Below, in pieces: positions 1-64,000 of a stretch of 64,000 bases of DNA (position 1 is its first letter; every line of letters begins with the position of its first letter). The stretch covers positions 1 through 64,000 of the forward strand of contig CALUVR010000012.1 in assembly GCA_944324285.1 (NCBI GenBank), read 5' to 3'. Position numbers and translations under genes: made by a program. This DNA is from Candidatus Gastranaerophilales bacterium. GTDB taxonomy: Bacteria > Cyanobacteriota > Vampirovibrionia > Gastranaerophilales > Gastranaerophilaceae. The notes below the pieces were generated by a model. It saw nothing but the letters and a program-made list of their open reading frames with translations. It ran no database searches and was not told where the DNA came from.

Positions 1-190
1 GTATCCCAGATGGAGAGGGGATAAAGGTTTTATTCCCCCCTTGTAAAGGGGGGCAGGGGGGATTTTTTGCCTCCCTTCGTAAGGGAGGTGGCACGTAAGT
101 GCCGGTGGGTTTTCTCTTTTACCCTCTCCCTCTCCCTTAAGGGGAGAGGGGTCTTATGTTTATTCCCCTTGCAAAGGTGGCTGGGTGATT
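1..190. repeat. Cluster of GC-rich palindromic repeats
   Basis: No gene is supported here. The stretch holds two repeat types that recur across the window. One (about 71-113) is a CCTCCCTT..AAGGGAGG hairpin followed by a GGCACGTAAGTGCC hairpin and GGGTTTTC; it recurs at 34822-34866 and 35729-35773. The other (about 120-152) is a CTCTCCC..GGGAGAGG hairpin related to the repeats found inside priA and dxr. These are REP/BIME-like intergenic elements by appearance. Confidence 0.7.
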
Positions 191-194
191 GTAG

Positions 195-335
195 ATACGT
201 CATCTCGAGCTCTGACCCGGGATTGCATTATCGTTACATCCAATGGAAATGCGATTCCGCATAGCTTGAAAAACTAGATTTTAGCATTCGCTTCAATCAG
301 TTTTTCTATGCTTCCGGAATGACGTATTACCATTC
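195..335. repeat. MITE-like palindromic element (copy 1 of 4)
   Basis: An imperfect palindrome: GATTCCGCATAGCTTGAAAAA faces TTTTTCTATGCTTCCGGAATGAC, preceded by a small CCCGGG-type hairpin. Related copies lie at about 34588-34720, 57393-57520 and 60765-60893. No reading frame of its own. Confidence 0.6.
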
Positions 336-337
336 AA

Positions 338-637
338 CCATGGATAATCATCCTTAATCTCCCACCGGACCAGTCCGGTTTTTATTTGGTGTCAATTTTG
401 GTGTTATCTAAGCTGTTTCAGCCATATCTGACGGCTGGAAGATTTTAGTGCAATGCTTCCTCTCAATTACCACGGATAATCATCCTTAATCTCCCACCGG
501 ACCAGTCCGGTTTTTATTTGGTGTCAATTTTGGTGTTATCTAAGCTGTTTCAGCCATATCTGACGGCTGGAAGATTTTAGTGCAATGCTTCCTCGCAATT
601 ACCACGGATAATCATCCTTAATCTCCCAGCCGTCTTG
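338..637 (-). repeat. 132-bp tandem duplication of a pilin gene 3' end
   Basis: The minus-strand sequence coding WEIKDDYPW at the end of the prepilin gene (starting at 602) is repeated at 470 and 338, exactly 132 bp apart. Each extra copy is preceded, in gene sense, by the palindrome CCGGACTGGTCCGG. The spacer also holds an inverted copy of the GACGGCTGGGAGATT coding sequence (GACGGCTGGAAGATT on the plus strand near 432 and 564), so the gene end can pair into a long hairpin. The extra copies follow the stop codon and are noncoding. The same arrangement occurs at 6621-6780. Confidence 0.85.
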
Positions 638-1334
638 CATAATCTTTGCGGCGCAGCCCTCTCCGGTCTGTCGATTACATTTTGTAGATATATCTTTCAA
701 ATTTATCAAATATGGATTGATTAATCCATTATCATATCGAATAAAGACAAACAAATCCTTACCGTAACGGTTTGGGGCTTTTCCTCCGTTTATGTCAACA
801 TATATAGCCCCTGAGGTATTAGTGTCAACGAGATTTCCTTCTTCATCAGCCTGCCCTCCCATTGATGTAAAATTAATGACAACGGTTCCGTCGGGAAGTT
901 TAAAAGTTGTTCTTGCTGTTTCTGAAATCAAAACCGCACCGGCATGAGTTCCGTTTATATCTGAAAAAGGCTGGTTTGACGTATAGTTACATTCTTTATA
1001 TGTTTTACAAATACTTACTCCGCTCAGATATGGTTTCCAGTATTTGTCAAAATAAGCAACGGCTCCCATATCCTGTCCGCTAGACCAGTATTTATACTCG
1101 CCGTTATCAGCCTCTGAATGTCTTAATGCCTGATTCATACTTGTATAAAATTTTTTAAGTTTTGAAACAGTCACCTGCTTTTGATATTTACCGATTAAAG
1201 CAGGGAGTGTCATAGATGCTACAACCCCGATTATACCGAGGGTTATAAGAACTTCAGCCAGCGTGAAGCCTTGTCGTTTAGACTCAGAAGCCCCCCCCCC
1301 CTCGGTGAAATTCTGTTATATCAATGGTTTTCAT
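599..1334 (-). CDS. Type IV prepilin-like protein, G11-tract frameshifted (phase OFF)
   Basis: Predicted surface or secreted pilin/pseudopilin. The prepilin peptidase site and hydrophobic helix (G|FTLAEVLITLGIIGVVASMTLP) are intact, followed by a VDINGGKAPNRYGKDLFVF motif and a C-terminal DGWEIKDDYPW. The only well-placed start is ATG at 1334, after AAAAGGAG and 24 bp downstream of the fabZ stop. It reads MKTIDITEFHR into an 11-G run (1291-1301), then hits TGA. The pilin frame has no start codon upstream of the helix and hits a stop at 1316-1318. Ten or 13 G would join the two frames into a 244-residue protein. A gene caller would start at the internal ATG at 1213, which removes the whole pilin helix and is not credible. 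Likely phase-variable; a homopolymer sequencing error is the alternative. Confidence 0.75.
1291..1301 (-). promoter_or_regulatory. Homopolymeric G11 tract in pilin leader (possible phase switch)
   Basis: Eleven consecutive G on the minus strand, ten codons after the ribosome-bound ATG at 1334. The frame is closed at 11 and would be open at 10 or 13. An identical-length tract in the same position occurs in the prepilin at 20767-21541. Slipped-strand mispairing at poly-G is a known phase-variation mechanism; its use here is inferred. Confidence 0.65.
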
Positions 1335-1358
1335 GCTTTACTCCTTTTGGTTTGACTC

Positions 1359-1805
1359 TTATTTAAGCGCGAAAGTCATATCCGCTTCAACGCAGAGTTT
1401 GCCGTCAACTAAACCTCTTCCGTGCGCTTTGCAGACAGGACCTTTTACTTTTGTAAGTTCGATTTCCATATCAAATCTGTCGCCCGGTCTTACAATATTT
1501 TTGAAACGTACGCCGTCAATCCCTGCATATAAAGTTAATTTCCCCTTAAATTCAGGCATAGTCATTAATACAGGAGCGGAACACTGTGCCATGGCTTCCA
1601 ATTGCAGTACGCCCGGCATGATAGGGTTGCCCGGAAAATGCCCCTGAAAGAATTGTTCATTCATTGTAAGGTTTTTGTATCCTTTTGCGTATTTCCCCGG
1701 AACACATTCCGTAATTCTGTCAACAAGAAGAAACGGAAAACGGTGCGGAAGCATTTCCATAATTTCCATTGTATCAAACTTTAGAATTTCTTGTTCTTCA
1801 CTCAT
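1359..1805 (-). CDS. fabZ: 3-hydroxyacyl-[acyl-carrier-protein] dehydratase FabZ
   Basis: Dehydrates beta-hydroxyacyl-ACP in type II fatty acid synthesis; it also sets hydroxyacyl-ACP supply for lipid A. A single hot-dog fold of 148 residues, normal for the family, with catalytic His56 in GHFPGNPIMPG and Glu70 in LQLEAMAQ. The ATG at 1805 follows AAGGAGAGAGTG; an overlapping GTG at 1808 is less well spaced. It lies just downstream of lpxC, as in many Gram-negative lipid A clusters, and 24 bp before the prepilin start, so the prepilin probably shares this transcript. Confidence 0.95.
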   Translation of the reverse strand: MSEEQEILKFDTMEIMEMLPHRFPFLLVDRITECVPGKYAKGYKNLTMNEQFFQGHFPGNPIMPGVLQLEAMAQCSAPVLMTMPEFKGKLTLYAGIDGVRFKNIVRPGDRFDMEIELTKVKGPVCKAHGRGLVDGKLCVEADMTFALK

Positions 1806-1815
1806 CACTCTCTCC

Positions 1816-2631
1816 TTATATTTTAATTAATTTATCTTTTAACATTTTCGCAACTTTTATATGCACTGCGTGACCTGCTTCTTTTGCAAGAATTTGGCAT
1901 TTTAAATTCAGCGGGTTAATGCCTGTCAGGTACAAATCACCTATTAAATCAAGCATTTTATGTTTTATCGGTTCATATTCGCTGCGGAGTTCTGTTGTGT
2001 AGCCTTCATCTTTTAAACCGACTGTATTTTCGTATGTAACCCCTTGCGCAAAGCCGAACATCTGGAATTTTTTCAGGTCTTTGTAGAAACCGAAAGTTCT
2101 TGCTTCAATTATTTCCTCCTGATTTTTCGGGTTGTAGTTTACAAACCTGCGTGTTAAATCAGGGTGATTGTAATTCACGGCATAGGAAATGAATAATTCA
2201 TCATCCGGCAGTATTACAAGGCTTGTTTTTCCGTTCAGATAATACACAGGTTCCGATACGGTGTATTGTTGAGGTTTATGAAACAAAGGCTTGTCAATCC
2301 CTGCAGATTTGAAAAGTTCGACCCAGCTTTTTGAACTTCCGTCGAGCGCCGGAACTTCTCCTTCATCCATACAGATATCGAGTGAATCTATTCCGCAGAA
2401 TGCAAGAGCCGCTGTCAGGTGTTCGGTCAGCATTGCTTGAGCCTTTTTATTACCTAAAACCACGCAGTGTTCGGTTGATACAACATTTTCAACAGTTGCT
2501 TCAAATGGATCCTGTCCTTTTACAAAGTATCTGATTTTACCGCTGTCTGACGGGAAGAATTTTACCGTGCAGGGTTTATTCTTCATCAAGCCGTTGCCTG
2601 AAATTTCGGTTTCTTTTTTTAGCGTTACCAT
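1816..2631 (-). CDS. lpxC: UDP-3-O-acyl-N-acetylglucosamine deacetylase LpxC
   Basis: Zinc deacetylase for the committed step of lipid A synthesis. The 271-residue length fits the family. Zinc-ligand positions are present: His71 in MLTEHLTAAL, then His224 and Asp228 in KHKMLDLIGDL; the general-base His is about 254 in AGHAVHI. It sits 5 bp after lpxD and 10 bp before fabZ on the same strand, a lipid A operon. Its presence implies an outer membrane with lipopolysaccharide. Confidence 0.95.
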   Translation of the reverse strand: MVTLKKETEISGNGLMKNKPCTVKFFPSDSGKIRYFVKGQDPFEATVENVVSTEHCVVLGNKKAQAMLTEHLTAALAFCGIDSLDICMDEGEVPALDGSSKSWVELFKSAGIDKPLFHKPQQYTVSEPVYYLNGKTSLVILPDDELFISYAVNYNHPDLTRRFVNYNPKNQEEIIEARTFGFYKDLKKFQMFGFAQGVTYENTVGLKDEGYTTELRSEYEPIKHKMLDLIGDLYLTGINPLNLKCQILAKEAGHAVHIKVAKMLKDKLIKI

Positions 2632-2636
2632 TATTC

Positions 2637-3731
2637 TTAGTCGTCCTTATGAGCTTCTTCAAATGCGTTAAGCATTGGTTCGTATTTTCTGAATTTTGCA
2701 AAGATTTCCTGTGCATCTTTCATTGTTTTCAGCTGTTTGATGAATTCTTTTCTCGGAACGGCAGGAATACCGACAACGATTGATTTTTCAGGGAAGGATT
2801 TTGTAACCCCTGCTTTTGCCGTGATAATTGTATCGGAACCGATATTGATATGGTCTGCAAGACCTGCCTGACCTGCAATAACTACTCTGTCGCCGATGAC
2901 ACAGCTTCCTGCAATACCGACTTGAGACACAATTAAGCAGCCTTTGCCAATTTTACAGTTGTGACCAATCATAACCAGGTCGTCGATTTTTGTATTGTCA
3001 CCGACTGTAGTGTTTTCAATTGTGCCGCGGTCGATTGTTGTGTTTGCTCCGATTTCGACGTTGTTTCCGATTTCAACAGCACCGATTGAAGGAATTTTGA
3101 AAATAACCTGTTTAATATTTTCTTCTTTAATAGCGCCTTCTTTTCTTGCCTGTTCAATGTTGTCAGGGTTTTCTGTTACAAAGCTGAAGCCGTCGGCACC
3201 TAGTGATACGCCGTGGTGAAGGATTACATCATCACCGATTTTAACTCTGTCGCCGATATTAACGCCCGGGTGGAAGAAACAGTTTTTACCGATTTTAACC
3301 CCGCCGCCGATATAGGAATTTGCGAGAATTTTAGTGTTATCTCCGATTACTGCATCGTGGGAGATTACAACATTCGGTCCGATTTGAACATTTTCACCCA
3401 ATTTTGCTGTTTCATGAACGGTTGCTGTCGGATGAACCCCTTTATTTACAGCAGGCGGTACGTAGAAGAGGTTTAACAATTTCATCATGGCAAGACGCGG
3501 TCTTTCAACTTCGATGGTTGTGAACCCGTCGATTTGTACGCCCAATGGTACAAGAGCTGCCTTTGCTTTTGATTTTGCAAGGTTTGCAATTTCATCTTCG
3601 CCTAATGCGAGTGCAAGCGTGTTTTCATCAGCCAGAAGCGGAGGTGCAATATGTTCAATTTTTGCATCCTGCGCTTTTGTCAGCATACCGCCGACGATTT
3701 GCGAAATTTCTTCTACTGTAAATGTTTTCAT
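2637..3731 (-). CDS. lpxD: UDP-3-O-acylglucosamine N-acyltransferase LpxD
   Basis: Adds the second hydroxyacyl chain in lipid A synthesis. 364 residues: an N-terminal nucleotide-binding domain (about 1-95), then a left-handed beta helix of hexapeptide repeats (about 100-310) with the catalytic His in MIGHNCKIG, and a C-terminal helix. The start chosen is ATG at 3731, placed after GGAG; the frame runs 16 codons further upstream (to 3779), but those codons lie in a GTGAATAGTGAGT-type repeat and are probably not translated. Confidence 0.93.
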   Translation of the reverse strand: MKTFTVEEISQIVGGMLTKAQDAKIEHIAPPLLADENTLALALGEDEIANLAKSKAKAALVPLGVQIDGFTTIEVERPRLAMMKLLNLFYVPPAVNKGVHPTATVHETAKLGENVQIGPNVVISHDAVIGDNTKILANSYIGGGVKIGKNCFFHPGVNIGDRVKIGDDVILHHGVSLGADGFSFVTENPDNIEQARKEGAIKEENIKQVIFKIPSIGAVEIGNNVEIGANTTIDRGTIENTTVGDNTKIDDLVMIGHNCKIGKGCLIVSQVGIAGSCVIGDRVVIAGQAGLADHINIGSDTIITAKAGVTKSFPEKSIVVGIPAVPRKEFIKQLKTMKDAQEIFAKFRKYEPMLNAFEEAHKDD

Positions 3732-3754
3732 ATATATTTCTCCTTGTATTTGGT

Positions 3755-3787
3755 GAATAGTGAGTGGTGAGTAGTTCAATATAAATT
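3755..3787. repeat. Inverted repeat, left end of four-helix-bundle insert
   Basis: GGTGAATAGTGAGTGGTGAG followed by TAGTTCAA. The inverse of this sequence lies at 4188-4222 on the other side of the four-helix-bundle gene. It belongs to a dispersed GTGAATGGTGAATAG-type family also seen near 9000, 9140, 40455, 42300 and 57670. Confidence 0.6.
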
Positions 3788-3791
3788 GTTA

Positions 3792-4157
3792 CTACTTATG
3801 TTCACAATCAGTTTTATTGTTTAAATATTTAACTAAACCCAATATAAGTTTTTTTACGGTTTCTACTTGTTTAATTAAATCTTCGTTTTCTTCATACATC
3901 TTAAGATTTTTTGCTATTATTAGTTGTGTTTCTAATTCTGCTGCCGAGCCGATAGCAATACTCAAAAATTTTAATGTCTCTTTGTCGGAGAATCTTGCGC
4001 ATCCCTCTGCAATATTGGAAGGAATTGACACTGCACTTCGTCTCATCTGATTAACAATGCCATACAGCTCCTCTTTTGGAAATTGACTTGTTATGTTATA
4101 AATATTTGTTACAAGTTCTATAGATTTGTTCCAAACTTCTAAATCTTGGTGTTTCAT
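3792..4157 (-). CDS. Four-helix bundle protein (23S rRNA intervening-sequence family)
   Basis: 121 residues matching the four-helix bundle family often encoded in 23S rRNA intervening sequences. Recognisable segments are the start KHQDLEVWNKSIELV, the central QMRRSAVSIPSNIAEG and SIAIGSAAELETQL. The biological role of the family is unclear. It separates rfaE2 from lpxD and is bounded on both sides by inverted GTGAATAGTGAGT-type repeats, suggesting arrival as a mobile cassette in the lipid A cluster. Upstream of its ATG no strong ribosome site is visible. Confidence 0.85.
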   Translation of the reverse strand: MKHQDLEVWNKSIELVTNIYNITSQFPKEELYGIVNQMRRSAVSIPSNIAEGCARFSDKETLKFLSIAIGSAAELETQLIIAKNLKMYEENEDLIKQVETVKKLILGLVKYLNNKTDCEHK

Positions 4158-4187
4158 TAATTTATATAAAACCTTTCATAAAATTAT

Positions 4188-4222
4188 GTTGAACCATTCA
4201 CTACTCACTATTCACCATTCAC
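4188..4222. repeat. Inverted repeat, right end of four-helix-bundle insert
   Basis: TTGAACCATTCACTACTCAC followed by TATTCACCATTCAC, the inverse of 3755-3787 with a few mismatches. The last bases overlap the 3' end of rfaE2, whose final codons (KVNGE) are drawn from the repeat. Confidence 0.6.
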
Positions 4223-4672
4223 TTTATTAATAATACCGGTAGTTGATTTTCCCTGAACGAATTGGATAAACTCGACTCTCGTGCCGTTTTTCTTCATAAT
4301 ATCGGCTTCCGGGAGTGTATCCATATTGTAGTCTGCGCCTTTTGTGTAGACATCGGGTTTTATTTCATCCAGAAGATTACGCGGGCTGTCCTCGTCAAAT
4401 AAAACAACATAATCCACACATCTTAACGCACTTAAAATCTCTGCGCGATCGTTTTCGTTGTTGATGGGACGTGTCGGACCTTTTATTGAGCGGACGGATT
4501 TGTCGGAATTTAAAAGTACAATACAATAATCCGCAAAGGATTTCGTTTTTTCAAGATATCTTACGTGTCCAACATGCAGAATATCAAAACAGCCGTTTGT
4601 GCAGACAACAGTTTTTCCTTCTCTGTGGATTTTGCCGACTAAATCTTTTACCTCATCTCTTTTTATTAACAT
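4208..4672 (-). CDS. rfaE2: D-glycero-beta-D-manno-heptose 1-phosphate adenylyltransferase
   Basis: Nucleotidyltransferase activating heptose 1-phosphate with ATP for the lipopolysaccharide core; stand-alone form of the HldE C-terminal domain. 154 residues with TNGCFDILHVGHVRYLE (HxGH active site), GPTRPINNENDRAEIL and PDVYTKGADY. First gene of the minus-strand lipid A block. No kinase half (HldE1/HldA) is in the window. The C-terminus runs into a dispersed repeat, so the last few residues may be an acquired replacement. Confidence 0.92.
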   Translation of the reverse strand: MLIKRDEVKDLVGKIHREGKTVVCTNGCFDILHVGHVRYLEKTKSFADYCIVLLNSDKSVRSIKGPTRPINNENDRAEILSALRCVDYVVLFDEDSPRNLLDEIKPDVYTKGADYNMDTLPEADIMKKNGTRVEFIQFVQGKSTTGIINKVNGE

Positions 4673-4763
4673 ATCCTTAACCCTTTATTTTCGGTGTCGT
4701 TTTATCTTGCGAAACCCGAAAAGTATAAGCTTATTTTACCAGAAACTTATTATAAAATCAATA

Positions 4764-4792
4764 AAAAAAGCCCTTTATAAAAGGGCTTTTTT
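4764..4792. terminator. Bidirectional intrinsic terminator
   Basis: AAAAAAGCCCTTT, loop TATA, AAAGGGCTTTTTT: a 13-bp symmetrical stem with A and T runs on both sides. Placed to end transcription of the small gene at 4795-4938 on the minus strand, upstream of rfaE2. Confidence 0.85.
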
Positions 4793-4794
4793 CC

Positions 4795-4938
4795 TTATAT
4801 AATTTTGTTACTTGGTACTGTATATTTTTCGTACTCTTTTATGGCGGCTTTTAGCTTTTCTTCCATTATTTCTTTCATAATGTCGTCATATCTCGTCTGG
4901 ATGCGATAGGGGTTATTGTTTACAATTTTTAAACTCAT
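4795..4938 (-). CDS. Small hypothetical protein, 47 aa
   Basis: Short frame starting MSLKIVNNNPYRIQTRYDDI and continuing as a charged helix (MKEIMEEKLKAAIKEYEKY). The ATG at 4938 follows GAAGGC by six bases. It ends directly at the terminator at 4764-4792. Last of three small same-strand genes (with 5013-5162 and 5199-5423). Not recognised; no signal peptide or membrane segment. Confidence 0.5.
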   Translation of the reverse strand: MSLKIVNNNPYRIQTRYDDIMKEIMEEKLKAAIKEYEKYTVPSNKII

Positions 4939-5012
4939 AATGCCTTCTTTCATTTACAAGAAGTCATGTAAAAATAAAAATTGCTGTAAAAAAGGGTAAA
5001 TGTATATATTTG

Positions 5013-5162
5013 TTAAGCTATCTGGAATGTTTGTTCTAACATTTCTATTGTTGTTCTCGGAATTTCAAAATCTTCCGGGTTTACTTTTACTCCGTTTAAT
5101 TCTGCAGTTTCTTTTTTTATGTCTTTTTCTATTACTGAAACTTTTGATTTTTTATCTTTCAT
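5013..5162 (-). CDS. Small hypothetical protein, 49 aa
   Basis: Starts MKDKKSKVSVIEKDIKKETA and ends EMLEQTFQIA; Lys- and Glu-rich, soluble. The ATG at 5162 is preceded by AAAAGGACATAT. It lies between two other small minus-strand genes with gaps of 74 and 36 bp and may share their transcript. Function unknown. Confidence 0.5.
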   Translation of the reverse strand: MKDKKSKVSVIEKDIKKETAELNGVKVNPEDFEIPRTTIEMLEQTFQIA

Positions 5163-5198
5163 AATATATGTCCTTTTCTTTTAGTCTGGATTTATTAT

Positions 5199-5423
5199 CT
5201 AACCTTTTTTATTGAAAGATTTTCTCGTCTTTGATAAAGATTCCTGAATTTCTTTTTTTGCGTTATAAAAAGGGGTTCCGGGGTGTAGCATATTTATAAG
5301 GTCTTGTTCTTTTTTGTTCGGGAGCGGGAGTTCGTGCGGAAGCCCGCTTGGTGTTTTTGTTGAATTTTTAGAGACAACTTTTGCGGCAGTTACCGAACTG
5401 CCAATCGGGGGTATTCTTGTCAT
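5199..5423 (-). CDS. Small hypothetical protein, 74 aa
   Basis: Starts MTRIPPIGSSVTAAKVVSKN; Pro-rich middle, basic C-terminal helix (NAKKEIQESLSKTRKSFNKKG). A strong GAGGAG site precedes the ATG. No recognised domain, signal peptide or membrane helix. First of the three-small-gene set downstream of asd. Confidence 0.65.
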   Translation of the reverse strand: MTRIPPIGSSVTAAKVVSKNSTKTPSGLPHELPLPNKKEQDLINMLHPGTPFYNAKKEIQESLSKTRKSFNKKG

Positions 5424-5513
5424 AATTTTCTCCTCAACCTGATATATTCAGTATATGTATTATACATTAAAAATGCCGATTGGCTATAACCCAACCGGGT
5501 ATTTTTACGTTTG

Positions 5514-6530
5514 TTAATATAATTCCATTTCGATGACTTTTTTGCAGAGTCTGACTGTGTTTAGGGCTGCTCCTATTCTTAAATTATCTGCAACACACCA
5601 CAAAGTGATGCCGTTTTTGAATGCAAGATTTTTTCTTATTCTGCCGACAAAAACAGGATCTACTCCCGACGCGTCGCGCGTTGTCGGATATTCGAAGTTG
5701 TCAGGATTATCTATTACTTTTATCCCGAAAGAATTTTTCAAGATTTCTCTCACTTCATCCGGTGTAATTTCTTCTTCAAATTCAATATCGACGGCTTCTG
5801 AGTGTCCGTTGTAGACAGGAACTCTTGCGGCTGTGCAGGATATCGGCAAATCCTCCGGCAGGTGAAGAATTTTTTTAGTTTCCTTTACAACCTTCATTTC
5901 TTCTTTGGTGTAACCGTTTTCGCAAAATACGTCAATTTGCGGGATTACGTTGAAGGAAATCGGTTTTTTGAAACATTTGTTTTCAAAATCTTTACCTTCG
6001 AGGGTCGCTTTAGTGTTTTCTGTGAGTTCGTTAATCGCAGCAAGCCCCGCGCCTGAAACCGCCTGATAAGTCGAAACAATTAATCTTTTGATTTTTGCTT
6101 TTTCATGCAAAGGTTTGAGCACAAGCATTAACTGGGAAGTTGAGCAATTCGGGTTTGCGATGATGCCTTTATGTTTTCTCAAATCTTCATCGTTGACGTA
6201 AGCGATTACGAGCGGAACGTCAGGCTCCATTCTGAATGCGCTTGAGTTATCAATGAGAACGCCGCCGCGTTTCACAATTTCCGGTGCAAATTTTTGTGAC
6301 GTTGAACCGCCGGCAGATGCAAGAACTATATTTACATTGTCAAAGCTTTCCGGTTTTGCTTCTTCGACAGTATATTCTTTGCCTTGAAATTCAATCTTAC
6401 TGCCTGCGGATTTTGCGCTCGAGAGAAATTTTATCTCATTAAAATCAATTTTTAATTCATCAACGATTTTGGTAATTTCTCGCCCGACGACACCTGTTGC
6501 GCCAAGTATTGCGATGTTTGGTTTTCTCAT
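5514..6530 (-). CDS. asd: Aspartate-semialdehyde dehydrogenase
   Basis: Reduces aspartyl phosphate to the semialdehyde, the branch point for lysine, diaminopimelate, threonine and methionine. 338 residues, usual length. N-terminal GATGVVGREI nucleotide motif; catalytic Cys in ANPNCSTSQLM; substrate-binding segment around CTAARVPVYNGHSEAV. ATG follows GAGGAGAG. dapB, the next enzyme of the diaminopimelate branch but one, lies 1.3 kb away on the same strand with a prepilin/XRE pair between them. Confidence 0.95.
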   Translation of the reverse strand: MRKPNIAILGATGVVGREITKIVDELKIDFNEIKFLSSAKSAGSKIEFQGKEYTVEEAKPESFDNVNIVLASAGGSTSQKFAPEIVKRGGVLIDNSSAFRMEPDVPLVIAYVNDEDLRKHKGIIANPNCSTSQLMLVLKPLHEKAKIKRLIVSTYQAVSGAGLAAINELTENTKATLEGKDFENKCFKKPISFNVIPQIDVFCENGYTKEEMKVVKETKKILHLPEDLPISCTAARVPVYNGHSEAVDIEFEEEITPDEVREILKNSFGIKVIDNPDNFEYPTTRDASGVDPVFVGRIRKNLAFKNGITLWCVADNLRIGAALNTVRLCKKVIEMELY

Positions 6531-6620
6531 TATCTCTCCTCAATATTTTGTGTTCTTATATTATACCAGTAAAAAATTTTTTTGGAGATATTTTTGTAAA
6601 GAAATTTGAAAAATTTAAAA

Positions 6621-6780
6621 CCATGGGTAATCATCTTTAATTTCCCACCGGACCAGTCCGGATTTCCCTTGGCGTAGATTTTTGCATACGGTCACGCTTA
6701 TTGTTAAGGATGACGGCTGAGAAATTTTTAACTTAGCATATTTATCTAAAACCATGGATAATCGTCTTTAATTTCCCAGC
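6621..6780 (-). repeat. 131-bp duplication of a pilin gene 3' end, second locus
   Basis: The minus-strand WEIKDDYPW coding end (beginning at 6752) recurs at 6621, 131 bp downstream. As at 338-637, the extra copy is abutted by TCCGGACTGGTCCGG, and the spacer holds an inverted copy of GACGGCTGGGAAATT (near 6713) that can pair with the gene end. Spacer sequence otherwise differs between the two loci, so the boundaries, not the filling, are conserved. Confidence 0.8.
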
Positions 6781-7546
6781 CGTCCTGCTGAATCACTGCT
6801 CCGCAATAATATGTGTTTCTTGAGGTTTTACAACCCCAGCCTGAATGATTCATAAGTGTATCTCTTGATTTTTGTTCGTATCCGAACATGTTAAATTTTG
6901 AGTTTGATTGTGAAATTCCCATTAAAAATACATCTTTTCCCCAGGTATTTGGTTTTTGCATCCCGTTTATGTCAACACTTAATAAAATTCTTTCGCCGAA
7001 ATTTCCTTCATAATTATCATATGTCAGGTTAATAAGGGTTGAGTTATTTATGATGAAACGGTAGCTGTTATCATTCGGACTGGAATTAATTATACTTCTG
7101 TCCGAATAATACCACGGATAATAGCATGCTTTTGATGAATCTTTTCCGCTGCCGCAGTCTGTCACAACTTTTATGTATGGTATTAAATATGTTTTTGCAA
7201 AAAAGTCAAGAGAATTTTTTAGTTCCGAAAGGTCATCTCCGCTGACCGATTGGGTCTTTATAAATTCCCACTGTGAAATATCCCCGTAATCCTTTTGAGC
7301 CATTGTGAATGCCTGTAATATTGTTGAGTATGATTTTTTTAACTCTGTCGCCGTTACAACCTTTTGATACTTTGCAGTTAGTGCCGGCAAGGTCATTGCT
7401 GCTACAATTCCTATTATTCCGAGAGTTATTAAAACCTCTGCCAGAGTGAACGCAATTTTAGAAGAAATTTCAGCAGCGTCAGTAATTTTTTCAGCAAAAT
7501 TAAAATCTGTTATATATGTTTTATTTTTGTTTAATATATTAATCAT
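6746..7546 (-). CDS. Type IV prepilin-like protein
   Basis: 266 residues. An unusually long N-terminal leader (about 32 residues) precedes the cleavage/methylation motif A|FTLAEVLITLGIIGIVAAMTLP. A VDINGMQKPNTWGKDVF motif and the C-terminal QDGWEIKDDYPWF mark the local pilin family. Four Cys may form disulfides. Divergent from a small XRE regulator with 53 bp between starts, the same pairing as at 61071-62076. No G tract here. The long leader is taken from the frame; an alternative start nearer the motif was not evident. Confidence 0.85.
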   Translation of the reverse strand: MINILNKNKTYITDFNFAEKITDAAEISSKIAFTLAEVLITLGIIGIVAAMTLPALTAKYQKVVTATELKKSYSTILQAFTMAQKDYGDISQWEFIKTQSVSGDDLSELKNSLDFFAKTYLIPYIKVVTDCGSGKDSSKACYYPWYYSDRSIINSSPNDNSYRFIINNSTLINLTYDNYEGNFGERILLSVDINGMQKPNTWGKDVFLMGISQSNSKFNMFGYEQKSRDTLMNHSGWGCKTSRNTYYCGAVIQQDGWEIKDDYPWF

Positions 7547-7599
7547 AATTTTATTATGTCTTATAGTTTAAATATTGTCAACTCTATAAAATATAAATT

Positions 7600-7815
7600 A
7601 TGACTAATGAGCGTTTAAAAACTCTGGGTTTGAATATAAAATTTGCCAGAATGAAAAAAGGGATTTCTCAGGAAGAACTTGCCGAACTGGTTGACACTTC
7701 CCGAATAACAATAAGTTTTATTGAAACAGCACGACAAAACCCGACTATATTAAAGGTTATAGATATAGCCAGGGCTTTGAATATTGATATAAACGAACTG
7801 TTAAAAGATGTTTGA
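7600..7815 (+). CDS. XRE-family helix-turn-helix regulator, 71 aa
   Basis: A stand-alone Cro/C1-type domain: NIKFARMKKGISQEELAELV, then TSRITISFIETARQNPTILK and ARALNIDINELLKDV. Close relative of the regulator at 61867-62076. It is divergent from a prepilin gene and probably binds the AT-rich 53-bp gap to control itself and the pilin. No clear ribosome site precedes the ATG, so it may be leaderless or weakly translated. Ends one base before the dapB stop (convergent). Confidence 0.88.
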   Translation: MTNERLKTLGLNIKFARMKKGISQEELAELVDTSRITISFIETARQNPTILKVIDIARALNIDINELLKDV

Positions 7816-8565
7816 TTACATTATTTTTTCAAGACCGTAGATAAAATCATTTTGATTATAAACATGTTTAACGGCAAGTAGAACTCCTTGCATATAGCAT
7901 GCTCTGTCCATTGTATCATGGCGGATTGTCATAATCTGTCCTGATGAGCCGAAAATTACTTCTTGTGAAGCTATGTAACCCGGCATTCTGACAGAATGGA
8001 TATGAATATTTGAATAAGATTCACCGCCTCTGGCGCCTTTAATTGTTTCTGTTTCAGGGCAGTTATTTTTTGTGAAGGTTTCTTTTTCTTCCGACATCAT
8101 AAGGGCTGTTTTAATTGAGGTTCCGGACGGTGCATCTTTTTTTTGATTGTGGTGAAGTTCTATGATTTCCGCATTATCAAAGTATCTGGAAGCCTGTTTT
8201 GCAAACATCATCATTAAAACTGCGCCTGTTGAAAAGTTCGGTGCAATAAGACATCCGGTGTTATTTTTTTCTGATAATTCTTTTAATTCCGCAATCTGGT
8301 CATCAGAAAGTCCTGTTGTACCGATTACGATTTTTATTCCGTTGGTTAAGCAGTATTTTGCGTTTTCAAAGATGGATTTCGGCTGGGTGAAATCTATCAG
8401 CAGGTCAAATTTTACAGCCTTATGCGCTTCTTCTATAGATTTATAAGTGTCATCGCCTGCAATGTCAATTTTTGCGGCAAGTTCAGTTTCCGGACATTCC
8501 TCAACCGTTTTTACAACTTCTTTTCCCATTTTTCCTAATGCGCCGCATACTGCAACTTTTATCAT
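7816..8565 (-). CDS. dapB: 4-hydroxy-tetrahydrodipicolinate reductase
   Basis: NAD(P)H-dependent reductase in diaminopimelate/lysine synthesis. 249 residues with GALGKMGKEVVKTV (dinucleotide loop), IGTTGLS, catalytic ELHHNQKKDAPSGTSI and C-terminal IRHDTMDRACYMQGVLLA. GGAGAG precedes the ATG. Upstream lies an 80-bp palindrome (8592-8671). Confidence 0.95.
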   Translation of the reverse strand: MIKVAVCGALGKMGKEVVKTVEECPETELAAKIDIAGDDTYKSIEEAHKAVKFDLLIDFTQPKSIFENAKYCLTNGIKIVIGTTGLSDDQIAELKELSEKNNTGCLIAPNFSTGAVLMMMFAKQASRYFDNAEIIELHHNQKKDAPSGTSIKTALMMSEEKETFTKNNCPETETIKGARGGESYSNIHIHSVRMPGYIASQEVIFGSSGQIMTIRHDTMDRACYMQGVLLAVKHVYNQNDFIYGLEKIM

Positions 8566-8591
8566 AATTAAACTCTCCTTTTTCGTTTAAA

Positions 8592-8671
8592 TCGTGTGAA
8601 TATTTGTTTTCGAAACGATAGCGAGAGCGGAGCGGAAGCGTGTTTGAGAAAATAAATATTCATACGATAAA
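8592..8671. repeat. 80-bp palindromic element upstream of dapB
   Basis: TCGTGTGAATATTTGTTTTC pairs with GAAAATAAATATTCATACGA, about 18 of 20 positions, around a GC-rich core of AGCGAGAGCGGAGCGGAAGCG. MITE-like; the core vocabulary resembles the repeats at 23742-24145. Confidence 0.6.
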
Positions 8672-8754
8672 TTACATTCGCATAAAGTAATTTTATCAAA
8701 AAAATATTTTCCGTGGTATTATTATTTAGTAATTAGTTTATAAGGAGAGAAAGA

Positions 8755-8988
8755 ATGGCAGACGCAAAAATTTTGGCTACAATCGAAAGAAGCGATACAG
8801 AACAATTGCAGATTTCTGTTAGTGAATACAAGGGAAGAAGTTACTTCAATTTAAGAATTTATTATACAACAGATGAAGGTGCAACATGGCTTCCGACAAA
8901 GAAGGGCGTAACTTTTGCACCTGACCAGCTTGATATTTTATCCGACGCGATTGAAGAAGCTAAAAAAGAATTCATGGCGGAAGAGTAA
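8755..8988 (+). CDS. PC4/YdbC-like single-stranded DNA-binding protein
   Basis: 77 residues resembling the PC4 (transcriptional coactivator p15) fold: four beta strands (ILATIERS, QLQISVSEYKGRSYFNLRIYY, WLPTKKGVTF) followed by a helix (DQLDILSDAIEEAKKEF). Bacterial members bind single-stranded DNA and may influence transcription or repair. Good AGGAGAG site. Located just before priA, though separated by a repeat. Confidence 0.8.
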   Translation: MADAKILATIERSDTEQLQISVSEYKGRSYFNLRIYYTTDEGATWLPTKKGVTFAPDQLDILSDAIEEAKKEFMAEE

Positions 8989-8999
8989 AATCCCGTGTG

Positions 9000-9032
9000 A
9001 GAAGTGAGTTGTGAATAGTGAATGGTCGTTCA
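9000..9032. repeat. GTGAATAGTGAATGG-type repeat, left copy
   Basis: GAAGTGAGTTGTGAATAGTG then AATGGTCGTTCAA. The inverse follows at 9138-9172, inside the priA reading frame. Confidence 0.55.
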
Positions 9033-9073
9033 ATGTGCTTTGCACGAAATAAAGATAGTAAAAGGAGCAAAAG

Positions 9074-11824
9074 TTGACAAATTTAACAAATAATAGTTCC
9101 GGTAAAGACGGAAATAACAACTTGTTTTTGTCGAACCATTCACCATTCACCACTCACTTTTCACCAAAGTACGCTCTTGCCTTAGTAAATATTAAGGGAC
9201 TGGGAGTAAAGACTTTCAGTTATTTAATCCCCGATGAGATGAAGGACAAAATTCAAATCGGGCAGGCAATACTTGTGCCGTTTGGGAGACAGGGGCTTAT
9301 TAATGCTTTTTGCGTGGGGTTTTCGGATTATCTGCCTGAGGAGATTAAGGCAAAGAAAATCAATAAGATTTTAGATGAAACCCCGCTTTTTTCAATAGAT
9401 TATTTAAAACTTCTTGAGTGGGTCGGAAATTATTACTGCTGTGATTTGGTAACGGTTTTGAATGCGGCGATACCTTTAAAGCTTATTGAAAAAGTGTCAA
9501 AAACCGAACAGACCGTTGAATTTGTAAGTTTTGAGGGCGCGACAAAACGACAGCTTGAAGTGCTTGAAAAACTTAAATCAAGCGGGAAAATGCCGGTTGT
9601 AATGTTTGAAAAATATGCAAAAACTACGCGTCAGACAATTAAAAAGCTTGAAGCCGCAGGATGTCTGAAACTTTCGACAGAGGAAATTTACAGGAACCCG
9701 CTGGATATTTTGAGAATTGAAAATACTGAGCCTCTTGCAGCGCTTGAAGGCGAGCAATTATCAGCGTACGAGGGGATAAAGAAGAAGATAGATGAATACA
9801 ATAACCCCTCACCCCAGCCCTCTCCCGCAAGGGGAGAGGGAGGAAATGCCCGTCATTTTTATACAGAAAAAACTCTTTGCTATTCAAAAGAATTACGAAA
9901 AAGTATGACAGATGCTGAAAATCTACTGTGGTTTTATCTGAAAAATAAACAGCTTAATGGGTATAAGTTCAGACGTCAGGAGGCTATAGATAACTATATT
10001 GCAGATTTTGTATGTTACGAGAAAAAATTGATTATTGAACTGGACGGCGGTCACCATAATGAAAATAAAAATATAGAAAAAGATAAAGATCGCCAAAATT
10101 ATTTTGAAAAACAAGGCTTTAAAGTATTACGATTTTGGAACAATGATTTATTTCAAGATATTGAGAGTGTTTTGGATGTGATATTAAAAGCGTTAGAACC
10201 CTCTCCCCTTGCGGGAGAGGGTGGGACGGAGTTCCGGGTGAGGGGTCAAAAAGAAACTCCCCCTGTAATGCTTCTCCACGGCGTGACCGCAAGTGGTAAA
10301 ACAGAGGTTTATTTTAAACTTATTGATGACACAATTAAGTCAGGGAAAAATGTTCTTTTTCTTGCACCGGAAATCGCACTTGCGTCGCAATTAACCAAGA
10401 GGCTTGCGAAAAAATTCGGAACAAAAGACGTTGCAATCTGGCACAGCAGTATTTCTGACGGCGAAAGGTATGACGTCTGGCAAAGACTTTACAAAAACGA
10501 TATAAAAATTCTGGCAGGCGCACGGTCTGCTGTTTTCGCGCCGCTAAAAAATATCGGGCTTATCATAATCGACGAGGAGCATGAGGGGGCTTATAAGCAG
10601 ACAAGCCCTGCGCCGAGGTATGATGCAAAAGTCGTTGCGCAAAAACTTGCTGAATTCCATAACTGTCCGCTGCTTTTAGGTTCTGCGACTCCTGATATTT
10701 CTGTTTACTATCGCGCGGTAAATTCGGGAAACCTGTTTGAAATGAAACACCGCTACCGTAACGCCCCGATTGCACCTGTTTCTGTTATTAATATGCAGGA
10801 ACATTCAAAAGCCGCCTATAGAAGTGTTATTTCAAAACCCCTGCAGACCGCGATAAACGAAACTTTAGAGAAAAAACAGCAGGTAATTTTGCTCATAAAT
10901 CGCCGCGGATTTTCAACGTTTACGCAGTGTCAGGCATGCGGGCATGTAATTGAATGCCCTAATTGCGCAATCCCTATGATTTGGCATGCAAAAGACCAGC
11001 GGCTTAAGTGCCACTACTGTAATCAGGTGGAACGCTTCCCCGATGTCTGTCCCGAATGCGGGTCGGATGCCTTGAAAAACAGCGGCACGGGAACGCAGAA
11101 AATTGAGCAGTATGTAAAAGAACTTTATCCTGATTACAATGTCGAACGCGTTGATAGTGACGTTATGGTGCGTAAGGGCGAACACGTAAGGCTTCTGGAG
11201 CGGTTTCAAAAGGGCGATATTGATATTTTAGTCGGCACCCAAATGATTGCAAAAGGGCTTGATAACCCGAATGTTACTCTTGTCGGGGTAATTTCAGCAG
11301 ACGCAAGTTTCAATCTGCCGGATTTTAGAGCCTCCGAGCGAGGATTTCAGCTTCTCACGCAGGTTGCAGGGCGCGCAGGAAGAGGCGAATTCACGGGTCG
11401 CGTGTTTTTCCAAACCTATAACCCTGATTTTTACGCTCTCGAAAGCGCTAAATCCCAGAATTATCCTGAGTTCTACAAAACTGAAATCGCTGCGCGTGAG
11501 GAATTCGACTATCCGCCGTTCAGTCAGATGATAAGGCTTATTATAAGTTCGATGAATAATTTTCGCGCGGAAAAATCCGCTCAGGAAATTGCAATGAGAT
11601 TGTGCCTGATGATTGAAAAATACGGCATCTCTGAACGCCTTGAAGTCCTCGGTCCGACCCCATGTGTAATCGAGAGGATTAACGGATATTACAGGTTCCA
11701 GATTATCATCAAAAACAAGCTTGAAGAAAAAGGGCATAATTTTATCTCAAGCTTTCTCAACAAAATAACCATGCCGAAAGATATTAAACTTGCAATTGAT
11801 GTGGATCCGCTGGATATTTTGTAG
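9074..11824 (+). CDS. priA: Primosomal protein PriA with in-frame DUF559 nuclease insertion
   Basis: Replication-restart 3'-5' helicase, here 916 residues against about 730-800 usual. N-terminal DNA-binding domain about 40-240; Walker A GVTASGKTEVY at about 402; DEEH box in IIDEEHEGAYKQ; eight zinc-binding Cys (CQACG, CPNC, CHYC, CPECG); C-terminal helicase motifs through GTQMIAKGLD and VAGRAGR. Residues about 244-391 are foreign: a repeat-coded peptide (NPSPQPSPARGEG), a DUF559 endonuclease domain, then EPSPLAGEGG. The frame is kept throughout. The TTG start is chosen for AAAGGAG seven bases upstream. Residues about 20-35 (SNHSPFTTHFSP) are also coded by a dispersed repeat. Confidence 0.93.
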   Translation: MTNLTNNSSGKDGNNNLFLSNHSPFTTHFSPKYALALVNIKGLGVKTFSYLIPDEMKDKIQIGQAILVPFGRQGLINAFCVGFSDYLPEEIKAKKINKILDETPLFSIDYLKLLEWVGNYYCCDLVTVLNAAIPLKLIEKVSKTEQTVEFVSFEGATKRQLEVLEKLKSSGKMPVVMFEKYAKTTRQTIKKLEAAGCLKLSTEEIYRNPLDILRIENTEPLAALEGEQLSAYEGIKKKIDEYNNPSPQPSPARGEGGNARHFYTEKTLCYSKELRKSMTDAENLLWFYLKNKQLNGYKFRRQEAIDNYIADFVCYEKKLIIELDGGHHNENKNIEKDKDRQNYFEKQGFKVLRFWNNDLFQDIESVLDVILKALEPSPLAGEGGTEFRVRGQKETPPVMLLHGVTASGKTEVYFKLIDDTIKSGKNVLFLAPEIALASQLTKRLAKKFGTKDVAIWHSSISDGERYDVWQRLYKNDIKILAGARSAVFAPLKNIGLIIIDEEHEGAYKQTSPAPRYDAKVVAQKLAEFHNCPLLLGSATPDISVYYRAVNSGNLFEMKHRYRNAPIAPVSVINMQEHSKAAYRSVISKPLQTAINETLEKKQQVILLINRRGFSTFTQCQACGHVIECPNCAIPMIWHAKDQRLKCHYCNQVERFPDVCPECGSDALKNSGTGTQKIEQYVKELYPDYNVERVDSDVMVRKGEHVRLLERFQKGDIDILVGTQMIAKGLDNPNVTLVGVISADASFNLPDFRASERGFQLLTQVAGRAGRGEFTGRVFFQTYNPDFYALESAKSQNYPEFYKTEIAAREEFDYPPFSQMIRLIISSMNNFRAEKSAQEIAMRLCLMIEKYGISERLEVLGPTPCVIERINGYYRFQIIIKNKLEEKGHNFISSFLNKITMPKDIKLAIDVDPLDIL
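9138..9172. repeat. Dispersed repeat translated into the PriA N-terminus
   Basis: GAACCATTCACCATTCACCA then CTCACTTTTCACC, the inverse of 9000-9032. It lies within the priA frame and codes SNHSPFTTHFSP ahead of the conserved PriA start region (KYALALVNIKGLG). Confidence 0.6.
9804..10246 (+). mobile_element. DUF559 endonuclease cassette bounded by inverted repeats, inside priA
   Basis: About 443 bp. Both ends carry ACCCCTCACCC in inverse orientation, and inside each is the palindrome CCCTCTCCCGCAAGGGGAGAG or its complement. Between them is a complete DUF559 (Vsr/restriction-endonuclease-like) domain: LRKSMTDAENLLWFYLKN, GYKFRRQEAIDNYIADFVC, KLIIELDGGHH and GFKVLRFWNNDLF. The domain has no stop codon of its own and continues into PriA; internal initiation at MTDAEN (9905) is possible. 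Intein splice-junction residues are not apparent, so the protein is probably made as a fusion. Confidence 0.82.
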
Positions 11825-11832
11825 GTATTTTT

Positions 11833-11861
11833 GAGAGGGGCGGCTGAAAGCCGCCCCTCTC
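11833..11861 (+). terminator. Strong stem-loop after priA
   Basis: GAGAGGGGCGGC, loop TGAAA, GCCGCCCCTCTC: 12-bp perfect stem starting 9 bp after the priA stop. It lacks a following T run, so it may act as an mRNA 3' end or be a repeat rather than a classic terminator. Confidence 0.5.
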
Positions 11862-11895
11862 AACTTAATGCTCCAGTATATTAATGTCTTTTAAC

Positions 11896-11978
11896 TGCCC
11901 CCTCACCCCTATCCCTCTCCCAACGGGAGAGGGAAAAGAGGAGAAGGTAAAGGTCGGTTGGGCATACCTGCCCAACTA
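11896..11978. repeat. CTCTCCC hairpin and GTTGGGCA palindrome
   Basis: CCCTCACCCC..CTCTCCCAACGGGAGAGG, related to the priA cassette ends, followed at 11957-11976 by GTTGGGCATACCTGCCCAAC. The latter 20-mer recurs at 34767, 42261, 57353 (inverse), 60692 (partial) and 61036 (inverse). Confidence 0.65.
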
Positions 11979-12018
11979 CAATCCTCTTCTCTTAATTATA
12001 CTTATCGCCTTGCTTTAA

Positions 12019-12336
12019 TTATTTTGGCAGATTTTTGAAGTAGTCTTTTTGTACAAATACCTGATAAGCACAGCCTATTCCGTTATGTCTGTCAGAGTTG
12101 GAAATATCACAAGGTAAAGTCCCCCAAGTGGTAGTAGTCATTGGGTGTCCCATCGGCAAAACTTTTCCGCCTTTTATCTGAAATGAAAAAAGATCATGTC
12201 CCCATGCATTAGGTTTTTTCGCTATGCCGTTTACATCCACTGTAAGAACAAGGTTATTGTTTGCTTTATTTGAATTATTTACCATCAGAAACATCCCGTC
12301 AGCCATTATCATTTGACCTTCATCAAACCATTCCAA
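12019..12336 (-). pseudogene. Decayed prepilin-like gene (C-terminal remnant)
   Basis: About 105 residues carrying the pilin-family signature VDVNGIAKKPNAWGHDLFSF but no N-terminal cleavage motif or hydrophobic helix. Upstream the frame closes at a TAA near 12370, so the front of the gene is gone. The C-terminus (QKDYFKNLPK) lacks the DGWEIKDDYPW tail. A divergent XRE gene is retained 100 bp away, matching the regulator-pilin pairs elsewhere. A direct repeat TTTTGCGATT (12344 and 12362) sits at the truncation edge. Confidence 0.7.
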
Positions 12337-12438
12337 TGTAACATTTTGCGATTTATTATGTTTTTGCGATTAAGTCAATGTGCTACTCTATTTATTTGCT
12401 TGTTTCTTGTAATAGTATGTTTGTAAAGGAATGAATTT

Positions 12439-12759
12439 ATGACAAGATTACGGGAACTATTTGGCAGACGGCTTGAGGAACTGTTAAAATCTCACAAAAT
12501 GAAACAGTGTGAACTCGCTGAACAACTCAATATTGATCCGCAGAGCATCAGCCGGATGATTGCAGGCAAGCATTTCCCGAAAGAAGAAAATATTGAAAAG
12601 ATGATTAAGGCTTTCAATATTCAGCCTGAGGAATTGTTTACTTTTTCGCATGTTGCGGATAATGAACAGCTGATTCAAGATATAATTCGTTTGGTTTCTA
12701 ATGCTCCGGGGGAAAAAGTACGACTGGCGCATAAAATTATTACTGCTATTATGGAGTAG
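12439..12759 (+). CDS. XRE-family helix-turn-helix regulator, 106 aa
   Basis: N-terminal HTH: GRRLEELLKSHKMKQCELAEQL then DPQSISRMIAGKHFPKEENI and AFNIQPEELF. The remaining 45 residues are helical, with no known ligand domain. AAAGGAATG precedes the ATG at 12439. Divergent from a pilin remnant. Different from, and longer than, the regulators at 7600 and 61867. Confidence 0.88.
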   Translation: MTRLRELFGRRLEELLKSHKMKQCELAEQLNIDPQSISRMIAGKHFPKEENIEKMIKAFNIQPEELFTFSHVADNEQLIQDIIRLVSNAPGEKVRLAHKIITAIME

Positions 12760-12875
12760 GTGTATATATTAATATTTGTAAAATATATCCTCTTATATAG
12801 TCGCATGCTTTTTTGATGTAGTAATATTGTAAAAAATTATACGGGGTTAATTATAAAAACAAAAAGGGGTATAAA

Positions 12876-14294
12876 ATGAGAATTAGTCCAATTACAAATT
12901 ATTCCTTTTCAAGGAAAAATGCATCCGGTTCAAATGCAAAACCGGTTTATTCATCAAAACCGTCTGTAGCTTCAGGAACTTCTAATATTCCGTTTACAGG
13001 CTGGTTTAGTTTTCAGGATAAAATATCAAAGACTCTTCGCAGTGAAGATCTTTTTAAAAACGGAAAAGTCGCAGGATTTATTCAATATTTTGACAGTAAT
13101 GCAGGAAGAAAATTGCAGAGGAAATTTGAAACTGACGAATTAGGAAATTTTCTTGCGGATACAAAATATGTTTATAAGCCTAATAACCGCCGCAACGAGC
13201 TTTTGAAAACATTTAATTTTGATGAGAACGGCAAACTTTTGTGGGAAACAAGATACGAATATCAAAAAGGCAATCTGGTAAAAACAGCTAATTATGATAT
13301 TAACAATAACCTTCTGCATACGACTGAATATACATTTAAGGACGGCTGCCTTGATTCTACGACTGATAAAACTCCGGAAGGCAAGATAAAAAATATAATC
13401 GAATATTTCCATACGAAAGGCTCACCTATTTCAAAACAGAAAGTTTATATGGAATACTATCCGGAAACAAAAATTGCATTTTTAGAAAAACTTAAACAGA
13501 AACCGGAGCACGTTGTCTTTTTTGATGAAGATGGGGCTGTATCTGAAACCAGGGAATTTTATGAATCCGGTAAAATAAAATCTATTATGAAAGATTATCC
13601 ATCGTATTTCGGTGTGCCGACGGCTAAGGTTGATTATAGAGAAAGCGGAGCAATAAGCAACGTTCATATTTACCATAATTATACAGGTTACGATTACCGT
13701 TCGGATGGAACATTGAAGACTTTAACAGAATCAAATCAAGGACATTCAATGAAAATTACCGAATACTATACGGACGGTAAAACAGTAAGAAATATTATGG
13801 CAACAAAGAGGGGTTATCTCCCTGAAAATCTTGAGCTTGTTGAAGAACGGGATGCCGGCGGGCACCTTATTTATCAAAAGATTTATGAACCTGATGGATT
13901 AGGCAGACCTGATGAAATAACAAATGAAAACTTCTATGATAAGTTTACACATATTATTACAAAATCCATACAGAAAAATGTATGGGACGAAAATAGATAT
14001 GATGAAAGACTTTTCACTGCGGACGGCAAAATTATGCAGGAATTGAATAAGTATGACGGAGATAAAAAAGTCATGACAATTTCATACACTCCTTCAACAG
14101 GTAAATTTGATAGTATTATTGATTACGGTACTGACGGACGTATTAAGAAAGTTTATGTTGAAGAAGATATTCCTTCTCTCACCGATGAAGAACGTTCAAT
14201 CAAAAATGCGTTTGAAAAATATTATTATCTGAATGATCCTAACTGGAAGCCATACGGGAAAGGGTCGGACGCATATTATAAACCGAAAAAATAA
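12876..14294 (+). CDS. YwqK/MORN-like repeat protein, 472 aa
   Basis: Not assignable to a pathway. Repeats of about 20-25 residues such as FKNGKVAGFIQYFD, FDENGKLLWETRYEYQKGN, FDEDGAVSETREFYESGKI and YGTDGRIKKVYVEED resemble the YwqK/MORN-variant family of beta-hairpin repeats. The N-terminus (MRISPITNYSFSRKN, then a Ser-rich stretch ending in IPFTGWFS) has no signal peptide or membrane helix. AAAAGGGG lies upstream of the ATG. Ends before a strong terminator, so probably monocistronic. Confidence 0.65.
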   Translation: MRISPITNYSFSRKNASGSNAKPVYSSKPSVASGTSNIPFTGWFSFQDKISKTLRSEDLFKNGKVAGFIQYFDSNAGRKLQRKFETDELGNFLADTKYVYKPNNRRNELLKTFNFDENGKLLWETRYEYQKGNLVKTANYDINNNLLHTTEYTFKDGCLDSTTDKTPEGKIKNIIEYFHTKGSPISKQKVYMEYYPETKIAFLEKLKQKPEHVVFFDEDGAVSETREFYESGKIKSIMKDYPSYFGVPTAKVDYRESGAISNVHIYHNYTGYDYRSDGTLKTLTESNQGHSMKITEYYTDGKTVRNIMATKRGYLPENLELVEERDAGGHLIYQKIYEPDGLGRPDEITNENFYDKFTHIITKSIQKNVWDENRYDERLFTADGKIMQELNKYDGDKKVMTISYTPSTGKFDSIIDYGTDGRIKKVYVEEDIPSLTDEERSIKNAFEKYYYLNDPNWKPYGKGSDAYYKPKK

Positions 14295-14315
14295 CAAGTT
14301 GTTATAAAATTAATG

Positions 14316-14348
14316 TAACAAAGGCTCTTTTTAAAAGAGCCTTTGTTA
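14316..14348. terminator. Intrinsic terminator
   Basis: TAACAAAGGCTCTTTT paired with AAAAGAGCCTTTGTTA, a 16-bp stem with a one-base centre, downstream of the YwqK-like gene and facing dxr. T-rich arms would work in either direction. Confidence 0.75.
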
Positions 14349-14540
14349 GTAAATAATCAGATTAGCTTTGTACATTTTGGCACATTCAGTGCGGCAAATG
14401 ATACATTATCAAATGCCGAACACTTTTTCAGGCAGTGTAACCCATTACATTTTATAACAACAAAACAAAGGGTATTGATTTTGATACCCTTAATAAACTC
14501 TGTAATGCACTCCAGCGTAATTCTCAGGAAATTTTTGAAT

Positions 14541-15734
14541 TTACGCCTGATTAAGTTTTTCTATATAATTTTTAGTTTTTTCTCTTATTTTGCTATCAAC
14601 GGCAAATATTTCCTCAATATTCGGATTTTGAATAACTTTGTGTTCATCAAATATTTTTTTAGTGATTTCGTAAATCTGATATAATTTGATTTTTCCGTCG
14701 AGGAATGCAAATACGGCTTCTTCGTTAGCTGCATTAAGACAGGCTGTTGCGGTGCCGCCGAGTTTGCCCGCTTTGTAGGCTAATTTTACTGTCGGAAATT
14801 TTTCAAAATCCGGTGCCTCAAAATCAAGCCGTGCAATTTCCGCAAAACTGAAACTTTTTGATTTAATTCCTTCATAGCGTTCAGGATAAGTTATTGCGTA
14901 TTGAATAGGAATGTGCATACTAGGCAAACCTAATTGCGCAATGACACTGCCGTCTTTATATTCAATTGCGGAATGAACGATACTCTGCGGATGAACAACA
15001 ACTTCAATATCATCATAATCAAAGCCGAAAAGATGGTGGGCTTCTATGATTTCAAGTCCCTTATTCATCAAGGTTGCGCTGTCGACAGTTATTTTTTTAC
15101 CCATATTCCAGCGCGGATGTGCGAGGGCTTCTTTTACCGTAGCTTTTTTCATTTCCTCAATTGATTTATGAAGGAAAGGTCCGCCGCTTGCCGTGATAAT
15201 TAATTTATCAACCTGATTAATATCTTTTATGCACTGGTGGATTGCGCAGTGTTCGCTATCAACAGGAATAATTTTAACCCCGTGTTTTTTAGCGGCTTCC
15301 ATCACGATATCGCCTGCCATGACAAGAGTTTCTTTATTGGCTAAGGCAATATCTATCCCGTTTTCAATTGCTTTTAATGTTGGCTTAAGCCCGATTTTAC
15401 CCGAACATGCAACGAGGATAATATCGTTTTCTTTATTTGAACAAATTTCTTCAAGACCTTCTGCGCCTGTAAGGATTTTATACCCCTCACCCGAATTTCT
15501 GACACTCATTCCTTGTGTTGGAATTCTCCCCTCTCCCGCAAGGGGCGAGGATGAATTATGGCAAACGAATTTCGGTTTAAATTTTTCTGCCTGTTGTTTT
15601 AAAAGTTCGACGTTTTTTCCGCCTGCAAGTGCGATAATTTCAAATTTGTCCTGAAGTTTTTCAATGACTTCCAGCGCCTGGGTTCCGATTGAGCCTGTGG
15701 AACCGATTATGCTTATTTTTCTCTTCTTTTCCAT
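14541..15734 (-). CDS. dxr: 1-deoxy-D-xylulose 5-phosphate reductoisomerase with in-frame repeat insertion
   Basis: Second step of the MEP isoprenoid pathway. 397 residues from ATG at 15734 (an upstream ATG at 15752 is possible). NADPH loop IGSTGSIGTQALEVI; metal/substrate motifs PVDSEHCAIHQ, SGGPF, AHPRWNMGKKITVDSATLMNKGLE. Between KPKFVCHN and KILTGAEGLEE lies a foreign stretch of about 23-25 residues (SSPLAGEGRIPTQGMSVRNS, then GEGY) coded by a CTCTCCCGCAAGGGG-type repeat. It sits in the N-terminal nucleotide-binding domain, presumably in a loop. ispD at 62136 is the next-step enzyme. Confidence 0.93.
   Translation of the reverse strand: MEKKRKISIIGSTGSIGTQALEVIEKLQDKFEIIALAGGKNVELLKQQAEKFKPKFVCHNSSSPLAGEGRIPTQGMSVRNSGEGYKILTGAEGLEEICSNKENDIILVACSGKIGLKPTLKAIENGIDIALANKETLVMAGDIVMEAAKKHGVKIIPVDSEHCAIHQCIKDINQVDKLIITASGGPFLHKSIEEMKKATVKEALAHPRWNMGKKITVDSATLMNKGLEIIEAHHLFGFDYDDIEVVVHPQSIVHSAIEYKDGSVIAQLGLPSMHIPIQYAITYPERYEGIKSKSFSFAEIARLDFEAPDFEKFPTVKLAYKAGKLGGTATACLNAANEEAVFAFLDGKIKLYQIYEITKKIFDEHKVIQNPNIEEIFAVDSKIREKTKNYIEKLNQA
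15482..15551. repeat. Palindromic repeat inserted in frame within dxr
   Basis: Begins ACCCCTCACCCG and ends CTCTCCCGCAAGGGGCGAGG, the same parts as the ends of the priA nuclease cassette, but only about 70 bp with no nuclease inside. It codes an acceptable peptide on the dxr strand with no stop. Confidence 0.75.
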
Positions 15735-15842
15735 AAAATAATTATAGTACAAAAAATTTGAGTAATGATAAACTGAAGTTTTTAGTTAAAGCCGTATTCC
15801 CCCTTCTCTATTGTTGTAATTGGAGAGAAGGGGGCTGGTTTA

Positions 15843-18665
15843 TTATTTAATCGCGTCGGCGCAGTCAGCGCAGATACCGTCTGAATTGAGGCTTCTGTAT
15901 TTCCAGCAGCGGGCGCATTTTTCGCCTTCGGCGGCGGTTACCCATACTGTGTAATCGTCCTCTTTGTATTCGTTCGATACGCCTGACGGTTTTTCATCTG
16001 TTACGTAAGCCTGTGAGGTTATGAAGATGTTGCAGAGTTCGCTTTCGTTTGCTTTCAAAACTTCATTATCTTTAACGCTCACGTAAACCGCAACCTCTAA
16101 GGAACTTCCGACTTTTTTCTCAGCGCGGAGAGGTTCGATTGCGCGGGTTACGACTTCTCTTGCTTTTAAGATTTTTGCAAAATCTTCTTCAAGTTTTTCG
16201 TTGTGCCACTGAGGTTTTGCAGCCGGCCAGTCAGAAAGAAGTATGCTGATTAATCCGCCCTTCTGGCATTCAGGAACACTCATCCAGATATCTTCTGCCT
16301 GATGCGGCATTACCGGAACAAGAATTCTCACAAGTGTCTGCAGAATTTCATAAAGCACTGTCTGGCAGGCGCGGCGTGAAAGTGATTTTTTACCTGCTGT
16401 GTATAATCTGTCTTTTACAATATCAAGATAGAATGAACTCAAATCAACCGCCGCAAAGTTTTGAAGCTGCTGGAAGTATTTATAAAATTCGTAATGTTCA
16501 AATGCTTCGGTTACGCTTTCGATTAACTGGTTCAATTTATGCAGTGCAAATTTATCGAGTGCAGTTAAATCTTCATATTTTACGTAATCTTTTTCAGGGT
16601 CAAAATCGAACAGGTTGCCGAGCAAGAATCTTGAAGTGTTTCTGGTTTTCTTAAAGATTTCAGCAAGCTGCTTAATTATATTGTTGCCGATTTTTGTATC
16701 GTTTCTGTAGTCAACGGAAGCAGCCCAGAGCCTTAGAATATCAGCGCCGTAGGTTTTGATAATTTCATCCGGTCTGATGTAATTTCCGAGAGATTTTGAC
16801 ATTTTTCTTCCGTCCTCGCCGAATACAAATCCGTGAGTAAGGACTGATTTATAAGGCGCCTTGCCCTGAGTTGCGATTGATGTCAGAAGAGATGACTGGA
16901 ACCAGCCTCTATGCTGGTCAGAACCTTCCAGATACATTTCAACAGGAGTATGCCCGAGAACATCCGAGCGTTTTTCTACAACAGCGCGCCATGAAATTCC
17001 CGAATCAAACCAGACATCCATAATATCATTTTCTTTTTTAAAGTGTGTTTTGCCGCATTTCGGGCATTTGAAACCTTGCGGAAGTAATTCTTCTGCGGAA
17101 TATTTCACCCACGCGTCAGAACTTTCTTTTTCAAAAATTTTTGCAACATTTTCTATAGTTTCGTCGGTTACAATAACTTCTCCGCAATCTTCGCAATAGA
17201 AAACAGGGATAGGAACGCCCCAAGCACGCTGGCGGGAAATACACCAGTCCGTACGACCTGCAACCATGTTTGAAATTCTTGCTTCTCCGCTTGCAGGAAT
17301 CCATTTCACATCCTTAATCGCATTTAAGGTTTCATCTCTGAATCTGTCAACTTTAACAAACCACTGAGGAGTTGCCCTGTAGATTACAGGATTTTTACAT
17401 CTCCAGCAGTGCGGATAGCTGTGGTTTATATCAGCCTGCGAAAGCAGTGCTCCGCAGTTTTTAAGTTTTTCGATAACGATTGCGTTGCCTTTGTAATACG
17501 GAACACCTTCTAAATCCTTGTCATTAACCGCATCAGTCCAGACGCCGCGGCTGTCAAGAGGAGAGAATACTTCAATACCGTATCTGCAGCCGACTTCATA
17601 GTCCTCAAGCCCGTGTCCCGGTGCAGTATGAACAGAACCGGTACCTGCATCAAGCGTAACGTGTTCGCCTAAGATTATCGGCGATTTTCTGTCATAAAGC
17701 GGGTGTTTTGTATTCAAAAGTTCCAAATCCGCACCAACGCATGAGCCTACGGCTTTAATATCTTTTTCTTCCCAGCCGACATCAGCAAGGAAGGCGCCGA
17801 GTAATTCCTGCGCCGCAACATAAACATCTCCCTTATATTCAAAGAATGTATATTCAAATTTCGGGTGCATGCTGATTGCCATATTTGAAGGAATTGTCCA
17901 AGGAGTTGTCGTCCAGATAACGGCGTATAAATCTTTGTCATTCTGAACTTGTTTCAAAATCTCTTTGTTAATTTTCGCCTTACTCTCCTCGTCAAATTTA
18001 AATCTTACATAAATAGAAGTTGAGGTATGGTCGGCGTATTCAACTTCGGCTTCGGCTAACGCGGTTTCGCAGGAAGCGCACCAGTAAACCGGTTTCATAC
18101 CTTTTTCAATGTAGCCTTTTTTATACATTTCGCCGAAAACTCTAACCTGTTCAGCCTCATATTCAGGGTCAATTGTCAAATACGGATGTTCCCAATCTCC
18201 GAGAACTCCGAGGCGTTTAAATTCGCTCTCCTGACCTTTAAGGCTTGTGTGGGCAAATTCGCGGCACTTCTGGCGCAATTCGTAAGGTGTAAGCGCGCTT
18301 CTGCCGCCTTTAATATTTTTTACAACTTTATTTTCAATAGGCAGTCCGTGACCGTCGTAACCCGGAACATAGGGAGTGTAATACCCCGCCTGCGCTTTAT
18401 ACTTTAAAAGAATATCTTTTAAGATTTTGTTCAAAGCCGTTCCAACGTGAATTTTTTCAGAACTCAAGTACGGCGGACCGTCATGGAGGATAAATTTATT
18501 TGCCTTATCTCTTTGAGAGATAATTTTTTCGTAAATATTATTTTCTTCCCAGAATTTCTGGATTTCGAGTTCTCTGACAGCCGCATTAGCCCTCATTGCA
18601 AGGCTCGTTTGAGGCAGATTAAGAGTTTCTTTAAATTCAACTTTTGTACCGGTTTCGTTACTCAT
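15843..18665 (-). CDS. ileS: Isoleucyl-tRNA synthetase
   Basis: Charges tRNA-Ile. 940 residues, full length. Class I signatures HDGPPYLSSEKIHVGTALNK and KMSKSLGN; editing domain with WTTTPWTIPSNMAI; C-terminal zinc site CARCWKYRSLNSDGICADC. An insertion EILKQVQNDKD at about residue 240, before the WTTTPW motif, is coded by a dispersed DNA repeat shared with hydF. It follows the symporter gene on the same strand with a 6-bp gap. Confidence 0.96.
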   Translation of the reverse strand: MSNETGTKVEFKETLNLPQTSLAMRANAAVRELEIQKFWEENNIYEKIISQRDKANKFILHDGPPYLSSEKIHVGTALNKILKDILLKYKAQAGYYTPYVPGYDGHGLPIENKVVKNIKGGRSALTPYELRQKCREFAHTSLKGQESEFKRLGVLGDWEHPYLTIDPEYEAEQVRVFGEMYKKGYIEKGMKPVYWCASCETALAEAEVEYADHTSTSIYVRFKFDEESKAKINKEILKQVQNDKDLYAVIWTTTPWTIPSNMAISMHPKFEYTFFEYKGDVYVAAQELLGAFLADVGWEEKDIKAVGSCVGADLELLNTKHPLYDRKSPIILGEHVTLDAGTGSVHTAPGHGLEDYEVGCRYGIEVFSPLDSRGVWTDAVNDKDLEGVPYYKGNAIVIEKLKNCGALLSQADINHSYPHCWRCKNPVIYRATPQWFVKVDRFRDETLNAIKDVKWIPASGEARISNMVAGRTDWCISRQRAWGVPIPVFYCEDCGEVIVTDETIENVAKIFEKESSDAWVKYSAEELLPQGFKCPKCGKTHFKKENDIMDVWFDSGISWRAVVEKRSDVLGHTPVEMYLEGSDQHRGWFQSSLLTSIATQGKAPYKSVLTHGFVFGEDGRKMSKSLGNYIRPDEIIKTYGADILRLWAASVDYRNDTKIGNNIIKQLAEIFKKTRNTSRFLLGNLFDFDPEKDYVKYEDLTALDKFALHKLNQLIESVTEAFEHYEFYKYFQQLQNFAAVDLSSFYLDIVKDRLYTAGKKSLSRRACQTVLYEILQTLVRILVPVMPHQAEDIWMSVPECQKGGLISILLSDWPAAKPQWHNEKLEEDFAKILKAREVVTRAIEPLRAEKKVGSSLEVAVYVSVKDNEVLKANESELCNIFITSQAYVTDEKPSGVSNEYKEDDYTVWVTAAEGEKCARCWKYRSLNSDGICADCADAIK
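17935..17965. repeat. Short dispersed repeat within ileS
   Basis: On the minus strand GAAACAAGTTCAGAATGACA is identical to the segment at about 37557-37576 in hydF and is preceded in both by GAGATTYT. In both genes it is read in the same frame as EILKQVQND. Confidence 0.75.
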
Positions 18666-18671
18666 CTTCTT

Positions 18672-20048
18672 TTATCCTTCTTTTATTTCAATTGTTTCTA
18701 ATCCTGTTTCACTGCCTTTCGACGGTTCAACACAGCCGTGCAGCTTTTTATGACTAAGTTCATTTTTTAATTTTTCAATATCCGCGCCAAGACTTTCTTC
18801 TTTTGATTGGCGCACAAATTCTTTCATTTTATTATAGTCAAATTCATTTTCCCAGCGGGCAATAACAACAGTTGCAACACAGTTTCCGACAAGGTTAACC
18901 GTCGTTCTTCCCATATCGAGAATTTGATCAATTCCGAGTAAAATTGCAACGCCGAGGATAGGGATATTAAAGCTTGCAAGAGTTCCTGCAAGAACAATCA
19001 GCGACACACGAGGAACACCCGCAACCCCTTTACTTGTCAGCATAAGTGCAAGCATTATGATAATCTGCTGGTTCAAATCAAGGTGAATACCGACAATCTG
19101 CGAGGAGAAAATTACACCCATTGCAAGGTAAAGCGTACTTCCGTCAAGGTTAAAAGTGTAGCCTGTCGGCATAACAAATCCGACGATTTTTTTCGGAACC
19201 CCGAAGCGTTCCATAATATCCATGGCTTTCGGGAAAGCCGCTTCAGAACTTGCCGTTGTGAAAGCAAGCAGTGCCGGCTCCTGCAAAGCACTTATCAAAC
19301 TTCTAAATGAAATTTTAACTATTTTACAGGCAATTATCAAAACAAGCAGAACGAAAACCGCAAGCGCAGCATAAAGCGCTCCGATAACTTTGAAATAACT
19401 TTTTAATACGTTCAAACCGTTCGCGCCGACAGTTGCGGCAATCGCGCCGAAAATCCCAAGAGGCGCAAAGTACATCACGTATTCCGTGAATTTAAACATT
19501 ATCTGCGATACGGAATTCAATACATCAAGAACAGGCTGAGCCTTTTTTCCGACAGCACATATAGCAAGCGCGAAGAAAATTGAAAATACAACTATCTGCA
19601 GCAAATTGCCGTTTGCCATCGCATCAACAATACTTGTCGGGAAAATATCGGTTACCATCTGTCCGATAGAGGTGTGAGCCTTTGTCGCTGCCATAAGCCC
19701 CGCCTCCTGCATCTGGATTGCGTGAGGTGATGTTCCCGACACAAAGCCTACTCCCGGCTTAAAAATATTTGCCATTGTTAAACCGATAATCAGCGCTAAA
19801 GTCGTTACAATTTCAAAATAGATAATTGTTTTAAGCCCGATTTTACCAAGGCTTTTTGCGTCATCATGCCCGGAAATTCCGACAACAAGAGTCGCAAACA
19901 ATAAAGGGGCAATAATCATCTTGACCATCCGCAGAAAAATTTCCGCAAAAGGTCGCATCTTTACTGCAAAATCAGGGGTAAAGTGCCCGACTAATACACC
20001 CAGAATTAATGCTATAAATATCAGGGCTGTGAGTTTTGAATGTTTCAA
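18672..20048 (-). CDS. Dicarboxylate/amino acid:cation symporter (DAACS family)
   Basis: Inner-membrane Na+ or H+ coupled uptake of C4-dicarboxylates or acidic amino acids (GltP/DctA-like). 458 residues; eight or so hydrophobic helices; re-entrant Ser-rich segment LLAFTTASSEAAFP; GYTFNLDGSTLY; C-terminal ALMLTSKGVAGVPRVSLIVLAGTL and DQILDMGRTTVNLVGN. TTG start at 20048, with GAGG seven bases upstream. Exact substrate cannot be told. The hydrophilic C-terminal tail of about 55 residues is long for the family. Confidence 0.92.
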   Translation of the reverse strand: MKHSKLTALIFIALILGVLVGHFTPDFAVKMRPFAEIFLRMVKMIIAPLLFATLVVGISGHDDAKSLGKIGLKTIIYFEIVTTLALIIGLTMANIFKPGVGFVSGTSPHAIQMQEAGLMAATKAHTSIGQMVTDIFPTSIVDAMANGNLLQIVVFSIFFALAICAVGKKAQPVLDVLNSVSQIMFKFTEYVMYFAPLGIFGAIAATVGANGLNVLKSYFKVIGALYAALAVFVLLVLIIACKIVKISFRSLISALQEPALLAFTTASSEAAFPKAMDIMERFGVPKKIVGFVMPTGYTFNLDGSTLYLAMGVIFSSQIVGIHLDLNQQIIIMLALMLTSKGVAGVPRVSLIVLAGTLASFNIPILGVAILLGIDQILDMGRTTVNLVGNCVATVVIARWENEFDYNKMKEFVRQSKEESLGADIEKLKNELSHKKLHGCVEPSKGSETGLETIEIKEG

Positions 20049-20129
20049 ATTTGGTACCTCAATAAATATTATATACCAAACATGTAAATATCCTCAGGCA
20101 GCAATAATCAATTTAATAAAATTTAAAAA

Positions 20130-20672
20130 TTACAATTCTTCAGTAATTTTTCCAAGCGGTGAAATATAATATTCAAAGATATCGGGTTTCGGACAGGTTG
20201 TTTCATTGTAGGTGCAGTTAGGGTCTTCATTTTCACCATTTACGTCAAATTTAATTTTCTGTTTTGTGCTGAAGTTTGCAATCGGCAGATACCAATCAAC
20301 ACCGTCGGCGGAGGTAAAAGATTTTTTATTTGCACTGCAGTCAGTTACGGAATTGTGCATTTTATTAATTCTACTTGCAAAAAGCTCACAGAATTTTGTA
20401 TTTCCGCCGTATTCAATGCCGTTGTATTTTATGGTAGCAGTGTTTGCAAAACCTATGGACGGACTGGAATTACTCTGAGGGTACATGACGTCATCCGCAA
20501 GCATCTGGCTGACCGTCTGTTCAAGAATATACATACATTTTATTCTCATAGTTTCAAGTTTGTTTCCGGCAGCTTTTTGCAATATAGGCAGAGTGACAGC
20601 AGACAAAACGCCTATAATTAAAATAGTTACAAGAGTTTCCGCAAGAGTGTATCCTTTATGAGATATATGCAT
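20130..20672 (-). CDS. Type IV prepilin-like protein, WEIKDDYPW-less class
   Basis: 180 residues from ATG at 20672, which follows GGAGG; the frame is open 21 codons further upstream but lacks a ribosome site. Prepilin motif HKG|YTLAETLVTILIIGVLSAVTLP, then a globular part with six Cys. Unlike neighbours it has no VDINGxxxPN motif and ends PLGKITEEL, so it may be a minor pilin or pseudopilin of another subgroup. Confidence 0.82.
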   Translation of the reverse strand: MHISHKGYTLAETLVTILIIGVLSAVTLPILQKAAGNKLETMRIKCMYILEQTVSQMLADDVMYPQSNSSPSIGFANTATIKYNGIEYGGNTKFCELFASRINKMHNSVTDCSANKKSFTSADGVDWYLPIANFSTKQKIKFDVNGENEDPNCTYNETTCPKPDIFEYYISPLGKITEEL

Positions 20673-20766
20673 AAAATCCTCCAAGATTATTAAACAATTA
20701 TTATATATTATAACACTTTTTGCAATAACTATCAATAGTAAAGCCGGGAAATATTCATTTATAAAT

Positions 20767-21541
20767 TTACCATGGATAATCGTCCTTTATCTCCCATCCG
20801 TCAATCACTATTAATCCTGTACAATTCAGATTCCCATACAAACTTGATGCTCTTGAAGAACAATCCTCAAGAAGCTTTTCCCGTTTATAATCAATACCGT
20901 AAGGTTTTAGTTTCATTGTCGATACCGAATCAAGCGTAAAAAGAAAGAAATCTCTTCCGACAATATTCGGTTTGGCTCGCCCGTTTATATCAACAAAGAT
21001 AATAGGCAGTAGCAATATTTCTTCATCTCCGTTATAAGCAATAAAAAGAGTAACTCCGTTTGCTAATTCCAAAATGTATGTACTCGTTCCGGCATTCCAA
21101 TATATCTGCCCGTTTTTTGTACGATAATCACTGTAGCCCAATTCCCTTGGCTGTATCACCTGAGGGGTTCCTGTATGCTTTATGTACGGGGTGATATATG
21201 TTTCGGCAAATTTAGCTGCCATATCTTTACTAAGATTAGGATTACTGGCGTCATTAGACGATTTATAATTTTCATTGACATCCCAATTTTTCATATCACC
21301 GTATTTTGCCTGAGCCATATTTATCGCTTGATATAGCTGGCTGTATGTCTGCTCTAAACGTGTAGCTGTGACTTTTTTCTGGTTTTGTTGAATTAGTGCC
21401 GGCAGAGTCATTGAGGCAACAATCCCGATTATGCCAAGAGTAATTAAAACCTCCGCTAATGTAAATCCCTGTTTATCCCGATCAAAGGAGTTTAAAGCCC
21501 CCCCCCCCTCTTGAAAAATCACTCATATCAACGCTTTTCAT
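20767..21541 (-). CDS. Type IV prepilin-like protein, G11-tract frameshifted (phase OFF)
   Basis: Prepilin motif KQG|FTLAEVLITLGIIGIVASMTLP, VDINGRAKPNIVGRDFFLF signature and C-terminal DGWEIKDDYPW. The start with a good site (GAGGAG, ATG at 21541) reads MKSVDMSDFSR into 11 G (21498-21508) and stops five codons later. In the pilin frame the only start is a GTG at 21522 without a ribosome site. With 10 or 13 G the product would be 257 residues and in frame. Leader sequence and tract closely match those of the prepilin at 599-1334, which argues for function. A sequencing error would have to occur identically twice. Confidence 0.75.
21498..21508 (-). promoter_or_regulatory. Homopolymeric G11 tract in pilin leader (possible phase switch)
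   Basis: Same length, codon position and frame relation as the tract at 1291-1301, following the leader MKSVDMSDFSR. Closed at 11 G, open at 10 or 13. Confidence 0.65.
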
Positions 21542-21755
21542 ACGTTTAATCTCCTCTTTTACTCATTTAAACATTCTTTTATTATTATATTTTATATTTC
21601 AGTTTTTTCAAGTATTAAGCTCACTGATTACATTTCGTAATAAAATTTTGCCATTCCTTGCCATGCCCTTCTTTGTTGGTGTATAATAAATAAATAAAAC
21701 ATGCTTTTACCGGACATGGGATATGATTGTAATTATTTTATAAGCGGAGGTTAGT

Positions 21756-23741
21756 GTGAACTTAGTGGAAGACAAATTAAATTTATCGGAAAACGCGATA
21801 AAAGTTCTTGAAAAAAGATACTTAAAGAGAGATAAAGAAGGCAAATGCACGGAAACACCGGCTGACATGTTCAGACGTGTAGCCAAAACAATTGCGGAAG
21901 GCGATTTGAAATTCGGCAAATCTCAGGCTGATGTCGACAAATTGACGGAAAGATTTTATGAGGCTATTACAAACTGCTACTTTATGCCAAATTCACCAAC
22001 GTTGATGAATGCCGGAAGAGAACTCGGACAGCTTGCAGCCTGCTTCGTTCTCCCTGTTGAAGATTCCCTTGAAGGGATTTTTGAAACAGTTAAAAATACC
22101 GCACTTATCCATAAATCAGGCGGCGGCACAGGTTTTTCTTTCTCAAGATTAAGACCGAAAAACAGCGTTGTGCGTTCAACTATGGGCGTATCATCAGGAC
22201 CTGTTTCTTTTATGGAAGTGTTTAACGCAGCTACAGAAGCCGTTAAACAGGGCGGTACAAGACGCGGCGCTAATATGGGTATCTTAAGAGTTGATCACCC
22301 TGATATTTTAGACTTTATCAACTGCAAAGCTGATAATAACAGATTAAACAACTTTAATATTTCAGTTGCTATCACTGATAAGTTTATGGAAGCGCTTAAA
22401 AACGGAACTGATTATGAACTTATCAATCCGCAAAATAATACCGTTGCAGGAAAATTGAGCGCTAAAAAAGTATTTGATATGATTGTTGACGGTGCCTGGA
22501 GAAACGGCGAGCCGGGAATTATTTTTATTGACAAAATGAATTCCGATAACCCGACACCTCTTGTAGGTCAGATTGAATCAACAAACCCTTGCGGGGAAGT
22601 TCCGCTTCTTGCTTATGAAGCGTGCAACCTCGGTTCAATCAACTTAGGTAAAATGGTTAAATCCGACGGAACGGTTGACTGGGATTTGCTCGGTAAAACC
22701 ACAAGAACAGCAATCCGCTTCCTTGATAACGTAATTGCCGTAAACAATTACCCGCTTCCGCAAATCTCCGAAATGGTTCAGAATAACAGAAAAATCGGAC
22801 TCGGTGTAATGGGCTGGGCTGATATGCTTATGAAAATGGGTATATCTTACGCATCTGCAGAAGGTACAAAACTTGCCGGTCAGGTAATGGAATTTATTGA
22901 TTACGAATCAAAATGCGAATCAATTGAACTTTCAAAAGAACGCGGAAGATTTAACAACTTCAAAGGCAGCGTATATGACGGCAAAAACTTCCTCTATAAT
23001 AAATATAAAGGAAAATCAGCCGGAGTTATTTCTGATGAACAGTGGAAGGAATTGGATTCCCAAATCGAAAAATACGGAATCAGAAACGCAACTACAACCT
23101 GTATTGCACCGACAGGTACAATTTCAATGATTGCAGGCGCATCAGGCGGAGTTGAACCTCTGTTCGGTCTTGTATTTTCAAGATTGATTATGGACGGCAC
23201 GGAAATGCTTGAAATCAACCCGATATTCAAGGATTATGCAGTAAAACACGGTTTCTATTCAGAAGATTTGATGAAAGAAATTGCAAAAACAGGTTCTGTA
23301 GCGCATGTTGCCGGTGTTAGTGAAGAAGTTAAGAAAATCTTCGTAACCGCGCATGACGTATCTCCTTACTGGCACGTAAAAATGCAGGCAGCATTCCAGC
23401 TTCATACGGATAATGCTGTTTCAAAAACAGTAAACTTTGAAGAACACGCAACAAGAAAAGACATTGAAGAAGCTTATGTTCTTGCTTACGAAAACAACCT
23501 GAAAGGAATTACAGTTTACAGAAACAACTCCCGCCAGTTCCAGCCGATGAACCTTGACGATAAAAAGAAAACGGAAGAGGCAAAACAGGCGGAAGCTGAA
23601 ACTCCGGTTCAGGATGACAAAGAGGAATACAATCCTACAGGCGAAATCAAGACAGTAACCTGCCCTGAATGCGGCAATACGATAGAGATGGCAGAAGGCT
23701 GCTTTATCTGTCTGAACTGCGGCTACTCAGGTTGTTCGTAG
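21756..23741 (+). CDS. nrdJ: Adenosylcobalamin-dependent (class II) ribonucleoside-diphosphate reductase
   Basis: Makes deoxyribonucleotides with B12, working with or without oxygen. 661 residues. Catalytic-site segments: [53 protein letters not shown] and [21 protein letters not shown]-terminal zinc-ribbon [20 protein letters not shown] with a final CS, typical of NrdJ. GTG start chosen for GGAGG five bases upstream. Divergent from the G-tract prepilin. Confidence 0.95.
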
Positions 23742-24145
23742 CGGATTTGCGGACGGACGATAGTCCGGATTGCGAGCGGGTTGAGCCGGCAGAGCGATAG
23801 CTCGTAGGCGATACCCCGCGAGCATGAAGCAAATCCAAGAGGCGCGAGTGAGCTGAGGGCACTCTGCCGAACAAAAACAATCCAGTGAATTGTTTTTGTG
23901 AGAGGGAACGGCAAATGAGTCCCGTTAAACGCGAACGAGCAAGATGCGGATTTACGGACGGACGGAACGAAGTGAAGTCCGGATTGCGAGGAAATTGAGC
24001 GGACTTGAACCGCAGGTTCAAAAGCGAAACTTTCCGAGCACGGAGTAAATCCAAGAGGCGGATTTACGGACGGAATGAATAAAATTCCACTCTTGACATG
24101 ATAACATTGAAAATTGAAAAGGCTTATCCATCAAGGAGAAAGAGT
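23742..24145. repeat. GC-rich dispersed repeat region
   Basis: No gene supported. GGCGGATTTACGGACGGA or close variants recur three times (about 23751, 23946, 24057), with GTCCGGATTGCGAG twice and AAATCCAAGAGGCG twice. Composition is more GC-rich than the flanking genes. Frames here are products of the repeats. Confidence 0.6.
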
Positions 24146-24149
24146 TTAT

Positions 24150-24186
24150 AAAAAGGAGTACTCCGACAAAAGAGCTACTCCTTTTT
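24150..24186. terminator. Intrinsic terminator
   Basis: AAAAAGGAGTA facing TACTCCTTTTT with a 15-base loop; 11-bp stem ending in T. Positioned after nrdJ and its repeat-rich trailer. Confidence 0.75.
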
Positions 24187-24290
24187 GTAAATATTTGTTA
24201 ACTTCATACGACAATAATAGCACATTTATTTGTTTACGTGTTTTCATGAAAGTATAAAAAGGTATAGTGTAAAAAATAGAGGTAGAAATT

Positions 24291-25268
24291 ATGTCTTCAA
24301 ACATGGCAATCCCGGCAGTAAACATCGGTGGCAACATCGTTCAACCTACACCGGAAGGTAAAATTAAGGTTACCACTGCAAAAGGAAAAGTAAAAGTTTT
24401 AAGTCAAGATCAATTCGTTAAACAAATCAAAAAGAACGAACAAAACATTAAAGACGGAAAAGATTTTGAAATCAAAAAAGACAACACAACCGCTAAAATT
24501 ATCGGTTTAGCAGCAGCAACAGCAGCTGTTGTGACAGGCGTTGTCTACAGAAAAGAACTTGCAAAATTATTCAAATCAGCAGGCGAAAAAGTTACGGAAG
24601 CAACAACAAAACTTGCAGACAAAGTAAAAGGCAAAGGTACAAATGCAAAACGCTATAATGATACATTAACAGCAGCAGAAAAAAATCAATTAAACCTTGC
24701 AAAAAATCATGTAGAAGAATTCAGCAACGAAGCAATTGAAGCAGCACAAAAAACAAGATCAGCAGAATTAGCAACAATGAGAGCAGATGCTGAAGCTGTA
24801 TTCAAAAACTATGACCCTGATAAAGCACTTGAATATGCGGCTAAAAAAGCTGAATTTACTAAAATGACATCCTCTGCAGAAAAAGTTGCAAATACAGAAT
24901 TAGATGCAATGAATACAGCACTCAAAAAAGCCGGACTCCAGAACAAAGCTGAACTTGATGCAGTAAGACTCTATGCTGACCCTAAAGTAAAAGATGTTCC
25001 GGAAAATCTTCCGGCATACTTAAAAGATAAAGAATCATGCCAGAGATACTTAAATTCTTATGAAGCAAACTACAATAAACGACTGGCAGAATTAACAAAA
25101 CCTGAAGCAAAGCCAGCTCCTAAGGCTGAAACACCGGAAGTTAAAGCTGAATCTAAGAAAAAAAGAAAGAAAACAACTAAAAAATCGGAAACTAAGGCTG
25201 AAACTAAGCCAAAAACTGAAGCTAAACCGGAAGTTAAACCGGAAACCAAAACCGAAGAAAAAAAATAA
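24291..25268 (+). CDS. Hypothetical membrane-anchored protein with Lys/Pro/Ala-rich tail
   Basis: 325 residues. N-terminal soluble part (about 1-65, with KVTTAKGKVKVLSQDQFVKQ), one hydrophobic segment (IIGLAAATAAVVTGVVY, about 68-84), a helical middle (about 95-260), and a low-complexity basic tail from about 265 (KPEAKPAPKAETPEVKAESK onward), similar in composition to histone H1 or TonB-like linkers. No family recognised. Terminators on both sides suggest a single-gene transcript. Codon use is strongly A-rich. Confidence 0.65.
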   Translation: MSSNMAIPAVNIGGNIVQPTPEGKIKVTTAKGKVKVLSQDQFVKQIKKNEQNIKDGKDFEIKKDNTTAKIIGLAAATAAVVTGVVYRKELAKLFKSAGEKVTEATTKLADKVKGKGTNAKRYNDTLTAAEKNQLNLAKNHVEEFSNEAIEAAQKTRSAELATMRADAEAVFKNYDPDKALEYAAKKAEFTKMTSSAEKVANTELDAMNTALKKAGLQNKAELDAVRLYADPKVKDVPENLPAYLKDKESCQRYLNSYEANYNKRLAELTKPEAKPAPKAETPEVKAESKKKRKKTTKKSETKAETKPKTEAKPEVKPETKTEEKK

Positions 25269-25308
25269 ACCTTTAAACAAATAAGCATAATTTCTATGTT
25301 ATTATAAA

Positions 25309-25338
25309 ACACCTTCTTGAACGGGAGGTGTTTTTTTT
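25309..25338 (+). terminator. Intrinsic terminator
   Basis: ACACCTTCT, loop TGAAC, GGGAGGTGT then eight T. Ends the Lys-rich protein gene, just before the glycosyltransferase. Confidence 0.85.
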
Positions 25339-25351
25339 ATACAATTGACTT

Positions 25352-26203
25352 ATGCTAATTTCAGTGGTTATAACAAGCTATAATTACGAAAAGTATCTGA
25401 AAGATACTATCAATTCTGTCCTGTCACAAACATATTCAGATTGGGAAATGATAGTCATAGACGATGCTTCAACCGATTCCTCCGTCGATATTATAAAAGA
25501 ATTCGTAAAAAAAGATTCCCGTATAAAATTAATAGAAAATGAAACTAATCTCGGACTCACCAAAACATTAAAAAAAGGAGTGGAAGCCGCGTCAGGAGAA
25601 TGGGTTGCCGTTCTTGAAAGCGACGACAGGCTCCGGGAGGATTATCTTGAAAAAAAAGCTGCAATAGCTAATAAATACCCTGATATTGGCATGATTTTTA
25701 ATGATGTTGAATTATTTGGCGATGAAGAAAGAATAAAAGACGTAAGTAAAAAATTTACTGATACCGCAAAATACTTAAAAGGGAAAACTTATCCGCGGAA
25801 TATTTTTAAAGACTTAATTTATTTTAACCGGGTTTTGACATTGTCTGCTGTTTTTATAAGCAGAGAAAAGGTTCTAAAATGCGACTGGGAAACGCCTTCT
25901 GACAGAATTCTCGACTGGTGGCTTCTATTACATTTTACAAGAAAATACGACTGCTTTTACATCCCTGAAAAGCTTACAAAATGGCGTATTCACTACGGCA
26001 GTTACATCAACAAAAAACAAAAAATTTTTGCAATCCCTGTCAATTTACTTGCGCTTATTGATATAATTAAAAAAGAAAAAGATATAAGATTACTGCCGGG
26101 CATAATATGGATAATACTTTCTAATTTTACAAGGGTAAGGGTAGCCTGCATACAGTTAGCCAAAATACGTCTTGGAATTCCGCTAAGATGCGAAAAACCG
26201 TGA
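25352..26203 (+). CDS. Family 2 glycosyltransferase
   Basis: Transfers a sugar from a nucleotide donor, probably for surface polysaccharide. 283 residues; GT-A start ISVVITSYNYEKYLKDTINS, then VIDDASTDSSVDI, acceptor-metal region VAVLESDDRLREDYLEK. The C-terminus includes a hydrophobic stretch. No obvious ribosome site, the start lies 13 bases after the terminator T run. Overlaps the convergent RgpF-like gene by 21 bp. Confidence 0.9.
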   Translation: MLISVVITSYNYEKYLKDTINSVLSQTYSDWEMIVIDDASTDSSVDIIKEFVKKDSRIKLIENETNLGLTKTLKKGVEAASGEWVAVLESDDRLREDYLEKKAAIANKYPDIGMIFNDVELFGDEERIKDVSKKFTDTAKYLKGKTYPRNIFKDLIYFNRVLTLSAVFISREKVLKCDWETPSDRILDWWLLLHFTRKYDCFYIPEKLTKWRIHYGSYINKKQKIFAIPVNLLALIDIIKKEKDIRLLPGIIWIILSNFTRVRVACIQLAKIRLGIPLRCEKP

Positions 26204-27124
26204 GAACAACTTGACTATACCGTGATTTAACTTAACCAGATACCTCTTGGTTAATCCCGGCTGAACTGCAATAAAATAGAAATAGAAAATTTTTATAAAA
26301 TTCGGGATAAATTTAACGGGATTATAGGGTTTAGAAGTTCTTTTGAGGTTTTCCTCAATCAAAGAAACGGGATAATCTGTTTTTTCTGAAATACAATCCT
26401 GCCAGCCTGCAATAGTAGTGAGAGTTTCATTTTGAAGCCGGAGTACCGAACATTTTACGAACGGCATATTATATTTTTCAATCAAAAGCCGCCAGAAAGA
26501 AAGCAGAACATGGTTAAACCTGTAGAGAGCTTTTATATAAGTTCCGCCTTGAAATCCTGCATTTGTAAGCGTTTCGCTTAAACCTATTTCGTAATTCATT
26601 ACAATATCATTTTTGCAATCCAGATGTTTTACGGAAGCCATAAATTTATCAAAAACATCAGACAAAAAAATCTTTTTCGAAAAGACAACAAAGTAACTCT
26701 GAATATGGGGACGATGAGTCACAATGTACTTATCATTTTTTTTAATAAGTCCGAATTTATTTTTAGTAATTCCCCAGAAATCTAAATGTTCTTCCCTCTC
26801 CATTTCATCAAAAATTCTGTGTAGAGAATATAATGGACCATAGCAGCTATCGTTTGCAAAAATTAATTCATCAAAATCATTAAGCCTGTCTTTCAGGTAG
26901 AGATATCCGCGTTTATAGGAGCCGAAGTCATATTCATCGTGGTTTTCGGCAATTATAAAATCAGCAATTCCGTCGAGTTTTGACTTTTCTGTATCGGAAA
27001 GATTTTTACAAGAAACAAAAACAATTTCGTGCGCCAATTCTTTCAAAGCTTTCAAATAATAAATTACATAATCGTCAATGATATTATCCTTATCGTAATG
27101 CGCGAAAACAGCCGCCCTTTTCAT
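26183..27124 (-). CDS. Rhamnan synthesis F-like protein
   Basis: 313 residues similar to RgpF-type proteins of rhamnose-polysaccharide synthesis: AVFAHYDKDNIIDDYVIYYL, DFIIAENHDEYDFGSYKRGYLYL, LIFANDSCYGPL and HIQSYFVVFSKKIF. Predicted glycosyltransferase-like, cytoplasmic or membrane-associated. TTAGGAGG precedes the ATG. Convergent with the family 2 glycosyltransferase, so the two are functionally but not transcriptionally linked. Confidence 0.85.
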   Translation of the reverse strand: MKRAAVFAHYDKDNIIDDYVIYYLKALKELAHEIVFVSCKNLSDTEKSKLDGIADFIIAENHDEYDFGSYKRGYLYLKDRLNDFDELIFANDSCYGPLYSLHRIFDEMEREEHLDFWGITKNKFGLIKKNDKYIVTHRPHIQSYFVVFSKKIFLSDVFDKFMASVKHLDCKNDIVMNYEIGLSETLTNAGFQGGTYIKALYRFNHVLLSFWRLLIEKYNMPFVKCSVLRLQNETLTTIAGWQDCISEKTDYPVSLIEENLKRTSKPYNPVKFIPNFIKIFYFYFIAVQPGLTKRYLVKLNHGIVKLFSRFFAS

Positions 27125-27140
27125 TTTTACCTCCTAAGGA

Positions 27141-27166
27141 ATTATATCATATTTTTATGTTATAAT
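27141..27166. promoter_or_regulatory. Back-to-back extended -10 elements (uppS / rgpF-like)
   Basis: TGTTATAAT at 27158-27166 points towards uppS; TGATATAAT on the minus strand (27141-27149) points towards the rgpF-like gene. Both match TGnTATAAT. Leaders would be very short (about 10-15 bases), and no clear -35 is seen, so use of the minus one is doubtful. Confidence 0.4.
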
Positions 27167-27185
27167 AAAGGGCACAGGTGGAAAT

Positions 27186-27926
27186 ATGAAAACAGAAATA
27201 AGAGAAGAAGAGATAAAAGATATAGTAAAAAATACCGGATTAAAGCATATAGCGATAATTATGGACGGAAACCGCCGCTGGGCAAAAGAAAAAAATCTGC
27301 CCTCCGCATTCGGACATAAAAAAGGCGTAGATGCGCTGAAAGCTGCAATGCGTGCGTGCGACGATTTCGGAGTTAAATATTTGACTGTTTACGCATTTTC
27401 TACGGAGAACTGGAACCGCAAAAAGGAAGAAGTAGATTTTTTGATGAATTTACTTGGCGAAACCATCAAAAACGAACTCAAAGAAATGCACGAAAACGGT
27501 GTTGTAATAAACTTCATCGGGGATTTGACAAAATTAAGCCCGAAATTGCAGGAAATTCTCGCGCACGCAGTTGAAGTTACAAAAAACAATGACGGCGTAA
27601 GACTCCAAATCGCATTTAACTACGGATCAAGAGATGAAATAGTTCACGCCGCAAAGGCGATTGCGCAAAAAGTTAAATCAGGTGAAATTAAAATCGACGA
27701 AATCTCGGAAGATATGATTTCCGAAAACCTCTACACAAAAAATATACCTGACCCTGATTTACTCATCAGGACAGGCGGTGAAATGAGGGTTTCCAATTAT
27801 CTTTTATGGCAGATAGCGTATTCGGAATTTCTGGTAACGAAACAATACTGGCCTGAATTTGATAAAGAAGCGCTGGCTGACGCGATAAAGGAATTCAACC
27901 ACCGTCAGAGAAGATACGGGGCGTAG
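27186..27926 (+). CDS. uppS: Isoprenyl transferase (undecaprenyl diphosphate synthase)
   Basis: cis-Prenyltransferase making the C55 lipid carrier for peptidoglycan and polysaccharides. 246 residues; HIAIIMDGNRRWAKEK with catalytic Asp, GHKKGVDAL, YAFSTENWNRKKEEV, and C-terminal IRTGGEMRVSNYLLWQIAYSEF. AGGTGG site. Followed by rdgB with a 5-bp gap. Confidence 0.96.
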   Translation: MKTEIREEEIKDIVKNTGLKHIAIIMDGNRRWAKEKNLPSAFGHKKGVDALKAAMRACDDFGVKYLTVYAFSTENWNRKKEEVDFLMNLLGETIKNELKEMHENGVVINFIGDLTKLSPKLQEILAHAVEVTKNNDGVRLQIAFNYGSRDEIVHAAKAIAQKVKSGEIKIDEISEDMISENLYTKNIPDPDLLIRTGGEMRVSNYLLWQIAYSEFLVTKQYWPEFDKEALADAIKEFNHRQRRYGA

Positions 27927-27931
27927 ATTTA

Positions 27932-28495
27932 ATGAAAATAGTATTTGCCACAGGAAACGCGCATAAATTAAAAGAGATACAGGAAATCGCCAAAGGCTCC
28001 GGTATTGAATTTGTCCTGCCTGCAGAAGGGTTTAACCCTGTTGAAAACGGCAAAACTTTTGAAGAAAATTCCCTAATAAAAGCAAAAGAAGCGGCGCGGG
28101 TTTCAAAGCTGCCTGCCTTAGCAGACGACTCCGGCTTATGCGTGGAAGCGCTGAACGGCGCCCCGGGTATTCATTCCGCAAGATATGCAGAAACAGCGCA
28201 GGCAAGAATTGACAAACTTTTAAAAGAAATTGCCCCTTATGACAACAGAAAAGCCGAATTTGTATGCTCAATGACCCTCGTTGATGAAAACGGCAACCTT
28301 CTCCACTCGACCCTTGGAATTTGCAAAGGTGAAATCGCCAGAACTCAGGCAGGACAAGGCGGCTTCGGGTATGACCCGATATTTATTGTCGAAGGTACTA
28401 ATAAGACTATGGCCGAGTTGTCTGATAGCCGGAAGAACGAAATATCCCACCGGGGCAGGGCATTAAGAAAAATGCTGGCACTATTGACCCGGTAA
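27932..28495 (+). CDS. rdgB: XTP/dITP diphosphatase (RdgB/HAM1 family)
   Basis: Removes non-canonical purine triphosphates. 187 residues; ATGNAHKLKEIQEIA, ADDSGLCVEALNGAPGIHSARY, GQGGFGYDPIFIVEG, SHRGRALRKM. Second gene of a two-gene unit with uppS. Confidence 0.95.
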   Translation: MKIVFATGNAHKLKEIQEIAKGSGIEFVLPAEGFNPVENGKTFEENSLIKAKEAARVSKLPALADDSGLCVEALNGAPGIHSARYAETAQARIDKLLKEIAPYDNRKAEFVCSMTLVDENGNLLHSTLGICKGEIARTQAGQGGFGYDPIFIVEGTNKTMAELSDSRKNEISHRGRALRKMLALLTR

Positions 28496-28568
28496 ATCTT
28501 TTTAGTATATAATTATTGTTGCAAATGCAACAGACTCTTATAAAATACATTAACTACAGGGGAGAGGA

Positions 28569-29741
28569 ATGAAAAAAACTATAATAATAATTGTTGCGGT
28601 AATTATTGCCGCAATAGCAATAAGGTTCGGGATAAGCGCATATAATAACTACAAAACAGGATTAAGACAGTCACAGCGCTCAGCGCCTTCCGTCACAGTT
28701 GACCCTGTTCAGGAAGCCGATATTATAAGGAGTTTTGATGCCCCGGGGCGTGTGACTTCAAAGTATCAGGTCAATGTCCTTGCGCGTATTTCAGGGTATT
28801 TGCAAAAAAGCTACTTTAAAGAAGGCGACTTTGTAAAAGCCGGACAAACTCTATTTCTTATAGAGCCGACTGAATTTTCAAACGCTGCTAATGTTGCAAA
28901 AGCTGAGGTTGCAAACGCAAAAGCCCAGCTTGAATACGCGGAAAAGCAGTTAATAAGGGCGTCCGAACTTGTCAAAAAAGATTACATAGCAAAATCGCAG
29001 TATGATAATATGCTTTCGCAGAGGGACTCTTTAAGGGCACAGCTTGCATCAGCACAGGCGAGATACAATGACAGTATGAGAAACCTCAGCTATACCCATG
29101 TAAAAGCACCTGTAGACGGAAGAATCGGTATAATTGCGGTTACTGTCGGAAACTACGTAACTCCGTCATCAGGTGCGCTCACGACCATTAACAGTACAAA
29201 CCCGATTTATGTAACTTTCCCGATTGATTCGGAAGATTTTACCTCTCTCTCGCTCGCAGACGGTTCAAACGATACAAACAGAAAAGTTGACTTAATTTTC
29301 TCAAACGGTCAAAAATATCCGCTCACGGGAGTTCAGGATTTTCACGACAACAAAATTGACCAGTCAACAGGCACAGTTACAATGAGGGCAACCTTCCAGA
29401 ACCCTAATAACCAGCTTCTCCACGGAGAATTCGTAACCGTAAAATTATATTCAAATAAACCTGTAAAAACTCCGATAGTTCCGCAGATTGCGGTTCAGGA
29501 AAATCAGGAAGGGAAATTCGTTTATATTCTGGATGAAAACGATTTGCCTGTCTTGACTTATATAAAAGTTAACGGTCAGCAGGGCGACAACTGGATTGTA
29601 ACCAAAGGGGTCAAAGCAGGCGACAGACTTATTACTGACGGTATTCAAAAAGTCGTTCCGGCAAAACCTGTCAAAATCGTTTCAAAAGAAGAAATGGCTA
29701 AAGAAAAAAGTTCAAATATCATACCTGATAAGAAAAAATAA
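28569..29741 (+). CDS. RND efflux periplasmic adaptor subunit (AcrA/MexA-like)
   Basis: Membrane-fusion protein linking pump and outer-membrane channel. 390 residues: N-terminal membrane anchor (KKTIIIIVAVIIAAIAIRFG), lipoyl half-motifs around VNVLARISGYLQKSYFKEG and THVKAPVDGRIGIIAV, coiled-coil hairpin between them (about 115-175), beta-barrel and membrane-proximal domains. No lipobox Cys. GGAGAGG site. First of a three-gene efflux operon. Confidence 0.93.
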   Translation: MKKTIIIIVAVIIAAIAIRFGISAYNNYKTGLRQSQRSAPSVTVDPVQEADIIRSFDAPGRVTSKYQVNVLARISGYLQKSYFKEGDFVKAGQTLFLIEPTEFSNAANVAKAEVANAKAQLEYAEKQLIRASELVKKDYIAKSQYDNMLSQRDSLRAQLASAQARYNDSMRNLSYTHVKAPVDGRIGIIAVTVGNYVTPSSGALTTINSTNPIYVTFPIDSEDFTSLSLADGSNDTNRKVDLIFSNGQKYPLTGVQDFHDNKIDQSTGTVTMRATFQNPNNQLLHGEFVTVKLYSNKPVKTPIVPQIAVQENQEGKFVYILDENDLPVLTYIKVNGQQGDNWIVTKGVKAGDRLITDGIQKVVPAKPVKIVSKEEMAKEKSSNIIPDKKK

Positions 29742-29789
29742 TCAAAACAGATACATTTTACTCTAAAAACAACAAAGGGACATGTGAAT

Positions 29790-32700
29790 ATGGCGGAAAA
29801 TCAAGGAAATATTTTCATAAAACGACCGAAACTTGCAATAGTAATTTCGCTTGTAATAATGCTTGCCGGAATGCTTATGATAACTATGCTTCCGCTTGAA
29901 GAATATCCGTCAATTACACCTCCGCAGGTAGTTGTGAGTGCGACGTATTCAGGCGCGAGTTCTGACGTAATCGAATCAACGATTGCAGCGCCGATTGAGG
30001 CTCAGTTGAACGGTGTTGAAGATATGATTTATATGTCATCAACTTCCAGAAACGGCTCTTACGAGTTAACGCTTTATTTTAATATCGGCTCTGACCCTGA
30101 TATGGCTGTTGTAAACGTACAAAATAACCTGCAGCTTGTAACTCCGCGACTTCCGGAAGAAGTTAAAAGATACGGGTTAACGGTTAGAAAAACCACGGGC
30201 GGTCCCGGATTAATGATGATTGCGATAAATTCACCGAGCGGCACTTATGATTCGCTGTACGTTGCAAACTATGCCTCTATTTATATTAAAGATGAACTTG
30301 CGCGTATCAAAGGTGTAGGTAAAGTTGCCGTTTTCGGTTCTGCGGATTATTCGATGAGAATATGGCTTGATGCCGCTAAAATGGCGAACTTAGGAGTTTC
30401 AGTAAGCGAGGTTAATGCGGCAATTCAGGCACAGAACATTCAGGCGCCGGCGGGCGATCTGGGTGTGGAACCGATGAAAAACAAACAGATGATTAAACTC
30501 ACAATGAGAACTCAGGGACGTCTTGAGGATCCGGAGGAGTTTGAAAATATTATCGTCCGTTCAAAACCCGACGGCTCTCAGATAAGATTAAAAGATATCG
30601 CAAGGGTTGAACTCGGTGCTGAAAGCTACTCCTACTTCTCCCGTATCGGAGGCAGAAATTCCGCAATCATTTCCGTAAGCCAATTGCCGGAAGCAAACGC
30701 CATTGATCTTTCAAATAAAATTACGAAAAAAATGGAAGAATTAAGCAAAGGCTTCCCGCAGGGTATTGAATACAAAATCGAACGTGATGAAACCGACTTT
30801 GTCAGAGAATCAATCAAAGAGGTTATAAACGCAATCGGGCTTGCGATTGTCCTTGTAAGTATCGTAACCTATATGTTTTTAGGAAGCGGCAGGGCTGCAC
30901 TTATTCCTTTCTGTGCAATTCCGGTTTCTCTTATCGGTGTATTTATATTTATGAACCTTCTCGGGTTCTCCATAAACCTGCTGATACTGTTTGCGCTTGT
31001 ACTTGCCGTAGGTCTGGTAGTAGATGACGCCATTGTTGTACTTGAAAACACCCAGCGCCATATTCAGGAAGGCAAAACCCCGAAAGACGCCACTGAAGTT
31101 ACGATGAAAGAAGTGTTTGGTGCGGTTCTTGCAACATCACTTGTATTGATGGCAGTATTTGTCCCTGTATCATTTATGGCAGGGATTACGGGACAGATGT
31201 TCCGTCAATTCGCGCTCTGTATCGCATCGTCAATCGGATTGTCTACGGTTGTTGCGCTGACGCTTGCTCCTGCACTCTGTGCCATGATTTTGAAACCGGG
31301 TGCTGAGCACAGTGATTTTAAATTCATCCAGAAGTTTGACGACTGGTTCAATAACGTAAGAGATAAATATCTTGAAGGCGCAAAAGTATTTATTAATTCG
31401 CCTTCCAAAACAATCATTACATTCCTCATAATTATCGGATTTATTATCGGGTTATTTAAATTAATCCCGACAGGGTTCCTGCCATCGGAAGATAAGGGCG
31501 CAATCTTTACACAAATACAGCTTCCGGACGGCTCATCCGCTTCCAGAACAGATATTGTGGCAACGGAAATTGAAAACAGACTTCTTCAAATTCCGGGGGT
31601 TAGCAAAACAATCACCCTTGTAGGGTTCTCCGGTGAAAACACAGCCCTTATCGTATCCAGACTTGATGACTGGTCAAAACGTAAATCAAAAGACCTCCAG
31701 ATGGAAAACATCCTTGCGCGGGTACAAAAAGAATTTGCAACTTACCCTTCAGCAACGATTGCATCATTTGCACCGCCTTCAATTTCAGGTTTAGGTATGT
31801 TCGGGGGTTTTGAATACCAGCTTCTTGATAAAGGCAACAGAACTCCGCAGGAACTCTACGATGAAGCTATGAAATTAATTGCAGCAGCAAACAAAAACCC
31901 TGCCTTTTCTATGGTTTACACATCATATACTGCAAACCTGCCGCAATTGCTGCTTGATGTAGACGCCTCAAAAGCTATGGCGCAAAATGTAGATGTCAGT
32001 GAAATCTATAATGCGCTTGCAGGCTATTTCGGAAAATCTTACGTCAACGACTTTAATAAATACGGGCGTGTTTACCGTGTATATTTGCAGGCAGATTCAG
32101 ATTACAGGGAAAAACCTTCCGACATAAATAAAATATTTGTCAAAAACCAGTTAGGGAAAATGGTTCCGCTGTCATCAGTTGTCAAAATAAGCAACATTGT
32201 AGGACCATACAGCCTGACAAGGTTCAACATGTATCCTTCAATCCTGATAAACGGAATGGCTCGAAACGGAGTAAGTTCCGGTCAGGCAATGAACGAAATG
32301 ATAAAAATTTCAGACGAAATTCTGCCTGATGATATGGGCTACACCTGGTCAGGAAGTGCCCTGCAGGAATTGGAATCAAGCGGACAAATCGGTCCAATTC
32401 TTGCAATGTCACTTGTTTTCGTATACTTATTCCTTGTGGCATTATATGAAAGCTGGATGCTTCCGCTTGCCGTAATGCTCATCTCGCCTGTTGCATTAAT
32501 CGGAGCACTCTTCTTCCAGTACGTTGCAGGATACTCGCTTGATATTTACGCACAAATTGGACTTGTTATGTTAATCGGTCTTAGTACAAAACAGGCAATT
32601 CTGATAATAGAATTTGCAAAAGACGCACATCAGGAAGGTATGCCGATTAAAGATGCAGCGCTTCAGGCAGCAAAACTGAGGTTCAGGGCGGTTATGATGA

Positions 32701-32909
32701 CGAATATCGCGTTTATCTTAGGGCTTCTGCCTCTTGTATTCGCACATGGAGCAGGCGCTGCAAGCCGTCACTCCGTCGGAATGACAGTATTCGGCGGTAT
32801 GATTGCCGTTGCATTCATCGGAACCTTCCTTGTTCCGGCGTTCTATGTAATGGTTGAAGAATTCAAAGTCTTTACTGCCAGAACAATTAAAAAAAGGAAA
32901 AATAAATAA
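29790..32909 (+). CDS. RND efflux transporter permease (AcrB/HAE1-like)
   Basis: Proton-driven inner-membrane pump exporting hydrophobic compounds. 1039 residues with the RND pattern of twelve helices and two large periplasmic loops. Proton-relay residues are visible: DD in GLVVDDAIVVLENTQ and Lys in GLSTKQAILIIEFAKD. ATG at 29790, nine bases after AAAGGGA, preferred over GTG at 29784. Substrates cannot be told. Confidence 0.95.
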   Translation: MAENQGNIFIKRPKLAIVISLVIMLAGMLMITMLPLEEYPSITPPQVVVSATYSGASSDVIESTIAAPIEAQLNGVEDMIYMSSTSRNGSYELTLYFNIGSDPDMAVVNVQNNLQLVTPRLPEEVKRYGLTVRKTTGGPGLMMIAINSPSGTYDSLYVANYASIYIKDELARIKGVGKVAVFGSADYSMRIWLDAAKMANLGVSVSEVNAAIQAQNIQAPAGDLGVEPMKNKQMIKLTMRTQGRLEDPEEFENIIVRSKPDGSQIRLKDIARVELGAESYSYFSRIGGRNSAIISVSQLPEANAIDLSNKITKKMEELSKGFPQGIEYKIERDETDFVRESIKEVINAIGLAIVLVSIVTYMFLGSGRAALIPFCAIPVSLIGVFIFMNLLGFSINLLILFALVLAVGLVVDDAIVVLENTQRHIQEGKTPKDATEVTMKEVFGAVLATSLVLMAVFVPVSFMAGITGQMFRQFALCIASSIGLSTVVALTLAPALCAMILKPGAEHSDFKFIQKFDDWFNNVRDKYLEGAKVFINSPSKTIITFLIIIGFIIGLFKLIPTGFLPSEDKGAIFTQIQLPDGSSASRTDIVATEIENRLLQIPGVSKTITLVGFSGENTALIVSRLDDWSKRKSKDLQMENILARVQKEFATYPSATIASFAPPSISGLGMFGGFEYQLLDKGNRTPQELYDEAMKLIAAANKNPAFSMVYTSYTANLPQLLLDVDASKAMAQNVDVSEIYNALAGYFGKSYVNDFNKYGRVYRVYLQADSDYREKPSDINKIFVKNQLGKMVPLSSVVKISNIVGPYSLTRFNMYPSILINGMARNGVSSGQAMNEMIKISDEILPDDMGYTWSGSALQELESSGQIGPILAMSLVFVYLFLVALYESWMLPLAVMLISPVALIGALFFQYVAGYSLDIYAQIGLVMLIGLSTKQAILIIEFAKDAHQEGMPIKDAALQAAKLRFRAVMMTNIAFILGLLPLVFAHGAGAASRHSVGMTVFGGMIAVAFIGTFLVPAFYVMVEEFKVFTARTIKKRKNK

Positions 32910-32911
32910 AT

Positions 32912-34333
32912 ATGTATAAAAAAATATTTATAATGACAATAATACTTATGCTGACAGGTATAACGGCAACCGCAAAGGATATCGGGAACAAAATTAACCC
33001 GAAAGAATACCCGCACTCCGACGCTGTTCTGCCTAAAAAACCGGAAAAGCAAGAAGAAAGTATTGTAATCGAAGGTTCTGTTCAAAAAAATATGGATCTT
33101 AATCTTGAACGCTGTATTGAACTTGCGCTCGGCAATAACCCGCAGATTAACGCGGCATTTCAGGATATTTTAGCTTCAGACGCCAGAATTAAACAGGTCT
33201 GGTCAAACTACTTCCCGCAGGTAAGCTGGCAGACAGGCTATACAAAAATTAAACAGTTACAATTGTCCGACGCCTTAGGGAGAAACCTGAAATTCAACTA
33301 CTACGTACTCGGACAGATTACGCTGCAGCAGATGCTCTACGACTTCGGCGTAACTCAAAATCAGGCAACAATCCAGAGATTAGACTATGAAGGCTATAAA
33401 TCAACCCTCACAGGAGTTATCAACGATATCGTCTATAAAACAAAAGACGCCTACTACAACCTTCAATACGCAATCGAAAATCGCCGCGTGGCAGAAGATA
33501 CTGTAGATAAATTTAAAATGTTTTACGATCAGGCAAAAGCCTTCTATGAAATCGGCATGAACCCGAAAGTTGATGTCACAATTGCAGAAGCAAACCTTAG
33601 CAATTCAAAGCTTAAACTCATACAGGCGGATAACGCAGTAAAACTTGCCCGCGCGCAGTTAAACAATGTTATGGGAGTTCCTTTTATTGATGAATACAAT
33701 ATTCAAGATAGGTTATCCTACAATCCTGTAGAGTTAACCCTTAACCAGGCAGTAGATATAGCAAGGGATTCCCGTCCAGAACTGAAACTTGCGGAAATAA
33801 AAGTCGAAAGCGCAAAACAGACCCTCAAACTGGTGAAAAAATCCTACTTCCCGACCCTTTCACTTGAAGGTCAGGCACAGGTCGGCGGTAAGCACTGGAC
33901 TTCCAACTACGGTTATAACGTCGGAGGATACCTCAACTTTCCGACAGTGAACGGAATGTTAATCCGTAACGAAATTAAAGAAGCAAGATATCTTTACGAT
34001 AAAGAAATTGCTAACGCCCAGAATACCCAGAACTCAATCTACCTCGAAATCCAAAACGCATTCTTAACTCTTGAAGAGAAAAAGAACCAGATACCGGTTG
34101 CAATGCTTCAGGTAAAACAGGCAAAAGAAAACTATGAACTTTCTTACGGGCGATATCGCGTGGGAGAAGGCAACCCGACAGAATTAAAAGACGCTCAAAT
34201 TCTCTATCAGGAAGCCCAATTGAATTATTATAATACCCTCTACCAGTATAATTCCTCAAAAGCCGCACTGGAAAAGGCAATCGGTAAAAACCTCGTCACA
34301 GAAGAAGAAGTTGTAACACTTAAAAAAGGGTAA
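32912..34333 (+). CDS. TolC-family outer membrane efflux protein
   Basis: Outer-membrane channel partner of the two preceding genes, starting 2 bp after the permease stop. 473 residues with signal peptide MYKKIFIMTIILMLTGITATA and two repeats of the TolC domain (LNLERCIELALGNNPQINAAFQ; LTLNQAVDIARDSRPELKLAE). Confirms a tripartite pump spanning two membranes. Confidence 0.93.
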   Translation: MYKKIFIMTIILMLTGITATAKDIGNKINPKEYPHSDAVLPKKPEKQEESIVIEGSVQKNMDLNLERCIELALGNNPQINAAFQDILASDARIKQVWSNYFPQVSWQTGYTKIKQLQLSDALGRNLKFNYYVLGQITLQQMLYDFGVTQNQATIQRLDYEGYKSTLTGVINDIVYKTKDAYYNLQYAIENRRVAEDTVDKFKMFYDQAKAFYEIGMNPKVDVTIAEANLSNSKLKLIQADNAVKLARAQLNNVMGVPFIDEYNIQDRLSYNPVELTLNQAVDIARDSRPELKLAEIKVESAKQTLKLVKKSYFPTLSLEGQAQVGGKHWTSNYGYNVGGYLNFPTVNGMLIRNEIKEARYLYDKEIANAQNTQNSIYLEIQNAFLTLEEKKNQIPVAMLQVKQAKENYELSYGRYRVGEGNPTELKDAQILYQEAQLNYYNTLYQYNSSKAALEKAIGKNLVTEEEVVTLKKG

Positions 34334-35062
34334 TTAAGTGAAGGGTGAAGGGGCAGCGTGAATCTGAATAGTCATTGCGAGCGATAACGAAGCAATCCAG
34401 CTTTTTTAAGTGAGGAGTGAAGAAATTTTTAGTTGAAAAAATTTCCTTATCATTCTCCGCCAAGTGGCAAAGGTTAATACGTCTTGCATGCTGGCTGCAA
34501 AATCCGTTGAGGAGGAGTTGAAACATGATTTTATGCCCCTACCTGATGACTCGCAATCGCACAGTCCTAAAATATTGGAATGTGATATTAACGTCATCCC
34601 GGGCTTGACCCGGGATCGTATTATCTAACAGTAATGGGATTTCGCATAGCTTGAAAAACGTGCTTTCGACAGAAGTCTTAACAGTTTTTCTACGCTTCCG
34701 GAATGACGTGTTTATTCCGGAATTTTTTACCCTCACACCGGACTACGTCCCCTTTTATAAAGGTAGGTTGGGCATACCTGCCCAACTATATATTCGTAGG
34801 GTGGGAGAAGGGTAAAAAAGAAAACCCTCTGGCACTTACGTGCCACCTCCCTTTGCAAGGGAGGTAATAACTTACCCTTGCTTGGCAATTCACTACTCAT
34901 TTAATTGCACTCGTCTTATCGTACTATCAAATTTACAGCTATCCATCTTCTTAACATGTCTTTACAAAATACTTTACAAAAAGGCAATTTTTTTAGATTT
35001 ACATACTTTATATATATGTAAGATATAAGAAGATTTAAGAGAGAAGAAAGAGAGCAAAAAAA
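34334..35062. repeat. Repeat-filled intergenic region after the efflux operon
   Basis: No gene supported. Contents in order: GTGAAGGGTGAAGGG-type repeat (34337), GTCATTGCGAGCGATAACGA repeat with GAAGCAATCC (34372), a CCCGGG-containing MITE-like palindrome (about 34588-34720), the 20-bp palindrome GTTGGGCATACCTGCCCAAC (34767-34786), and the double hairpin GGCACTTACGTGCC plus CCTCCCTT..AAGGGAGG (34822-34866). The last 100 bases are AT-rich and probably hold the promoter of the next gene. Confidence 0.65.
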
Positions 35063-35350
35063 ATGTTACCAATGGCAGGCAGCACACAAAATGAAACAAG
35101 CGGAAACGGTCAGTTTGGCGCTTTGACTCGTAAAAGAAAAGGCAATAAAAGAAGTACAAAAGGCTTTAGCATAGAAGATTACTGCTACCTTGATAAAAGA
35201 GACAGAAGAATGCGCTTCAATAACGCAAGAGATCCAATCTATTATGTTTTTGATTGTGTCGAAAACAGACCGATTTCAACTCTTGCAAAAGAATTCGTAA
35301 AAGATTCATTCAAAGATATAATAAATTTTGTATCAACAGTCGTTGCTTAA
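35063..35350 (+). CDS. Hypothetical basic protein, 95 aa
   Basis: Starts MLPMAGSTQNETSGNGQFGA; a basic stretch (LTRKRKGNKRSTKGF) is followed by DKRDRRMRFNNARDPIYYVF and an amphipathic C-terminus. No recognised domain. Purine-rich GAGAGAAGAAAGAGAG upstream may serve as ribosome site. Followed by a strong terminator, which supports a real gene. Confidence 0.6.
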   Translation: MLPMAGSTQNETSGNGQFGALTRKRKGNKRSTKGFSIEDYCYLDKRDRRMRFNNARDPIYYVFDCVENRPISTLAKEFVKDSFKDIINFVSTVVA

Positions 35351-35388
35351 TTAATAGGAAAAAAGGAAAAAAGTTTTATAAAGGATAA

Positions 35389-35417
35389 CAGGATGGCAAA
35401 AGCCATCCTTTTTATTT
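35389..35417 (+). terminator. Intrinsic terminator
   Basis: AGGATGGC, loop AAAA, GCCATCCT followed by TTTTATTTT. Ends the 95-residue protein gene. Confidence 0.88.
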
Positions 35418-35437
35418 TACACGGATGCGGGAATATT

Positions 35438-36032
35438 CTAGTGCGTAAAAGGCATTGGACTGTTCCCTTTATTAATTTTATTTTTTATGTTCATTTCTTT
35501 CTCTTTTATTGCGTATTAAAAGAGAAAGAAACGAACCAAAGAAAGAGAAAAACGCAATCGTTTACAGCGTCGCTTCGCGCCGCAAAATCAAATGGAAATA
35601 GTTGAAGACTTTGCCTTCAATCATTAGTGGTGTGCTATCGTGCTAACGCACACGCACACCTTACCGACCTACGGTCGGTCTAAATAAATCCCCCCTACCC
35701 CCCTTTACAAAGGGGGCAAAATCAAAGACCTCCCTTGTAAAGGGAGGTGGCGCAAAGCGCCGGAGGGTTTTCATGCGAGCGTACGGCGCAGCCGCGAGCG
35801 AGCATATAAAGTTGAAGGCTCTGCCTTCAACTACTTCCGTTTGATTTCGCGGCGCGCAGCGACGCTGTTATTTTTGCGTGTTTTTCTTTTTCGGTTCACT
35901 TTTTCTTTTTGCGTCGCAATCAAAAAGAAAAAGTGAACGTATAAGGATGTTAACTAAAGGACTGTCAGTGCTGGTGTTGGGGCTGCGCAAGTCCCAAATA
36001 ATAAAGATAGACTAGTGCCTTTTACGTACTGG
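35438..36032. mobile_element. 0.6-kb palindromic element without genes (MITE-like)
   Basis: Ends are imperfect inverted copies: CTAGTGCGTAAAAGGCATTGG and the inverse of CCAGTACGTAAAAGGCACTAG, about 17 of 21 matching. Longer inner arms also pair: TTACAGCGTCGCTTCGCGCC with AAAATCAAATGG (35553-35595) faces its inverse near 35833-35876, and TTGAAG..CTTCAA hairpins occur on both sides. The centre holds other dispersed repeats, including CCCCC..GGGGG and CCTCCCTT..AAGGGAGG hairpins (35729-35773). No coding frame is credible. Probably a composite, non-autonomous element. Confidence 0.65.
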
Positions 36033-36151
36033 TCTGTTTCCTTATGTGAAAATTTAGAATTTACATTCCGTTACATTTCTGCGTTAAACAGGCAATTTTC
36101 TGCAAAATAAATACTTTATATATATAAGGAATCAATATAAGGGATTGGTAT

Positions 36152-36604
36152 ATGGTAAACGGCATTAATTCAAATATTTTAACCAGTAATGAATTTGAAA
36201 AAGATAACAGCCTGAAAACGAAGTACGGCTCTTATGACAACTATATTGCAGCGCAGTTGAAATCGACTTCAATTCATAACTTTGACATTTCAAAATTGAA
36301 ATCATCAGGAAATCCTTCTGATTTAATCAGAGAATACTTCAACAAGCGCCACGAAGCCTTCAATGCGAAATCAGAAGAATTAATAGCCAGATATCAGGCG
36401 CTTGCACCTCTCGCAAGTCAGGCAAAAGCCGAATATACGGCTTATGCAACAAAAATCAACGCTCAAAACGGCGACCCTTCTCTTACGCAGGAAGCGAAAT
36501 TGAACAGATTGAAAAACGCATCATCTGAGGCTGAATTCAATTATGATGCAGCGTTAAAAACAGCTCTCTATCACACTCACAGCGCAACTCAATTTTTAGC
36601 ATAA
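36152..36604 (+). CDS. Hypothetical helical protein, 150 aa
   Basis: Starts MVNGINSNILTSNEFEKDNS; the rest is helical, Ala/Lys/Glu-rich (AKSEELIARYQALAPLASQA, then AEYTAYATKINAQ). No signal peptide, membrane segment or known family. AAGGGATTGG upstream. Ends at a strong terminator before rpsO. Confidence 0.65.
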   Translation: MVNGINSNILTSNEFEKDNSLKTKYGSYDNYIAAQLKSTSIHNFDISKLKSSGNPSDLIREYFNKRHEAFNAKSEELIARYQALAPLASQAKAEYTAYATKINAQNGDPSLTQEAKLNRLKNASSEAEFNYDAALKTALYHTHSATQFLA

Positions 36605-36610
36605 AATTCA

Positions 36611-36644
36611 AACCCTTTACAAAGCTGATTTGTAAAGGGTTTTT
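36611..36644 (+). terminator. Intrinsic terminator
   Basis: AACCCTTTACAAA, loop GCTGA, TTTGTAAAGGGTT then TTT; 13-bp perfect stem. Confidence 0.9.
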
Positions 36645-36737
36645 AACATCATGGTTGATTTTTTTCTTTGATATATTATGATGAGCATTGTAGAGTGCTT
36701 ACGCCAAATAGTCACTCAACAATGTAAAGGAAACAAT

Positions 36738-37007
36738 ATGTCAATTAACTTAAAAAACAAACAAGACATCATTAAAGAATATGGTGCAAACGAAAAAGAT
36801 ACCGGTTCTGTAGAAGTTCAAATCGCTTTATTAAGCCAGAAAATTTCTGAATTAACAGAACATTTGAAAACCAACCAGAAAGATTTCGCAACAAAAAGAG
36901 GTCTTTTAATGATGGTAGGCAGAAGAAAAAGATTACTCTCTTATATGAAATCAAGAGATCTTGACGGATACAGAGAATTAATCAAAAAACTCGGTATCAG
37001 AGGTTAA
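36738..37007 (+). CDS. rpsO: 30S ribosomal protein S15
   Basis: Primary 16S rRNA-binding protein of the small subunit platform. 89 residues, exact family size; [23 protein letters not shown] and [19 protein letters not shown] at 36738, after AAAGGAAAC. An in-frame ATG earlier (36678) would add an unrelated 20-residue front and is rejected. Single gene with its own terminator. Confidence 0.97.
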
Positions 37008-37026
37008 TTCACAAGATGAAAAAATC

Positions 37027-37056
37027 AGGCATCCGCTCTAACGGGTGCCTTTTTTA
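37027..37056 (+). terminator. Intrinsic terminator after rpsO
   Basis: AGGCATCCG, loop, CGGGTGCCT and TTTTTT. Confidence 0.88.
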
Positions 37057-37140
37057 GTAAGACGATATTATTATAGATAGAACCGGCAAAAGGTTTGAAA
37101 AATAATTCGCCAATAAAACATAACTAACAGGGTAAAAAAA

Positions 37141-38367
37141 ATGAAAACATTAAAATCAATGCGTCTGCACATAGGAATTTTCGGGAAAACCAATGTCGGG
37201 AAATCCGCGTTTTTAAACAGAATTACCAATCAGGAGGTTTCTATTGTTTCTGATATTGCTGGGACAACAACGGATGTTGTCGAAAAATCAATGGAGCTTT
37301 TGCCTGTAGGTCCTGTTAATTTCCTCGACACAGCCGGAATAAACGATACCACGGCACTTGGAGCAGAACGTATTGAAAAAACAATGAAAATCATAAACCG
37401 TACAGATATCGCGGTTATTGTATGCGATTACAACGGAATTGACGATTACGAAAAAAATTTAATCCAAAAATTTGATGAACTGAAAATTCCTTATCTGATT
37501 GTGATTAATAAACAGGATGAAAAAGAAATCCCTTATGAAAAATATGAAGAGATTCTGAAACAAGTTCAGAATGACAGTTCAAAACCTGAGGACAAAATTT
37601 TAAAGACCTCTGCCTTGAATGATAAAGATATTGTATTTAAGTTCAAAGAAAAACTTGTCAGAATGCTTCCTGAGGATTTTGTGAATTCGCCGAAAATCGC
37701 AGGGGATTTAATTCCTCCAAAAAGCACGGTAATTTTGGTAATTCCGATTGATAAAGAAGCCCCTAAGGGAAGAATTATCCTGCCGCAGGTTCAGACCTTG
37801 AGAGATTTACTCGATAGCGATTGTTTGAGTTATGTGGTGAAAGAAAGCGAACTAAAGCAGGCGCTTGACAACCTTAAAGAACCTCCTGCACTTGTAATAA
37901 CTGATTCGCAGGCGTTTAAAACCGTAGCGGAGATTGTGCCTGAAAGCATTCCTTTGACCTCGTTTTCAATTCTTTTTGCAAGACTTAAGGGAGATTTGAA
38001 AGCGTTTGAAGAGGGCGCAAACGCAATTGATAATCTGAAAGACGGCGACAAGGTTCTTATACTTGAAAGCTGCACGCACCACGCAATAGAAGATGACATA
38101 GGGCGTGTCAAAATTCCAAACCTTTTAAGGAAAAAGACAGGGAAAAATCTTATTATAGAAAATTATGCAGGACATGATTTTCCGGAAATAAGCGGCTATA
38201 AACTCATAATCCACTGCGGCGCCTGTATGACAAACCGTCGGGAGGTTTTGTCGAGAATTTTGAAAGCGTCAGAAAAAAGTGTTCCGATTACAAATTACGG
38301 GATAACAATTTCTTATTGCCTCGGGATTTTGCCGCGCGCTATTAAGATTTTCAAACAGCCTTTTTAA
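37141..38367 (+). CDS. hydF: [FeFe]-hydrogenase maturation GTPase HydF
   Basis: Scaffold that assembles and delivers the di-iron subcluster of the H-cluster. 408 residues: GTPase domain (P-loop GIFGKTNVGKSAFLNRI, DTAG, VINKQD), dimerisation domain, and C-terminal cluster domain with CTHHAIEDD and HCGACMTNRREV giving the three Fe-S Cys. A repeat-coded peptide (EEILKQVQNDSS, about residues 137-148) interrupts the GTPase domain between NKQD and the SAL motif; the same repeat is in ileS. HydE and HydG, also needed for maturation, are not in the window. Confidence 0.95.
   Translation: MKTLKSMRLHIGIFGKTNVGKSAFLNRITNQEVSIVSDIAGTTTDVVEKSMELLPVGPVNFLDTAGINDTTALGAERIEKTMKIINRTDIAVIVCDYNGIDDYEKNLIQKFDELKIPYLIVINKQDEKEIPYEKYEEILKQVQNDSSKPEDKILKTSALNDKDIVFKFKEKLVRMLPEDFVNSPKIAGDLIPPKSTVILVIPIDKEAPKGRIILPQVQTLRDLLDSDCLSYVVKESELKQALDNLKEPPALVITDSQAFKTVAEIVPESIPLTSFSILFARLKGDLKAFEEGANAIDNLKDGDKVLILESCTHHAIEDDIGRVKIPNLLRKKTGKNLIIENYAGHDFPEISGYKLIIHCGACMTNRREVLSRILKASEKSVPITNYGITISYCLGILPRAIKIFKQPF
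37549..37580. repeat. Short dispersed repeat within hydF
   Basis: GAAACAAGTTCAGAATGACA preceded by GAGATTCT, read as EILKQVQND. Matches the copy in ileS (17935-17965) in sequence and reading frame. Confidence 0.75.
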
Positions 38368-38431
38368 AACGTCCTCTTGATAAATTTGGTTTCGTGGGCT
38401 AAAATAAAAATATAAAACAAAAGAGGATAGT

Positions 38432-38671
38432 ATGAGCAAGATAAATATAACCGTTTGTATGGGAAGTTCGTGCTTTGCACGCGGTAATGACCGGAACCTT
38501 GAATTTATAGAAAATTACATCAAGGATAACGGTCTGGAAGCAGAAATCGATCTTTCAGGCGCCCGATGTGAAGGCAAATGTGCAACCGGCCCGAACATAA
38601 CTATCAACGGCACGGAATACCACGAGGTTGACGAAGATAAATTACAGGAAATTCTCGCCTCTTACAAATAA
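38432..38671 (+). CDS. Thioredoxin-like [2Fe-2S] ferredoxin (NuoE-type), 79 aa
   Basis: Small electron carrier with the thioredoxin-fold ferredoxin Cys pattern: CMGSSCFARGN and, 30 residues on, CEGKCATGPNITINGTEYHEV. Likely passes electrons to or from the HydS-like protein encoded 45 bp downstream. A second, different copy is at 41740. AAGAGGATAG site. Confidence 0.88.
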   Translation: MSKINITVCMGSSCFARGNDRNLEFIENYIKDNGLEAEIDLSGARCEGKCATGPNITINGTEYHEVDEDKLQEILASYK

Positions 38672-38715
38672 GAAATTTTACAATCAATAGTGTTTAATAA
38701 TAAAAGGAGTTTTCA

Positions 38716-40446
38716 ATGAACAGTCAAAATGCGGTGTATACGTTAATAAATGAATGCCACGATTGCTATCGCTGCATAAGAGAATGTCCCGTAAAAGCAA
38801 TTAAAATAGAAAACGGTCATGCCTCTGTTATTCCGGAAAGATGTATCGCCTGCGGGAACTGCGTAAAAGCCTGCCCTTCTAATGCAAAGCGTGTTAGGGT
38901 AGATATTGATAAGGCAAAAAATTTGATTTTAGCGCAAAAAGATGTATACGTATCTTTAGCGCCTTCTTGGAACGGAGTATTTGAGTATTCGCCGGAAAAA
39001 ATGATTGCGCTTTTAAAAACTCTCGGATTTAAGGGGGTTTCGGAAACCGCCCTCGGTGCGCAGGAAGTTTCCATCAAAACTGCTCAGATGCTCAATGAAG
39101 CGGAAAAAGGATTATTCATTTCAAGCGCCTGCCCTGTAATCGTCGATTTTATAAGACATTATCATCCTGAATTTATCAAAAACATAACGCCAATTGGTTC
39201 TCCCGCAATGACGCATGCCAGAATGCTTAAGGAAAAATACGGAGAAGATATTGCGATTGTCTTTATCGGACCTTGTATCGGGAAAAAGAACGAAGTAAGA
39301 GATACAGGACTGTATGATGTTGCGCTTACATTTGAAGAATTAAAGGTCTGGATGAACGACCAAATTCCGGAAAAATCCGCAATCCCGGAAGATAACAATA
39401 ACAAATTTATACCTAACAGTGCCTATGAAGGCTCCCTCTACCCCGTAGACGGAGGTATGAACGAAACCATACGTCGTATAGGCATAAAAAAAGAAGTACA
39501 GTTAATTGACATATCAGGGCTTCATTCTTTTGAAAACGCTCTTAAGAATTTAAATCCTGACAAATTAGAACGTGTTGTGTTTGTAGAGGCACTTTCATGT
39601 GAAGGGGGATGTGTGGGCGGACCTTGTATTTCGACCTCAAAAGCCGGACTTTCCATAATATCAAATGTTTTAAACAACGTAAAAGACAGGGAAATTATTC
39701 CAAAAGCGCCGTCGGTTGTGGTACCTTATGCAATTCAGGAAAAGAAAGTAGTTTCAACGCCTCACAGCATTGAAGAAATCTTAAAAACACTCAAAAAAAT
39801 CGGCAAACACACGGTTGACGATGAATTAAACTGCGGCGGATGCGGATATGCAACCTGCCGTGATTTGGCAAAGGCACTTCTCGATGGGGATGCGGAAGCT
39901 TCAATGTGCGTATCCTATATGCGAAAAATCGCAATGAGAAAAGCCGCAGCGCTTGTTCGCTGTATGCCTGCAGCAGTTGTAATGGTCGACAGCAATATGA
40001 ATATTATAGAAGCAAATGATAGCTTTATGAGGATGTTCACGGGCGATATGTATGAAGTATTCAAAGCTCGCCCTGAAGGGCTTGCCGGTGCTGCAATAGA
40101 CAGAATTGTCGATTTTGCGGAATTCTTTAAAACAATTCTCCAATCAGGAAAAGAATTGCATAAAGAACGTTATGCCGTTAAAAATCGTCTTTACGATATA
40201 AGCATTTTTACAATTGAAGAAAACGAAATTGTCGGCGGCGTAATTACAGACGTAACCAAATCCGAAACAAACAGAGAAAAAATTTCACAAAAAGCGCATG
40301 AAGTTATATCCAAAAATATTTCAATAGTTCAGGAAATTGCCTGTCTTTTAGGTGAACACATGGTAGAAACCGAAACTCTGTTGAGTTCGATAGCCAACGA
40401 TTTTGACGACAAAGAAGAGGAGGATAACGTGAAAAGCGAGAGTTAG
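38716..40446 (+). CDS. HydS-like sensory [FeFe]-hydrogenase with PAS domain
   Basis: 576 residues. Two 4Fe-4S motifs (CHDCYRCIRECP; CIACGNCVKACP, about 14-54); H-cluster domain with L1 SSACPVIVDF (Cys139), L2 FIGPCIGKK (Cys187) and L3 EALSCEGGCVGGPC (Cys295, Cys299); an extra Fe-S module CGGCGYATC (373-381) with Cys398; then a PAS domain (about 410-525). This order matches group C sensory hydrogenases, thought to report H2 rather than catalyse bulk turnover. L1 has SACP where catalytic enzymes have TSCCP. A SpoIIE-type phosphatase follows directly and is the probable output. Confidence 0.9.
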   Translation: MNSQNAVYTLINECHDCYRCIRECPVKAIKIENGHASVIPERCIACGNCVKACPSNAKRVRVDIDKAKNLILAQKDVYVSLAPSWNGVFEYSPEKMIALLKTLGFKGVSETALGAQEVSIKTAQMLNEAEKGLFISSACPVIVDFIRHYHPEFIKNITPIGSPAMTHARMLKEKYGEDIAIVFIGPCIGKKNEVRDTGLYDVALTFEELKVWMNDQIPEKSAIPEDNNNKFIPNSAYEGSLYPVDGGMNETIRRIGIKKEVQLIDISGLHSFENALKNLNPDKLERVVFVEALSCEGGCVGGPCISTSKAGLSIISNVLNNVKDREIIPKAPSVVVPYAIQEKKVVSTPHSIEEILKTLKKIGKHTVDDELNCGGCGYATCRDLAKALLDGDAEASMCVSYMRKIAMRKAAALVRCMPAAVVMVDSNMNIIEANDSFMRMFTGDMYEVFKARPEGLAGAAIDRIVDFAEFFKTILQSGKELHKERYAVKNRLYDISIFTIEENEIVGGVITDVTKSETNREKISQKAHEVISKNISIVQEIACLLGEHMVETETLLSSIANDFDDKEEEDNVKSES

Positions 40447-40492
40447 TGCAAACAGGTTCACATTTCACTTCTCATCCTTCACTTAAAAAATT

Positions 40493-41656
40493 ATGTTTAT
40501 AGATATAGATTGCAGCCAGATGAAAAAATATAACCAGAACGCCTACGGGGATTACTTTGTATCCAAAAGGTATCCCGATGAGGCGCGTCTGATTGCTGTG
40601 TTATCGGATGGACTCGGCAGCGGGATTAAGGCAAATATTCTATCCTGTATGACTGCAACAATGCTCTTACAGTTTATTGAAAATCAGCAGATACCTATAC
40701 GTAAAGCGGCAGAAATCATTATGAATTCACTTCCTGTATGTAAAGTGAGGAGGATAAGTTATTCGACTTTCTCTGCAATAGACGTCAACGACGACGGTCA
40801 TGCCAAAATAGTGGAAGAAGGCAACCCTCAGTTTTTGTGGATTAGGGACAACGAAATTATGGAGCCGCCTTTTGAAACAATCCAATCAAAAACCTTTAAA
40901 AACAGAAAATTGAAAGTTTATAAAATTCAGCTTAAACTCGGGGACAGACTAATCTTCTGCTCGGACGGAATAACTCAGGCAGGTTTAGGAGGCGGCAGGT
41001 TAAAACTCGGATTGCGTCGTGAAGGTTTAATAGTTATAGTAAAGGACAAACTCGCTGAACATCCTGATATATCAAGTTCAGAGCTTTCGCAATATATAGT
41101 CAATCAGGCAAGGAACATCGAAACCGACAGAAAACCGAAAGATGATATTTCTGCCTGTGTTCTGTATTTTAGGGAACCGAGAGAGTCTTTAGTTTTCACA
41201 GGCCCTCCATACCACCAGCAAAAAGACAAAGAATACGCCGAGATGTTTGCAAATTTCAAAGGCAAAAAGGCAATTGCCGGCGGAACAACAGCAAACCTTA
41301 TCTCAAGAGAACTTAACCGTCCGATTACAATGGATACAACAATAAGTATCGGTAAACTTCCTGCCTGCTCTTATATGGAAGGAGTTGATTTAGTAACGGA
41401 AGGTATTCTGACCCTCACCAAAACTTTAGAATACTTAGAAAACGGTAATCCTGATATTGACAACGCGGCTGGAAAGTTGGTAAAATTCTTATTAGATAGT
41501 GACTGCATTAACTTTATGGTCGGAGCAAAGTTAAATCAGGCACATTACGATCCGGCACTGCCGATTGAAATTGAAATCCGAAAAAATATTATCAAAAAAA
41601 TTGCAAATGTTTTACAGGATAAATATTTCAAAAAAGTAACTGTACAATATATGTGA
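40493..41656 (+). CDS. SpoIIE/PP2C-type protein phosphatase linked to HydS
   Basis: 387 residues. Metal-binding PP2C motifs: LSDGLGSGIKAN (about 40), LIFCSDGITQAG (about 160) and KPKDDISACVLYF. The C-terminal half (about 240-387, with GKKAIAGGTTANLISRELNR) is typical of phosphatases adjoining sensory hydrogenases. Probably dephosphorylates a Ser/Thr target in response to H2 sensed by the upstream gene. The gap to that gene is 46 bp and contains a GTTCACATTTCACTTCTCATC-type repeat; the ATG at 40493 lacks a clear ribosome site. Confidence 0.88.
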   Translation: MFIDIDCSQMKKYNQNAYGDYFVSKRYPDEARLIAVLSDGLGSGIKANILSCMTATMLLQFIENQQIPIRKAAEIIMNSLPVCKVRRISYSTFSAIDVNDDGHAKIVEEGNPQFLWIRDNEIMEPPFETIQSKTFKNRKLKVYKIQLKLGDRLIFCSDGITQAGLGGGRLKLGLRREGLIVIVKDKLAEHPDISSSELSQYIVNQARNIETDRKPKDDISACVLYFREPRESLVFTGPPYHQQKDKEYAEMFANFKGKKAIAGGTTANLISRELNRPITMDTTISIGKLPACSYMEGVDLVTEGILTLTKTLEYLENGNPDIDNAAGKLVKFLLDSDCINFMVGAKLNQAHYDPALPIEIEIRKNIIKKIANVLQDKYFKKVTVQYM

Positions 41657-41739
41657 GGACAACCCTCAATAAATTATAAGCGTACAAATTCGTTTCCGGC
41701 AAAAAATAAAGTAGCAGTTAATAGAGAGGATAGAAAAAG

Positions 41740-42003
41740 ATGGACAAAAAAGTTAGCGTTAAAGTTTGTTTAGGGACAACCTGTTTTGTGATGGGTTCTG
41801 CAAATTTACAGGAATTAATCGAAACAGTTCCTGCAAAATACGGCGATAAAGTTGAGGTATCAGGGGTTCCTTGCCTTGGTTTATGTTCAATCGACTGGGA
41901 ATTTTCCAAAGCTCCTTATGTAAAAGTTGATGAAGATGTAATAAAAGAAGCAACGGTTGAAAAAGTTTTAAAAGCAATCGACGAAAAACTCGCTGCAAAA
42001 TAA
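41740..42003 (+). CDS. Thioredoxin-like [2Fe-2S] ferredoxin (NuoE-type), 87 aa
   Basis: Second small thioredoxin-fold ferredoxin of the hydrogenase block: VCLGTTCFVMGSANLQELIE and, later, VPCLGLCSIDWEFSKAPYVKV. Cys spacing fits a 2Fe-2S site (CxxxxC..CxxxC). GAGAGGATAG site. Followed by a strong terminator, closing the sensory unit. Confidence 0.87.
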   Translation: MDKKVSVKVCLGTTCFVMGSANLQELIETVPAKYGDKVEVSGVPCLGLCSIDWEFSKAPYVKVDEDVIKEATVEKVLKAIDEKLAAK

Positions 42004-42019
42004 GTTCAATTTGAAATAA

Positions 42020-42093
42020 AAATACCGGATTTTTCCGGCATACGCATTATCTGATTAAGAGAAGCGGGGTGCGGAGTAATCCGGTATTTTTTT
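42020..42093 (+). terminator. Intrinsic terminator with branched stem
   Basis: AAATACCGGAT pairs with ATCCGGTATTT followed by T; the 48-base interior can fold further (GCATACGC / GCGG). Ends the sensory hydrogenase unit. Confidence 0.75.
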
Positions 42094-42099
42094 GTAAGT

Positions 42100-42335
42100 T
42101 TTCATTAAGGCACTAAGCGGGAAAAGATTATAAGACTATAAATAAGTGAATGGGAATTTAGTTGAAAAAATGAATAGTTGAATGGTTTTTCTCAATTCCC
42201 TCACCCTCTGGGAGAGGGTGTCCGCAGGGCGGGTGAGGGGTAGAAAAGCAGGCGCTGTCGGTTGGGCATACCTGCCCAACTAAGATACTTAGGCACTTGA
42301 ACCTCTCACCATTCACTAAAACACTACTTCTCTGA
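42100..42335. repeat. Dispersed repeats between hydrogenase units
   Basis: Contains GTGAATGGG/AATAGTTGAATGG-type repeats, a CCCTCTGGGAGAGGG hairpin with GGGTGAGGGG (about 42199-42240), the palindrome GTTGGGCATACCTGCCCAAC (42261-42280) and a CTCACCATTCACT repeat. No gene. Confidence 0.65.
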
Positions 42336-42845
42336 CTAGTCTATAAATTGTGCATCCTTCAATATTGTATCTCTTTCAGTTGCTGCCATTCTGTCAGCCT
42401 TCATCTTGTCTATTACAGGGAAAAATATTCTGTCATAAATTGAATCGCCATTTTTGTAATTAGGGAAAGTCAATGTACCATATTTATCATCTTTTTCTAA
42501 CTTATTTAAAAATTCGATAGCGGTTTTTCTTGTCGTATCTTGATGATTAAATATATTTAATAATTTAATTAGTTTTTGCATAACTTTTTCATCCGAAGCC
42601 TCAAGAAGTTTTGTTGTAGCCTCTTTTGTAAGAGTGCAGCTATGTTCGACATCATCAAAGTCTTCCGGGAATGCATAAATATCAAGCTGTCTGTTGCTAT
42701 CGGAAAGTTCAAATGTATAATTTGTTTTTTGAGTTTTGTCCTCGAACATTTTAGAAATATTCTTCCATCTGGTTTTGTCTAATTTTATATTTGTTAAATC
42801 AAGACGAGCCGTAAAATTCTGATGGTTGTTATTCACTGTAAGCAT
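42336..42845 (-). CDS. Hypothetical protein, 169 aa
   Basis: Starts MLTVNNNHQNFTARLDLTNI; predicted alpha/beta soluble protein with a helical C-terminus (FFPVIDKMKADRMAATERD). No known family or signal peptide. The start NFTA recalls the IPFTG start of the protein at 12876, which might mark a local family of N-terminal signals, but two cases are weak evidence. AAGGAGG site upstream of the ATG. It lies opposite in strand to, and between, the hydrogenase genes. Confidence 0.65.
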   Translation of the reverse strand: MLTVNNNHQNFTARLDLTNIKLDKTRWKNISKMFEDKTQKTNYTFELSDSNRQLDIYAFPEDFDDVEHSCTLTKEATTKLLEASDEKVMQKLIKLLNIFNHQDTTRKTAIEFLNKLEKDDKYGTLTFPNYKNGDSIYDRIFFPVIDKMKADRMAATERDTILKDAQFID

Positions 42846-43003
42846 ATCTTAGCCTCCTTGTTTACACTAAACCTCAATAAAATTTTTTTTGATATTTACT
42901 TCATTAAAATTTACAAAAATACAGTCCACGGGACTTTTTGAAAAATTTTATGTTTATGCGATAATAAAATTAATAGAGGAATAGAAAAAAGGAAGTTAGG
43001 AAT

Positions 43004-44467
43004 ATGGCAATAAACACCCCGAAACAGACATCTCATTTGAAAAGAGAAATTTTAGTAAGACTAATCAAATCTTTTTTGAGTGACAATTTTGAAGAAAATA
43101 CGCGTCTTATACCTTATGATATGCGACCGAAAGGTCACGAGGTACCTTATAGATGCTGTATTTATAAAGAACGTGCAATTCTTCGGGATAGAACTATTGC
43201 GGGTCTGGGCTTTTCTATAGAAGACACTGACGACAGCGAACTGCTTTCGGATATTGCACATAAAGCACTGGACAGAAAACTTCCTGACGAAAACCCTCTG
43301 ACGGTTTTAACAACAGCCTGCAAAGGTTGCGTACCTGCAAGGATATATGTAACTGATTTATGTCAGGGCTGTGTTGCAAGACCTTGCGTAAATACTTGTA
43401 AATTCGGTGCAATCAGTATCCAGAACGGAAAATCCGTTATTGATCCCGAAAAATGCAAAAACTGCGGGATGTGCGCTCAGGTCTGCCCTTATCAGGCAAT
43501 TCAAAAAATTATTGTTCCTTGCGAAAATGCCTGCCCTGTAGGTGCTATTACAAAAGGGGAGGACGGTCATGCACAGATTGATTTTGCAAAATGTATATCT
43601 TGCGGTAAATGCGTATCCGCTTGTCCTTTTGGCGCTGTTCACGAAAAAAGTCAGATTATTGATGTTTTAAAAGCGATTAAAGCCAAAAAGAAAGTAATTG
43701 CCATGCTTGCACCGGCTATGATGGGACAACTACCTTGTTCTCCTGCACAGCTTAAAGAAGCTATTCAAAAGCTTGGATTTGCAGATGTTTACGAAGTCGC
43801 GCAGGGGGCTGATGTTACAACAAGAACTGAAGCTGCAGAATTTGAAGAAAGACTTGAACACGGTGCTGAATTTATGACAACCTCCTGCTGTGCAGGATAT
43901 AATGAACTTGTTGAAAAACACATTCCGGAAATGAAACCTTTCCGCTCAGATACTAAAACCCCTCTATACTATACGGCGGAAATCGTGAAAAAAGAAAATC
44001 CTGATGCCGTAACTGTTTTCTTCAGCCCTTGTGTTGCAAAAAGACGGGAAGCACTCCAGAACCCGAATGTAGATTACGTATTGAATTACGAAGAAGTCGG
44101 CGCATGGTTTATCGCACTGAACATTCAGGTTGCGGAATGCGGTGAAAGCAAATTTAAGGCAGAAGCATCCGCAGAAGGCAGAAACTACTGCGTTACAGGC
44201 GGGGTTGCAAAAGCTGTTCAATCGCTTCTTCCGGAAGAAATTCCTGCACACCCTGTAATAATTGACGGACTTACAAAACAATCTATCAGAGATCTTAAAA
44301 AATATGCTAAAAACGGTATGTGCGACTTGGGAAATCTTATTGAAGTAATGGCATGCCAGGGCGGATGTTTAGGTGGAAACGCTACTGTTAATGCATACAA
44401 ACCGGCGCTTAAACAGGTTACTAATTACGTAAACGAAAGCGAATCTATAAAAGAATCCGAAAAATAA
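43004..44467 (+). CDS. [FeFe]-hydrogenase, group B-like
   Basis: Ferredoxin-linked H2 production or uptake, cytoplasmic. 487 residues: N-terminal domain with CKGCV..CQGCVARPCVNTC, then two 4Fe-4S motifs (CKNCGMCAQVCP; CISCGKCVSACP, 151-207), and the H-cluster domain with L1 TTSCCAGYNEL (Cys295/296), L2 FFSPCVAKR (Cys343), L3 EVMACQGGCLGG (Cys451, Cys455). All four cluster-binding Cys are present. L1 reads TSCCAGY rather than TSCCPGW. Probably the catalytic partner of the sensory module upstream. Good AAGGAAG site; own transcription unit. Confidence 0.92.
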   Translation: MAINTPKQTSHLKREILVRLIKSFLSDNFEENTRLIPYDMRPKGHEVPYRCCIYKERAILRDRTIAGLGFSIEDTDDSELLSDIAHKALDRKLPDENPLTVLTTACKGCVPARIYVTDLCQGCVARPCVNTCKFGAISIQNGKSVIDPEKCKNCGMCAQVCPYQAIQKIIVPCENACPVGAITKGEDGHAQIDFAKCISCGKCVSACPFGAVHEKSQIIDVLKAIKAKKKVIAMLAPAMMGQLPCSPAQLKEAIQKLGFADVYEVAQGADVTTRTEAAEFEERLEHGAEFMTTSCCAGYNELVEKHIPEMKPFRSDTKTPLYYTAEIVKKENPDAVTVFFSPCVAKRREALQNPNVDYVLNYEEVGAWFIALNIQVAECGESKFKAEASAEGRNYCVTGGVAKAVQSLLPEEIPAHPVIIDGLTKQSIRDLKKYAKNGMCDLGNLIEVMACQGGCLGGNATVNAYKPALKQVTNYVNESESIKESEK

Positions 44468-44707
44468 AAATACTTGACACCTAAGCTGCCCGAGAAAATT
44501 TTGAGTTCTACAGTAAATCAAAAATTTTGAGCGGTGTTTGGAAAACGGCTTGTGTATTGAAGTTGAACAGGCTTTGCCGGAGAGTAAGACGGTGCAGCCT
44601 CTAAAACGCGAGCAAACAAGCTGTGAGTCGTTGTACGGCGACGTTTAGCCGGCGGAAAGCGGCGACACCAGATTAGAAGAATACGAAATTTAAACTTGTA
44701 GATTCAA
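44468..44707. repeat. GC-rich intergenic repeat
   Basis: GAAAATTTTGAG and its near-inverse CAAAAATTTTGAGC flank a short centre (44493-44536), followed by GC-rich sequence with GCGAGC/CGGCG words like those at 23742-24145. No gene supported. Confidence 0.4.
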
Positions 44708-44881
44708 TTAGTTTTCTACTTCATCATCTTCTTTTTTGTATTTTTTTATCACTATTGAATCATTCTCAATATAGAGAGAAACCTCATCCAGAACAGGATT
44801 AATTCTCAAACCTTCGAGAATTGCTTTGGGGAGAATTATGCCCCAACTATTACCGAGTTGTCGTAATTTTTTATGTAGCAT
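44708..44881 (-). CDS. AbrB/MazE-like DNA-binding protein, 57 aa
   Basis: Swapped-hairpin AbrB fold: KKLRQLGNSWGIILPKAILE then GLRINPVLDEVSLYIENDSI. Such proteins act as antitoxins or transition-state regulators. AAAGGT lies four bases before the ATG. No MazF- or PIN-like toxin is adjacent; the divergent frame codes an HTH protein instead. Repeated TGTCAATT boxes in the gap are likely binding sites. Confidence 0.75.
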   Translation of the reverse strand: MLHKKLRQLGNSWGIILPKAILEGLRINPVLDEVSLYIENDSIVIKKYKKEDDEVEN

Positions 44882-44890
44882 TTTACCTTT

Positions 44891-44960
44891 GTGTCAATTT
44901 TAATGTTAATTATTATAGTAACATTTTTCTATTGACAATGGTGTCAATTTATGTGTCAAT
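44891..44960. promoter_or_regulatory. Repeated TGTCAATT boxes (probable operator)
   Basis: GTGTCAATTT at 44891 and 44941, GTGTCAAT at 44953, ATTGACA inverse at 44931 and an inverse GACAC at 44968, all in the gap between divergent AbrB-like and HTH genes. Suggests autoregulation. Confidence 0.5.
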
Positions 44961-44969
44961 TAAAAATGA

Positions 44970-45197
44970 CACATAAGTTATAAGAAAAAGACTAAAGATT
45001 TTTATCAAATAGTTATTCAAAAACTTGAACGGATATGCTGCAAGAAAAATATTACGCTTGACGAACTCGCTCTTGCGTCTGGACTTAAAAAAGATAGGTT
45101 TCAAAAAATCTATTCAGGAAAATCCGGGCTTTATATGGAGGAGGTTATTGATATTTGTGAATATTTAGGGGTTACTCCTGATGATATTGTTCTTTGA
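44970..45197 (+). pseudogene. HTH-domain frame without a start codon
   Basis: Codes about 75 residues with an XRE-like HTH: LERICCKKNITLDELALASG, LKKDRFQKIYSGK and VIDICEYLGVTPDDIVL. A TGA lies directly upstream (44967) and no ATG, GTG or TTG precedes the domain. An ATG at 44966 in the next frame (MTHKL) would join it if one base near 44980 were lost. Either a recent frameshift, a sequence error or an ATA start at 44973. Confidence 0.6.
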
Positions 45198-45200
45198 TTT

Positions 45201-45830
45201 TTAATAATGCAGAAGATGTTTAATATTTTCTTTCGGCAAATACATTTTTGTCCCGATATCCAGCGGAAATTCTTCTCCCGTATAAATACACTTTGCCGCA
45301 AGTTTGTTAATTTCAGGGTTGACCGAACGAAATCCGAGTTTAAAGTAGAAAGGTATTGGCGAATGTAAATTATCCATACATTCCGCATCAAGTAAAATTC
45401 TGCCGCCTGCACCGCTTCGGATACTGTCATAGAGCGCCTGTTGCATTAATTTTGTTCCTGCTTTTACTCCTTTTTGTTTAGCCTCGACATCGCTCACGTG
45501 AATGTAGGGTTTTAAATTAATCTTTTTTCCTTGCTGGGCTTCTTTTAAATAGTAGTCGGGAAGTCTGCCGAATTCCTCCAGAAATTCCACCCCCTCTTTT
45601 TTACCGTAATTTATTGTTCCGAGAATAGTGAAATTCTTTTGAAGTTCATAATATTTGTGCCCTGTGATACTCACCCTTTTTAAAAGCATTCTTTCCGCAT
45701 TTTTAAACTCTGCGGTATCAATGGAAAGCGGCTGCGTATGCAATTTCTCCGTAAGATTATAATAACCGCGTCGTACGTGATTTTCTATAAAAGATGCAAG
45801 ATGAATTTTTCTGACAGAAATTAAATTCAA
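45201..45830 (-). CDS. GNAT-like acetyltransferase domain protein
   Basis: 209 residues. The C-terminal half resembles an N-acetyltransferase: YIHVSDVEAKQKGVKAGTKL (acetyl-CoA loop region), ILLDAECMDNLHSPIPFYFK and LGFRSV. The N-terminal half is unrecognised. AAGGAG site. Convergent with the HTH frame, 3 bp between stops. Substrate unknown. Confidence 0.65.
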   Translation of the reverse strand: MNLISVRKIHLASFIENHVRRGYYNLTEKLHTQPLSIDTAEFKNAERMLLKRVSITGHKYYELQKNFTILGTINYGKKEGVEFLEEFGRLPDYYLKEAQQGKKINLKPYIHVSDVEAKQKGVKAGTKLMQQALYDSIRSGAGGRILLDAECMDNLHSPIPFYFKLGFRSVNPEINKLAAKCIYTGEEFPLDIGTKMYLPKENIKHLLHY

Positions 45831-45877
45831 TTTATTCTCCTTGTGTGGTATATAAAGTCAGGAGAATAAAAAATTTG

Positions 45878-47263
45878 CTAGAAAATTTTATAAGGGTTTA
45901 GAATATTATCAGGGTCAAGAGTTTTTTTGATATGACGCATATAATCAAGTGCAACTCCGTTGATTACTTTATGAATATGTTCGCGTTTTTCTGCCCCAAT
46001 CCCGTGTTCGCCAGATAGAATTCCGTCGAGTTTGGCTGTCAGGTCATAGATTTCTGATTTTGCTTTTTTAAATCTTTTATATTCATCCTCATCTATGTAA
46101 TCAATCGGAATTTGCGGATGAACGCTTCCATCTCCGACGTGCCCGACCATACAGACGGTTAAATTATATTTTTTGCAGATTTCGTTTATTCCTTTGACGA
46201 GCGCTGCAAGATTTTTACGCGGAACTATAACATCATCCGTTGTTACATTCGGTTTTAATTTTGCACACGCACCCATTGAAGATCTGCGCGCCGTCCAGAT
46301 TTTTTCGTATTCTTCTTCATTCGTTGAATATTGAATTTTTCGCGCCCTGCATTTTTCCAGAATTGAAACGATTATATTCTGCTGGTATTCCATTGAAATT
46401 TTGAAGCCGTCGATTTCAATTACAAGCGCCGCTTCCTTATCACATAGCAACCCTGCAGGGTAAAATCTTTCAACCGTTTGGATTGCATTTTTATCCATAA
46501 AATCCAGAGTTGTAGGAAAAATTCGCTGTTCTATTATTGCATTTACTGCATTCACGGAATCTTCTACTGTATCAAAATATGCCATTAGAACTTTTTTTGC
46601 TTCTGGCTGCGGAATGAGTTTCATTGTGGCTTCAACAACAATCCCGAGAGTCCCTTCTGAACCTACAAACAGGCTGTTTAAATTATATCCTGTTGCATTT
46701 TTTATTGTGCTTGAGCCGGTTCGTAAAATCTCTCCTTTTGCAGTAACTACTTTTAAATCAATTACGTAATCTTTGGTAGATCCGTATTTAAATGTTTTGG
46801 CACCTGCAGATGATTGCGCGATGCTTCCGCCGATTGTTGAAACGGCAAGGTTTGAAGGGTCAGGCGGATAGAAAAGTCCAATTTTTTCTGCGGCTTTTTG
46901 TAAATCCCCGACGATTACCCCCGGCTGAACTGTTGCGGTCATATTCTCACGGCTGAGGTCAAGAATTTTATTCATTTTTGAAAAATTTAAAACAATTCCT
47001 CCATGATCCGTCCGGCATGCTCCGACAACATTGGTTCCCGCTCCGCGGCAGATTATCGGTGTTTTATATTTGCTTGCAGTTTTTACTACCTGCTGAACCT
47101 GTTCAATCGTTTCTACAAACACTACGGCATCCGGCAAATGTTCTATTTTTCTTGTATTTGTCGCATCCTGTGCGTAGGCATATCTTTCCTCAATTGTCGA
47201 TAATACATTTTCCGCACTGAGGTCTTTTTGTAAATCTTTTATTAATTTGTTATTCGTCAACAT
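45878..47263 (-). CDS. FAD-binding 2-hydroxyacid oxidase (GlcD/D-lactate dehydrogenase type)
   Basis: Oxidises glycolate, D-lactate or a similar hydroxyacid. 461 residues: PCMH-type FAD domain (ICRGAGTNVVGACRTDHGGIV, PPDPSNLAVSTIGGSIAQSS), C-terminal FAD-oxidase domain with GHVGDGSVHPQIPI and LSGEHGIGAEKREH. No GlcE/GlcF or Fe-S partner is adjacent. Its start overlaps the end of the giant coiled-coil gene by 14 bp, so the two are co-transcribed and probably translationally coupled. Confidence 0.92.
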   Translation of the reverse strand: MLTNNKLIKDLQKDLSAENVLSTIEERYAYAQDATNTRKIEHLPDAVVFVETIEQVQQVVKTASKYKTPIICRGAGTNVVGACRTDHGGIVLNFSKMNKILDLSRENMTATVQPGVIVGDLQKAAEKIGLFYPPDPSNLAVSTIGGSIAQSSAGAKTFKYGSTKDYVIDLKVVTAKGEILRTGSSTIKNATGYNLNSLFVGSEGTLGIVVEATMKLIPQPEAKKVLMAYFDTVEDSVNAVNAIIEQRIFPTTLDFMDKNAIQTVERFYPAGLLCDKEAALVIEIDGFKISMEYQQNIIVSILEKCRARKIQYSTNEEEYEKIWTARRSSMGACAKLKPNVTTDDVIVPRKNLAALVKGINEICKKYNLTVCMVGHVGDGSVHPQIPIDYIDEDEYKRFKKAKSEIYDLTAKLDGILSGEHGIGAEKREHIHKVINGVALDYMRHIKKTLDPDNILNPYKIF

Positions 47264-50200
47264 AAGATGTTAGTTTTTCTATATTGCTGTTTAATTTCGC
47301 TAATTGTTTTTCGATTTTGTCGATTTTATTCTGAACGCTGTCAGGTTCACGTTCTTCCAACATTGTAATCGCTTTTTCAAGTTTTTCCTCAAGCTTATCT
47401 ATTCTGGATTGCTGTTCGGTAAATTTGTTTTCGATTACGTTTATAAGTTCTTCTTTTTCAGGAAGATTTGCTTTTAATTCTTTTATTGCTTTTTGAATGT
47501 TGCTTGTTTTTGATGTTTTATCATAAATACTGTTCACGACGTCAGTAGTTCCGTCCATCCATTCGCCGAGATACATCATGACATTTTCCAGAACTTTGCT
47601 TGAACTCATTGTAGCATTAACTTTTTCGTCAATCGTGAGAAGCTGGCTTTGAAGATTTTGCGAATTTATTGTATCAAGCTGCTCCTGTAACGATTCTGTT
47701 CTTCTGTTAAATTCATCCATACTGTTGCAAATCATTCTGTAAGATTCATCTGAATTCAACAAAAGTTTATTCGTTCTTGCGCTTATGCTTACAATATCTT
47801 CATTCAGTTTGTCTAACCCTTCGTTTAAATCATCATTTTGGGTTACTGCAAAACTCAAACGTAAATCATCAATGGATTTTGCTATACGATTTATGTTTGA
47901 GGATATTACTCCGACTTCATTGGAAGAACCTGGCGATGAAATTTCGTTAATGGCAAGCCTGAGTTTTGCAATATCACTTTCTACATCCTGAAGGGTGTAT
48001 GAATATAAATCCATATCGCTGCCGTTATTTGCAATACTTTTTAATTGCTTTTTGACTTCCTGCAGAGTTTCATTAATGGCATTTGTCTTTTCTTCTACGA
48101 AATCTTTTATCTCTTCTGTTTCTTCAACAAATGTTATCTGATCTGCAACGGAAATTATTGCGGACATTATGGAATCTTTTATTTCTTGAGTGTTTTTATC
48201 TAAATCAATTTTGTTTAAATCACTCAGAAGTTTTTGCAGGCATTCATCAACTTCCTGAGATTTTTTTGTGCTGTCAAATGATTCAATAAGTTTTCTCTGA
48301 CCGACAATCAGGTCTTTAACGTCTTCGATTTCATCACGTATTTCGGAGTCATCGCTCAGTGCTAAAACATCAACTTTGCTGTTGAGAATTTCAAGCATGT
48401 CGGAAATTTTCTTATCAAATTCCGAGTTTCTTTGGATATTTTGATTAATCTCCGCAATATCGTCCGATGTTTCGTTTGTATCGGCAGCCGCCAGATTATC
48501 AAGTTTGTTGTGAAGGCTTTCTAATATATCAGAGATTTTTCTGTCATTTTGAGATGTTTCATCTAATTTATCTGCAATATCCGAAATGTCCTCTCTTAAA
48601 TCGGAGTCATCGCTCAGTGCTAAAACATCAACTTTGCTGTTGAGAACTTCAAGCATGTCGGAAATTTTCTTATCAAATTCCGAGTTTCTTTGGATATTTT
48701 TATTAATCTCCGAAAGCTCATCTGAAGTTTCGTCAGTTTCCGCAACCGTCAGATTGTTAAGCTTGTTTTGAAGGTTTTCTAGTATATCGGAAATTTTCTT
48801 TTCATTTTCGGATTTTTCTCCTAATCTGTATGCAATTTCCGAAATGTTATCTTTAATCTCAGAATCATCATTCAGCGCAAGAATGTCAACCTTACTGTGC
48901 AATTCTTTCAACGACTCGTTAAGTTCTTTAATATCTTCGTCTGAAATGTTTGCATCTGCACTCGGAAGTTCTGTAAGTTTAAATATTATGTTTTTTTCTA
49001 AATCTTTCAATGCGGTTTTTAAAAGTTCCGCGATTTTATTAAGCTGTGTTTCTTCGTCAGTTTTATCGCTTAAGTCTGAGCGGATTTCATCAAGCTTGCC
49101 GGTTACATTTTTTTCAATTTCTGTTAGAGAAGTTTCTATATCGTTATTTTTGTTTTCTAAAGATGTCCGGAGGGTTTTAATTTGATTTACAAGCTCCTCA
49201 TTTTGATTTTCCATTGTTATGAGTAAATCATCGTTATCAAGCATCGCCGCAATAAAATCTTTTAGTTCGGAACTCCCGGCTTTTACTTTTTCATCAAGAG
49301 CTTTTTGCAGTTCATCCAGAACATTTAGTAATGAATGTTCCAATTCTTTATTGTTATCGCAAAGTTTTTTATCAAGTTCCTGTGAATAGGATTCCCATTC
49401 TTTCAGGAAGGTATCTGTTTTTTCAAAATTTGCACGAACGTTTAAATCTAAATCTGCAATTGTTGAATTAATTAATTCAAGATGATTTTTTGCGAAGTCA
49501 TCAACGCAGCTTTGTAAAGATGTACATTTTGAAATAACATCTTTATAAGTGTTTTCTATATTAATATAAGTATCATGGTTTTCTATCAGATTGTTATTTA
49601 ATTCCTGAAGCAAATTAAGGTAAGAAATCTCAATCTGGTTTTTAAGTTCTGTGATTATTGAATTGAAATCGAAACTTGTAAAGTCAATGATTGCATTTTT
49701 TAACGGCGCAAATTCCTTGATTATTAAATCTGATTTTTCTCTGTACGCCTCGTCTATATCGGTTTTCAATAAGTCAAATTTGTTCTGGACATCACCGAGT
49801 TTTTCGCTGATAGTGTTTAAAATTTCATCAGAATTATCGGACTGACGAGTTTTAATTTCATCTAAGGTCATAGTGAGGTATTCAAGACCTTTATCAACAA
49901 AAGTAATGTTTTCTCGTACTATATCTTTTACATCAATTTTTATATCTTCTTTGTTTTCGCCGAGTTGATTAGTTAAATCGCCGATTTTTTCCACAATAGA
50001 GGTAAGATTTTCTTCAAAGAAACTTTTTTGATCGGTATTTAGGTAACTTATTTTGTCCTGAATTTCTGTTAAATTATTTTTTATATCAACAAATTCCGCG
50101 GCGGAATCGTTCAGCTTTGAATTTGTTTCTGCGGAGATTAAATCTATATTACTTCTGTATTCATTCAGTTTTTCTTCTAATTCCCCTATACTCCGGTTAT

Positions 50201-53200
50201 AGTTTTCTGTGCTGTCGTATAATTTGCTTTCTATTACAAAAAGTTTTTCTACAACTTTATCGGCAGTTTCAGAATGTAAATTTTCTATATCGGTTTTAGA
50301 AGCTGAAATGTGTTCTTTTATGGCTTCAATTCTACCGAAGATTTCTTCTGTATTTTTTGTATTATGCATCAGAGAATCCGAAAGACTACTGTTAAACTTT
50401 TCGGCTTCGTCTGTTAAATAATTGAGCAGGGACTTCATCTCTGCAGTATCATTTTTATGTTCTTCATCTCTTGTGTAGATACTGTCAAATTTCTCCGTCA
50501 CGGAAGTCCCTATGGCGTCAATTTTGTCTGAAACGTCGTTTATGTCGGTTTTTACATCCGCAATTCCCGTACAGATTTCTTCTGTGCCGGATTTGGTTTC
50601 CATTGAAAATTCAGCTATTAAGTCTTTAATTTCAGCGACATTATTTGTCTGTTCTTCATTTTTATGACCGATTTCATTGAATTTATCAACAAAGAATGCG
50701 CCTATGTCATTCATTTTTGAGGAGAAATCTTCTGTAGTTTTTATCACACTGTCAAGAATAGTTTTGATAAACGAAAATTCTGTAAGAAGTTCTTCATTCC
50801 CCGGAATTTCTATAGCTTCTATTTTCTCTTTAGCTTCTTTGATTTCTGCCTCAAGATTATTAATTAAATTTTTGATTTCTACACTATTTGTAATGTGTTC
50901 ATCATTTCTTTCTCCCATTTCGTTGAATTTTTCAACAAAAAACGCATCAGTTTCAGTTAATTTTTCTGAAAATTTTTCAGAAGTTTCTGCAAGTTCAGAG
51001 AGAGATGACCGGATTTCATTAAGGTTATTAAAAATGCTGGTTTCGCTGTCGGCATTTTGTGCCGCACCGAGTAAATCTTTTGTTTCTGCAATTTCGGAGG
51101 TCAACGAATTTATTAAATCTATAATTTCACGGGCATTAGTATTTTGTTCTTCATTATATTTTTCGAGTTCTTCAAATTTTTCAGTTAAAATATTTTCTAT
51201 GTTTTCCGTAAAAGTTTCAGAGGATTTCGATATATCAGTTTGAATATCCGCAACGATTTCTTTGAGTTCATTGATATTTTCGTTAGCTTCTAAAACGACA
51301 TCTTTAGTTTGTTCCAATTCGGAGATTTTTTCTGTTATATCTTTTGTCAAATTGTCTTCCATTGTTAATAATTTAGTTTCAATGGCTTCAATTTGTTCTT
51401 TTACGCTATCCCGGACGGAATCTATATTTTCATTGCTGTTTGTAATCTGGTCAACAATATTTGAAGCAGTTTCGTCAAATTTTGAGGCGGAATCTGCAAG
51501 ATAATCTTTAATCTCTGTAATTTCTGCCAGAGAGTTGTCAAGATTAAGAGAGGTTGACGAGATTGTATTTTCAAGCCGGGTTAGAAAATCCTGAACTTCG
51601 GAAATTCTTCTTTCGGTTAGTTCTTTAATTTCCGAAGAAAAAATCATTGTTTTATCGGAAATTTCTGTAATTTTATCGTTGAGATTTTCAATTTCGGCAA
51701 CAGAGGATGCGTTTGCAGAAAGATGCTGTTCTAAAAAAGTTTGAAAGTTTGCCGGTATGTTGGCACGTAAGAATTCCAGAATTGATTTTATTTCATCAAA
51801 ATTTCCTGCAAGAGATTCAGATATATCGTCTTTTATTTGCCCGAAGTTTGCGATTTTGTCTTGAAATTCTTTTACTAGATTTCCTTCCATAGTGTCTATT
51901 TTCAAGACTGTGTCGTCAAATTTTCCATTAATAGAATCTTTTAAATCGTCAATTTTTTTTGCGCTTGAATTTATATCTGTACTGAGCTGTGAATGAATTT
52001 CATCCAGTCTTATTGCGGTATTTGTAATATATCTTTTTATTTCAGCTGATTCTACGATAGATGTATCCATTCCGGAGCTGATTGAAGTGATTGTTCCTTC
52101 AAGGTTTTTCAAATAATCGGAAATTTCAAGCACTTTGCTGTTTAAAAAATCTTTGAAATTTTCTTCATTGGTAGTTTTTGATATGCTTGAGATATCTTTT
52201 GAAAGATTATCAAGTTCTTGCAACTTTTTATCAAAAATTTCAGACGAAACATTCTGATTGTTTGACCGGACTTCTTGCGAAAATGCCGCAAACATTTCTC
52301 TTATTGAACTCAGGTATGCTGTCAGGTTTGCCGCAATATTTTCTCTAAATTGACGCAGATTTTCATCAGTTTGTTCGAGTTTATTTATAACGTTTCCGAA
52401 ATTTGTGTCAAAGTCAGTACGGAAATCGTTGATGGAATTCCCGTTTCTGCTGACGTTGTCAAGAATTAATGATAATTTTTCATCAGAATTTTGTTTAAAT
52501 TCGTCACAGATTTTTGCAACTTTAGAGTCATTCTGATTAATATTATCAAGAATGACGGATAATTTTTCGTCGGAATTCTGTTTAAGTTCGCTGCATATTT
52601 GAGCAACTTTAGAGTCTTTTTGATTGATATTGTCAAGAATAACTGACAGTTTTTCATCAGAATGCTGTTTAAATTCATCACAGATTTCAGCGACCTTAAG
52701 ATCGTTCCGGTTAATATTTTCAATAATAGAAGATAAATTTTCCTGGGCAATTTCTCTTAATTCTTCTCTAATGCCGTGAAGGATTTGTTCGTGCCTTGTA
52801 ATATTTTCAACAACGGAAGAAATATTACTTTCAGCAATTTCTCTTAATTCCTGTCCGATTCCGTCAAGAGATTGACTGCTTTGGGAAATCTTTTCGATAA
52901 TAGTATTTAGATTTTCATCCGAACGTTGTTTTAAAAATTCGGAGATTTCCGAAATTTTATTTTGTCCGATTGACAGATTGTTGATAATCGTGTCAAGGCT
53001 TTGTTCAAGGGTACGGTTTAAAGTGTCCTGAATTTCGGACATACGGGAACCAAGCTGATTAATATCTTCTCTGAAGGTATTAAGTTCTTCTTTATTATCC
53101 ACACTGTTTTTCAAAAGTTCAATACGTGCATATAATGCACCGATACCTTGCGCAACCTGATTAAAATCCTGTTTAACTGTTTCGGATAAGTCGGTGTGTA

Positions 53201-53507
53201 CTCTGGAGAGATTTGCATTAATGGTGTTTTCAACACTCTGGAACCTATCTTGACTATTCTGCGGGAATAAGTCTTTCAGAATAGAAGATTTTTCAATAAT
53301 GGCAGTAATTTCTTTTTGAATGTTTTCAAAAACAGCTTCTTTTTCAAAGTTGAAGTTGATAACACTATCATTGAAAGTTTTTTCAAGAGTGCTGACCTGA
53401 TTTTTGAGTTCGTCAATAGACTGTCTGTCATTGTGTGATGACATATAATCAAGTTTTGCGTTAATCTCGTTTAAAATATTATTGAAGTCTTCTGCGTTCG
53501 GAGTCAT
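47250..53507 (-). CDS. Giant coiled-coil repeat protein, 2085 aa
   Basis: Function unknown. Almost entirely heptad-like helix, rich in Glu, Ser, Asn, Asp, Ile and Leu, without a signal peptide, membrane helix or enzymatic domain. Two repeat blocks stand out: six or so 29-residue units at about 180-355 (EKLSVILDNINQKDSKVAQI..) and two near-identical 86-residue units at about 1540-1730 (KVDVLALSDDSDLREDISDI..). The sequence resembles structural filaments or methyl-accepting-protein-like stalks, but no signalling tip was seen. Ends overlapping the FAD oxidase start. Low Cys and even composition argue for one cytoplasmic rod; about 300 nm if one continuous coil (inference). Confidence 0.85.
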   Translation of the reverse strand: MTPNAEDFNNILNEINAKLDYMSSHNDRQSIDELKNQVSTLEKTFNDSVINFNFEKEAVFENIQKEITAIIEKSSILKDLFPQNSQDRFQSVENTINANLSRVHTDLSETVKQDFNQVAQGIGALYARIELLKNSVDNKEELNTFREDINQLGSRMSEIQDTLNRTLEQSLDTIINNLSIGQNKISEISEFLKQRSDENLNTIIEKISQSSQSLDGIGQELREIAESNISSVVENITRHEQILHGIREELREIAQENLSSIIENINRNDLKVAEICDEFKQHSDEKLSVILDNINQKDSKVAQICSELKQNSDEKLSVILDNINQNDSKVAKICDEFKQNSDEKLSLILDNVSRNGNSINDFRTDFDTNFGNVINKLEQTDENLRQFRENIAANLTAYLSSIREMFAAFSQEVRSNNQNVSSEIFDKKLQELDNLSKDISSISKTTNEENFKDFLNSKVLEISDYLKNLEGTITSISSGMDTSIVESAEIKRYITNTAIRLDEIHSQLSTDINSSAKKIDDLKDSINGKFDDTVLKIDTMEGNLVKEFQDKIANFGQIKDDISESLAGNFDEIKSILEFLRANIPANFQTFLEQHLSANASSVAEIENLNDKITEISDKTMIFSSEIKELTERRISEVQDFLTRLENTISSTSLNLDNSLAEITEIKDYLADSASKFDETASNIVDQITNSNENIDSVRDSVKEQIEAIETKLLTMEDNLTKDITEKISELEQTKDVVLEANENINELKEIVADIQTDISKSSETFTENIENILTEKFEELEKYNEEQNTNAREIIDLINSLTSEIAETKDLLGAAQNADSETSIFNNLNEIRSSLSELAETSEKFSEKLTETDAFFVEKFNEMGERNDEHITNSVEIKNLINNLEAEIKEAKEKIEAIEIPGNEELLTEFSFIKTILDSVIKTTEDFSSKMNDIGAFFVDKFNEIGHKNEEQTNNVAEIKDLIAEFSMETKSGTEEICTGIADVKTDINDVSDKIDAIGTSVTEKFDSIYTRDEEHKNDTAEMKSLLNYLTDEAEKFNSSLSDSLMHNTKNTEEIFGRIEAIKEHISASKTDIENLHSETADKVVEKLFVIESKLYDSTENYNRSIGELEEKLNEYRSNIDLISAETNSKLNDSAAEFVDIKNNLTEIQDKISYLNTDQKSFFEENLTSIVEKIGDLTNQLGENKEDIKIDVKDIVRENITFVDKGLEYLTMTLDEIKTRQSDNSDEILNTISEKLGDVQNKFDLLKTDIDEAYREKSDLIIKEFAPLKNAIIDFTSFDFNSIITELKNQIEISYLNLLQELNNNLIENHDTYINIENTYKDVISKCTSLQSCVDDFAKNHLELINSTIADLDLNVRANFEKTDTFLKEWESYSQELDKKLCDNNKELEHSLLNVLDELQKALDEKVKAGSSELKDFIAAMLDNDDLLITMENQNEELVNQIKTLRTSLENKNNDIETSLTEIEKNVTGKLDEIRSDLSDKTDEETQLNKIAELLKTALKDLEKNIIFKLTELPSADANISDEDIKELNESLKELHSKVDILALNDDSEIKDNISEIAYRLGEKSENEKKISDILENLQNKLNNLTVAETDETSDELSEINKNIQRNSEFDKKISDMLEVLNSKVDVLALSDDSDLREDISDIADKLDETSQNDRKISDILESLHNKLDNLAAADTNETSDDIAEINQNIQRNSEFDKKISDMLEILNSKVDVLALSDDSEIRDEIEDVKDLIVGQRKLIESFDSTKKSQEVDECLQKLLSDLNKIDLDKNTQEIKDSIMSAIISVADQITFVEETEEIKDFVEEKTNAINETLQEVKKQLKSIANNGSDMDLYSYTLQDVESDIAKLRLAINEISSPGSSNEVGVISSNINRIAKSIDDLRLSFAVTQNDDLNEGLDKLNEDIVSISARTNKLLLNSDESYRMICNSMDEFNRRTESLQEQLDTINSQNLQSQLLTIDEKVNATMSSSKVLENVMMYLGEWMDGTTDVVNSIYDKTSKTSNIQKAIKELKANLPEKEELINVIENKFTEQQSRIDKLEEKLEKAITMLEEREPDSVQNKIDKIEKQLAKLNSNIEKLTSYVDE
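48344..48860 (-). repeat. 258-bp tandem repeat in the giant coiled-coil gene
   Basis: CGGAGTCATCGCTCAGTGCT recurs at 48344 and 48602, exactly 258 bp (86 codons) apart, followed by about 100 nearly identical bases; a more diverged unit follows. Indicates recent in-frame duplication. Confidence 0.85.
52440..52960 (-). repeat. 87-bp tandem repeats in the giant coiled-coil gene
   Basis: AATTTTTCATCAGAATT-type segment recurs every 87 bp (29 codons), for example at 52474 and 52561; about six units. Unit consensus on the protein is EKLSVILDNINQxDSKVAxI. Confidence 0.8.
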
Positions 53508-53631
53508 TAATTTCTACTTTCTTTTTAAATACACATACCTGTTTTTATCTTACCAAATTAATAATATAAGCGCAAAATGTTAACTAAATTTATTACAATT
53601 GTAAAGATAAAAGGATTTTTTTGTATTAAAG

Positions 53632-53640
53632 TGGTATAAT
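53632..53640 (+). promoter_or_regulatory. Extended -10 promoter of the kor operon
   Basis: TGGTATAAT, a perfect TGnTATAAT, 32 bp before the korD ATG; no good -35. Followed by GGGAAAGGAA as the ribosome site region. Confidence 0.55.
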
Positions 53641-53671
53641 ATTGCCCAGACATGGGAAAGGAATAAGCTAA

Positions 53672-53884
53672 ATGAGCCATATTGTTATAGATTCAGACAA
53701 ATGTAAGGCATGCTACTTATGTATAGAAGAATGTCCGAAAAAGTTAATAAAGGTCAGTGAAAAGACAAATAAACTCGGGGATCACTACGTTGAATTTTGC
53801 GATCCGGAGCATCAGTGTATAGGCTGTGCGATGTGTGCAACACGTTGTCCTGATTTGGCGATTACGGAAGTTTACAGAGGTTAG
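53672..53884 (+). CDS. korD: 2-oxoacid:ferredoxin oxidoreductase delta subunit (4Fe-4S)
   Basis: Ferredoxin-like subunit carrying electrons from the active site. 70 residues, two 4Fe-4S motifs: CKACYLCIEECP and CIGCAMCATRCP. First gene of a compact korDABC operon (gaps of 6, 16 and about 18 bp). Confidence 0.92.
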   Translation: MSHIVIDSDKCKACYLCIEECPKKLIKVSEKTNKLGDHYVEFCDPEHQCIGCAMCATRCPDLAITEVYRG

Positions 53885-53890
53885 GAATAA

Positions 53891-54964
53891 ATGACGGAAT
53901 GTTTAGTAAAACCAAATAAAAAAGTTTTGATGAAGGGTAACTATGCGATAGCGAATGCTGCTGTTATTGCGGGTTGTGAATGTTATTTCGGTTATCCTAT
54001 TACTCCCCAGAGTGAAATAGGGGAATTTATGAGCGGGAAAATGCAAGAGCTTCACCGCGGGTATGTTTCTGCAGAAAGTGAACTTGCTGCGATAAATATG
54101 GTTATCGGAGCATGTTCAACAGGCGCGAAGGCAATGACTTCATCTTCTTCATGCGCTGTTTCATTAATGCAGGAAGCGCTTTCTTATGCAACGTCAGATC
54201 AGCTTCCTGTAGTTCTGGTGAGTGTCATGAGAGGTGGTCCGGGGTTAGGCAATATTTATCCTTCTCAAGGGGATTACAATCAGGCAACCGTAGGCGGCGG
54301 GAACGGCGACTATCATTTAATAGTACTTGCACCTTCAACTGTTCAGGAATGTGTTGATTTAACTTATAAAGCTTTTTATCTTGCTCATAAGTATCGCAAT
54401 CCTACCGTGCTTCTGGCTGACGGTTTGTTAGGGCAGATGATGGAGCCTGTGGAATTCGGTGAATATCCTTATCCTGAAATTGACAATTCCGATTGGGCAT
54501 TGACAGGTGCGAAAGACCGTCCCGGCAGAATTATCCGATCTTACGCTCCGCTTGCTGATAATCAATGTGTTTTCCTGAACAAATTATTTGAAAAATATAA
54601 ACAAATTGAGGAAAACGAAGTCGAATGGGAAGAATTTGAAACGGACGATGCGGATTTAATCGTAACTTGTTTCGGAAGCCCTGCGAGAAATGTTCGTTCC
54701 GCAGTGAAAGCATGCCGCAAAGAAGGTTTGAAAGTCGGGATGTTAAGACCTATTACATTATATCCGTTCCCTTCAAAGAGAATTTCGGAACTGGCATCAA
54801 TAGCGAAGATATTCCTTGATATTGAAGTTAATATGGGACAGATGCTGAAGGATGTGAAACTTGCAGTGAACGGAAAAGTTCCTGTAGAATTTTTCAACAG
54901 ACCGGTCGGCAACCCGCCTGAAGTTGATGATATTATCAGTGAAATAAAGAGATTAATAAAATAA
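53891..54964 (+). CDS. korA: 2-oxoacid:ferredoxin oxidoreductase alpha subunit
   Basis: Binds the pyrimidine side of thiamine diphosphate in the KorAB heterodimer. 357 residues; GNYAIANAAVIAGCECYFGY, PITPQSEIGEFM, VSAESELAAINMVIGA, and a C-terminal transketolase-like domain (DLIVTCFGSPARNVRSAVKA). Probably 2-oxoglutarate or branched-chain oxoacid specific; sequence alone does not decide. Confidence 0.93.
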   Translation: MTECLVKPNKKVLMKGNYAIANAAVIAGCECYFGYPITPQSEIGEFMSGKMQELHRGYVSAESELAAINMVIGACSTGAKAMTSSSSCAVSLMQEALSYATSDQLPVVLVSVMRGGPGLGNIYPSQGDYNQATVGGGNGDYHLIVLAPSTVQECVDLTYKAFYLAHKYRNPTVLLADGLLGQMMEPVEFGEYPYPEIDNSDWALTGAKDRPGRIIRSYAPLADNQCVFLNKLFEKYKQIEENEVEWEEFETDDADLIVTCFGSPARNVRSAVKACRKEGLKVGMLRPITLYPFPSKRISELASIAKIFLDIEVNMGQMLKDVKLAVNGKVPVEFFNRPVGNPPEVDDIISEIKRLIK

Positions 54965-54980
54965 ATTTAAAAGGAAAAAG

Positions 54981-55748
54981 ATGACAACAACACTTACACA
55001 AACTTTTAAAATACCGGAATCATTACGTAAAGGGATAAAATATTCATTTTGTCCCGGCTGTGACCACGGAGTCGCAATAAGACTTGTTGCGGAATGTCTT
55101 GACGAATTGGGCTTGCGTGAAAAAGCAATTCTTGCGGCATCAATCGGATGTTCGGTTACTGCTTATGATTTTTTGGATGTTGATTCAATTGAAGCTCCTC
55201 ATGGAAGGGCACTTGCGGAAGCCACAGGTGTTAAAAGAGCCAGACCTGATAAACTTGTTTTTACTTATCAGGGGGATGGTGATTTTGCATCAATCGGGCT
55301 TGCGGAAAGCCTTCATGCAGCTTTACGCGGAGAGAATTTAAGCGCAATATGTATTAATAACACAACTTACGGTATGACAGGCGGACAGCTTGGACCTACA
55401 ACTTTGCTGGGGCAGGTAACGACGACTTCTCCGACAGGCAGAAATGTTGAATACTACGGATATCCGATAAAAATTGCGGAACATGTGGCGCTTTGCGACG
55501 GAACCGCATTTTCAGCAAGAGTTTCTCTGGATACCGTGCAGAATATCCGTAAGGCTAAACAGGCTATTAAAAAGGCTTTTGAAGTACAGTTGAATGGTTT
55601 GGGTTTCGGATTTGTTGAAATCCTCAGCACCTGCCCGACCAACTGGAAAATGACTCCGCAGCAGGCTCATGTAAGAGTCAGAGAAGAGATGATGAAAGTC
55701 TTTAAACCTGGTATTTACAAAGATATAACAGAAAATAAAGGGAATTAG
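54981..55748 (+). CDS. korB: 2-oxoacid:ferredoxin oxidoreductase beta subunit
   Basis: Thiamine diphosphate-binding subunit. 255 residues: FCPGCDHGVAIRLVAE (cluster Cys), IGCSVTAYDFLDVDSIEAPHGRA begins the domain, and the cofactor motif GDGDFASIGLAESLHAALRG with NNTTYGMTGGQ. C-terminal CPTNWKMTP. AAAAGGAAAAAG site. Confidence 0.93.
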   Translation: MTTTLTQTFKIPESLRKGIKYSFCPGCDHGVAIRLVAECLDELGLREKAILAASIGCSVTAYDFLDVDSIEAPHGRALAEATGVKRARPDKLVFTYQGDGDFASIGLAESLHAALRGENLSAICINNTTYGMTGGQLGPTTLLGQVTTTSPTGRNVEYYGYPIKIAEHVALCDGTAFSARVSLDTVQNIRKAKQAIKKAFEVQLNGLGFGFVEILSTCPTNWKMTPQQAHVRVREEMMKVFKPGIYKDITENKGN

Positions 55749-55766
55749 AATTAAGGAATTAAGGTG

Positions 55767-56315
55767 ATGGAAAAGAATTTTATAATTGCAGGATTTGGCG
55801 GACAGGGTGTATTGCTTGCCGGAGAAGTGCTGGCAAATGCCTTTATGATTAACGGTAATCAGGTTACCTGGTATCCTTGCTACGGTGCTGAAATGCGCGG
55901 CGGTACGGTTAACTGTGAAATTGTTATGAATACGGAAGAAGAAGTCAGCGCTGTTAACAAAAAAGAGGCTGATTTTGTTATTGCCTTAAATCAGGCATCA
56001 TTTGACAGATTTATATCTAAAATTAAAAAAGGCGGCTGGATGATTGCAAATTCTACTCTGGCAAAAGAAATTAGAACCAGAGCAGATATCAATTATCTTT
56101 TTGCGCCTGTTACAAAGCTTGCGGAAAGTGTCGGAAATATTAAAATGGCAAATATTTTGGCGCTCGGGGTTCTCGCAAAGGTGAGTAAACTGGTTTCCGT
56201 TGAAACATTAGCAGAAGCGCTTGATAATGTTATTCCGGCTCACAGAAAACATTTATTGCCTTTAAATTTAAAAGCTTTAAAAATAGGCTATGAGTATGAT
56301 TTATTGCCGGTATAA
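55767..56315 (+). CDS. korC: 2-oxoacid:ferredoxin oxidoreductase gamma subunit
   Basis: Gamma subunit completing the four-subunit enzyme. 182 residues; IIAGFGGQGVLLAGEVLANA, WYPCYGAEMRGGTVNCEIVM. ATG at 55767 chosen; GTG at 55764 overlaps it. Order D-A-B-C is typical of KorDABC in anaerobes. The complete complex makes acyl-CoA and reduced ferredoxin, which could feed the hydrogenase encoded upstream. Confidence 0.93.
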   Translation: MEKNFIIAGFGGQGVLLAGEVLANAFMINGNQVTWYPCYGAEMRGGTVNCEIVMNTEEEVSAVNKKEADFVIALNQASFDRFISKIKKGGWMIANSTLAKEIRTRADINYLFAPVTKLAESVGNIKMANILALGVLAKVSKLVSVETLAEALDNVIPAHRKHLLPLNLKALKIGYEYDLLPV

Positions 56316-56483
56316 TTTCAAAATCACCTAAAAAAATGATTTAAAACTTTCAAATTACGATTATCCTAATAATGAAGCGCGGGCAACTCCAATGCAAAAT
56401 ATATATGCCCGCCGTCCGGCGTAATTGTCGCTGAATAAAAAAGGATTTATATAACCGTAATATTTAAAAGAGGTTTTTTTGTC

Positions 56484-56714
56484 GTGAAGAAAGAGCTAAT
56501 TAAATCAATAAAAGAGAAAGAAGAGCAACTTGCTAAATTAAAAGAACACGTTGACAGAAGTGTTATCTGCTCCGAATTATACAACAAGGTCGTTTTAGAG
56601 AAAGCTATTTTAAAAAAGCAATTGGATGATTTAGAAAAAAGTAAACTTGCTGATAAAGTGAGATATCTGTTCCCGTTTAAAAAGACGCGTATATGCGACT
56701 ATTTTAGAAAGTAA
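56484..56714 (+). CDS. Small coiled-coil hypothetical protein, 76 aa
   Basis: Starts (GTG) KKELIKSIKEKEEQLAKLKE; one long charged helix followed by a basic tail (KSKLADKVRYLFPFKKTRIC). AAAAGAGG lies ten bases upstream. No family recognised. 168 bp after korC; that gap shows no gene. Confidence 0.5.
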   Translation: MKKELIKSIKEKEEQLAKLKEHVDRSVICSELYNKVVLEKAILKKQLDDLEKSKLADKVRYLFPFKKTRICDYFRK

Positions 56715-56774
56715 GAATGTTACTGAGGCACTAAATGTGCCTTTAATGATACTATAGCAAAGGTTTGAACGGAT

Positions 56775-57380
56775 AAAATTTTTTTTATTCCCTCTCCCTC
56801 TGGGAGAGGATGTCCGAAGGACAGGAGAGGGTGAACACCGGAAATCCTCCCTTGAGCCATCCTTTACAAGGGTGGGCTTTTTCCCTCTCCCTGCGGGAGA
56901 GGGTGGCACGTAGTGCCGGGTGAGGGGGCGGACGATAGTGAATGTAGGGTTGTTCAACAAAAATAATTGGTACATCAGACCTCACTCTTCACTTTTCCAA
57001 AAGGCTGGATTGCTTCGCTATCGCTCGCAATGACGTCATAGACTCTCGCTCCTTGAAGAGTTTGTTAACTTCTCATTGCTACCCCTCCTCGAAATCAAAG
57101 ATTTCGTTACCTCTCACAAAAGGTGACATTTAGTTACCTTTTGTTCGGCAGAGTCTCAAGGAGAGGACAAAAATCTTAAAATTCATTGCAATAGTATAGT
57201 AACAATGCCCTTTACAAGGGGGGCTTTTTCCCTCTCCCTGCGGGAGAGGGTGGCACGTAGTGCCGGGTGAGGGGGCGATGTTGTCCTCCACAAGGGACGG
57301 GAACGAATACGTCATTGCGAGCGATAGCGAAGCAATCCAGCCTTTTGATTTTGTTGGGCAGGTATGCCCAACCGACCCCT
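56775..57380. repeat. Dense cluster of dispersed repeats
   Basis: Holds CTCTCCCTCTGGGAGAGG and CTCTCCCTGCGGGAGAGG hairpins with GGTGGCACGTAGTGCCGGGT (twice, at about 56881 and 57228), GTCATTGCGAGCGATAGCGA with AAGCAATCC in both orientations (57001, 57312), a GTGAAGAGTGAGG-type repeat (56976), and the GTTGGGCAGGTATGCCCAAC palindrome (57353-57372). Frames here are repeat translations only. Confidence 0.7.
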
Positions 57381-57653
57381 CCGCATTTTAAGCGTCATTG
57401 CGGGCTACGACCCGCAATCGCATTCCCGCCGAGTTCCACTATTTTGCGATTCCGCATAGCTTGAAAAACTTGATTTCAGCAGATGCTTCAATCAGTTTTT
57501 CTAAGCTTCCGGAATGACGTCTATTCCTTTTACCCCTCACCCGACACTACGTGCCTCCTCTTCTGCAAGAGGGGAGTGGAATAGAACTTACCTACCTTGT
57601 AAATAGGGCAGGGAAGATTTTTTGTCATTGCGAGGCTTTAGCCGAAGCAATCC
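57381..57653. repeat. 273-bp direct repeat, left of ppdK
   Basis: Nearly identical to 60754-61025 in the same orientation. Composite of GTCATTGCGGGCTACGACCC, the GCGATTCCGCATAGCTTGAA palindrome, a CTCACCCGACACTA segment and GTCATTGCGAGGCTTTAGCC. No gene. Confidence 0.85.
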
Positions 57654-57784
57654 AGCCTTTGGGAAAGTGAGTGGTGAAGTGTGAAGCGTGAAGTTACTGC
57701 TAATTTTTTATTGTACTCCTCACTTTTCACTTTAAAAAAATCTTTAATTTGTCATGCCTGAATTGTCATCATTTTAACGGCGGA
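57654..57784. other. Remaining intergenic stretch before ppdK
   Basis: Contains GTGAGTGGTGAAGTGTGAAG and its near-inverse CTCCTCACTTTTCACTTT, a small palindrome of the dispersed type; otherwise nothing seen. Confidence 0.5.
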
Positions 57785-57814
57785 TTGTAAAAAAAATTTT
57801 CTTTATGCTAAAAT
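57785..57814 (+). promoter_or_regulatory. Candidate ppdK promoter
   Basis: TTGTAA, 18-base spacer, TAAAAT, 59 bp before the ATG. Matches sigma-70 consensus moderately. Confidence 0.35.
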
Positions 57815-57872
57815 TAAGTCAGAAGAATAATTCATTATTCGTTTAATTCTGTAAGAAAAAGGAGAAAAAACT

Positions 57873-60533
57873 ATGACAGAAAAACGTGTTTGGTTATTTA
57901 GAGAGGGTAATGCCAATATGCGCAACTTGTTGGGCGGTAAAGGTGCTAACCTTGCTGAAATGACCAATTTAGGACTGCCTGTTCCTCCTGGTTTGACCAT
58001 TACAACTGAAACTTGTATGGATTACATCAACCACGGGAACAAGATGCCGGAAGGGTTAATGGATGAAGTTAAGGCGGCATTGAAAGATGTAGAAGCTCAA
58101 AAAGGACAGAAATTCGGTGATTCTGAAAATCCGCTCCTCGTTTCAGTTCGTTCAGGTGCAAGAGTTTCCATGCCTGGTATGATGGAAACTATTTTGAACC
58201 TTGGTCTTAACGATGAAACTGTTGAAGCTATGGTTAAATTAACAAATAACCCTAGATTCTGCTATGATTCGTACAGAAGATTTTTGACTATGTTCGGTTC
58301 TGTAGCTTGGGAAATGGACAGACAAAAATACTTTGAATCAGAAGTTGAAAAAGTTAAAGCTCGCGAAGGCGTTTCTTCAGATACGGAAGTTTCCGCAGAA
58401 GGCTGGAAATCTTTAATTCCTATCTACAAACAAACTATTAAAGAAGTTACCGGAAAAGAATTCCCGCAGGATCCATACGTTCAATTGCAGGAAGCAATCG
58501 AGGCTGTATTCAGATCCTGGAATATCCCTCGTGCAGTTGCATACAGAAACATGAACAAAATCGATCATAATTTCGGTACCGCTGTAAACGTTCAATCAAT
58601 GGTATTCGGTAATATGGGCGACGATTGCGCAACAGGTGTTTCATTCACACGTAACCCTGCTACAGGCGAAAATAAATTCTACGGTGAATATTTGACAAAT
58701 GCTCAGGGTGAAGACGTTGTTGCAGGTATCAGAACTCCAAAACCTATCGCTGAACTTGAACACGAAATGCCTGAATTGTACAAACAATATGTTGATATTG
58801 CTAAAAAACTTGAACTCGGTTACAAAGACGTTCAGGATATGGAATTCACTATTGAAAAAGGTAAATTGTACATCCTTCAAACACGTAACGGTAAAAGAAC
58901 TGCAGCAGCTGCTGTTAAAATTGCCGTTGATATGTGCGAAGAAGGTATTATTTCAAAAGAAAGAGCAATTCAATTGGTTGATCCGTACACAGTTAACCAG
59001 ATATTGCTTCCTTGCTTTGATGCAAAAGCTCTTGAAGAAGCACACAAGATTTGCCACGGTGTAAACGCATCTCCTGGTGCGGCTGTTGGTAAAATCGTAT
59101 TTGATACTGAAGAAGCTGCAACACGCGGTGCTGCCGGTGAAAAAGTTATCCTCGTACGTGTTGAAACATGTCCTGATGATATTCACGGTATGGCAGTTTC
59201 TCAGGGTGTATTAACCCTCAGAGGCGGCGCTACTTCCCACGCAGCAGTTGTTGCTAAAGGTATGGGTAAACCATGCGTTTCAGGCTGTGAAGATTTGAAA
59301 ATCGATATGGACAAAGAAATCTTAATCGGTGCTGACGGTACTGTTTACCACAAAGACGACATAATTTCACTTGACGGTGGTAAAGGGCTTGTTATGCAGG
59401 GTGCCGTTAAACTTGTTGACGCAAGAATTGACGACAACTGGAACAAATTCTTTACATGGGTAGATGAAATTAAACAAATGAAAGTTGAAGCTAACGCGGA
59501 TACTCCGAAAGACATTGAAAATGCGTTGAAATTCGGTGCTGAAGGTGTAGGGCTTTGCCGTACGGAACACATGTTTATGGATCCGGACAGACTCCCTTGG
59601 GTACAGAAAATGATTATTGCAGGTACTCCGGAAGCAAGAAAAGAAGCACTCGAACACTTACTTCCTATGCAGTATTCAGACTTCTATGCAATGTTCAAAG
59701 CATTAGGCGACAAACCGTTGACAGTAAGACTTCTCGACCCGCCTTTACACGAATTCTTACCAGATAAAGAATCATTGATTGCAGAAGTTGCAACATTGAA
59801 AGCTCAGGGTAAAGACGCTTCTGAAAAAGAAGAATTACTTCACGTAGTAGAAAGCCTTTCAGAATCTAACCCTATGATGGGGTTACGCGGCTGCCGTTTA
59901 GGATTAACTTATCCTGAAATCAACGAAATGCAGGTAAGAGCAATCTTTGAAGCATGCTGTGATTTGAAAAAAGAGGGCGTTGCGGTTAAACCTTGGGTAA
60001 TGGTTCCTCTTATCGGTCACGTTAACGAACTTAAGACAGCCAGAGAAATTCTCATCCGCGTAGCAAGAGAAGTTATGGTTGAAAAAGGCGTTGAAGTTGA
60101 TTATAAATTCGGTACTATGATTGAAATTCCTCGTGCAGCATTAACTGCAGATGAAATCGCAGAGTACGCAGAATTCTTCTCATTCGGTACAAACGACCTT
60201 ACCCAGATGACATTCGGTTACTCAAGAGATGACGCTGAAGGCAAGTTCCTGAAAAACTACGTTGAACAGAAAATCTTACCGTCCAACCCGTTTGAAACAC
60301 TTGATACAAAAGGTGTTGGTCAGTTGATTGAAATGTCAATGGAAAAAGGTAAGAAAGTAAATCCTTCACTTGTCGGCGGTGTTTGCGGCGAACACGGCGG
60401 AGATCCTGATTCTGTTAAATTCGCACACAGAATCGGTTTGGATTACGTATCCTGCTCACCGTTCAGAATTCCGCAGGCAAGACTTGCAGCAGCTCAGGCT
60501 GTTGTTGAAAGCCGTCAGTTAGCACACGTTTAA
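57873..60533 (+). CDS. ppdK: Pyruvate, phosphate dikinase
   Basis: Interconverts pyruvate + ATP + phosphate and PEP + AMP + pyrophosphate; glycolytic or gluconeogenic in anaerobes. 886 residues: N-terminal nucleotide-binding domain (GGKGANLAEMTNLGLPVPPG, SVRSGARVSMPGMMETILN), phospho-His swivel GGATSHAAVVAKGMGKPCVSG (about 450) and C-terminal PEP domain with EGVGLCRTEHMF, SFGTNDLTQMTFGYSRDD and GGVCGEHGGDP. AAGGAG site. The gene lies alone between two 273-bp direct repeats and has its own terminator. Codon usage is cleaner and less AT-biased at third positions than the neighbours, as in highly expressed genes. Confidence 0.96.
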   Translation: MTEKRVWLFREGNANMRNLLGGKGANLAEMTNLGLPVPPGLTITTETCMDYINHGNKMPEGLMDEVKAALKDVEAQKGQKFGDSENPLLVSVRSGARVSMPGMMETILNLGLNDETVEAMVKLTNNPRFCYDSYRRFLTMFGSVAWEMDRQKYFESEVEKVKAREGVSSDTEVSAEGWKSLIPIYKQTIKEVTGKEFPQDPYVQLQEAIEAVFRSWNIPRAVAYRNMNKIDHNFGTAVNVQSMVFGNMGDDCATGVSFTRNPATGENKFYGEYLTNAQGEDVVAGIRTPKPIAELEHEMPELYKQYVDIAKKLELGYKDVQDMEFTIEKGKLYILQTRNGKRTAAAAVKIAVDMCEEGIISKERAIQLVDPYTVNQILLPCFDAKALEEAHKICHGVNASPGAAVGKIVFDTEEAATRGAAGEKVILVRVETCPDDIHGMAVSQGVLTLRGGATSHAAVVAKGMGKPCVSGCEDLKIDMDKEILIGADGTVYHKDDIISLDGGKGLVMQGAVKLVDARIDDNWNKFFTWVDEIKQMKVEANADTPKDIENALKFGAEGVGLCRTEHMFMDPDRLPWVQKMIIAGTPEARKEALEHLLPMQYSDFYAMFKALGDKPLTVRLLDPPLHEFLPDKESLIAEVATLKAQGKDASEKEELLHVVESLSESNPMMGLRGCRLGLTYPEINEMQVRAIFEACCDLKKEGVAVKPWVMVPLIGHVNELKTAREILIRVAREVMVEKGVEVDYKFGTMIEIPRAALTADEIAEYAEFFSFGTNDLTQMTFGYSRDDAEGKFLKNYVEQKILPSNPFETLDTKGVGQLIEMSMEKGKKVNPSLVGGVCGEHGGDPDSVKFAHRIGLDYVSCSPFRIPQARLAAAQAVVESRQLAHV

Positions 60534-60550
60534 TTAGCGGTTAAAAAGTC

Positions 60551-60591
60551 AAAAGAAGAGGTTCGCTTAATTTAGCGAGCCTCTTCTTTTT
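60551..60591 (+). terminator. Intrinsic terminator of ppdK
   Basis: AAAAGAAGAGGTTCGCT, short loop, AGCGAGCCTCTTCTTTT then T; 17-bp stem. Confidence 0.92.
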
Positions 60592-60599
60592 GATTAATT

Positions 60600-60753
60600 T
60601 TTCCTTTCACTCAAGGGGCGAGTGGGGATATTGATTTTTTTATTCTTCTCTTGCCGCCCCCTCACTCTAGCCATCTCCCTATGGGAGAGGAGGGCATACC
60701 TGCCCAACAAAATCCTCACTATTCACTTAATTGTATTTATTATTGCAGAGATA
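60600..60753. repeat. Dispersed repeats after ppdK
   Basis: A CTCTAGCCATCTCCCTATGG hairpin relative, a partial GTTGGGCA palindrome (GGGCATACCTGCCCAAC, 60692-60708) and a CTCACTATTCACTTAATTG repeat. No gene. Confidence 0.55.
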
Positions 60754-61025
60754 CCGCATTTTTAGCGTCATTGCGGGCTACGACCCGCAATCGCATTACC
60801 GCCGAGTTCCACTATTTTGCGATTCCGCATAGCTTGAAAAACTTGATTTCAGCAGATGCTTCAATCAGTTTTTCTAAGCTTCCGGAATGACGTCTATTCC
60901 TTTTACCCCTCACCCGACACTATGTGCCTCCTCTTCTGCAAGGGGGAGTGGAATAGAACTTACCTATCTTGTAAATAGGGCAGGGAAGATTTTTTGTCAT
61001 TGTGAGGCTTTAGCCGAAGCAATCC
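60754..61025. repeat. 272-bp direct repeat, right of ppdK
   Basis: Copy of 57381-57653 with few differences (for example CACTATGTG for CACTACGTG and a one-base G-run change). Same orientation, so recombination between them would delete or amplify ppdK. Confidence 0.85.
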
Positions 61026-61035
61026 GGTCTTTTTT

Positions 61036-61055
61036 GTTGGGCAGGTATGCCCAAC
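61036..61055. repeat. 20-bp palindrome GTTGGGCAGGTATGCCCAAC
   Basis: One of six copies of this stem-loop in the window; lies just beyond the 3' end of a prepilin gene and might act in mRNA 3'-end formation. Confidence 0.6.
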
Positions 61056-61070
61056 CGACCCTCCTTTCAA

Positions 61071-61760
61071 CTACCACGGATAATCGTCTTTAATCTCCCA
61101 GCCGTCGTGAATAATTTTTGCGGCACAGCTGCTGCCGCTGGCAGCCTTTGAGCATTCCTCATTAATTGCTTTTTCCGACGAATCTATCATGTCAGCATGA
61201 ACTTTGTTTGTATCACTTGAAATCCGAAATCTGAAAAAGTCTTTTCCCATCATATTAGGCGGTTTGTAACCGTTTGTGTCAACCCAGATGTATTGAAAAT
61301 GTTCTTCATTTCCGGTGCTTGGTGCAATCCAATGATTATCTTCGCCTATCAGTATGAATGTTCCGTCGGCTAAATATATTCCTTGCCGCAAAACAGTTTC
61401 ACCGGCAATATAGACCTCAACTCCGACACCGTTTCGATATACCCATGGTGTTGAGCTGCTGTATTTGCATAAATTGGCTGTCGTGCATATTGCTATGTTT
61501 TTTAAATAGGGTTTCCAATACTTTTCAAAATGTTCATCTTTGCCTATTTCTCTCGGAGTTTCCCAGTATTGGTATAATTCGTAATCTTTTTGAGCGAGTG
61601 AAGATGCTTGATTTAATACACTGTAGGTTTTTTGGAGTCGGCTGACGGTTTCTTTTTTACGATAGTTCGCTACAACTGCCGGAAGTGTCATTGACGCTAT
61701 AATTCCGATTATTCCAAGCGTTATCAGAACCTCTGCAAGTGTAAAAGCTCTTTTTTCCAT
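61071..61760 (-). CDS. Type IV prepilin-like protein
   Basis: 229 residues from ATG at 61760 (MEKRA|FTLAEVLITLGIIGIIASMTLP), which follows AAAAGGTGAC; a TTG further upstream (61778) is rejected. Family motif VDTNGYKPPNMMGKDFFRF and C-terminal HDGWEIKDDYPW. Six Cys. Divergent from a 69-residue XRE regulator; the gap contains two palindromic boxes. No G tract and only one copy of the 3' end. Confidence 0.9.
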   Translation of the reverse strand: MEKRAFTLAEVLITLGIIGIIASMTLPAVVANYRKKETVSRLQKTYSVLNQASSLAQKDYELYQYWETPREIGKDEHFEKYWKPYLKNIAICTTANLCKYSSSTPWVYRNGVGVEVYIAGETVLRQGIYLADGTFILIGEDNHWIAPSTGNEEHFQYIWVDTNGYKPPNMMGKDFFRFRISSDTNKVHADMIDSSEKAINEECSKAASGSSCAAKIIHDGWEIKDDYPW

Positions 61761-61785
61761 ATATGTCACCTTTTGCAATCTAAAT

Positions 61786-61820
61786 ATAACATTATGTTAT
61801 CTTTACGTAACAATATGTTA
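61786..61820. promoter_or_regulatory. Palindromic operator pair between prepilin and XRE gene
   Basis: ATAACATTATGTTAT (61786-61800, perfect palindrome) and TAACAATATGTTA (61808-61820), 22 bp apart. A weaker AACATGACAACATATAA follows near 61849. Two helical turns of spacing suits cooperative XRE dimers repressing both divergent genes. Confidence 0.65.
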
Positions 61821-61866
61821 TTTGTACCATATAGAATTTGTTAAGTCAACATGACAACATATAACT

Positions 61867-62076
61867 ATGTATAATCTGGATTTAGTTAATATCGGGCGGA
61901 ATATTAAGGTTGAAAGAGTAAGAAAAGGCTATTCTCAAGAAGAATTAGCGGAATTGGCTGATACCTCCAGGCATTCAATATCGCTTATTGAATCAGGTTT
62001 GCAGCATCCTAAGCTTATATCCGTGCTGAAGATTGCTAATGCTTTATGTATTGATATTAATGAATTATTAAAGTAA
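61867..62076 (+). CDS. XRE-family helix-turn-helix regulator, 69 aa
   Basis: Single HTH domain: GRNIKVERVRKGYSQEELAEL, then TSRHSISLIESGLQHPKLIS and ANALCIDINELLK. About half identical to the regulator at 7600-7815, which likewise sits divergent from a prepilin gene. Probable local repressor of the pilin. No clear ribosome site. Confidence 0.9.
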   Translation: MYNLDLVNIGRNIKVERVRKGYSQEELAELADTSRHSISLIESGLQHPKLISVLKIANALCIDINELLK

Positions 62077-62135
62077 AAATGCGGTTAGAGTTAATTCTTT
62101 CCGCATTTTCATCATAAATACTTGTATATCATTTA

Positions 62136-62783
62136 TTAACTCAAATATATTTTAGCAAGGTCAATATCGTTCTGGGTGGTAATTTTGATGTTTTTGTAGC
62201 TTCCGTCGATAATATATACATCCTGCCCGAGTTCTTCTACCATTCCCGCATCATCGGTGAAGTTTTTGCCTTCAAATTTTTGGTGGGCTTTCAGGATTAA
62301 ATCATAAGCAAAAGCCTGAGGGGTTTGGGTATTGTATAGTTTTGCACGGTCGATGGTTCTGACTATTTTTCCGTGTTCGACTTCTTTTATAGTGTCGATT
62401 GTTTTAGTCATGACGGATATTGCTTTTACTTCTTTAACCATTTCTATGCAAATGTTAATAAGTTCTGTTGAAATGATAGGTCTTGCACCGTCGTGGATTA
62501 CCACGTAATCGCAGGTATCGGCTTTCAGTCCGTTATAAACAGACGCCTGCCTTGTCTGACCGCCTTCTATAATTTTTATGTTTTCATACTCTTTAAAAAG
62601 TTCCTGCATTTCATCAATTATGGAAAGGTTTGCGCAAATTATAATTTCATCGACGTTCGCATAACGAAAAGCGTCAACGGTATATTTGATTACTTCTTTG
62701 CCGTTGATTTTTTCAAGTAACTTATTTTTATTCCCGAAGCGGGATGATGTTCCGCCTGCGGTTATTATTGCGTTGGTTTTCAT
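62136..62783 (-). CDS. ispD: 2-C-methyl-D-erythritol 4-phosphate cytidylyltransferase
   Basis: Third step of the MEP pathway. 215 residues; ITAGGTSSRFGNKNKLLEKI (CTP loop), VVIHDGARPII, DRAKLYNTQTPQAF, TDDAGMVEELGQDVYIIDGS. Overlaps thiL by 4 bp (ATGA), so translationally coupled. dxr is elsewhere in the window. Confidence 0.95.
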   Translation of the reverse strand: MKTNAIITAGGTSSRFGNKNKLLEKINGKEVIKYTVDAFRYANVDEIIICANLSIIDEMQELFKEYENIKIIEGGQTRQASVYNGLKADTCDYVVIHDGARPIISTELINICIEMVKEVKAISVMTKTIDTIKEVEHGKIVRTIDRAKLYNTQTPQAFAYDLILKAHQKFEGKNFTDDAGMVEELGQDVYIIDGSYKNIKITTQNDIDLAKIYLS

Positions 62784-63673
62784 TTCTTCTCCTCAAAGTG
62801 GTTAAATAAATGTTTTTCAACTTCGTCTTTTGTGTAAATTTTTTGACCTATTTTAACTCCTCTGCCTTCTTTAACCTCGCCGATTACCGTGAAGTCCTGC
62901 GGGTCGGTAAGCGCTGCGACAAGCTGGTAATCCTCGCCGCCAAAGAGTATAAGGTCTTTGTAATTTTCAAATTTTTCAATCTCTTTATCGTACGGGATTT
63001 TATTGAAATCAATATCCAGCAAGACTCCGCTTGCCTCAGCTATTTGCGACAGTGCATCCATAAGCCCGTCCGATGTATCCATCATAGCATAATCTTCCTG
63101 AATATTCGAGGATATTTTTTTAGAAAATTCCAATTGAGCCTCAGGCATAAGGTGAGCTTTTATGAATTTACCGACCCGTTTGCCGCTTAAAAGTTCAGTT
63201 AACCCTGCCGCGCCGGCACCGTGCGGGCCTGACACTACAATTTTCTGTCCCGGTTTTGCATTTTTTCTGGAGGAAATTCTACGCCCTGCAGTTTTACCTA
63301 TTGCGGTTATTGAGATGAATATTTTATCGCTTCCTGTTATATCTCCGCCCACAATTTCAATATTGCCGCAGGCGTCTTTCATTCCTTTATAAAATTCTTC
63401 CACAAATTCTTTTGTAATATTTTCGGGAAGAGAAAGTGCGGCAGTGAGATATTTCGGCTCGGCTCCGCTTGCGCAGACGTCTGAAATATTTACCATGGCG
63501 GATTTGTAACCTATTTGATAAGGCGTCGCAAAATCCCGTTTGAAATGAATATCTTCCACAAGGCTGTCCTGAGTCACTACAATTCCCAAATCTTTTAAAT
63601 AGGCGCAGTCATCGCCTATGTATCCTGAATTTAGGATGGTTTTTATTGTTTGTATGAAATCTTTTTCTTTCAT
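62780..63673 (-). CDS. thiL: Thiamine-monophosphate kinase
   Basis: Makes thiamine diphosphate, the cofactor of the Kor enzyme encoded in this window. 297 residues; IGDDCAYL, VTQDSLVEDIHF, GYKSAMVNISDVCASGAEPK, GDITGSDKIFISITAIG, DTSDGLMDAL. The ATG is preceded by AAAAATT-rich sequence without a strong site. Confidence 0.94.
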   Translation of the reverse strand: MKEKDFIQTIKTILNSGYIGDDCAYLKDLGIVVTQDSLVEDIHFKRDFATPYQIGYKSAMVNISDVCASGAEPKYLTAALSLPENITKEFVEEFYKGMKDACGNIEIVGGDITGSDKIFISITAIGKTAGRRISSRKNAKPGQKIVVSGPHGAGAAGLTELLSGKRVGKFIKAHLMPEAQLEFSKKISSNIQEDYAMMDTSDGLMDALSQIAEASGVLLDIDFNKIPYDKEIEKFENYKDLILFGGEDYQLVAALTDPQDFTVIGEVKEGRGVKIGQKIYTKDEVEKHLFNHFEEKK

Positions 63674-63704
63674 AATTTTTTAAGCCTTTATAAGGCAGGT
63701 TCTG

Positions 63705-64000
63705 CTAATTTATATCGTGTTCAATAAGTGTAATGAATTCATTGACAAGAGTTTCATTCCATTTTTTGCCGCAGTCTTTTTTGATTTCTTCAAGTGCTTC
63801 CTGTGGAGAAAGTTTGCTTCTGTAAGTTCTTTGTTCCGTGAGTGCAAAATATGCATCAACTATCAGAATAATTTGTGATGTCAGCGGGATTTCATTTTTG
63901 GCAATTTTTGCAGGATAACCTGTTCCGTCCCAGTTTTCGTGGTGGTGTTCAATTATAGGTATAATATCCTGAATGTATGAAATTGGCTGAAGAATTTCTT
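63705..64000 (-). CDS. HD-GYP domain protein, C-terminal part (cut by window end)
   Basis: 98 residues are visible, ending IEHDIN and open through position 64000. HHHENWDGTGYPAKIAKNEI is the HD-GYP hallmark with GYP triad, followed by ILIVDAYFALTEQRTYRSKL and SPQEALEEIKKDCGKKW. Likely a cyclic-di-GMP phosphodiesterase or related phosphohydrolase. N-terminal sensor domains would lie outside. Upstream neighbour of thiL on the same strand. Confidence 0.88.
   Translation of the reverse strand, partial: EILQPISYIQDIIPIIEHHHENWDGTGYPAKIAKNEIPLTSQIILIVDAYFALTEQRTYRSKLSPQEALEEIKKDCGKKWNETLVNEFITLIEHDIN

Follow-up and report, generated by a model that had tools for sequence, protein, structure and literature searches.

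To our knowledge, mobile nucleases are thought to require introns or inteins for a harmless life in conserved genes. EDxHD homing endonucleases have been described (PMC3943268), and DUF559 was placed among the EDxHD nucleases in a passage about Thermosynechococcus inteins (PMC9403480). Rickettsia palindromic elements are palindromes that lie in frame in protein genes and are translated (PMC10969869). REPs have been reported within replication and repair genes, including recB, where they occupy about the same site in two Xanthomonas species (PMC3733652). In the Ophiostomatales, a homing endonuclease is fused in frame to mitochondrial rps3 (PMC7902536). Finally, VsrA of Caulobacter is a free-standing DUF559 protein with a link to DNA damage in vivo and a proposed mismatch repair role tied to cytosine methylation (PMC12907096).

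The window analysed here, a stretch of 64,000 nucleotides from a Candidatus Gastranaerophilales bacterium, contains a priA gene that carries a DUF559 nuclease cassette. The source belongs to gut bacteria with a relationship to cyanobacteria, and its genus is probably Scatousia, since a relative in the same genus bears the name Candidatus Scatousia excrementipullorum. The relevant features are the following.

9074..11824, forward strand: priA open reading frame with the inserted nuclease, 916 aa, recognized by domain profile matches
9209..9475, forward strand: PriA 3'-DNA-binding domain (PF17764), aa 46-134, Pfam match
9804..9814, forward strand: left outer arm ACCCCTCACCC, 11 nt, 100% complementary to 10236-10246
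9818..9840, forward strand: left inner hairpin CCCTCTCCCGCAAGGGGAGAGGG, 23 nt, 100% complementary to 10199-10221
9878..10198, forward strand: DUF559 nuclease domain, Pfam match, AlphaFold2 domain model with pLDDT 88
10199..10221, forward strand: right inner hairpin CCCTCTCCCCTTGCGGGAGAGGG, pairs with 9818-9840
10236..10246, forward strand: right outer arm GGGTGAGGGGT, pairs with 9804-9814
10268..10696, forward strand: PriA helicase lobe 1 (DEAD, PF00270), aa 399-541, Pfam match
11899..11936, forward strand: repeat unit without nuclease immediately downstream of priA; the genome has about 20 such units

NCBIfam and Pfam scans identified the 916-aa frame as PriA (TIGR00595, 604 bits) with the Pfam content PriA_3primeBD, DEAD, Zn_ribbon_PriA, Helicase_C and PriA_C. 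PriA is present in one copy in this genome, and PriA proper begins near KYALALV (aa 32). The start of priA is flanked by an unrelated 30-nt inverted repeat (90%; arms 8997-9026 and 9135-9164), whose right arm is read as the N-terminal part of the frame as annotated (SNHSPFTTHFSP). The initial annotation had proposed a DUF559 nuclease in frame within PriA, and this was borne out by a full DUF559 domain (PF04480, aa 269-375) in the single 916-aa frame, which scored 130.5 bits against a curated Pfam cut-off of 20.6. The domain positions also agree with the suggested separation of the DNA-binding and helicase parts, as the cassette occupies the linker that joins the winged-helix region to helicase lobe 1.

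The left and right units are exact inverted copies of each other in outer arm and hairpin alike, and each inner arm is itself a hairpin, which confirms the inverted, hairpin-bearing ends first noted for the 443-bp unit. RNA folding predicted end-to-end pairing of this unit, with a z of -7.8 compared with shuffles. The GC content of the nuclease domain is 0.30 versus about 0.72 in the repeat units. The left outer arm and hairpin are translated as NPSPQPSPARGEG and the right hairpin and outer arm as PSPLAGEGGTEFRVRG, with the linker peptide PSPLAGEGG. The cassette keeps the PriA frame as initially claimed, but 443 bp is not divisible by three (443 mod 3 = 2), and small differences beyond the repeat arms bring the reading back into frame. 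The arms are translated, in keeping with the earlier idea of translatable repeats. They lack stop codons in most frames, largely owing to their base composition, as 17-34% of shuffled arms are stop-free in every frame; freedom from stop codons in all six frames is therefore not supported as a special adaptation. An assembly join at the repeats is excluded because four independent assemblies of the genus share the structure (88-98% identical); it also recurs in 15 family genomes.

In 51 relatives, residues E282, D311, E322, D324 and H328 were invariant, and omega (dN/dS) of the nuclease ranged from 0.07 to 0.29. By these sequence measures, the nuclease has intact catalytic residues and evolves under purifying selection. 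The first in-frame start codon of the insert is M278, inside the nuclease domain; with no earlier in-frame start, the nuclease as annotated would be made solely as part of PriA. Structure prediction, proposed at the outset for the 916-residue protein, gave a poor AlphaFold2 model of the whole PriA (mean pLDDT 49.5, from ten alignment rows only) and a good one of the DUF559 domain alone (pLDDT 88). Among solved structures, those nearest to the domain model were 3hrl (Z 16.0), I-Bth0305I (3r3p; Z 11.5 over 94 residues) and Vsr (1cw0; Z 10.3). The modelled domain thus matches Vsr and I-Bth0305I over most of its length and has the fold of a homing endonuclease. A relation to EDxHD homing endonucleases at the sequence level was found through I-Bth0305I, with a profile match of E 6.8e-4 (22.8 bits) and a single-sequence match of E 0.0066.

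The locus shares with I-Bth0305I the catalytic fold, a weak but real sequence similarity and the invasion of a single site in a conserved gene. I-Bth0305I, however, is intron-encoded and has an extended DNA-binding region, whereas here a bare domain lies within the host protein and nothing is seen that would splice it; in the Pfam scan, a long tethered DNA-binding region was absent and the DUF559 domain stood alone between the palindromes. As in the Rickettsia palindromic elements, a palindromic repeat is translated in frame. Those elements measure about 150 bp and lack a nuclease, whereas the unit described here is 443 bp long, codes for the probable mobility enzyme and is found repeatedly at fixed sites. 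REP/RAYT systems likewise comprise inverted hairpin pairs around one nuclease gene and dispersed solo copies, some of them in repair genes and at the same site across species. They differ in their HUH tyrosine transposase and GTAG-tagged repeats; here the repeats are CCCCTCACCC...CCCTCTCCC units around a Vsr-like nuclease, and the Pfam scan detected DUF559 only and no HUH tyrosine transposase between them. The rps3 fusions also join a homing enzyme in frame to a protein-coding host gene, but they involve a LAGLIDADG enzyme and an intron-encoded rps3 of fungal mitochondria. VsrA shares the Vsr-type DUF559 domain and differs in being free-standing in Caulobacter. In the freely accessible literature, covered largely at the level of titles and abstracts, in-frame DUF559 cassettes in bacterial housekeeping proteins are undescribed, and nothing relevant was found there for the repeat string or for in-frame non-splicing homing genes. 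Partial precedents exist in the Rickettsia palindromes, the in-gene REPs and the rps3 fusions; provisionally, the combination appears to be undescribed.

An insert of this kind might be removed from the gene product as an intein, a self-splicing intron or a translational bypass element. The cassette is in frame within conserved genes, encodes a homing-type nuclease and has ends that form a strong stem, and a DUF559 gene has appeared in an intein discussion in Thermosynechococcus (PMC9403480). Nevertheless, the cassette is open and frame-true throughout, and its linker-like ends are read in varying frames. Pfam and NCBIfam scans of the cassette found no intein Hint splicing domain, and Rfam gave no group I or group II match in the insert at E values up to 1. 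Intein and intron were rejected on these grounds, judged from the DNA there is no support for splicing of the priA cassette, and removal of the insert by any of the three routes is considered very improbable. With regard to DDE transposons and MITEs, the cassette has terminal inverted repeats and lacks a target-site duplication.

Cassettes in the priA linker were found in 15 of 383 family genomes, spread over six genera. The refuting case named beforehand, an old fusion with unrelated flanking DNA, was not encountered, as all 15 PriA cassettes retain the repeats. Within the genus of the window, the cassette is present in four genomes (G000, G004, G008 and G001), the linker is empty in five (SKKIKENPSAQMLLYGV), and scars remain in two. 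The scar in G010 is a solo hairpin unit, and that in G011 is the right end alone, adjoining a different repeat. The empty PriA linkers of sister genomes comprise 41-45 residues. Nuclease-less remnants at the priA site occur in five genomes; in genus g51, G064 has the cassette ends alone (ATTACCCCT...AGGGGTAAT) and G210 a unit without nuclease, and in genus g7 the linker of G214 has kept the left end. Empty sites in close relatives, which the initial annotation had asked for, were thus available for comparison. The occupied junction of G188 (genus g51) reads AAATAAA, then the cassette from ATTACCCCTCACCC to GGTGAGGGGT, then AAAACA, and the empty junction of G120 (same genus) reads AAATAAA-GCTGAAGGTAAT-AAAACA. 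The two junctions differ by the cassette only, which replaces 12 bp (GCTGAAGGTAAT). A possible target-site duplication had also been raised; none was seen in several occupied and empty priA pairs, including this one. Among the priA cassettes, the left palindrome is read in two frames (NPSPxPSPARGEG and TPHPxPLPQGER), which requires more than one original insertion or a shift of the edge. In many genomes of genus g7 (for example at L203, L194 and L045), the PriA linker contains other repeat-coded peptides (RARGQEGK...LPSCLPAF). The presence of several repeat families in one PriA linker marks it as a hot spot that tolerates insertions.

A PriA tree was built from the proteins of 66 genomes with the linker left out. 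Cassette presence required 13 changes on this tree, compared with a mean of 13.7 for shuffled labels. Synonymous differences were then counted in the cassette versus PriA for the closest occupied pairs: 3/65 versus 134/456 for G000-G004 (p 3e-6), 6/65 versus 160/454 for G000-G008, 3/66 versus 111/458 for G004-G008, 10/64 versus 294/453 for G061-G118 (p 4e-14) and 8/64 versus 247/441 for G070-G263 (p 2e-11). Among the six closest pairs, five showed a synonymous divergence of the cassette far below that of PriA (Fisher p 9e-5 to 4e-14). The pair G156-G188 showed equal divergence (34/65 in the cassette and 217/432 in PriA) and gives no dating signal; it serves as a control, which argues against a generally slow clock at the synonymous sites of the cassette. 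The low values therefore indicate that the cassette entered the same priA site horizontally after the species had split. Pairs of IspE cassettes showed the same synonymous pattern. Third-position identity falls at the cassette edges, and no clear co-conversion tract was found in the priA flanks. The scattered presence and the young inserts in old host genes are the site-specific horizontal spread that is expected of a homing endonuclease. A single old fusion with vertical descent is ruled out by the synonymous divergence together with the scattered presence.

These data also bear on domestication, in which PriA would have gained a nuclease that helps to process stalled forks and is retained for this benefit. 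The intact catalytic residues, an omega below 1 and the helicases among the cassette hosts agree with such a role, and since PriA is single-copy in the genome, the fused PriA must work. Against this stand the presence of the cassette in just 15 of 383 genomes, the near-identical relatives that lack it or carry scars, and the same cassettes in IspE, PrmA, HydE and a peptidase, where the nuclease has no evident use. Domestication is thus judged quite improbable. The description of the nuclease as a permanent domain of PriA had to be abandoned in view of its scattered distribution on the tree, the nuclease-less scars and its recent horizontal entry.

A search for the same cassette type in other genes, suggested from the start, was successful. 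In-frame DUF559 cassettes were found within PrmA, IspE, PcrA/UvrD-like helicases, the MmeI methyltransferase region, a TIGR03960 B12 radical-SAM protein, an M14 peptidase and a DNA methylase. HydE carries one at its C-terminus, in the window's own genome as well. At L102, the cassette splits one Pfam domain of a PcrA/UvrD-like helicase. The HydE-DUF559 fusion of the window's genome (L002, 1489-2937, reverse strand, contig C9) has the same kind of repeats on both sides, and its right repeat extends into the beginning of the cysteine synthase-like gene that follows. A 577-aa IspE frame of G064 (L084, 334-2064) has two DUF559 domains of different lineages, the first before the kinase and the second inside it. 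Among the best 150 family matches listed, 66 lie in frames of at least 250 aa, 84 in frames of at most 200 aa and none between. On the nuclease tree, the sequences cluster by host site across genera, with 12 changes (minimum 10, shuffled mean 36.7), and support was 100/98 for hydE, 95/90 for M14, 100/90 for SF1 with MmeI and a modest 89/41 for priA; grouping by genus was not rejected by an AU test, for which the DUF559 alignment has too few columns (p about 0.5).

Both free-standing and in-gene DUF559 domains are commonly enclosed by inverted repeats, which reached at least 11 nt in 47 of 60 cases (median 16 nt) and in 2 of 300 shuffled flanks. Such enclosure would suit a transposon-like element of RAYT/REP type, whose nuclease acts on the palindromes and excises or inserts repeat units, or the cassette as a whole, at any place; of these insertions, just those that are in frame and lie in tolerant linkers would survive, and solo palindromes would be by-products. 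The significance of the enclosure is reduced by mismatched flank pairs, of which 38 of 300 also share at least 11 nt because the repeats are alike and GC-rich. Palindrome-flanked DUF559 genes in Azospirillum, Deinococcus, Sinorhizobium and Sphingomonas also agree with this alternative. These genes (L232-L236) are free-standing with palindromes of 22-45 nt in the same style, and the Azospirillum unit is nearly identical to that of the window (CACCCCTCACCCCAACCCCTCTCCCGCAAGGGGAGAGGGG). The units without nuclease, about 20 in the window's genome, are mostly intergenic and usually consist of an outer arm and a hairpin. At another locus of this genome (L005, 3-2306, contig C6), a 768-aa open frame includes a nuclease-less repeat and another repeat (PDCFADAHNDVEV), both translated. 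Dispersed solo units are associated with DUF559-bearing genomes (6/8 versus 15/52, p 0.018), which, together with the two repeat reading frames at the priA site, is in line with transposon-like movement. The clustering of nucleases by host site across genera, however, is unexpected under random insertion, and occupied and empty priA alleles show no target-site duplication. A transposon-like element is therefore considered unlikely.

Taken together, the cassette is probably a non-splicing, homing-like selfish DNA element that spreads sideways between related species into the same priA site. This reading is preferred because of the site-specific lineages, the scattered presence, the young inserts in old genes and the scars, and the selfish nuclease cassette of the original proposal, with its inverted palindromes at both ends, gains support from the empty sites and the other host genes. 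The element would consist of one Vsr/EDxHD-type DUF559 nuclease gene flanked by inverted palindromic repeat units. Lodged in a flexible linker, it would give rise to a PriA with an extra nuclease domain on repeat-coded tethers (NPSPQPSPARGEG and PSPLAGEGG). Most likely, the nuclease would cut cassette-less alleles, and break repair would copy the cassette in by homing. Later deletion would leave a nuclease-less scar, and the site could be invaded again. The host gene would survive because the site lies between domains and the repeats translate into linkers rich in Pro, Ser and Gly. Speculatively, the DNA-binding parts of PriA or the palindromes could contribute target specificity. Sister lineages would do likewise in further conserved genes, with every lineage adapted to a site of its own.

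The chances are about even that these elements form a distinct selfish class of non-splicing in-frame homing cassettes, in which a minimal Vsr/EDxHD nuclease between linker-coding palindromes invades conserved and often essential genes (PriA, PrmA, IspE, helicases, MmeI and radical-SAM proteins) at fixed sites and rides as a temporary domain of the host protein; PriA may even carry the nuclease to replication forks. If true, this would be a third way of hiding in essential genes, as a translated extra domain with repeats as linkers. It would also be a direct source of protein domain insertions and provide a likely role for many genes annotated as DUF559, as well as a candidate mobiliser of the GC-rich palindromic repeat seen across phyla. 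This hypothesis can be tested now, since close relatives offer alleles that are occupied, empty or scarred.
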